A stretch of DNA of 36,716 nt. It comes from Spirochaetaceae bacterium (GTDB lineage: Bacteria; Spirochaetota; Spirochaetia; DSM-27196; SLST01). The notes beneath the pieces are model-generated. The model was given only the letters and a program-made list of their open reading frames with translations, did no database searches and had not been told where the DNA came from. The DNA is taken from assembly GCA_007118855.1 (NCBI GenBank), contig SKQU01000345.1:1-36716 (forward strand), read 5' to 3'. Both the position numbers and the translations under genes were made by a program. Below, one piece after another: positions 1 through 36,716 of this stretch; position 1 is the first letter of the stretch, and each line of letters starts with the position of its first letter.

Positions 1-14
1 CTGGACGACAGATC

Positions 15-87
15 TCGGGCTGGGCGGATTTGAACCGCCGACCTCTCGGTCCCGAACCGAGCGCGCTAGCCCCTGCGCTACAGCCCG
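15..87 (-). tRNA. tRNA-Pro (anticodon CGG)
   Basis: On the minus strand the sequence folds as a full cloverleaf. The acceptor arms are CGGGCTG and CAGCCCG with discriminator A. The anticodon stem CTCGG/CCGAG encloses loop TTCGGGA, which gives anticodon CGG for codon CCG. The T-arm loop is TTCAAAT. No CCA is encoded. The 5' end directly abuts a seven-T tract of a hairpin, so the upstream tRNA-Asp and this gene are separated by a terminator-like element. Confidence 0.93.
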
Positions 88-111
88 AAAAAAATGGCCC
101 CTCACGGGGCC
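88..111 (-). terminator. Rho-independent terminator-like hairpin between tRNA-Asp and tRNA-Pro
   Basis: Read on the minus strand, GGCCCC-GTGA-GGGGCC is followed by A and then seven T. It lies 5 nt downstream of tRNA-Asp, and its T-tract touches the 5' end of tRNA-Pro. It could terminate tRNA-Asp transcription. It could instead be a processing hairpin if both tRNAs are co-transcribed. Confidence 0.7.
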
Positions 112-116
112 GGAAA

Positions 117-191
117 CGGGAGCGACGGGGATTGAACCCGCGACCTCCGGCTTGACAGGCCGGCGCGATAAACCGACTTCGCCACGCCCCC
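117..191 (-). tRNA. tRNA-Asp (anticodon GTC)
   Basis: The minus-strand cloverleaf has acceptor arms GGGGGCG and CGCTCCC (one G-U pair) with discriminator G, as expected for Asp. The anticodon stem CCGGC/GCCGG encloses loop CTGTCAA, so the anticodon is GTC. The T-loop is TTCAATC. No CCA is encoded. A strong promoter lies just upstream at 205-233. Confidence 0.93.
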
Positions 192-204
192 TTGGTGAGA
201 TCGA

Positions 205-233
205 AATATAGCGCCAAGCCCCCGTGATGTCAA
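205..233 (-). promoter_or_regulatory. Promoter of the tRNA-Asp/tRNA-Pro unit
   Basis: On the minus strand a perfect -35 TTGACA (228-233) is separated by 17 bp from -10 TATATT (205-210), which matches the consensus at five of six positions. Transcription would start a few bases before tRNA-Asp. Confidence 0.75.
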
Positions 234-276
234 CACGCGCGACGGACAGCGCGACGGACAAGGATCGGGGCGTCAA

Positions 277-305
277 TTGACAATCACCGAACCTTCGATT
301 AGGTT
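277..305 (+). promoter_or_regulatory. Candidate promoter for the PPIase-DUF115 pair
   Basis: A perfect -35 TTGACA at 277-282 is followed after 17 bp by TAGGTT (300-305), a weak -10. The start codon lies at 339. The -35 box is part of the palindrome GTCAATTGAC (272-281). Between this promoter and the tRNA promoter at 205-233 I see nothing else. Confidence 0.4.
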
Positions 306-338
306 CTGTTCAGCCCTTGCAGACCCATAGAGTGAGTA

Positions 339-1841
339 ATGAGAGCACCTAGAGAACCTCAGAAACCGCAGGAACCCAAGAAGCACCGATCCGTGGGCAA
401 GACGCTGACCTACGCGTTCTCCGTCGTCCTGCTGGTGATCATTGTTATCGCATTCGTCGGCACACCGGCCGTGGGAGGAATCGCCGCCGGGAGCCGGGTG
501 TCGTTCGGCTCCTACGCCGGTCGCGAAATCACCTACGAGCCGGGCAACTACCTCGCGAGGCAGTACCAGAGTATCGCGCGACAGGTTCAGCAGGAGGAGC
601 GGGAGGTCACCGAGACGCTTATACGGCAGGTCTGGCGGGCCGCCTTCCAGCGGGCCGTGTACCATGAGGCGCTCCTGCTGCTGGCCGACGAGGCAAACGT
701 CGGAGTCTCGGACCGCGCCGTCGACCGCGCGATCGCCCAGTGGCCGGAGTTCCAGGAAGGCGGGCGTTTCAGTCCGTCCAGATACCACGACACCCCGAGT
801 CAGGCGAGATTCGCACTGCGACAGTACCTGAGAGAGGTGCTGGTGAACGAGAAGGTGCAGAACGACCTGTACGGCAAGGTCACGACATCGAATACGGAAG
901 CCGAGTTCCTCATGAGTATGGCCGGCCCCGAGCGTCGATTCCGGTTCGTCCAGTTCAGTATGGCCGACTACCCGGAGTCGGAAGTCGTCGCCTACGGCGA
1001 AGCCAATGCAGAGCGCTTCCGCCGGATGGGTCTCTCGGTGATCTCCATCGGAACGAGCCAATCGGATGCGGAGCGGATCCGCGAGCAGGCGATCACGCGG
1101 CAGGCAAGCTTCGAGGACCTCGCGCGCAGCCACAGCCGCGACGTCTACGCCGAAGACGGCGGAGAGATGGGACGCGTCTACTTTCACGAGCTCGAGCCGG
1201 ATTTCGAGGACCCGTCGGTTGTAGATGAAGTGTTCGCACTGGAGCCCGGGGAGATCAGCCGAGTGCTGCGCACGACCTTTGGATGGGCGATCTACCGGGC
1301 CGACGAGTTGCCCATAGATCCCGATTTCTCCGACAGCGCAGTGATCGCGGAGGTGCGACGGTACCTCAATACCTTCGAGCGCGGGCTCGTGGAGGACTAT
1401 CTGCGTGACCGGGCGCAGGAGTTTGCCGCCCAGGCACGAGCTGAGAGCTTCTCGGACGCAGCGGCGGGGATCAACCAGTCTCCGCAGCTGACCGAGTACT
1501 TCCCCGTCAACTTCGGAAATCTGCCCTACTTCGGGACCGTGGCCGCGCCCGCGAATGAGGCGATAGCCGCCGCCGCCTTCCGCGAGGACTTCTTCCGGAC
1601 CCTATTCTCGCTGCCCCCGGGCGGCGTGAGCGACCCGCTCGTCGTACGGGACTACATCGTCGTCTTCCAGATGGACGACGAGCGGCCGGTCGACGATCAG
1701 ACGGCCGCCTTTCTCGAGTTCTACCTCCCGTTCATCGTCCAGGAGTTCGCCCAGAGGCAGGCACAGCAAGTCGTAGTCGACGAAGACAGACTCGTTGACA
1801 ACTTCACTCGCGCCTACAACCGGGCGGTCCTCGGCCAGTAG
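339..1841 (+). CDS. Membrane-anchored peptidyl-prolyl isomerase (SurA/PpiD-like, parvulin domain)
   Basis: The 500-residue protein has a short basic cytoplasmic tail and one hydrophobic segment at about residues 22-45. An extracytoplasmic helical part follows (about 60-200, resembling SurA_N), then a parvulin (PpiC) domain at about 230-325. Typical rotamase signatures there are the F-E-D-L-A stretch, the D-G-G-E-M-G stretch, and F-G-W near the domain end. The layout is that of PpiD/SurA foldases, which help outer-membrane and periplasmic proteins fold, so I infer a periplasmic chaperone tethered to the inner membrane. About 170 further residues follow the rotamase and I could not assign them. 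The ATG at 339 has only a weak GAGTGAG upstream. The stop overlaps the GTG start of the next gene by one base (TAGTG), which implies co-translation. The family call is firm; the exact orthologue is not. Confidence 0.85.
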   Translation: MRAPREPQKPQEPKKHRSVGKTLTYAFSVVLLVIIVIAFVGTPAVGGIAAGSRVSFGSYAGREITYEPGNYLARQYQSIARQVQQEEREVTETLIRQVWRAAFQRAVYHEALLLLADEANVGVSDRAVDRAIAQWPEFQEGGRFSPSRYHDTPSQARFALRQYLREVLVNEKVQNDLYGKVTTSNTEAEFLMSMAGPERRFRFVQFSMADYPESEVVAYGEANAERFRRMGLSVISIGTSQSDAERIREQAITRQASFEDLARSHSRDVYAEDGGEMGRVYFHELEPDFEDPSVVDEVFALEPGEISRVLRTTFGWAIYRADELPIDPDFSDSAVIAEVRRYLNTFERGLVEDYLRDRAQEFAAQARAESFSDAAAGINQSPQLTEYFPVNFGNLPYFGTVAAPANEAIAAAAFREDFFRTLFSLPPGGVSDPLVVRDYIVVFQMDDERPVDDQTAAFLEFYLPFIVQEFAQRQAQQVVVDEDRLVDNFTRAYNRAVLGQ

Positions 1842-3448
1842 TGTCACCCGAGCTCGTTCTCGAGGACACACCGCACGGCTGCCAGGTACATTACCAGGGA
1901 CGAGCTCTCTATGGTCCGCACCCACTGCCGGATGCGGACCGACGCGTCCGTGCCCGCTCTATCGCCCCGGGAACCCTGATCGTGTGGCCGTCCCCCGTGC
2001 TCTGGCACGGTTGGCGCGAGCTCGCCGTGCGTCTTGCGCCGGAGTGCACAGTCTTTGCACCGGAAGCGGACCCGGTGCTGCACGAGCTCGCACGCCGGCA
2101 CCTTCCGGATGACCCGCGTATCGTGCTGCTGTCGGCGACGCCGGCGCAGGCCATTGAGGCGCTGCGTCGCGCCGGAGAGCACCGGTACCGACGTGTCATT
2201 GAGATCTCGACCACCGCCTCGGCTCTGACGCACCGCCCGCGTTACCGTGGGCTCCTCGCCGCGCTCGAGCGGGAGATACGGGTCTTCTGGCAGAACCGGA
2301 TGACGCTGGCCGCGATGGGACGGCTGTGGGTGCGAAACGCGATCGCGAACATCGCGCAGCTGCGGCAGGCCACGCCGGTCTCGCCGCGAAGCGGCCCTGC
2401 CGTCGTGTGCGGAGCCGGTCCTTCGCTCGAGAAGGCAATCGCCTTCATCCGTGAGGAGCGGCCGCGGGTAACGCTCGTCGCCGTTGACACCGCCCTCTCG
2501 GTCCTCCACGGCCACGGCGTCGTTCCGGACCTCGTCGTTGCGCTTGAGGGTCAGCTCGCCAACGCCTACGACTTCCTGCCGATCCCCAACCGCGACTACC
2601 ACCTGGTAACCGACCTGTCGGCATCGCCTCTGGTGGCGCGGGTCCATCCGCGGGCGTCCTGGACGGTCAGCGAGTTCGTTCCCTTCTCGCTCATCCGCAG
2701 GCTCCGCAGTCTGCCTGGAGTCCAGTGGTCGCTGCCGCCGCTCGGGTCGGTCGGGGTTGCAGCCGTCCGCATCGCGGCCGACCTCGGCTGTTCGCCCATT
2801 CTGTGTACCGGCCTTGACTTCGCAGTATCGCCGGGCGTGACGCATGCGAGAGGAGCACCGGCCTGCCTCACCGGCATGTCGCAGACCTGCCGGCTGCGTC
2901 CCGTACCCGATCCGGCGCTTGGAGCACGGCTCGTGTCGCTGCCGGGGGCGTCAGGCCCGGTTCACTCGACGCTCGTCCTGGCGGGATACGCGGACGAGCT
3001 CGGCCGCACGATTGGTGATCGCGGCGATGTCTACGCGATCGCTCCGTTCGGGTTGTCCTTCGGCGCCACACCGGTCTCGGCGCGGGAGGCGTGCAGGTGC
3101 CTTGAACCGGAGCCGGCGGTCTCCCGCGAAAGAGCGGGAGCCGACGCACAACGAATCGACGAGGCATCCGTACACCGCAAGACGTACGAGTTCGTCAACG
3201 CTGAGCTGTCGCGCCTGACCGGTTTCGCAGCATCGTTGTCGGCCGGCGGCGTGCCGCCGCCGCAGGAGATACCCCCGGCACTCGACTATCTCGTCGTTGA
3301 AGCGTCGGACCGGATCACGAGCTTCGCAGGCCCGGTACGCCTGCGGCGAGCGGACGGCGCGACGTGGCGCCGGCTCGGTATCGCGGCGGACTACTACATC
3401 GACCGCTGGCGGACGACGCTCCGGCTGCTCGAGGCCTCCGAGCCCTAG
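1841..3448 (+). CDS. DUF115 / motility accessory factor-like protein
   Basis: This 535-residue protein carries a DUF115 (MAF_flag10, 6-hydroxymethylpterin pyrophosphokinase MptE-like) core. The recognisable part begins at about residue 187 with the C-G-A-G-P-S-L-E motif. It continues with a V-A-V-D-T-A-L stretch and a [11 protein letters not shown] segment, the usual nucleotide-sugar-binding-like signature of the family. DUF115 proteins are linked to flagellin glycosylation or motility in several bacteria, so a flagellar role is a reasonable inference here, not something the sequence proves. The GTG start overlaps the stop of the upstream foldase gene. No signal peptide or membrane segment is visible, so it should be cytoplasmic. 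Its stop codon shares the tetranucleotide CTAG with the stop of the convergent lepA. Confidence 0.8.
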
Positions 3449-5247
3449 GTGTCGTCGCTCTTCAGCGCCGCGAGGAAGGCCGTCTGCGGGACCTCTACGT
3501 TGCCGACGAGCTTCATCCGCTTCTTCCCCTCTTTCTGTTTCTCGAGGAGTTTTCGTTTCCGGGTGATGTCGCCGCCGTAGCACTTTGCCGTCACGTCCTT
3601 GCGCAGCGCGCTGATCGTCTCGCGCGCGATGATCGTGCTGCCGATCGCCCCCTGCAGGGGAATCTTGAACTGATGCCGTGGAATCTCATCGCGCAGCCGA
3701 CGGCAGATCTGCCGCGCCCGGTCGGCCGCCGTGTCGCGAAACACGAGCTGACTCAGCGCGTCCACAGGCTTTCCGTTGACCAGGATGTCGAGCTTGACGA
3801 GCTTCGTCTCCCTGTAGCCGATCATCTCGTAATCGAACGAGGCATAGCCCCGGCTGACGCTCTTCAGCTTGTCGTAGAAATCGAACAGCACCTCCGCAAG
3901 CGGCATCTCGTACACGAGCTCGACGCGACGCGAGTCAAGGTAGTGCATGTTGACCTGCACGCCGCGTTTGTCCATGCAGAGGGTCATGACGTTTCCAACG
4001 TAGTCGGTGGGAGTCATGATGTCAGCACGGATATACGGCTCGCTGGCGTTCTGCACCTCGGATTCGCCGGGGTAGTGCTCGGGATTGTCGACTTCGACCG
4101 TCGAGCCGTCCTGTAGTTCCATGCGGTACCTGACCGACGGCGCGGTCAGAACGATGGAAAGGTCGAACTCGCGCTCGAGCCGCTCCTGTACGACCTCCAG
4201 ATGCAGCATACCCAGAAAGCCGCACCGGAATCCGAACCCCAGCGCGGCGGAGCTGTCCTTCTCGTAGATCAGCGACGCGTCGTTGAGCTTCAGCTTCTCC
4301 ATCGCCGCGAGCAGCTCCTCGTACTCGTTGGCGTCTATGGGATAGATTGAGCTGAAAACCACGGGTTTCACTTCGCGGAACCCCGGAAGCGGCGCGTCGC
4401 AGGGGCGTGCCGCGAGCGTGACGGTGTCTCCCACCCGTATGTCGGAAATTGTCTTTATGCCCGCAATCATATACCCCACGTCTCCTGCCTGCAGCTCGTC
4501 GGTCTCGGCGAGGATGATGCGGAACTGCCCGGTAGACTCGACACGGTGCCGTGAGCGGGAGGCCCATACGAGGACTTCATCCCCGGGTCGAAGCGTCCCC
4601 TCGAAGACGCGCAGATGGACGATGACGCCCCGGTAGGGATCGTAGTGGGAATCGAAGATGAGCGCCTGCAGCGGGTTCTCGGTATCGCCTGAGGGCGCGG
4701 GGATCCACCGGACGATCGCCTCGAGCAGTTCACCGACTCCGGCCCCGGTCTTCGCCGATATGAGGAGAGCCGACTCCGCGTCAAGTCCCAGATCGTGCTC
4801 GATCTCCTCCTTGACCCGATCGATCTCCGCGGCCGGCAGGTCTATCTTGTTGATCACCGGGATGATCTCCAGACCGTGATCCATTGCGAGGTAGAGATTC
4901 GACAGCGTCTGAGCCTCGACGCCCTGCGTCGCATCCACGAGCAGCAACGCCCCGTCGCAGGAGCTGATCGCTCGAGACACCTCGTACGAGAAGTCGACGT
5001 GACCCGGAGTGTCGACGAGGTTGAGCTCGTAGGTGCTCCCGTCGTCCGCTATGTAGGGCATGCTGACAGCCTGGCTCTTGATCGTGATCCCGCGTTCGCG
5101 TTCGATGTCCATGCTGTCGAGCATCTGGTCCTTGAACTCGCGCTCGGCGATGATCTTCGCGCGCTGGATGAAGCGATCAGCGAGCGTGCTCTTGCCGTGA
5201 TCGATGTGCGCGATGATGCAGAAATTGCGGATGTGCTCTTGCGTCAT
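3445..5247 (-). CDS. lepA: Elongation factor 4 (LepA), ribosomal back-translocase GTPase
   Basis: The product is a translational GTPase of about 600 residues, the usual LepA length. The P-loop A-H-I-D-H-G-K-S-T lies near the N-terminus, followed by D-T-P-G-H-V-D (G3) and N-K-I-D (G4), EF-G-like domains, and the LepA-specific C-terminal domain with the [10 protein letters not shown] stretch. LepA binds stalled or mistranslocated ribosomes and affects initiation and stress fitness. I chose the ATG at 5247, which gives M-T-Q-E-H-I-R-N-F as in other LepA proteins. The frame is open to a TTG at 5265. Neither start has a clear Shine-Dalgarno; the AGGAGG here is on the other strand. It lies 32 nt after the sensor-kinase gene and closes the long minus-strand cluster. 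Confidence 0.97.
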
Positions 5248-5279
5248 AGGAGGTGCGCCAAACAATAGTGAAACTTCGG

Positions 5280-7211
5280 TCAGTCGTCCAGAATGGACCG
5301 TACGAGACCCGCGAAGCGGGCCGGGTCTATCGGCTTGGACATGTAGTAGTACCCCGCCGTGGCGCGTTGGTCATCGCCGAGGTACCCGTCCGGCCAGGCG
5401 GATATGAAGAGTATCCGCACCCGCGGATGCCGATCCCGCAGACGCTCAGCGAGCGCCACGCCCGAGATATGCGGCATGACGACATCGGTCACCACGAGCG
5501 CGATCTGATCCGCATGCTGCTCGTGTAGCAGCAGGGCCTCGCCCGGGTTTGCCGCTTCCATGACATGGTAGCCCTTACGCCGCAGCACGCGGCACAGCAG
5601 ATCCCTGACAGCCTCGTCGTCTTCAACGACCATGACCGTTTCCGACCCGTCGGCCGTGTCGTGCAGGGTCTCCGTCTCCGGCCCGTCGGCTGTCTCCGCC
5701 TCATGGACTGGAAGATGCACGGTGAAGGTCGTCCCGCGACCCGCCTCGGTCTCGAAGTCGATGTACCCGCCGCTCTGCGTCACGATCCCGTAGATGGTGG
5801 AGAGCCCGAGTCCCGTACCCTGCCCGACCGGCTTGGTCGTGAAGAACGGTTCAAACACCTTCTCGCCCACCTCCGGACTGATTCCCGCACCGGTGTCGCG
5901 CACCGCGAGTGTCACGAACCGCCCCGGCATCACCCCTTCACGTCCGCCTATCGCTTCACCGTCAATCTCGAGCACATCGGTCCGGACGGTCAGGCGGCCC
6001 CCGTCAGGCATCGCATCGCGCGCGTTCACCACGAGGTTCATGATGATCTGTTCGAGTTGGCTCGGATCTACCCGCACGCGAGCGTCCGAGGCGAGCAGAT
6101 CGACGTGCATGCGAACGTCGTCACTCAGCAGCCGTTCGAGCATCCGTTCCATGTCGGCTACGATCTGATTCACATCGACGATGCGTTTCTCGTGGGTCTG
6201 GTGACGACTGAAGGCGAGCAGCTGGCGGGTGAGAGCCGCTGAGCGCAAGGCTGCCTTGCGGATACCGTCGAGGTCTTCCCTGAGCCCCGAGCTCTCGACC
6301 GTGTCGCTTCGCGAGAGCTCCTCGCTCATCAGCCTGGCATAGCCGAGGATGACCGTCAGCAGGTTGTTGAAGTCATGCGCGATGCCCCCCGTCAGGCGTC
6401 CGATCGCCTCCATCTTCTGTGACCTGCGCAGCTGTTCTTCCTTCCTCCGAAGCGTCTCCTCGTTTGCCAGCCGCTCGAACTCATCGTGGATGACCACGAC
6501 CCAACCGGTTCGCGCACCGTCCTGGCCCGCCAGGGGCGCGACGTAGGGTTCCACGGGCACCCGGGACCCGTCCGCGCGAACCGCGAACAGCTGCGACCCG
6601 ATCGCCTGATCCGGGCCGGCGGCCATGATGTCGACTCGCGCGCCGCGAGCGTCCTCGAGACGAACCACCGCGTCGAGCTTGGCCCCCCGAACTCCGGCCC
6701 GGCTGACGCCGAGCATGGACTCCGCCACGCTGTTCGAGAACTCGATGCGATGGTTCTCGTCGGCGACGAGCACGCCGTCCTGGATGCTCTCGAGCGTCGT
6801 CGCGATCAGCCGTTCGCGCCCGCGCAGGGTTTGCTCCATCTCGTGGCGGTAGAGCGAGATCACGACGGCGTTGCGCAGGTCACGCTCGTCAAACGGCTTC
6901 GCGATGAAGGCGAACGGTTCGGCGACTTTCGCGCGCTCGACGGTCTCCTCACTGTCAAGGGCGCTGAGAAGGATCACGGGCAGACCGAAGCGTTCCTTGA
7001 CTCTTCGTGCGGTCTCCACACCGTCCATTTCGCCTTTCAGCAGGATATCGAGGAGAACCAGATCGGCATCCAACCCGGGAAGTGCCGAAAGGAGTTCCTC
7101 GCCGCTCTGAAAGACGGCCGGAACCTCATACCCGAGGCGTTCGAGCTGCAGCCTGATATCAAGGGCGACGATTGCTTCGTCCTCGACGACGAGGATTCGG
7201 TGTGCGCTCAC
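5280..7211 (-). CDS. Hybrid sensor histidine kinase/response regulator (REC-PAS-HisKA-HATPase-REC)
   Basis: The 643-residue cytoplasmic protein begins with a receiver domain (about 1-120, phospho-acceptor Asp in the V-L-L-D-I-L stretch and Lys in A-K-P-F). A PAS domain follows at about 130-250. Next is a HisKA domain with phospho-accepting His279 in G-I-A-H-D-F-N-N, then a HATPase_c domain with an N-box ([10 protein letters not shown]), D-T-G-A-G-I-S and G-T-G-L-G-L-S. A second receiver domain (about 515-640, Asp in V-V-T-D-V-V-M-P) ends the protein. There is no membrane segment, so the signal must be cytoplasmic or come from another phospho-donor acting on the first REC domain. The H-box H-D-F-N-N-L is of the type common in such REC-flanked kinases. 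The GTG start has GGAG about 8 nt upstream. Its target and signal are unknown. Confidence 0.93.
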
Positions 7212-7232
7212 CTGGTCTCCGTGGGCAGCCTA

Positions 7233-9011
7233 CTACAGGAAGTTGTCGCGCTCAACATAGGCGGGAAGCTGCATCCCGGTCTGGAGAAATCCCTGCGTGC
7301 GCTTCTGGATGAACATCCTCAGGAAGACAACCCGCAGCCTCTCGTCGTAGCTGAAATCCCGCTCGACGAAACGATCGCCCACGGTGATTCCAGACTCGTC
7401 GGCCATGCTCCCGCGGTAGACGCGAGTCACCTCGTAGTTCGGGCGAAACGACATCCCCCCCACCCGCTCCACCTGCATGCCGAACAGCACCGGGTAGAGC
7501 CGTTCGTGCAGATCCCGCTCGAGCGCCTGCTCAACGGGGCTCTCAGGTCGCTCAGCAAGCGACACCAGACCATCGATCTCCTGACCGTCACGCTGCCATC
7601 GGATCGGAAGGAGCGACCCTGTCTCGTTTCGCAGGAGGGTCGCCTGGGCGGGACCGACTCGTGTCACCGGCCATTGACCGAGGAAGGTTATGACATCGCC
7701 GACCTGCAGCCCGGCCTCCCGTGCCGGGGAGTTCCGGTCAACGTAGCTGACCTCGAGTCCTTCGGAGACCGGTTCGACGGCGACGCCGATCCACGGATGG
7801 ACAACGCTGCGCTCTTCGAACAGGTCCGGGAGGAAGGTATTGATCCAATAGGAGGGGATCGCGAAGTTCACACCCTGGAACTGCTCGATCCCCGCGAAGA
7901 CCACACCCACGAGACGGCCCTGTCGATCGAGCAGAGGCCCGCCCGAATTGCCCGGGTTGACCGGGACGTCCATCTGCATCGCGTCGCCCATCTGGAGGAA
8001 GCGCCTGCCGACCGCGGAGATGATGCCTGAGGTGATCGACGTCTCGAGGCCTCCGGGCGAGCCGATCGCGATGATCGAGGTGCCCGGCTCAAGCGACCGG
8101 ATATCGGTGAAGGAAAACACGTACGGCGCGTCGATCTCGGCCTTCAGGAGCGCTATGTCGAATGCCTGGCTGTACCCTACAACCCGTGCCGGTATTCGTC
8201 CGGCCGGATCGGAAGGCATCCGGATGTAGAGCCGGGAATACCCTTCGTACCTCGGGTCCACCTGGCTCGCGATCACGTGATAGTTGGTCACGATGTACCC
8301 GCGCGGATCGATGAAGAACCCGCTGCCAATCACCCGGTCAGGGATACCCATACCGCCCTCGAGCCGCAGGCCCCGGTTCACCCAGACCGTCACCACGCCG
8401 GCTCCCATCTCGATCGGACCGGCCGCCCCTTCGGCGAACTCCACAACGTCGCGATTCTCGTCGCGCCATGAGGGGCCGAGGATCTCGACGAGGATGGAGG
8501 CGACGTACCGATTGTTCAGACGCTTCGCGATCCTGACGGCCTGATCGAGCGCTTCCGGCGGCAGCGATGAGAGTTCGGGCGCCTGCATGAGCTCGGCGAG
8601 CGCAGCGGGTTCATTTCCCCCTTCCACAAGCATCTGCGCCCGCTCGAGGTAGTGTTTGGACAGGCGCCCCGGGTCCTCCTCGGCGGCACCCACGGCAACG
8701 AGATTGCGGTAGAGGCGCACCGCGTCCCGGGGCCGGCCTTCCTCGACCGCCTCCTCGTACATCTCGCGCATGGTCGATATCGCGTCGCGGTACAGCAGGT
8801 CGAGCGCTTCGGCCTCGACCACCTCATCTCTGCGAAGCGCGCTGATACGCTGCACCGCAACTTCGGGTCTGCCGTCGGCGATGAGTCCGCGGAGATCCTG
8901 CCGAATGAGTTCCGGCCGAGCGGTGACGACCGGCACGGGCCCGGTAGCACAGGAGACGACGAGCAGCACGAGCAGGCCTGCCGCCACGATATTCGCGGTC
9001 ACCCTCACCAC
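7233..9011 (-). CDS. HtrA/DegP-like trypsin-family serine protease lipoprotein with PDZ domains
   Basis: The 592-residue precursor starts with a lipoprotein signal peptide ending in L-L-V-V-S-C, so Cys21 should be lipidated. A helical, TPR-like region of about 170 residues precedes a trypsin-type domain. The catalytic triad is visible: His245 (T-N-Y-H-V-I-A), Asp285 (F-D-I-A-L-L-K) and Ser356 (P-G-N-S-G-G-P). A PDZ domain lies at about 405-470, and a second PDZ-like segment occurs near 540-565. It should act in the periplasm, tethered to a membrane, in degrading or regulating misfolded proteins. The helical N-terminal region is unlike classical DegP and may bind a partner. Start: GTG at 9011, or GTG at 9008 that forms GTGA with the stop of the upstream gene. 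GAGGAG lies just before. Confidence 0.88.
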   Translation of the reverse strand: MVRVTANIVAAGLLVLLVVSCATGPVPVVTARPELIRQDLRGLIADGRPEVAVQRISALRRDEVVEAEALDLLYRDAISTMREMYEEAVEEGRPRDAVRLYRNLVAVGAAEEDPGRLSKHYLERAQMLVEGGNEPAALAELMQAPELSSLPPEALDQAVRIAKRLNNRYVASILVEILGPSWRDENRDVVEFAEGAAGPIEMGAGVVTVWVNRGLRLEGGMGIPDRVIGSGFFIDPRGYIVTNYHVIASQVDPRYEGYSRLYIRMPSDPAGRIPARVVGYSQAFDIALLKAEIDAPYVFSFTDIRSLEPGTSIIAIGSPGGLETSITSGIISAVGRRFLQMGDAMQMDVPVNPGNSGGPLLDRQGRLVGVVFAGIEQFQGVNFAIPSYWINTFLPDLFEERSVVHPWIGVAVEPVSEGLEVSYVDRNSPAREAGLQVGDVITFLGQWPVTRVGPAQATLLRNETGSLLPIRWQRDGQEIDGLVSLAERPESPVEQALERDLHERLYPVLFGMQVERVGGMSFRPNYEVTRVYRGSMADESGITVGDRFVERDFSYDERLRVVFLRMFIQKRTQGFLQTGMQLPAYVERDNFL

Positions 9012-10675
9012 AATCGCTCCTCGGCGGGAAACTCCCGGATCACTGATTCACTCCAGATGCGGAACTCTCGTGCGTCTATGCGCCCGTCACCGTTGAGGTC
9101 CCACTCTCGCGCCGGGACCTCTTCGTGACGCTCGAATACATCCGCGGCCCCGTCGCCGGTCGTGTCGATCGCGAGCGCAACAAGGCGGCCTTCCCGGTAT
9201 CCCTCGACCACCTCGAAGTACCCGTCGCCGGTCAGATCGCGAACGCCTGCCGTGGGGACCTCGCCGTCGTAGAGCAGCAGACGATCCCAGGATCCGTCGC
9301 CGAGCTCGTCGCGCAGGACGCGATGCGTGCTTCCGTCACGCAGGTAGATCCTCTGCGCCACGCTCCCGTCGGGCCGCACCGTATCCACCCGCACAGAGGC
9401 ACGACGCAGCTCGTCCTGATCGATCGAGCCGACCACCGGCATCAGCGAGACGTCCGAGTCGAAACGCGGACCATCGGCCGCCAGCCCGCTGACCGCGGCA
9501 ACGGCGACGGCACGAGGACGAACCACGAACCGTACGGTATCATGCTCATCGGCAATCTCGCCCGACTCCAGGTACGGGTATTGCCCGTAGACGAGCCGAA
9601 GGTGCTCATCGTCCCGGACCGCCTCGAGCGAACGCGGCGCCCGGGCGTCGAACTCGAGCGAGAGCTCGACGATCCCGTCACGGTTGTGGTCGCGCTCCCA
9701 CCGCACGATCATACCTTGCTCTACAGAGAGCCGCTCGGTCCACCATCCGTCGCCGTTCGGGTCGACGTAGCTCGAACCGCTGAAATCGGCGGCCGCGTCG
9801 AGAATCCGCGCGTGCGACGCGCCGGTCGTGCCGAGCAGGATCTCCCGGTACGTGGCGTGGTCTGCAAAGCCGTCACGGGAGAGAAACAGATCGACCGCAC
9901 CCTGTGGATCGTCCGGGAGGTGGAGCAACGCCACGCGAGGATCCCTGAAGCCGAGCCGCTCCAGCTCCTCGCGCGCCCATTCCCGTTCTCCTGCGGTGGG
10001 GGCCTGCCTCGCGTACAGGTACAGCAGGTCCTCAAGGCCCGGGCCGTGTTGCGGGCGGCGCTCGCCGGCCGGCGGGCGCATCCGCAGGCGCTCGATCTCG
10101 CGCCGGTACTCGGTGGACGGATACGGCTCTGCGCGCAGGAGAAACCAGAAGAAGCGGGGGTCGTCCGGAAACAGATCGCGGGCAACCGAGATCAGGGCAT
10201 CGGCCTCGGTCAGGCGTCCGAGCGCCGTCAGGGCGCGCGCATACTCATAGTGCCACCGGGCGCGGGGGGCCTCTCCGGCGGCTACACCGGGCACCGTACC
10301 AGCGAGCAGGCCTGCCGCGGACTCGAACGCTCCCACGCGGTTGTACAGCCCACCGAGGAGGACCGCTGCGCTCTCCGCATCAAACCTGCGCCAGTTTCCG
10401 AGCTCGAGCGAGAGGCGGGCTCGGGCGATCGCCTCCCGCGTCGTCTCCCGGCGCAGGGCGGCCGCCGAGGCCGCCAGATAGCCCGCGTCGCTCGACTCCT
10501 CATCAAACTCGAGCGCGATCAGGGCGAGCTGCATCGTGCGGTCGAGCTCTCCGCTCTGAAACGCCTCGTACGCCGCCTCCACGTACAGCGCCGCGATGTC
10601 CGGGCTCGGATCGGCTGCTACATGGACATGAGCAGCCAACAGACAGACGAGGGCGGCTCGCCGCGTCCAATTCAT
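9005..10675 (-). CDS. Exported helical-repeat (TPR-like) protein with DxDxDG calcium-type loops
   Basis: The 556-residue protein begins with a signal peptide (R-R then a hydrophobic run to about residue 22) and lacks a lipobox. Residues about 25-240 are Ala/Leu/Glu-rich helical repeats of TPR type. The C-terminal half carries five loops matching D-x-N/T-x-D-G at Asp305, Asp329, Asp480, Asp504 and Asp526, as in dockerin/EF-hand-like or FG-GAP calcium-binding loops. The last one (D-L-N-G-D-G-R-I-D-A-R-E-F) is close to an EF-hand loop. I do not recognise a named family. The gene starts with an ATG overlapping the ftsH stop (ATGA) and ends overlapping the start of the protease lipoprotein, so it sits in a proteolysis/envelope-quality cluster. 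A periplasmic scaffold or adaptor role is an inference only. Confidence 0.75.
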   Translation of the reverse strand: MNWTRRAALVCLLAAHVHVAADPSPDIAALYVEAAYEAFQSGELDRTMQLALIALEFDEESSDAGYLAASAAALRRETTREAIARARLSLELGNWRRFDAESAAVLLGGLYNRVGAFESAAGLLAGTVPGVAAGEAPRARWHYEYARALTALGRLTEADALISVARDLFPDDPRFFWFLLRAEPYPSTEYRREIERLRMRPPAGERRPQHGPGLEDLLYLYARQAPTAGEREWAREELERLGFRDPRVALLHLPDDPQGAVDLFLSRDGFADHATYREILLGTTGASHARILDAAADFSGSSYVDPNGDGWWTERLSVEQGMIVRWERDHNRDGIVELSLEFDARAPRSLEAVRDDEHLRLVYGQYPYLESGEIADEHDTVRFVVRPRAVAVAAVSGLAADGPRFDSDVSLMPVVGSIDQDELRRASVRVDTVRPDGSVAQRIYLRDGSTHRVLRDELGDGSWDRLLLYDGEVPTAGVRDLTGDGYFEVVEGYREGRLVALAIDTTGDGAADVFERHEEVPAREWDLNGDGRIDAREFRIWSESVIREFPAEERLW

Positions 10676-12585
10676 GGCGACGGGTCGTCCTCCGGCTCGT
10701 CGTCACGCATGTCCGCGGCGCTCCTTCGCGCGGGAAGCCCGAGCAACTTGCGAACTTCGTGGTCCACGAGCGTCTCTTGTGTGACCAGCGCGTCGGTCAG
10801 CCGCTCGAGCTGTTCCCGGTTCTCGGTGAGAATCCTGTTGACGTCGGCGTAGGCCTCAGAGAGGATGCCGTGGATCGCCTCGTCGATCTGGCGCGCCTTC
10901 TCTTCCGAATAGTCCTTGTGACGGGCGATCTCCTTTCCCAGGAAGATGGGCTCGTCTTCCTGACCATACGCCACCGGCCCCAGGTCGCTCATGCCCCATT
11001 CGGTGACCATCCGCCGTGCAATGTCGGTCGCCTGCGAGAGGTCGGCCTGGGTGCCGGTCGTTGTCTCCGAGTAGAACATCTCCTCCGCGACGTAGCCGCC
11101 GTATGCTATCTTGATCCGGTCGAGCAGCCATCCCCTGCCGTGCGAATAGGTGTCCTTCTCCGGGAGCGAGAAGGCGACGCCAAGGGCACGCCCCCGCGGC
11201 ACGATGGTCACCTTGTGAAGCGGATCCGCGTTGGGAAGGTGGTAGTGGAGAAGCGCGTGTCCGGCCTCGTGACAGGCGGTCTTGCGCTTCTCGTCGTTGG
11301 TAAACACCCGCGAGGTTCGGGCGACCCCCATCATGATCTTGTCTCGCGCCTCCTCGAAGTCGTCCATCTGGACCAGGTCGCGATTGCGGCGTGCGGCGTA
11401 GAGCGCCGCCTCGTTGACGATGTTCGCGATGTCCGCCCCGGAACACCCGGGCGTCGCGCGGGCGATCCGGTCGAGATCGATGCGGGGTGAAAGCGGTATC
11501 TTCGCGGCGTGTATCTTGAGGATCGCCGAGCGCTCCTGGAGGTCAGGCATGTCCACGACAACCTGCCGGTCGAACCGCCCGGGGCGCATGAGCGCGGGAT
11601 CGAGCACGTCCGCCCGGTTCGTCGCGGCGAGGATAATGACTCCGTCCTTCGTGTCGAATCCATCCATCTCGACGAGCATCTGGTTGAGGGTCTGCTCACG
11701 TTCATCATGCCCGCCGCCGTACCCGGCTCCCCGGGTCCGCCCAACCGCGTCGAGCTCGTCGATGAACAGGATGCACGGCGCGTTCTTGCGGCCTTGCTCG
11801 AAGAGGTCTCTGACGCGGCTTGCGCCCACGCCGACGAACATCTCGACGAAATCCGATCCGGACATGTGGAAGAAGGCGACGCCGGCCTCTCCGGCGCACG
11901 CCTTGGCGAGCATTGTCTTTCCGGTTCCCGGCATGCCGACGAGCAGGACGCCCTTGGGAATCTTCGCCCCCATTCGCGTGAACTTGGCCGGGTTCTTGAG
12001 GAACTCGACGACCTCCTGAAGCTCGTACTTCGCCTCCACCTGCCCCGCGACGTCGGCAAAGGTAATCCGACGACCGTCGTCGGCGTACTTCTTCGCCTTG
12101 CTCTTGCCGAAGGAGAAGGCACGGTTTCCCGTGCCCTGCAGTTGGCGGAACATGAACCAGATGATGAAGATCCCGAAGACCCAGGGAAAGAGATTCAGGA
12201 GTATCTGCCAGGCCGGCATCGACCCGCTCTGACCGCGGGTGGGGACATCGCGCTCGCGAAGCGTGCGAATGAGCTGATCGTCGAAGTACGGGATCTGCGT
12301 CCGGAAGAAGGTCCCTTCGCCGGTCATCCCGCGAAGGCGACCTCGTATTTCGGACTGGGCGACTATCGTTACCGACTCCACGCGGTTCTGTTCGACGTAG
12401 TCGAGAAAGGTCGAGTAGTCGATCTCCATTCCCGACTGCCGTCCCGGTGAGGAAAGGAGGAGCAGGAATATGCCGAAGACCGCGATCAGCAGGATCAGGG
12501 CGAACCGGTTGTTGCGGAAGTTGAAGTTGAACTGCCCCGGGTCGTTCCGGTCCTTGTCTTTCTGTGGCTGTTGATCGTCACCCAT
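10672..12585 (-). CDS. ftsH: ATP-dependent zinc metalloprotease FtsH
   Basis: This 637-residue AAA+ membrane protease has two transmembrane segments (about 28-45 and 126-147) around a short periplasmic domain. The AAA module follows, with Walker A G-M-P-G-T-G-K-T, Walker B I-L-F-I-D-E-L-D and the second region of homology ending in R-P-G-R-F-D. The peptidase domain has the zinc motif H-E-A-G-H near residue 440. FtsH degrades misassembled membrane proteins and selected regulators as a hexamer in the inner membrane. The acidic C-terminal tail is typical. The ATG at 12585 lies 77 nt after tilS and has only a weak GGGATAG upstream. The stop overlaps the next gene's start (ATGA). In Borrelia ftsH also follows tilS. 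Confidence 0.97.
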
Positions 12586-12662
12586 GGTACGCCGCTATCC
12601 CATCCCGTCTCCGCCAAGATACCCACTTTCAGGGGGCCGGACAATATCGGCGCAGATCGCCG

Positions 12663-13658
12663 CTACTCACCGCGGATCACGAGCCATTGGCCCTGGAGCG
12701 TGATGCGCGTCTTCCGCCCGGCAAGGAGCGTCCGCGAGCCGCCCGGGTCGTCCCGCAGTGCCGGTGCAAAGAAGGCGTGACCGGGCCGGTTGCGACGTTC
12801 GAGGAGACCGAGCCGACGCATCACCGCATAGAGCGCCTCGAGCCGTGCGTCGGCATCGAGTGCGAAGAAGGCCCGCCGCGGCATCCGCGCGCCGAAGCGC
12901 CCATACTCGACCCCGAGTGACGCTGCACGCTTCTTCACCTGCAGGTGATACCGGGCCATCGACTCGCCAAGGCTCACCAGATCCTGCCGCAAGGCTGGCC
13001 ACTCCGTCTCGATCGCAGGGATGACTTCACGGCGCACGAAATTCCTGCGGTACGCCGTGCTCGCATTGGTCGCGTCCGCAGAGGGGGATACGCCGTGGGC
13101 CTGCAGGTAGGAGTCTATCTCGGACCGCGCGATGGTGAGAAGCGGCCGGTACAACTCCCCGCGCGCTGTCAAGCCACGGGACTCCGGAATTCCGGACAGA
13201 AGCACCCCGTCAACGCCGGCGAGCAGCCGCATGAGTATCGTTTCCGCCTGGTCGTCGCGAGTGTGTCCGGTGCAGACGTAGCGCGCACCGGTCACGCGGG
13301 CCGCCCCGCCGAGGAAGGAGTACCGGGCCTGCCTCGCGGCGGCTTCGATCCCCCCGGCCGCGCTCGCCTGCCGGTGAAGCTCTCCGGCCCGGACGCTGCC
13401 GGTCATCAACGGGACCGCCGCGCGCGCCGCAAGCGCGCGAACGCCTGCAAGATCGCGCTCATGTTCGGTCTGATCGCGCAGCCGGTGGTTGAAGTGCGCC
13501 GCGACGAGGGCCGTCGCCGCACGTTCGCCGCGCGACGAGAGTCCACGGGCGAGCGCGAGAAACAGGGCGCTGCTGTCCGCGCCGCCGGAAACCGCCACGA
13601 CGATCCGGCCGGCGGCCCGGCGATCAAGCCATGCCCCGACTCGCTGGTCGAGCGTCAT
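12663..13658 (-). CDS. tilS: tRNA(Ile)-lysidine synthetase TilS (short form)
   Basis: The product has the PP-loop ATP-pyrophosphatase motif S-G-G-A-D-S-S near residue 24 and the T-G-H-T-x-D-D-Q-A-E-T stretch typical of TilS. TilS uses ATP and lysine to convert C34 of tRNA-Ile(CAU) to lysidine, so that AUA is read as Ile. At 331 residues it is shorter than the 430-residue E. coli enzyme. The N-terminal catalytic domain is complete, while the C-terminal domains appear reduced. The ATG overlaps the pth stop (ATGA). The order pth-tilS-ftsH is conserved in spirochaetes I know. Confidence 0.93.
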   Translation of the reverse strand: MTLDQRVGAWLDRRAAGRIVVAVSGGADSSALFLALARGLSSRGERAATALVAAHFNHRLRDQTEHERDLAGVRALAARAAVPLMTGSVRAGELHRQASAAGGIEAAARQARYSFLGGAARVTGARYVCTGHTRDDQAETILMRLLAGVDGVLLSGIPESRGLTARGELYRPLLTIARSEIDSYLQAHGVSPSADATNASTAYRRNFVRREVIPAIETEWPALRQDLVSLGESMARYHLQVKKRAASLGVEYGRFGARMPRRAFFALDADARLEALYAVMRRLGLLERRNRPGHAFFAPALRDDPGGSRTLLAGRKTRITLQGQWLVIRGE

Positions 13659-14212
13659 TGCCGCTCGGTAAGCATGTTCATGACCGTATCCAGATCATGG
13701 TCGAGGAGCGCGCTCGCGGCGTCGGCGGCGACTTCAAACGCGGTTTCGTAGAGAGCGCGCTCGGAATCCGGGGGAATGGACAGTACGTGCTCGACCACCC
13801 GGGAGGCGTCGGCAGGACGTCCGATCCCGATGTAAATCCGGATGAACTCCCCCGAGCCGAGGGCATCCATCACGGAGGCAAGTCCGTTATGCGAGCGGGA
13901 TGTTCCCCGTCGTTTCAGACGGACGGTTCCCGGTGGAAGGTCCATATTGTCGCAGACAACCACGAGGTCGCCGGTTCCGGCTCGCGCGGCACGCATCAGC
14001 GACGGCATGACCGACCCGGAGCGGTTCATGTAGGTCAGGGGCAGCGCCACGACGCACTCGTCGCGGCCGGTCCAGAGGTACGATCGCAGGAAGGGCTTTC
14101 GAAGGCTCAACTCACGCCGCAGCACGAGCCGGCGCACCGCGTCGAACCCGACGTTGTGTCGAGTACGCTCGAAACGGGTTCCCGGATTGCCGAGGCCAAC
14201 AATGAGTCGCAG
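13655..14212 (-). CDS. pth: Peptidyl-tRNA hydrolase, probable CTG start
   Basis: Pth frees tRNA from peptidyl-tRNA that drops off ribosomes. Read from the CTG at 14210-14212 the protein is 185 residues, the usual Pth length. It begins with R-L-I-V-G-L-G-N-P-G, then a T-R-H-N-V-G-F-D stretch holding the catalytic His and a substrate-binding Asn. Further on are the L-T-Y-M-N-R-S-G motif and the C-D-N-M-D-L-P-P-G-T-x-R-L-K stretch. The first conventional start, a GTG at 14137, would delete the catalytic His and leave 160 residues, so it is unlikely. No in-frame ATG, GTG or TTG exists nearby upstream. GGAGGAG at the end of rplY lies 8 nt before the CTG, a good ribosome binding site. The stop overlaps tilS (ATGA). 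Confidence 0.9.
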   Translation of the reverse strand: MRLIVGLGNPGTRFERTRHNVGFDAVRRLVLRRELSLRKPFLRSYLWTGRDECVVALPLTYMNRSGSVMPSLMRAARAGTGDLVVVCDNMDLPPGTVRLKRRGTSRSHNGLASVMDALGSGEFIRIYIGIGRPADASRVVEHVLSIPPDSERALYETAFEVAADAASALLDHDLDTVMNMLTERQ

Positions 14213-14217
14213 CGCGC

Positions 14218-14871
14218 CTACTCCTCCGCACTCGCCTCTTCGCGCTCCCTGCCGCCTTGTTCGCCGACCTCGGCCTCTTCGCCTTCCTCGATCTCTTCCT
14301 CTTCAGTCGGCTCCTCGACCTCGAGACGCGCGGCGGCCACGAGCGCGATCACCTGATCCTCGTGCGTCAGGATCTTCACTCCCTCAGGGGGGCTCAGCTG
14401 CGCCACGTGAACCGACTCACCAATTGCGAGCCCGGAGATATCGACCTGAAAGGAGTCAGGCAGATCCTGGGGCAGACACTCGACCTCGACCTCGTGCAAC
14501 GGCTGCTCGAGGATGCCGCCTTCGCGGACGCCTGCGGCCGAGCCCGTGAGATGAATCGAAATATTGGCCCGCAACACCTTCCCGGCCTCGATCTCGAAGA
14601 AATCAATGTGCTTCAACTCGCCGGTGAGGATGTCCTCCTCGTAATCCTTGATCAGACAGTCGTACGGTTCACCGTCGACGGTGATTCTGATGATCTGACT
14701 CTCGGAGAGGGCTTTGAACTTGCGGTTGAAATCGAGCCCGTCAATCGCGACCGGGACCGGTTCGCGGTGCCCGTAGATAATGGCGGGGATCTTGCCGGTA
14801 CGCCGCAGGCGGCGGGCCGCAGCGGTCTTCAGCTCGCTGCGTACGTCTGCGCTCAGCGTCTTCTGCTCCAT
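14218..14871 (-). CDS. rplY: 50S ribosomal protein bL25, long CTC form
   Basis: This 217-residue protein has an N-terminal L25 domain (about 1-95; G-K-I-P-A-I-I-Y-G-H near residue 27, I-K-D-Y-E-x-D stretch) that binds 5S rRNA. A C-terminal TL5/CTC beta domain follows (about 100-185; I-L-E-Q-P-L-H-E-V-E-V-E-C-L-P). The tail of about 30 residues is very rich in Glu. In Bacillus the CTC form is a general-stress protein. The ATG has AGGAG 8 nt upstream. It sits 53 nt after spoVG and 5 nt before the CTG of pth, as in Borrelia. Confidence 0.96.
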   Translation of the reverse strand: MEQKTLSADVRSELKTAAARRLRRTGKIPAIIYGHREPVPVAIDGLDFNRKFKALSESQIIRITVDGEPYDCLIKDYEEDILTGELKHIDFFEIEAGKVLRANISIHLTGSAAGVREGGILEQPLHEVEVECLPQDLPDSFQVDISGLAIGESVHVAQLSPPEGVKILTHEDQVIALVAAARLEVEEPTEEEEIEEGEEAEVGEQGGREREEASAEE

Positions 14872-14924
14872 TGCTGACTCCTGATGCGGTAAGCTACTAA
14901 ATCACACTTCGGTTGAACAGACCC

Positions 14925-15296
14925 TCAGGGCTCGTCGTCCTTCGGTTCGTCGTGCTCGGTCTCGTCGTCCTTCGGTTCGTCGTGCTGCGGCTCCTCGGTT
15001 CGCGCCTGCGCGACCCCGGGCTCCTGCTCCGGCCGTGCGGCCGTCGCCTCCGCCTCGTATTCACGGACGATACGCTCCTGCAGAGCGTTCCTGAACTCGG
15101 ACGATATGGGGTGCGCGACATCCTTGAACTCGCCGCTGCGGGTCTTTCGGCTCGGCATGGCGATGAACAGCCGGTCGCTGCCCTCGATCACCTTGACATT
15201 GTGAACGACGAAACAATGGTCGAATGTCACCGTCACGTACGCCCGCAACTTGCCCTGAGTGTCCACTCTCCGAACCCGAACGTCTGTGATCTCCAT
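14925..15296 (-). CDS. spoVG: SpoVG-family DNA/RNA-binding regulator with acidic repeat tail
   Basis: The first 85 or so residues are SpoVG (starts M-E-I-T-D-V-R-V; contains P-S-R-K and D-V-A-H-P-I). SpoVG is a small nucleic-acid-binding regulator; the Borrelia protein binds DNA and RNA. I chose the ATG at 15294-15296 because GAAGGAG lies 6 nt upstream and it gives the family's N-terminus. A GTG at 15335 would add 13 unsupported residues. The last 35 or so residues are an unusual acidic tail with two copies of H-D-E-P-K-D-D-E. The gene is first behind a consensus promoter at 15352-15379 and heads the translation/proteolysis cluster. Confidence 0.95.
14931..14986. repeat. Direct repeat within spoVG tail (26 identical bp, period 30)
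   Basis: The 26 bases at 14931-14956 recur identically at 14961-14986, giving a 30-bp (10-codon) period. On the coding strand they encode the repeated D-E-P-K-D-D-E segment at the SpoVG C-terminus. Confidence 0.9.
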
Positions 15297-15351
15297 GGGC
15301 GCTCCTTCAAGGCTCAGCAGAGAAAGAAAGACCAAGCCGCTGCAACGGGTT

Positions 15352-15379
15352 ATTATACGTCAGAGAACGGTGGTGTCAA
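15352..15379 (-). promoter_or_regulatory. Consensus promoter of the spoVG-rplY-pth-tilS-ftsH cluster
   Basis: On the minus strand -35 TTGACA (15374-15379) and -10 TATAAT (15352-15357) are both perfect, with a 16-bp spacer. The predicted start is about 50 nt before the spoVG ATG. This is the best sigma-70 promoter in the window. Confidence 0.85.
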
Positions 15380-15434
15380 TTCGCCCACCGGTAGCCGCAG
15401 GCAATTGGTGCGGCGAATCGCGGGAGGTGCTCGT

Positions 15435-15617
15435 ATGGGAGACTGGCAGGAGCCCGATGGAGGTGGAGACGATGATCGCGCCGACGATGCGCCGTTCCTC
15501 GACGACTGGAGTGACGAACCCGGCGATGACATCGACGATGACTACGGCGATGACTACGATGACGGATACGACGAGGATCTCGAGGACGAGCCGGACGATT
15601 ACGAGGAAGGCGAGTAG
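15435..15617 (+). CDS. Very acidic 60-residue protein, unknown function
   Basis: The ORF codes for 60 residues, of which 32 are Asp or Glu and only one (Arg15) is basic. Aromatic residues (Trp, Tyr, Phe) are scattered in the acidic runs, so it would be disordered and strongly negative. The ATG is preceded 5 nt upstream by GGGAGGTG, a good ribosome binding site, which is the main support. It is divergent from spoVG, and its last 19 bp overlap the 3' end of rsfS tail to tail. No promoter is clear. It could be a nucleic-acid mimic or metal-binding peptide, but nothing in the sequence decides this, and a chance ORF in GAC/GAT-rich DNA remains possible. Confidence 0.5.
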   Translation: MGDWQEPDGGGDDDRADDAPFLDDWSDEPGDDIDDDYGDDYDDGYDEDLEDEPDDYEEGE

Positions 15618-15964
15618 ATCACCTCCGCCGCGAACCAGAGCCTCTCGAGCTCATAGAAGGAGCGCATCTCCTCGGACATGAGGTGGATGACCACGAACCC
15701 GAGATCTATGAGGACCCATCCGATTTCCGAGTTGCGTCTGCGCGGATGAACAGGCTCCAACCCGAGCTCATTGAACAGCTCGTCGAGCGCAACGATCAGC
15801 CCGCGCAGGTGCCCTTGAGAGTTCACCGTCGTGATCACGAAGTAATCGGCGAAACCGCAGCTCTCCTGCACATCGAGCACGACCGTATCCCGTGCGTTCG
15901 CATCGTCGAGCATCGTGCCGACCCTGATCACCGCATCGCGACGCCTATCTGACATATCGTCCAT
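15599..15964 (-). CDS. rsfS: Ribosome silencing factor RsfS (YbeB/Iojap family)
   Basis: The 121-residue protein has the family core V-L-D-V-Q-E-S-C-G-F-A-D-Y-F-V-I-T-T, then G-W-V-L-I-D-L-G-F-V-V-I-H-L and the E-x-R-x-F-Y-E-L-E-R-L-W motif. RsfS binds ribosomal protein uL14 and blocks 30S-50S joining under starvation. I chose the ATG at 15964, since AAAGGA lies 5 nt upstream; a TTG (15967) and a later ATG (15955) are alternatives. The start overlaps the end of the LCP gene by 20 nt. The nadD-LCP-rsfS order keeps it within the obg/ribosome cluster, a common bacterial arrangement. Confidence 0.95.
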   Translation of the reverse strand: MDDMSDRRRDAVIRVGTMLDDANARDTVVLDVQESCGFADYFVITTVNSQGHLRGLIVALDELFNELGLEPVHPRRRNSEIGWVLIDLGFVVIHLMSEEMRSFYELERLWFAAEVIYSPSS

Positions 15965-17120
15965 CAAAATCCTTTCCCAGTATCACGGTAACGTCGACAA
16001 CTGCCTGCGGGTCGGCTTCACTGTCGACCCGCGGAGCGCGAATCACGTCGGCGGTGCGCCGTGCGTACATACCGCTCCCCGTTCGGTCGATGACTCTCGT
16101 GCGCTCGATGTCGTTGCTCGCGGCGTTGCCGACCGAGATGACGTCAAACCCGTAACTGCGCAGAAGCTCCGCCGTTCTGCTTGCGAGCCCGACGACCTCC
16201 GTGCCGTTGAGCACCTCCACCCGGATGGCGATGTTCTCGTCTTGCAGCAGCGTGGCGGTCGCGAGATTGTCGACGATCTGCCGAACCGACTCCCGCAGCC
16301 ATCTGCCCTCCTGATGGGGGAAGAGCAGGAGTTTCTCCTCGTCGTCCGTTCCGACGCGCCGCAACGTCCCCTCGATCTGTCGTGTGATCATCCGCTCCTT
16401 CTCGACTCCCGCGAGCTCTCGCATCAGGGAGACAAATGCGGGCCGGTCGAGGTTCGTCGTCATCCGGCTGTGCACGATGCGGGACGCGGCACGTCCGGAC
16501 AACATCTCAGCCCGCTCGCCGAGCTGCTCGACAAGCGAAAGAATGAGTCTCCCGCGACGCACGATCCGGTCGCGATCACGCTCGCCCTCGCCCTCGTAGC
16601 GCAGATACTCGAGTGCCTTCGCTCCGTCAAGCACCACGTCACCGGCGGGAATCAGCACCGCTTCAGGGCCCTCGTTTGGAAGGTCGGTCACGAATACCGG
16701 CACCCCACCGAGCAGGTCGACGACCGCCTCGAGACCGGCCTCGTCCAGGTGGACGAAGAACGGAACCGGCGTGCCGAACAGCTCCGCGATCTGTTGCACG
16801 TAGGGGACCATCCCTTCGGTCCGGAAGGCCGTGTCTATTGAATCGACGCGGTTGAGTGCGCGCACGACTACTCCGGTCTGCGAGGGAACATGGAGCATCG
16901 CTCCCCGCCCGGTGGAAAACTGATACAGGAACACATGCGTGATGAGGCTTCCGTCGTCGAGCTCCACCGTCAGCGCCATCGCGAGCTGCCCCTCATCCGC
17001 GACGAGATTGGATATCTCGTCGGATCGAACCGCAAGCGCCACCGACACCCCGGTCGCCACGAGTACCGCGGCCATCACGATGAGGAGCACGACGCCTCTG
17101 TCAATACCGTTCCTTCGCAT
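15945..17120 (-). CDS. LytR-CpsA-Psr (LCP) family protein with LytR_C domain
   Basis: The 391-residue protein has one N-terminal membrane segment (about 8-30) and an extracytoplasmic LCP-like domain (about 45-260; conserved Arg/Asp-rich stretch E-Y-L-R-Y-E...R-D-R-D-R-I-V-R-R). A C-terminal LytR_C domain follows (about 285-390, starting near the V-E-V-L-N-G-T motif). LCP enzymes attach polymers to peptidoglycan in Gram-positives. Spirochaetes lack teichoic acids, so the acceptor and polymer here are unknown. The ATG has GGGAGATGC before it. It lies 18 nt after nadD and overlaps rsfS, with which LCP genes often cluster. Confidence 0.85.
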   Translation of the reverse strand: MRRNGIDRGVVLLIVMAAVLVATGVSVALAVRSDEISNLVADEGQLAMALTVELDDGSLITHVFLYQFSTGRGAMLHVPSQTGVVVRALNRVDSIDTAFRTEGMVPYVQQIAELFGTPVPFFVHLDEAGLEAVVDLLGGVPVFVTDLPNEGPEAVLIPAGDVVLDGAKALEYLRYEGEGERDRDRIVRRGRLILSLVEQLGERAEMLSGRAASRIVHSRMTTNLDRPAFVSLMRELAGVEKERMITRQIEGTLRRVGTDDEEKLLLFPHQEGRWLRESVRQIVDNLATATLLQDENIAIRVEVLNGTEVVGLASRTAELLRSYGFDVISVGNAASNDIERTRVIDRTGSGMYARRTADVIRAPRVDSEADPQAVVDVTVILGKDFDGRYVR

Positions 17121-17138
17121 GCATCTCCCGCGGGCGAC

Positions 17139-18721
<1,583 letters not shown>

Positions 18722-18979
18722 TCAGTTCACCAGCGGATCAATGGAGATGATCTTGCGCCCCTTGCGGTCGGCGAAGGCCACGGTACCATCGATCTTCGCG
18801 AACAGCGTATCGTCTCTGCCGATCCCCACATTGAGACCGGGGTGAAACCGTGTTCCGCGCTGGCGGACGAGTATGGAGCCGGCGCTCACGCGCTCACCGC
18901 CGAACCGCTTCACGCCGAGCCGTTGCGCGTTCGAGTCCCGACCGTTCTTGCTGCTGCCTCCGCCCTTCTTATGCGCCAT
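18722..18979 (-). CDS. rpmA: 50S ribosomal protein bL27
   Basis: This 85-residue protein starts [16 protein letters not shown], the mature-type N-terminus that reaches the peptidyl transferase centre. AGGAG lies 7 nt before the ATG. An in-frame TAG seven codons upstream (followed by AGA-AGA-CAG-GAG-TGC-AGC) excludes any longer N-terminal form. This matters because the neighbouring prp gene encodes the protease that trims L27 in Firmicutes. It overlaps the end of prp by 11 nt. Confidence 0.98.
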
Positions 18980-19322
18980 GCTGCACTCCTGTCTTCTCTA
19001 CGATGATCTCTACTTCATCCGGGGCTTCGCCGGCCATCCGCCGAAGCCCGCTGAGCATGACGTCGGTGACGCCACGCAACCACTCCCCATCGCCTTCCCG
19101 TGAGACGATGTCCACCCGCAACTCACCGGGATGCGGAGCCGAACCGGAGGCGACAATCGCCGGCCGTTCGGCAATCGCGTCGGCACACGACCTGACGAGT
19201 CCCGTGACGGCGGCGCACACGACGCTGCCACCGCGACGACCCGGACCTGCGGAGGCGTGGCCCGACACGCAGACGGATGCAAGGCATCCCTGCTCATCGA
19301 GGCGCGTCCGCACGGCGATCAC
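18969..19322 (-). CDS. prp: Ribosomal-processing cysteine protease Prp
   Basis: The 117-residue protein has the Prp/YsxB signature: catalytic His in V-S-G-H-A and catalytic Cys in V-V-C-A-A-V-T, 14 residues later. In Staphylococcus and relatives Prp removes a short N-terminal extension from L27. The gene lies between rplU and rpmA exactly as in Firmicutes. Its GTG start overlaps the rplU stop (GTGA) and its end overlaps rpmA. Because L27 here has no extension, the substrate is unclear. Confidence 0.9.
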
Positions 19323-19633
19323 GTGCCGGTGATCTCCTCGACGCGCAGGACGGTGTACTGCTGCCGGTGACCGTGCGTGCGCCTGTACCGTTTGCGCTTC
19401 TTGTACTTGTGCACGATCACCTTGTCTCCCCGCACCTGATCCTGTACGACGGCCTTGACCTTCGCGCCGGCGACGTAGGGCTCGCCGACCACGACCTTCT
19501 TGTCGTCGCGCAGGAGCAGCACCGTGTCGAACTCGACCACATCACCCTTTTCCGAAGGCACCCGCTGCACGGTGAGCACTCCGCCCTTCTCCGCGCGGTA
19601 CTGGCCGCCCTTGATCTCCACCATTGCGTACAT
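19319..19633 (-). CDS. rplU: 50S ribosomal protein bL21
   Basis: The product is 104 residues, the normal L21 length. It begins M-Y-A-M-V-E-I-K-G-G-Q-Y-R and contains the basic H-K-Y-K-K-R-K-R-Y-R-R-T-x-G-H-R-Q stretch that binds 23S rRNA. The ATG at 19631-19633 has AAGGACG about 5 nt upstream. The open frame extends far upstream through gltD, but only this start gives L21. First gene of the rplU-prp-rpmA-obgE-nadD-LCP-rsfS string. Confidence 0.98.
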   Translation of the reverse strand: MYAMVEIKGGQYRAEKGGVLTVQRVPSEKGDVVEFDTVLLLRDDKKVVVGEPYVAGAKVKAVVQDQVRGDKVIVHKYKKRKRYRRTHGHRQQYTVLRVEEITGT

Positions 19634-19661
19634 AGTTCGTCCTTGATAAGCCCGAGGTAGC

Positions 19662-19695
19662 GCTATAAGTAACCTAGAAACACGGTGAAGGTCAA
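19662..19695 (-). promoter_or_regulatory. Candidate promoter for rplU cluster
   Basis: In the 80-nt gap after gltD, the minus strand has TATAGC (19662-19667) with TTCACC 16 bp upstream (19684-19689) and an adjacent TTGACC (19690-19695). Each box matches the consensus only partly, so the exact hexamers are uncertain. Confidence 0.35.
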
Positions 19696-19713
19696 GGTCC
19701 GTGTCGCACCCGC

Positions 19714-21205
19714 CTACGCCGGCAGCCGCGCGAGGTCGCCCATCAGGGAGCGGTCGATCCGGGACGCGGCTCCCCGCCCCTCCTTGATCGCCCAGACGAC
19801 GAGGCTCTGGCCGCGACGCGCGTCGCCGGCGGCGAAGACCTTCTCCTTGCTGGTGGAGAATCGTCCGTATTCGGCCGCGACGTTGGTTCGCGGATCGCGC
19901 TCCACACCCATCATGTCCAGCAGCTCCTGCTCGGGACCCAGGAAACCGAGCGCGAGGAGCACGAGATCGGCCTTCCACTCCTCCTCGGTGCCCGGCACCT
20001 CCTCGAAGAAAGGCCGCTCGCCCCGGGGTCTGCGCCACGCGACCCGGACGGTCCGCACGGCCCTCACGCGTCCGGCCCCATCGCCGAGGAACTCCTTCGT
20101 CATGATCGAATACTCTCTTGGGTCTCGCCCAAAGAGCGCGTCGGCTTCCTCGTGGCCGTAATCCTGACTGTAGAGCCGAGGGTAGGTGGGCCACGGATAC
20201 TGTTCGTCGCGTACGGCGGCCGGCTTCGGCAGCAGCTCGAAGTTCCACAGGCCCGAGCATCCGTGGCGAACGGAGGTGCCTATGCAGTCATTGCCGGTGT
20301 CGCCTCCGCCGATCACGACGACCTGTTTCCCGGCGGTGGAGATGGTCCCCCCGTTTCCCACCGGACCGACGCCGTGTCCGGTATCTATCTGCCCGGAATC
20401 GAGCAGGCTCTTCGTACTCGCGTGAAGGAACTCCATCGCGAAATGCACGCCGGCGAGCTCTCGTCCAGGTACCGGGAGATCACGGGGCACGGTCGCCCCG
20501 CAGGCGAGGAGCACCGCGTCGAAGTCGCGGACGAGCTCATTCGGGTCAACGTCCCGCCCGACGCAGGTGTTGACCACGAACTCCACACCCTCGGCCGCCA
20601 TGATCGCGTTGCGTCGCTCGACCAGACGCTTGTCGAGCTTCATATTCGGGATGCCGTACATGAGCAGCCCGCCTATACGGTCGGAGCGCTCGTACACGGT
20701 CACAAGGTGTCCGGCCTTGTTGAGCTCGTCGGCCGCGGCGAGTCCGGCGGGCCCGCTGCCGACGATCGCGACACGCTTTCCGGTCCGGCTCTGCGGAGGC
20801 CGTGGTTTCATCAGGCCGGACTCGTAGGCGCGGTCGATGATCGTGCACTCGTTGTCCTTGATGGTCACGGCCGGCTCGTTGATGCCGAGTACGCATGCGG
20901 TCTCGCATGGGGCCGGACAGACTCTTCCAGTGTACTCGGGGAAGTTGTTGGTCTTCAGCAGCCGCCAGAACGCGTCTTCCCACTTGCCGCGGTAGATCAT
21001 GTCGTTCCACTCGGGAATGAGGTTGTCCACCGGACATCCGTAGCTCGACTGGCAGAACGGAACTCCACAGTCCATGCATCGTGCGCCCTGCTCTGCTCGT
21101 TCTTCGTCGTCGAGGTGTTCGTGAAACTCCAGGAAATCGCGCACGCGCTCGTCAGGAGCGCGATCGGTGACGGTCTTGCGCTGGTATTCGATGAAGCCGG
21201 TCGGC

Positions 21206-21213
<8 letters not shown>
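19714..21213 (-). CDS. gltD: Glutamate synthase small subunit (NADPH, beta)
   Basis: The 499-residue protein has an N-terminal ferredoxin-like part whose cysteines bind [4Fe-4S] clusters ([12 protein letters not shown], and C-P-A-P-C-E-T-A-C). An FAD domain follows with [12 protein letters not shown], then an NADPH domain with G-G-G-D-T-G-N-D-C. It passes electrons from NADPH to the large subunit. The ATG overlaps the gltB end by 8 nt (CATGGGTAA), so subunit translation is coupled. Length and motifs are standard for GltD. Confidence 0.97.
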
Positions 21214-25762
<4,549 letters not shown>

Positions 25763-25820
25763 GCAGGCTCCTTTGCCCGGCTCGACACCACGGATGCATA
25801 AATATCGAGCCTGGGGGGAT

Positions 25821-25850
25821 ATTCTTACAGAGATCCTACCGAAAGGTCAA
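25821..25850 (-). promoter_or_regulatory. gltB: Candidate gltBD promoter
   Basis: On the minus strand -35 TTGACC (25845-25850, five of six) is followed after 18 bp by AAGAAT (25821-25826, four of six). It would give a leader of roughly 50 nt before the gltB ATG. GTAGG/CCTAC half-sites flank the -35 on both sides. Confidence 0.45.
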
Positions 25851-25900
25851 GTGCTACATGCGTGTAGGAGCCATATTCCCATTTCCTACCTATTCGTAGG
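25834..25900. repeat. Cluster of CCTAC/GTAGG inverted half-sites upstream of gltB
   Basis: On the plus strand the elements are CCTAC (25835-25839), CTACA-TGCG-TGTAG (25854-25867), and CCTAC-CTATTC-GTAGG (25885-25900). Two are inverted repeats and the third is a single half-site inside the promoter spacer. The arrangement looks like operators for a dimeric regulator of gltBD, which is an inference. Confidence 0.5.
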
Positions 25901-25905
25901 TTGAC

Positions 25906-25920
25906 GTATCATTATGATAC
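25906..25920. repeat. 15-bp palindrome just after the argS stop
   Basis: GTATCAT-T-ATGATAC has perfect 7-bp arms. It is AT-rich, lacks a following T-tract, and begins one base beyond the argS stop codon. It could be an operator at about -70 of gltB or a weak 3' hairpin of argS mRNA. Confidence 0.6.
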
Positions 25921-25921
25921 A

Positions 25922-27670
25922 TCACATGATCGCGAGGTACGGGATGTTCAGGAGCTCGAGCCCGTTTCGCAGCACCACGAGAATCGCCCTGGCGAGCCCG
26001 AGCCGTGCGTCGCGCAGCGACGGCTCGGGTGCCGTGAGGATTGGATGGTCGTGGTAGTAGCCGGAGAACGTCTTTGCCAGGTCGTACAGGAAACCGGCGA
26101 TCGCCGCAGGCGAATAGTCGGCTCCGGCCTGTTCCACGACCTGCGGGTAGCGCGCGATCAGACGAACGAGCTCCCACTCGACTTCGGTGTCCAGACGGTC
26201 GGTCTGCACCGCGGACTCCTGCGGCGCCACTCCCTGCTCGTCGGCCTTGCGCAGCATGCTGTTGATACGCGCGCACATGTACTGCAGGTACGGACCGGTA
26301 TTCCCGGTGAACGAGAGCGACTCCTTCGGGTTGAAGATCATGTCCTTCGCCGGCGTCACCTGAAGCAGGTAGTAGTGAAGCGCGCCGATCGCGACCGCAT
26401 GCGCCGTCGCCGCCACGTCTCCCACCGCCTCCTCGCGATCCTTGGCGCGGATCTCGGTGACGGCAAGCTCCCGCAACTCGGCAATCAGATCGTCGGCGTC
26501 GACCACCGTTCCCTCCCTGCTCTTCATCCGGCCGTCAGGGAGGTTCACCATGCCGTAGGACAGGTGGTGGAGCTGACCGGCCCACTCGTAGCCGAGCAGG
26601 CCCAACACGTGGAAGAGCACCCGGAAGTGGTAGTTCTGCTCGCTCGCGACGACGTAGATCATACGGTCGAACGGCCAGTCTCTGTAGCGCGCGATCACCG
26701 TGCCGATGTCCTGGGTCACGTAGACCGAGGTTCCGTCCCCACGCAGCAGGATTTTCCGGTCCAGGTTGATCGGGGAGAGATCGACCCAGACCGACCCGTC
26801 GGCCTGCCGGGTGAACACCCCCTCCTCGATGCCGCGAAGCACCTCCGCCTTCCCCGACGTATAGGTTTCGCTCTCAAAGTAGAGCGCGTCGAAGCGAATG
26901 CCGGTCGCCTCGTAGGTCGCCGCATGTCCTTCGAGCACCCAGTCGTTCATCGTGCGCCACAGCGCCACGACCTCTTCGTCGGCGGCTTCCCACTTGCGCA
27001 GCATCTCCCGCGCCCGCTCCTCCACCCCGGGATCCTCTCTGGCCCACTGCTCGTACCTGACGTAGTAGTCGCCCACGAAGGCGTCACCCTTGACCCCGCG
27101 GCGTTCGGGTGTATCGCCGTCCGCGAACTCCTGGTAGGCGAGCATCGACTTGCAGATGTGAATCCCCCGGTCGTTGATCAGGTTGACGCTGCGTACCTGC
27201 GCGCCGCAGGCGGCAAGGATTCGCGAGACGCTCTCGCCGAGCGCGTCGTTGCGCAGATGTCCAAGGTGCAGCGGCTTGTTCGTGTTCGGCGACGAGTATT
27301 CGATCATCACCCGTTCGCCGGCCAGCCGTTCGTTGCGCCCATAGGCACGGTCTGAACAGATGCAGGCGGAGAGTACCGACGAGGCTACCTGCGCCCGGGG
27401 GTAGCGGACGTTGACGTACGGCCCCGCCGCGTGAGCTTCGCCGGCATCGCTGCGACCGAGCCGCGAAACGACCGCCTCCGCGATGAGGGCCGGGCTCATG
27501 CCGAACGTCTTCGCAAAGGGAAACATGGGAAAGGCGAGGTCACCGAGCTCGGTCTTTGGAGGCGTCGCCGGGACGATCTCCGCCTCCGGCGGCTCGATCC
27601 CACGTTCCTCGGCCTCGAGGCGCAGGGCCCTTGCCACGTCCTCTATCCATCGATTCCGGTACTCGTTCAT
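25922..27670 (-). CDS. argS: Arginyl-tRNA synthetase
   Basis: This class I synthetase of 582 residues carries the HIGH-type motif in N-K-P-L-H-L-G-H-L and a KMSKS-type motif in G-R-M-K-S-R-E-G-T. The C-terminal DALR anticodon-binding domain ends in the L-G-L-A-R-A-I-L-V-V-L stretch. The inner ATG at 27668-27670 is preferred: GAAGGA (27679-27684) lies 8 nt upstream, whereas it overlaps the outer ATG at 27679 and cannot serve it. It lies 30 nt after pgeF on the same strand. No intrinsic terminator follows, only a short AT-rich palindrome. Confidence 0.96.
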   Translation of the reverse strand: MNEYRNRWIEDVARALRLEAEERGIEPPEAEIVPATPPKTELGDLAFPMFPFAKTFGMSPALIAEAVVSRLGRSDAGEAHAAGPYVNVRYPRAQVASSVLSACICSDRAYGRNERLAGERVMIEYSSPNTNKPLHLGHLRNDALGESVSRILAACGAQVRSVNLINDRGIHICKSMLAYQEFADGDTPERRGVKGDAFVGDYYVRYEQWAREDPGVEERAREMLRKWEAADEEVVALWRTMNDWVLEGHAATYEATGIRFDALYFESETYTSGKAEVLRGIEEGVFTRQADGSVWVDLSPINLDRKILLRGDGTSVYVTQDIGTVIARYRDWPFDRMIYVVASEQNYHFRVLFHVLGLLGYEWAGQLHHLSYGMVNLPDGRMKSREGTVVDADDLIAELRELAVTEIRAKDREEAVGDVAATAHAVAIGALHYYLLQVTPAKDMIFNPKESLSFTGNTGPYLQYMCARINSMLRKADEQGVAPQESAVQTDRLDTEVEWELVRLIARYPQVVEQAGADYSPAAIAGFLYDLAKTFSGYYHDHPILTAPEPSLRDARLGLARAILVVLRNGLELLNIPYLAIM

Positions 27671-27700
27671 CGGTCTCATCCTTCTCTGGCGGCAGGAGGC

Positions 27701-28429
27701 TCAGCGCGTGGGCGCCGGGCCTACGAGCGCGAGCATCCCGTGATAGCCGGCGCCCTCGCGTCGAAAGCTGCCCAGTTGCGGCGTGCGAAACGTGCAGTGG
27801 TCAACGACCACCGCGACGATGCCGAGGTTGCGCGCGATCGCGACATTCGCGGCGCGCATGTCAAGGTACGCCTGATCGCCGCGGCGAACAACCGCATCGG
27901 CCCCCCACTTCGAGTACTCCAGCGCCCGAGCCTCGTCGACCGCGTACGAGTCGCCGCTGATGCACGGCCCGCAGAGAGCCAGGAGATCAGCGGGCCGGCT
28001 GCCGTAGCGCCGGGCCATCGCGTCCGCCGCGTCACCAAGGATACCCGTGCCGCGCCACCCGGAATGCACGATTCCGTAGGCGCCGGTACGCTCGTCGGCG
28101 AGCAGAATCGGCATGCAGTCGGCGATCCCCACCGCGAGCGTCGGGCCCCGGGGGCCGCTGACGATCCCGTCCCCCCTGGTGCGCGAGTCGGCCGCGGCCG
28201 TACTCCCCCGGGCGAGCAGGTCGTCGGCACACCGGACGATGCGCGAATGGGTCTGGTCGACCATGCAGACATTCGTCGGGTCGAGCCCCATCGTCCGCAG
28301 CGCCGCGCACCGGGTCGCCAGCGAGCGCATGTCGCCCGCGCCAAGGAGCGTCAGGCGGGCCGGATGCGCGAAGGGAAGGTCGACCCACCCGTACGGCTCG
28401 GCCTCAGCAAGCCGGAGCTCGATCCTCAC
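27701..28429 (-). CDS. pgeF: PgeF/YfiH-family (multicopper-oxidase-fold) purine nucleoside phosphorylase / peptidoglycan editing factor
   Basis: The 242-residue protein has the family's metal-site motifs: D-Q-T-H (about residue 59), V-G-I-A-D-C-M-P-I, H-S-G-W-R-G-T and C-G-P-C-I, with R-R near the C-terminus. E. coli YfiH (PgeF) corrects misincorporated L-Ser in peptidoglycan precursors, and related proteins act on purine nucleosides. Older annotation calls them laccase-domain or polyphenol oxidases. Which activity applies here cannot be read from the sequence. The GTG start overlaps the stop of the DUF5312-like gene (GTGA), so they are coupled. Confidence 0.9.
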   Translation of the reverse strand: MRIELRLAEAEPYGWVDLPFAHPARLTLLGAGDMRSLATRCAALRTMGLDPTNVCMVDQTHSRIVRCADDLLARGSTAAADSRTRGDGIVSGPRGPTLAVGIADCMPILLADERTGAYGIVHSGWRGTGILGDAADAMARRYGSRPADLLALCGPCISGDSYAVDEARALEYSKWGADAVVRRGDQAYLDMRAANVAIARNLGIVAVVVDHCTFRTPQLGSFRREGAGYHGMLALVGPAPTR

Positions 28430-30126
28430 GCGCCCTCGATGCTGGTTTCCGCGCCGAGCAGATCCGACAGGATGCCGGCGGCGGCCTTCGAACGCACGTG
28501 CGCGTCTTCCAGTCGTTTCGCAAAGCCCTCGGGCGATCGTCCGCCGAGCTCGCTCAGGTTGGCGACCGTATCATAGCGCCCGCCCACCGTACCGTAGAGC
28601 ACACCCTCGAGAATCTCGCCGATCAGGTGAAAGGTCTCAACGCCGCGGCGCACCATGGCCGACGCCTCGCCGTCGATCGTCGCGACCAGCGACAGCTGAC
28701 GCTCGCGAGCCGCCTCGGCAGGCAGGGTGTCTTGGCCGCTCTGGGCCCACGCCATCCCGAGATCTCCGGTGGGCCGCAGGCGAACCTCCATGTTGGCGAC
28801 GTCGGTCTGCAAGCGCTTCATCGCATGCCATGCGCGATCCATCTCCGCGCGGTTATCCGCCTTGTAGAACTCGCCGTCGCGGTAGAGCGCGCCGATCGGC
28901 GCGGAGAGCTCGCGCTCGCAGAGCTCCATGCTCGCGCGCAGAATCCCCATGGAAAGCGCGTGGCGAGCCGGCTCGTCGAGCCCGCTCGGCGGGTACCCCG
29001 GAAAAGGCTCTGCACCGCGCAGGCCCAGCGTCGAGACGGCGGTACTCACCACCGCGTCCACCCGGCGCTGGTACGAGTAGCGACGCCACGCATCCTCCGC
29101 GCGATCGCGCCAGAATCCCTTCCAGTGAGCAAACCAGTCCTCACCGCCGCCGGCGGCCGTCGGTCGGTAGTGGACGTTCGCGTGCGCGATCCGCACGAGG
29201 TCGGTGAACGGATACCGGCGCCCGAACTCCCTGATCTCCGTGTAGGCGGCCGCGAGCGACTCAACGTGGCGGCGCACGAGCTCCTCGACAACCTCATCAT
29301 CCTCGTCGAGCCGGTCCTGGTTCTGATAGAGCCCGAGCGCCTCGAAGAGAACCGGACTCGGATCCGGGCGCATACCCTCGTAGACCGCCGAAAGACGCGC
29401 GAGCTCTTCGGCGACTCGCGACAGTGGCGCCGGCACCGGCTCGCCCCCGGCCACCGGCTGAAAGACGGCGATGAGCCGGTCGAAGGGGAAGGCGCTCAAG
29501 GTCATCAACTGATGCAGCACGCGCACGTCGGTATAGATGCGCGACCTGATCTGCGGCGACAGCGTCGAGGTGATGGAATCAACCTCGTTCAGCGCCCGCC
29601 GTCTGACATCCGCGTCCTTCAGTTCCGGCTGCGCTGCTCCTATCCCGAACGGGTCGGTGTCCGCGACGAGCCGCTCCTGGACCTCCGGAGCGTGGATCGA
29701 TGCGAGAAAGGCGACGAAGGCGCGCCGCTCTCGCCCCATGACCCGCGCAAGCACTCCGGCAAACCTCCTCGCCCGCTCCGAGAGCCTGCGGAAGTCCTCA
29801 ACCGAGGCGGGGCGGAATGCCAGCTGCACCGTGTCGAATCCGTGCGGGATCGCGGAGGCGACCTTCCTCGCGAGGTCCCGCAGAAGGTACCCCTCCACGA
29901 CCGAGAGCCTGTCCCGACCGGTGAAGAACGCAAGCAGGAAGATCGCGAACCGTCGAAAGAGCCCCATTCTGCGGTACGACTCCTCGAGGTCGATCACCTC
30001 GTCGTCGGGCAGGCCGTCGTCGGGTTCGGCAATCTTGATTGATGAGGCGATGCGCTCGAGCATCGTCTGCCGTTCGCTCGACGAGAGGCGCGCAACGAGC
30101 TTGTCGAAGACGCTGTAGGCGGCCAT
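28426..30126 (-). CDS. Large conserved hypothetical protein, probable DUF5312 family
   Basis: This 566-residue, mainly helical protein is rich in Arg, Ala, Leu and Glu. A short hydrophobic stretch at about residues 56-70 (L-F-R-R-F-A-I-F-L-L-A-F-F) is the only candidate membrane-associated part; there is no signal peptide. The N-terminus (F-D-K-L-V-A-R-L-S-S-S-E-R) and overall character fit DUF5312, a spirochaete-restricted family of unknown function, recalled from memory and not checked. The predicted promoter (30136-30164) would start transcription within a few bases of the ATG, so the mRNA may be nearly leaderless. It is coupled to pgeF through a GTGA overlap and is divergent from the cimA unit. 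Confidence 0.75.
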   Translation of the reverse strand: MAAYSVFDKLVARLSSSERQTMLERIASSIKIAEPDDGLPDDEVIDLEESYRRMGLFRRFAIFLLAFFTGRDRLSVVEGYLLRDLARKVASAIPHGFDTVQLAFRPASVEDFRRLSERARRFAGVLARVMGRERRAFVAFLASIHAPEVQERLVADTDPFGIGAAQPELKDADVRRRALNEVDSITSTLSPQIRSRIYTDVRVLHQLMTLSAFPFDRLIAVFQPVAGGEPVPAPLSRVAEELARLSAVYEGMRPDPSPVLFEALGLYQNQDRLDEDDEVVEELVRRHVESLAAAYTEIREFGRRYPFTDLVRIAHANVHYRPTAAGGGEDWFAHWKGFWRDRAEDAWRRYSYQRRVDAVVSTAVSTLGLRGAEPFPGYPPSGLDEPARHALSMGILRASMELCERELSAPIGALYRDGEFYKADNRAEMDRAWHAMKRLQTDVANMEVRLRPTGDLGMAWAQSGQDTLPAEAARERQLSLVATIDGEASAMVRRGVETFHLIGEILEGVLYGTVGGRYDTVANLSELGGRSPEGFAKRLEDAHVRSKAAAGILSDLLGAETSIEGA

Positions 30127-30135
30127 TGCTCACCA

Positions 30136-30164
30136 ATCGTAGACGGCCGGGGGATCTCGGTCAA
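30136..30164 (-). promoter_or_regulatory. Promoter of the DUF5312-like-pgeF-argS unit
   Basis: On the minus strand TTGACC (30159-30164) and TACGAT (30136-30141) are 17 bp apart, matching five and four of six consensus positions. The predicted +1 falls at about 30127-30130, immediately before the ATG at 30126. Confidence 0.5.
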
Positions 30165-30213
30165 TCTGAATTTCAGGCTGCTGAGTCGCCGGCTTCCTTT
30201 TCTCCGATTGTCC

Positions 30214-30242
30214 TTGACAAACGATGGTCCGGTGCCCATTAT
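30214..30242 (+). promoter_or_regulatory. cimA: Promoter of the cimA attenuator
   Basis: A perfect -35 TTGACA (30214-30219) is followed after 17 bp by CATTAT (30237-30242), four of six with the key A2 and T6 present. The predicted +1 is close to 30249, the G of the leader-peptide GTG. It is divergent from the promoter at 30136-30164. Confidence 0.6.
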
Positions 30243-30248
30243 GACAAG

Positions 30249-30329
30249 GTGACGAACCAGCTCATCATTTCCAGCCGCACTCTCATTATCGACGTGATTA
30301 TTGGAGACGACCACGCGCAGGAAGTGTGA
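30249..30329 (+). CDS. Isoleucine-rich leader peptide of the cimA attenuator
   Basis: A 26-codon ORF from GTG to TGA. Residues are M-T-N-Q-L-I-I-S-S-R-T-L-I-I, then D-V-I-I-G-D-D-H-A-Q-E-V. Ile codons occur as three tandem pairs (30264-30269, 30285-30290, 30297-30302), twice preceded by Leu and once by Val; four of six are ATT although the genome is GC-rich. This composition is that of branched-chain amino-acid leader peptides. The start is uncertain: no ribosome binding site is correctly spaced, and the predicted transcription start coincides with the GTG, so it may be read from a leaderless mRNA. The ORF ends 19 nt before the terminator stem and its last codons supply the antiterminator arm. 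Confidence 0.75.
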   Translation: MTNQLIISSRTLIIDVIIGDDHAQEV

Positions 30330-30365
30330 GCAGAATCTGCTGGGGCAGAGGCCGCCTTCCTGACG
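30316..30365 (+). promoter_or_regulatory. cimA: Antiterminator of the cimA attenuator
   Basis: CAGGAAG (30318-30324), inside leader codons 24-26, is complementary to CTTCCTG (30356-30362). Bulging A30363 adds pairs 30317-30364 and 30316-30365. The helix uses the inner arm and loop of the terminator, so the two structures exclude each other. A small hairpin, AGCAG-AAT-CTGCT (30329-30341), fits in the antiterminator loop. A ribosome stalled at the Ile codons leaves CAGGAAG free; one at the stop codon covers it. Confidence 0.65.
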
Positions 30366-30382
30366 GGAGGCGGCCTTTTTTT
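30349..30382 (+). terminator. cimA: Attenuator terminator before cimA
   Basis: AGGCCGCCTTCC (30349-30360) pairs with GGGAGGCGGCCT (30365-30376) over 12 bp with one G-U pair and a TGAC loop. Seven T (30376-30382) follow. The cimA ribosome binding site AAGGAGG begins at 30391, so the terminator lies between promoter and gene, as in an attenuator. Confidence 0.92.
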
Positions 30383-30403
30383 GGTCTGCAAAGGAGGACA
30401 GAT

Positions 30404-31987
30404 ATGGCAGGCAGGAGAGTCGAGATCTTCGATACGACGCTGCGGGACGGCATGCAGGGGCTCGAGATCAACTACACGCTCGAGGACAAGCTGCAGATAG
30501 CGCAGGAGCTCGACGCGATGAGGATCGACTACATTGAGGGCGGCTTCCCGCTGTCCAACGAGAAGGAAGCGGGGTTCTTCCGCGAGGTCAGGAAGCTCAG
30601 CTTCACGCATTCGACGGTCTGCGCCTTTGGATCGACCCGGCGCCCGGGGGCGAGAGCGGACCGGGACCCGAACGTCACCGCCCTGCTCGACGCGGAAACC
30701 CCCGGGGTGGTGGTCGTGGGCAAGAGCTGGAGGGCTCACGTGGAGAAGGTCCTCGGCACCGACGACGAGGAGAACCTGCGCATGATCGCCGACTCGATTG
30801 AGGTCCTCAAGAAGGAGGGCCGCCACGTGATCTTCGACCTCGAGCACTTCTTCGACGGATACCTCGACAAACCGGAGTACTCGATCCGGGTGCTCGAGGC
30901 GGGAACCGACGCGGGAGCCGACGCGCTCGTCCTCTGCGACACCAACGGCGGAACCCTGCCGTCGGTCGTCTCGAGGATCTATGAGGAGCTGCCCCGTGAT
31001 CGCCTCGCGCCGCTCGGCGGCCACTTCCACAACGACTGCGGTACCGCCGTGGCGAACTCACTCGCCGCGCTCGAGGCCGGCGCCGCGCAGATCCAGGGGA
31101 CCATAAACGGATGGGGCGAGCGCTGCGGCAACGCGAACCTCTGCGTCTTCATCCCCAACGCGGTCATCAAGCTCGGGTACGAGCCGTCGTGCGCCGAGCG
31201 CCTCTCGCACCTGACCTCGCTGAGTCGGTTCGTCTCGGAAAAGGCGAACGTGATCCCGGACAAGCGACAGCCGTACGTGGGCACCGCCGCCTTCAGCCAC
31301 AAGGCGGGCCAGCACGCGGACGTACTCGCCAAGGCCGACTACCTGATGGAGCATATCGACGCGGCCCTCGTCGGCAACGAGCGCAGGATACTGCTGAGCG
31401 AGCTCGCCGGGAAGAGTACCGTCGTGGAGAAGCTGTCCAAGTACGGGAGCTTCACCAAGAACGACGAGGTCGTGAGGCAGCTCATCGCGGTCCTCAAGGA
31501 GAAGGAACGAGACGGGTACGAGTACGAGGCGGCGGAGGCGAGCTTCGATCTCCTCGTGCGCCGGGCGCTCAACCGGTACGAGCCTATCGTGCGGATCCGC
31601 AACTACCACCTCGAGAGCTACAAAGCGTACGAGACACCGTCCAAGACGGTAGGAAGGATCTTCATGCAGGCGCACGGGCGCGAACTGATGGGGGCGGCAG
31701 TGGGGATCGGGCCGGTTGAGACGCTCGATGCGGCGCTCCGCGATGCGCTCGTGCCGCACTACCCCTTTATCTCGAAGATCAGCCTCACCGACTACCGGGT
31801 TCGCGTCTTGAACCCGGAACGCGCCTCAGCGGCTAAGGTGCGGGTGTTCATCTCGTCGACCGACCACGAAGGCCGCACCTGGGACACCGTTGGTGTGGAT
31901 GAGAACATCGTCGAGGCGAGCTGGGAGGCTCTCGTGGACAGCCTGGAATACTACTACAACGAGTTCGCCTGCGAGGTCCCTGACTGA
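30404..31987 (+). CDS. cimA: (R)-Citramalate synthase
   Basis: This 527-residue enzyme of the isopropylmalate/citramalate synthase family joins pyruvate and acetyl-CoA to citramalate, the first step of the threonine-independent isoleucine route. The TIM barrel starts with F-D-T-T-L-R-D-G-M-Q (catalytic Arg14, metal-binding Asp15). It carries the metal-binding H-x-H in G-G-H-F-H-N-D and the G-W-G-E-R-C-G-N-A-N stretch. A C-terminal LeuA-type regulatory domain covers about 380-520. The size and G-M-Q after the barrel start fit the CimA class (about 530 residues). The Ile-rich leader supports the isoleucine pathway over leucine. ATG at 30404 has AAGGAGG 6 nt upstream. Its last 34 bp overlap carB on the other strand. 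Confidence 0.9.
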   Translation: MAGRRVEIFDTTLRDGMQGLEINYTLEDKLQIAQELDAMRIDYIEGGFPLSNEKEAGFFREVRKLSFTHSTVCAFGSTRRPGARADRDPNVTALLDAETPGVVVVGKSWRAHVEKVLGTDDEENLRMIADSIEVLKKEGRHVIFDLEHFFDGYLDKPEYSIRVLEAGTDAGADALVLCDTNGGTLPSVVSRIYEELPRDRLAPLGGHFHNDCGTAVANSLAALEAGAAQIQGTINGWGERCGNANLCVFIPNAVIKLGYEPSCAERLSHLTSLSRFVSEKANVIPDKRQPYVGTAAFSHKAGQHADVLAKADYLMEHIDAALVGNERRILLSELAGKSTVVEKLSKYGSFTKNDEVVRQLIAVLKEKERDGYEYEAAEASFDLLVRRALNRYEPIVRIRNYHLESYKAYETPSKTVGRIFMQAHGRELMGAAVGIGPVETLDAALRDALVPHYPFISKISLTDYRVRVLNPERASAAKVRVFISSTDHEGRTWDTVGVDENIVEASWEALVDSLEYYYNEFACEVPD

Positions 31988-33858
31988 AGGAGCGGCTCCG
32001 GGAGACGACGTGCGGTGAACTCGCGCCTCATCCGGTAGCGGATCCCCTCCACCGCGGCGCTCGCAGCCGAGGTCGTGGTGGTGTACGGGATCTTGCGCCG
32101 CACCGTCTCAATACGGATATAGTCGTCGTCCTGCTGCGTGTAGCGTCCCTTCGGCGTGTTGATCACCAGCTGGATGCGACCGGCGTGCATGTGGTCTACG
32201 ATATTGGGATGCCCTTCGTGGATCTTCAGGATCACCTCGGCGAACACGCCGTTGCGGAAGAGGAAGTCCGCGGTGCCCCGGGTCGCCACGATCTGGAACC
32301 CGAGCCCCTCGAGATCGCGCACGATCGGCAGAATCGTCTCCTTGTCGAAATCGTTCACCGAGACGAAGACGCGTCCGCTCGTAGGCAGGTGGGTCCCGAC
32401 CGCGGCCTGTGCCTTCGCGAATGCTTCGCCGAAGCTCTCGCCGATCCCGATCGCCTCCCCGGTTGAGCGCATCTCCGGACCGAGCATCGGGTCGACGTTC
32501 CGGAAACGGTCGAAGCTGAACATCGCCTCCTTGGCCGCCCAGCCGGTGATGCAGCGCCCCTGACCAACGCCGGCCCCCGACGGGTCGGCCTCCACCAGTC
32601 CCTGCTCGACGAGCGAGATCCCCCGCCAGATCCGGACCACCGCGTCCACGAGATCAACGCCGCTCGCCTTGGAGAGGAAGGGAACGGTGCGCGAGGCGCG
32701 AGGGTTCACCTCGAGCACGTAGAGCACGCCATCCTTGACGGCGTACTGAACGTTCAGGAACCCGCGCACACCCACCTCCCGCGCGATCAGGGCGGTCGCC
32801 TCGACCATCTCGTCGAGCAGCCGAGGCTCGGACTTGTACGGCGGGAAGACGCAGGCCGAATCGCCGGAATGGACCCCCGCAGCCTCGATGTGCTGCATGA
32901 TACCGCCCACGTAGACGTTCCGGCCGTCGCAGATGGCGTCCAGGTCGTACTCGAAGGCGTCCTCGAGGAACTGGTCGACGAGTACCGGCTTCTCCTCGGC
33001 GATCACGATACCCTTCGCGAGGAATCCCTCGAGCTCCTCGGGCGTATAGGCGATCGACATGCTGCGCCCGCCGAGCACGTACGACGGACGCAGCAGCACC
33101 GGATACCCCATCTCGGAAGCGGCGGCCTTCACCTCCTCGATCGACGCGGCCATCCGGTTATCCGGCTGCGTGAGACCGAGGCGCCTGATGAGCGCGGTGA
33201 ACAGCCCCCGATCCTCCACGTCCATGATGCTCCTGACCGGCGTGCCGACGATGCGTGCACCGGAGCTCTCCAGCTCGTACGCCATGTTCAGCGGCGTCTG
33301 CCCCCCAAGCTGCACGACTACCTCGCGCACCCGCTCCTTGCGCATGATCTCCCTGACCGCCTCTGCGGTCAGCGGTTCGAGGTAGAGGCGATCAGAGACG
33401 TTGAAGTCGGTGGAAACCGTCTCCGGGTTCGAGTTGACGATGATCGTCGTCACCCCGAGCCGCCGGTAGGCAAGCGAAGAGAGCGTGCAGCACGTGTCGA
33501 ACTCGAGCCCCTGTCCTATGCGGTTCGGGCCGCTCGCGAGAATGATCACCGCATTGTGGCTGCTCTCTGCGCTCTGCGGATCCTCGGGTCCCGTTGGCGC
33601 ACCCTCGTCGATCTCTCCAAAAGTCGAGTAGAAGTATGGCGTGTCCGCGGCGAACTCGCCGGAACAGGTGTCGACGAAGTGGTACCCGGCGAGCACATCC
33701 AGGCGCTCGCGCGCCTCGAAGACCGCCGCAGCGTCTGTGCCGCAGATCCGCGCGATGCGCTCGTCCGAGAGCCCGTGCTGCTTCGCTTCGAGCAGCAACG
33801 GCTGATCGAGATCGCCGGCCGCGGCGAGGCGGGTCTCGAGGGCGGCAAGCCGTGCCAT
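31954..33858 (-). CDS. carB: Carbamoyl-phosphate synthase large subunit, C-terminal half (frame-separated)
   Basis: The frame encodes the second half of CarB: the second ATP-grasp repeat (about 100-470 of this segment, with G-P-N-R-I-G-Q-G-L-E-F-D, V-Q-L-G-G-Q-T-P-L-N and E-V-N-P-R-A-S-R-T-V-P) and the C-terminal MGS-like allosteric domain (V-F-V-S-V-N-D-F-D-K). The ATG at 33858 has no ribosome binding site. Just upstream, in this frame, lies N-R-W-F-L-H-E, which is the normal junction segment of an intact CarB. Hence this is not a natural separate gene start; the segment continues the upstream ORF after a +1 shift near 33877-33883. Joined, the halves would make about 1094 residues, like E. 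coli CarB (1073). Confidence 0.9.
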   Translation of the reverse strand: MARLAALETRLAAAGDLDQPLLLEAKQHGLSDERIARICGTDAAAVFEARERLDVLAGYHFVDTCSGEFAADTPYFYSTFGEIDEGAPTGPEDPQSAESSHNAVIILASGPNRIGQGLEFDTCCTLSSLAYRRLGVTTIIVNSNPETVSTDFNVSDRLYLEPLTAEAVREIMRKERVREVVVQLGGQTPLNMAYELESSGARIVGTPVRSIMDVEDRGLFTALIRRLGLTQPDNRMAASIEEVKAAASEMGYPVLLRPSYVLGGRSMSIAYTPEELEGFLAKGIVIAEEKPVLVDQFLEDAFEYDLDAICDGRNVYVGGIMQHIEAAGVHSGDSACVFPPYKSEPRLLDEMVEATALIAREVGVRGFLNVQYAVKDGVLYVLEVNPRASRTVPFLSKASGVDLVDAVVRIWRGISLVEQGLVEADPSGAGVGQGRCITGWAAKEAMFSFDRFRNVDPMLGPEMRSTGEAIGIGESFGEAFAKAQAAVGTHLPTSGRVFVSVNDFDKETILPIVRDLEGLGFQIVATRGTADFLFRNGVFAEVILKIHEGHPNIVDHMHAGRIQLVINTPKGRYTQQDDDYIRIETVRRKIPYTTTTSAASAAVEGIRYRMRREFTARRLPEPLLQSGTSQANSL

Positions 33859-33876
33859 CTCGTGGAGAAACCACCT

Positions 33877-33883
33877 GTTACCC
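33877..33883 (-). other. carB: Frame break between carB halves (GGG-TAA-C)
   Basis: On the minus strand the first half reads E-R-T-T-G and meets TAA (33878-33880). Reading one base further (+1) restores N-R-W-F-L-H-E and the rest of CarB. T-T-G-N-R-W aligns without a gap to the E. coli junction T-K-I-D-P-W. So exactly one extra base separates two intact halves. Confidence 0.9.
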
Positions 33884-35239
33884 GGTCGTCCGCTCGAGCG
33901 CTTCGATCGCCGCCGGCCCCTCGCGCTTGAGAATCGTGTAGGCGGCGAACAGGCGCCGCGGGTGGAGCGTGCGCGTCATCGTCTCCAGCTCGCGGTCGGT
34001 CGCCGAGAGCTCCTCTATCCCCTCGAAACCGAACTCCGCCGCCCTCACCGCCTTGTTCAGCGCCTCGATGAAGGTGCGCCCGATCGCGAGACTCTCGCCC
34101 ACGCTCTTCATCTGCGTCCCGAGCTCGTCGTAGCCGAGCGGGAACTTCTCGATCTCGAATCTCGGTACCTTGACCGCGACGTAGTCGAGTGACGGCTCGA
34201 AGCAGCTGACCGTCTTGCCCGTGATGTCGTTGATGATCTCATCGAGCGTGAACCCGACCGCGAGCCGCGCCGCGCACCGCGCGATGGGAAACCCCGTCGC
34301 CTTGCTCGCGAGCGCCGAGCTGCGGCTCACCCTGGGGTTCATCTCGATGACGACCATCCGAGCGGTTTCCGGCTCGACGGCGAACTGGACGTTGGAACCT
34401 CCGCAATCAACCCCGACAGCGCGCAGAATGTCGATCGCGGCGCTTCGCATCCGCTGGTATTCCTGGTCGCTGAGCGTCTGCACGGGAGCGACCGTGATCG
34501 AGTCACCGGTGTGCACGCCCATGGGATCGAGATTCTCTATCGAGCAGACGATCACCGCGTTGTCGGCGTGGTCGCGCATCACCTCGAGCTCGAACTCCTT
34601 CCATCCGATCAGCGACTCCTCGATGAGCGCGGTATGGACCGGGCTCTCGGCGAGCGCGCGCTCGACGAAGAGCTGCACCTCCTGCGGCGTGTGCGCGATG
34701 CTGCCGCCGCGTCCGCCGAGCGTGTAACTCGGTCTGATGATGAGGGGCAGCCCGAACTCGGCGACGAAGTCGCGGGCCTCCTGCAGCGTCGAGATCAGAT
34801 CGCTTCGCGGGCTTTCGAGCCCGATCCCGGCGATGACCGTCTTGAACTCTCCGCGGTCTTCGGCCTTCTTGATCGCCTGGATGCTCGCGCCGAGCACCTC
34901 AACGCCGTAACGCTCGAAGACGCCTGCCTTGGCGAGGTCCATCGTGAGGTTGAGAGCCGTCTGGCCGCCCATCGTCGGGAGAACCGCATCAGGCCGCTCC
35001 TGCCGGATGATGTCCTCCACGTACGGCACCTCGAGCGGATCCATGTAGATCGCATCCGCGGTGCCGGGGGTCGTCATCACGGTCGCGGGATTGGGATTGA
35101 CGAGGATCACCTCGTACCCCTCCTCCTTGAGCGCCTTCACGGCCTGGTTGCCCGAGTAGTCGAACTCGCAGGCCTGACCGATGACGATCGGGCCGCTTCC
35201 AATGATCAGTATCTTCCTGATGTCTCGGCGTGCTGGCAT
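33878..35239 (-). CDS. carB: Carbamoyl-phosphate synthase large subunit, N-terminal half
   Basis: The 453-residue product is the carboxy-phosphate half of CarB: start [18 protein letters not shown], then the [11 protein letters not shown] stretch, an ATP-grasp domain ([11 protein letters not shown] and [13 protein letters not shown]) and the oligomerisation domain. CarAB makes carbamoyl phosphate from glutamine, bicarbonate and ATP for pyrimidines and arginine. I chose the ATG at 35237-35239, 2 nt after the carA stop, with GAGG before it; the open frame extends 50 codons further without support. It ends at TAA where the frame breaks. Confidence 0.92.
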
Positions 35240-35241
35240 GT

Positions 35242-36414
35242 CTACCTCAGAACCTCGAGAAATGCGGCGAATAACCAGTGGGAGTCGTAGGGCCCCGGGG
35301 CCGACTCCGGATGGAACTGGGTCGTGCGAATTCCGAGCGAGTCCATCGCGAGCCCTTCCACCGTCCGGTCGTTCGCATTGCGGAACCACACCTCGCAGCC
35401 TTCGGGCAGCGACTCCTCCTCGACCACGAACCCGTGGTTCTGGCTCGTCACGAATACCCGCTTTGTCCGCTCATCACGCACAGGATGGTTGAGCCCGTGA
35501 TGCCCGAAGGCCATCTTGCGCGTACGCGCGCCGAGCGCTTCCGCGATCAGCTGGTGCCCCAGGCATATACCGAGCACCGGACGCCGCCCGATCGACTCCC
35601 GGATGCGCGCCACCTGGTGATCGAGCACGGCAGGGTCACCGGGCCCGTTGGACACGAACAGCGCGTCGGCCCCGATCTCCTCGATCAGCTCCTCACCGGA
35701 GATCGCCGGTACGATTGTGACCCGGCATCCGTGCGTCACGAGGCGGCGCACGATGTTCGCCTTGGTCCCGCAGTCGTAGAGCGCGATGTGCGGAGAACCG
35801 CTCTCGTTGACCACGACGAGCTCCTGGCTGCCCACCTCCGCGACGAGACTCCGGCCCTCCATCTGCGGGAAGGCACGCAGAAGCTCGCTCAGACGGTCGC
35901 GCTCTTTCTGAGAGAGGTCGCCCCCCTCGGCAGGGCGCACGATCGCGCCGTTACACGACCCGCCGTCCCGCAGACGCAGCGTCAACCGTCGCGTATCTAT
36001 TCCGGTGATACCCGGCGTGCGCTCCTCCAGGAGGAACTGCTCGAGTGTCCGGCGTCCGGCGGGAACGGGCCCGTCGTAGAGCGAGCGGACGATGAAACCG
36101 GCCGGCTTCACACCGCACCGTCCGGAGGGCTCCGGCCCCACCTCGCTCCAGGACGGGTCACACCCGTAGTTCCCGGCGTGCGGGTAGGTCATCGCGACGA
36201 GCTGACCGGTATACGACGGGTCGGTCAGGACTTCGTGGTACCCGCTCATCGCGGTGTTGAATACCACCTCGCCCACCGCCTTGGGCGCCGCGCATCCGCT
36301 CGACGCCGAGGTCTCGATATCCCGGGCAAGGTCGTCCACCGTGGGTGCGGGCAGGCCGAACGGCCCTCCTCTGTAACGCTCGCCGTCGGCGAGTACCAGA
36401 ACACATACGCTCAT
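35242..36414 (-). CDS. carA: Carbamoyl-phosphate synthase small subunit (glutaminase)
   Basis: The 390-residue protein has the CPSase small-chain N-terminal domain (about 1-155; [15 protein letters not shown]-x-G-Q) and a class I amidotransferase domain. The nucleophile Cys lies in L-G-I-C-L-G-H-Q, and the His-Glu pair in Q-F-H-P-E-S. It supplies ammonia to CarB. The ATG at 36412-36414 gives the usual start [11 protein letters not shown]; upstream codons have no family similarity. No strong ribosome binding site is visible. The 160-nt leader between the tRNA-Glu terminator and this start contains nested inverted repeats. Confidence 0.96.
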
Positions 36415-36486
36415 TGTGCAGAAGATGCCACGTTTGCCCCCTTGAGAAAAGGGCCCCGTCACCTCCGGTCGCGATCCGGATGGAGC

Positions 36487-36556
36487 CAGAGGCTCGCCGG
36501 CCGCCGGAACGCACGACGGCCGGCCCTCGTCGAGAAGCCTCGTCGAGAAGCCTCTG
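36487..36556. repeat. Nested inverted and tandem repeats in the carA leader
   Basis: CAGAGGCT (36487-36494) and AGCCTCTG (36549-36556) form an outer 8-bp inverted repeat. GCCGGCCG (36496-36503) and CGGCCGGC (36517-36524) form an inner one with a 13-nt loop. A 13-bp unit, CCTCGTCGAGAAG, occurs twice in tandem at 36525-36537 and 36538-36550. No T-tract follows on the minus strand, so it is not a simple terminator. Confidence 0.8.
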
Positions 36557-36574
36557 CGGCAAGCCGCGGCGTGC

Positions 36575-36602
36575 AAAAAAAAGGGCGGCTTTGCGGCCGC
36601 CC
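36575..36602 (-). terminator. Rho-independent terminator of the tRNA-Glu unit
   Basis: On the minus strand GGGCGGC-CGCAAA-GCCGCCC is a perfect 7-bp stem followed by eight T. It starts 3 nt downstream of the tRNA-Glu 3' end and insulates carAB from the tRNA operon. Confidence 0.93.
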
Positions 36603-36605
36603 GGA

Positions 36606-36677
36606 TACCCCCTAGGGGAATCGAACCCCTCTTTAGAGACTGAGAATCTCTCGTCCTAGCCGATAGACGAAGGGGGC
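36606..36677 (-). tRNA. tRNA-Glu (anticodon CTC)
   Basis: Minus-strand cloverleaf with acceptor GCCCCCT/AGGGGGT (terminal G-U), discriminator A, anticodon stem AGAGA/TCTCT and loop TTCTCAG. The anticodon is CTC, reading GAG. T-arm AGGGG/CCCCT encloses TTCGATT. CCA is not encoded. Confidence 0.93.
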
Positions 36678-36685
36678 ATCTATCG

Positions 36686-36716
36686 CTTCCCGGGGAGGAC
36701 TCGAACCCCCACTAGC
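36686..36716 (-). tRNA. Partial tRNA (3' part), identity not decidable
   Basis: The window ends inside a second minus-strand tRNA. Visible are the 3' acceptor strand CCGGGAA with discriminator G, the T-arm GGGGG/CCTCC with loop TTCGAGT, and the end of a variable region. The anticodon lies outside the window. It is 8 nt from tRNA-Glu, so the two are probably co-transcribed. Confidence 0.75.

Follow-up and report, generated by a model that had tools for sequence, protein, structure and literature searches.

The region upstream of cimA

We call the window the whole stretch of DNA analysed here, 36,716 nucleotides from a Spirochaetaceae bacterium. It contains the gene cimA, identified as a citramalate synthase gene by a curated NCBIfam equivalog model whose cut-off is exceeded, and the product carries the LeuA_dimer regulatory domain. 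The gene is apparently monocistronic: carB is convergent with it and a DUF5312 gene is divergent. This divergent neighbour (28426-30126, minus strand) encodes a DUF5312 protein (PF17239, 306.7 bits). The features of the cimA region, all on the plus strand, are the following:

30214-30242, plus: promoter, TTGACA, 17 nt spacer, CATTAT; near-consensus and directed at cimA
30249-30329, plus: leader open reading frame, from GTG at 30249 to TGA at 30327-30329; 26 codons, VTNQLIISSRTLIIDVIIGDDHAQEV, with the succession LII, LII, VII
30264-30269, 30285-30290 and 30297-30302, plus: three regulatory Ile-Ile pairs, in frame within the leader
30260-30272, plus: segment 1 (protector), paired with 30320-30331 in the minimum-energy fold of the ribosome-free leader
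30317-30332, plus: segment 2 (5' arm of the antiterminator), covering the final codons of the leader together with its stop
30347-30364, plus: segment 3 (5' arm and loop of the terminator), able to pair with segment 2 or segment 4
30365-30382, plus: segment 4 (3' arm of the terminator and seven-T tract)
30391-30398, plus: Shine-Dalgarno sequence of cimA, AAGGAGGA, of the ordinary type, with a conserved GAGGA
30404-31987, plus: cimA, citramalate synthase, 527 aa (TIGR00977, 586.5 bits, cut-off 450)

A sequence-only reading of this DNA had described a 26-codon open reading frame with three tandem Ile-Ile pairs, followed at 30349-30382 by a 12-bp terminator with seven T, and we found both exactly there. 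Shuffles lead one to expect 0.26 in-frame Ile pairs in such a leader, against the three observed; two of these are preceded by Leu and one by Val. Comparison with the leaders of two or three close relatives shows no loss among the six Ile codons, one synonymous change apart; of the 20 remaining codons, 8 are conserved and 12 now specify another amino acid. The TTGACA and CATTAT boxes of the promoter are likewise kept in L016 and L017. The GTG lies 6 nt past the -10 box, so that transcription is expected to start at this codon or next to it (about 30249), and the open reading frame would apparently be leaderless. In model organisms GTG is a weaker start than ATG, which we counted against the reading as an attenuator.

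The arms of the terminator (30349-30360 and 30365-30376) form 12 bp including one G-T, or extend over 30347-30378 when an A-T extension is included, and the T tract occupies 30376-30382. In shuffles of the 451-nt region, 0.2 terminators of this kind are expected by chance. The sequence-only reading had also proposed a helix excluding the terminator, with its 5' arm in the last leader codons at 30316-30324. Such a helix exists and is perfect over 7 bp (30318-30324 with 30356-30362), and its arm does lie in the last codons; its extent has to be corrected, since the arm continues through the stop codon. The longer duplex, between 30317-30332 and the 5' arm of the terminator, reaches -17.8 kcal/mol against -11.1 in shuffles, which means that in the window alone the antiterminator beats chance only moderately (p 0.02). 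A partition-function model puts the antiterminator at about 60% in the untranslated RNA of the window, so that the safeguard provided by segment 1 looks weak here. The whole 36.7-kb window contains one such attenuator only.

Distribution and start of the leaders

When genome contigs were scanned for the cimA protein, 80 loci came back, almost all of them from spirochaetes. At 31 loci, counting the window's own copy, a terminator with its T tract lies directly upstream of cimA and is preceded by an open reading frame with a run of Ile or other branched-chain codons. An Ile-Ile pair is present in every one of these leaders except L073, which together with L036 and L050 fits the description least well. 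At 12 further loci the leader stands before leuA, which is placed between the attenuator and cimA (leuA was assigned by curated models in 8 cases, in genomes of the genus in two, and by position only in L056 and L058). A leuA-cimA leader is present in the cultured species Alkalispirochaeta alkalica (DSM 8900, L078). No attenuator was found in the examined flank of the cimA loci L034, L048, L059, L061-L063 and L075-L081. A quick tree built from 71 cimA proteins places the window in a clade of 32 rows, 31 of which have the element; in this clade the cimA-only and leuA-cimA forms alternate several times. The element is absent from several deep spirochaete branches. Conservation across the clade extends to the runs of Ile codons, to the terminator and to where the alternative arm lies. 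The mean number of in-frame regulatory pairs is 3.37 per leader against 0.72 in shuffles (best of three frames), an enrichment reaching p<=0.05 in 35 of 41 loci; these codon counts are partly selected, because the loci were picked for a terminator and an Ile-rich open reading frame, a bias from which the coevolution test described below is free.

For the 47 leaders with enough upstream sequence we took the best promoter and looked for the start codon. An in-frame ATG or GTG is found 4-11 nt past the -10 box, mostly at 6-9 nt, in 40 of them, where 4.7 would be expected, and the spacing is alike for cimA, leuA-cimA, leuA and trpE leaders. This points to leaders that are apparently translated as leaderless mRNAs. 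One may imagine that attenuation proceeds in the same way from a short 5' untranslated end with an ordinary start, as might be the case of the few leaders starting 12-19 nt past the -10 box and of L036, where a Shine-Dalgarno sequence is possible; the position of the start codon in the 40 leaders makes this fairly unlikely.

Codons, helices and the proposed switch

The 31 cimA-only leaders contain on average 5.5 Ile, 1.7 Leu and 1.4 Val codons, the 12 leuA-cimA leaders 4.6 Ile and 5.1 Leu. Pairs of Leu codons occur in 11 of the 12 latter and in one of the 31 former (Fisher p 2e-8, a value which is only indicative as the loci are related), and on the quick tree the switch between the two kinds of leader is seen in at least three separate places. 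The genome of the window also has a stand-alone leuA (L002:336-510, contig C106), upstream of which we found a Leu-run leader, MTGSAGAVCNLRGLLLALLRLAVCEGSAMRN (with GLLLALL), and a terminator; this leader, apparently leaderless, is kept in three relatives (L116, L117 and L118). In two members of the genus trpE is preceded by a leader ending in WWWA with hairpins downstream (L138, about 860-1005, and L137, minus strand), its start codon lying 8-9 nt past the -10 box. Hence, as judged by comparing these loci, codon identity follows gene content: Ile for cimA, Leu and Ile for leuA-cimA, Leu for leuA, Trp for trpE. The ilvB, ilvC and ilvD regions within the genus yielded no attenuator. In two spirochaete MAGs (L065 and L067) the leaders before leuA-cimA, apparently leaderless, are very dense in Ile and Leu, for example MKNSIIIITIILLLGNIILIGKDNISEG.

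These counts bear on the question of whether the attenuator senses Ile alone or, like the ilv leaders of E. coli, responds to Leu and Val as well. The Leu or Val preceding each Ile pair of the window, and the LL found besides IIII in L018, would agree with a broader sensor. However, we consider it quite unlikely, given how few Leu and Val codons the cimA-only leaders hold, an LL pair being present in only one of them, and given that Leu rises in the leuA-cimA leaders, which places Leu codons where leucine is relevant.

The competing helices were examined in two ways. Dinucleotide shuffles of single antiterminators give p<=0.05 in 11 of 31 loci; at single loci such tests are weak because of the high G+C, and we therefore used a swap test, in which the stop-codon region of each of 33 representative loci is paired with its own terminator 5' arm and with foreign ones. 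The antiterminator arm binds its own partner at -16.4 kcal/mol and those of the others at -13.2 (z -7.0, or -8.5 when composition is controlled), while a control segment, the neighbouring Ile run, shows no effect (z +0.3). The early leader (segment 1) prefers its own segment 2 as well, with a z of about -4. This argues that the mutually exclusive antiterminator is maintained by coevolution of its arms. A lack of conservation of the Ile codons or the pairing in relatives would have refuted the sequence-only reading by its own standard; both proved to be conserved.

Second, we calculated the state of the RNA for given ribosome positions, combining the partition function with geometry and assuming that the ribosome covers 13 nt past the first base of its A-site codon. 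In 41 of 49 leaders the antiterminator is predicted to predominate when the ribosome stands at the last regulatory codon, and in none of the 49 when it stands at the stop codon; for the window the values are 0.87 and 0.00. Within this model, then, the arm is masked once the ribosome has reached the stop codon and stays free while it stands at the last Ile pair, as had been suggested from the sequence. The trpE leaders do not match this exact geometry of stop codon and antiterminator; their arms are probably arranged in another way.

That the leader is worked by a riboswitch that binds a ligand, by a T-box or by an RNA-binding protein, the short open reading frame being incidental, appears most improbable: the sole features shared with such elements are the terminator and the competing helix, Rfam leader families stay below threshold in the window and 12 relatives, no aptamer is conserved, conservation being limited to the regulatory codons, the arm and the terminator, and codon identity tracks gene content. 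The best Rfam match, rejected like any known leader, T-box or riboswitch, is BcKCsr2, a Burkholderia small RNA reported to be iron-responsive, at 20.8 bits against a threshold of 40; it probably reflects chance or a resemblance to the terminator. It is hardly credible that the hairpin is a plain, unregulated terminator separating cimA from the promoter region of the divergent DUF5312 gene. Insulation of cimA is something that a strong terminator could provide by itself, but this one lies downstream of the near-consensus promoter directed at cimA and would stop the gene's own transcript, and the coevolution of the arms and the Ile runs would be left unexplained.

We propose that the region is, with high probability, a ribosome-mediated transcription attenuator which senses charged tRNA-Ile and controls cimA, its leader being translated leaderless. 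Transcription would start at the GTG or next to it and the leader would be read as a leaderless mRNA. With ample Ile-tRNA the ribosome would reach the stop codon and cover segment 2, segments 3 and 4 would pair, and transcription would end at 30382. With scarce Ile-tRNA it would pause on an Ile pair before reaching segment 2, segments 2 and 3 would pair, no terminator would form and cimA would be transcribed. If no ribosome is present, segment 2 would be partly held by segment 1. What the sequences establish is the parts, their conservation, the coevolution of the arms and the match between codons and gene content; translation of the leader, its start site and the response to isoleucine are what we infer. 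As far as sequence can show, the attenuator is real and functional, which supports the interpretation first given to this region; missing from it were the leaderless architecture, the protector helix between segments 1 and 2, and the parallel Leu and Trp leaders.

Relation to known attenuators

The ilvGMEDA, ilvBN, leu and trp attenuators of E. coli follow the same logic, in which the ribosome stalls or passes, with segments 1-4 and an intrinsic terminator. Their leader mRNAs begin with an untranslated stretch that holds a Shine-Dalgarno sequence, and E. coli makes its isoleucine from threonine; we know of no attenuator there with cimA as its target. The spirochaete segment 2 differs from theirs in overlapping the leader stop codon.

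Closer in design is ilvBNC of Corynebacterium glutamicum (leader peptide MTIIRLVVVTARRLP; PMC11857589), which likewise has a leader with branched-chain codons and a terminator/antiterminator switch, and whose transcription starts one nucleotide from the leader start codon, without a ribosome-binding site, resembling what is predicted for the spirochaete leaders. It differs in belonging to Actinomycetota and targeting ilvB, in its demonstrated valine-dependent control, its 292-nt leader region and its three-hairpin model (PMC11857589). The trpLE(G) system of Sinorhizobium meliloti (PMC7298713) likewise combines a leaderless open reading frame, tandem codons for the end product and a terminator switched by the ribosome, and resembles the trpE leaders of L137 and L138; however it responds to Trp rather than Ile, in an alphaproteobacterium, and the RNA and peptide set free have additional effects in trans. 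In ilvB1NC of Mycobacterium tuberculosis (PMC13236596) branched-chain codons also lie in a short upstream open reading frame and the antiterminator is hidden by a ribosome that has reached the stop codon; here the codons are LVVI, the target is an actinobacterial ilvB, and the mechanism was tested experimentally.

The regulator is of a known kind: classical ribosome-mediated attenuation, with a leaderless leader. A survey of 2010 knew leader-peptide systems only from Proteobacteria and Actinobacteria, and added Firmicutes (PMC2965389). Our literature search, which covered papers readable without subscription, found no attenuator of this kind in spirochaetes or for cimA, in keeping with the sequence-only reading, which knew of none. 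PMC4833913 cites a further survey of attenuation, that of Lopatovskaya and colleagues. In the literature covered, this phylum, this target gene and so consistent a leaderless design seem to be undescribed.

Somewhat short of an even chance, in our estimate, is a wider reading: that these leaders form a widespread leaderless attenuator system of spirochaetes, whose codons are replaced as operons split or join, and in which the missing 5' untranslated region is integral to the switch. Initiation by the ribosome would then be tied directly to the emergence of the 5' end of the RNA. The switch is widespread in Spirochaetota and its target is the entry step of the pyruvate-citramalate route to isoleucine; the change of leader codons with the gene content of the operon makes it a natural experiment. 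Another spirochaete, Leptospira interrogans, has many leaderless transcripts (PMC5243855), so these leaders would offer a defined system in which to ask how a ribosome gets onto a leaderless RNA in time to control RNA polymerase.
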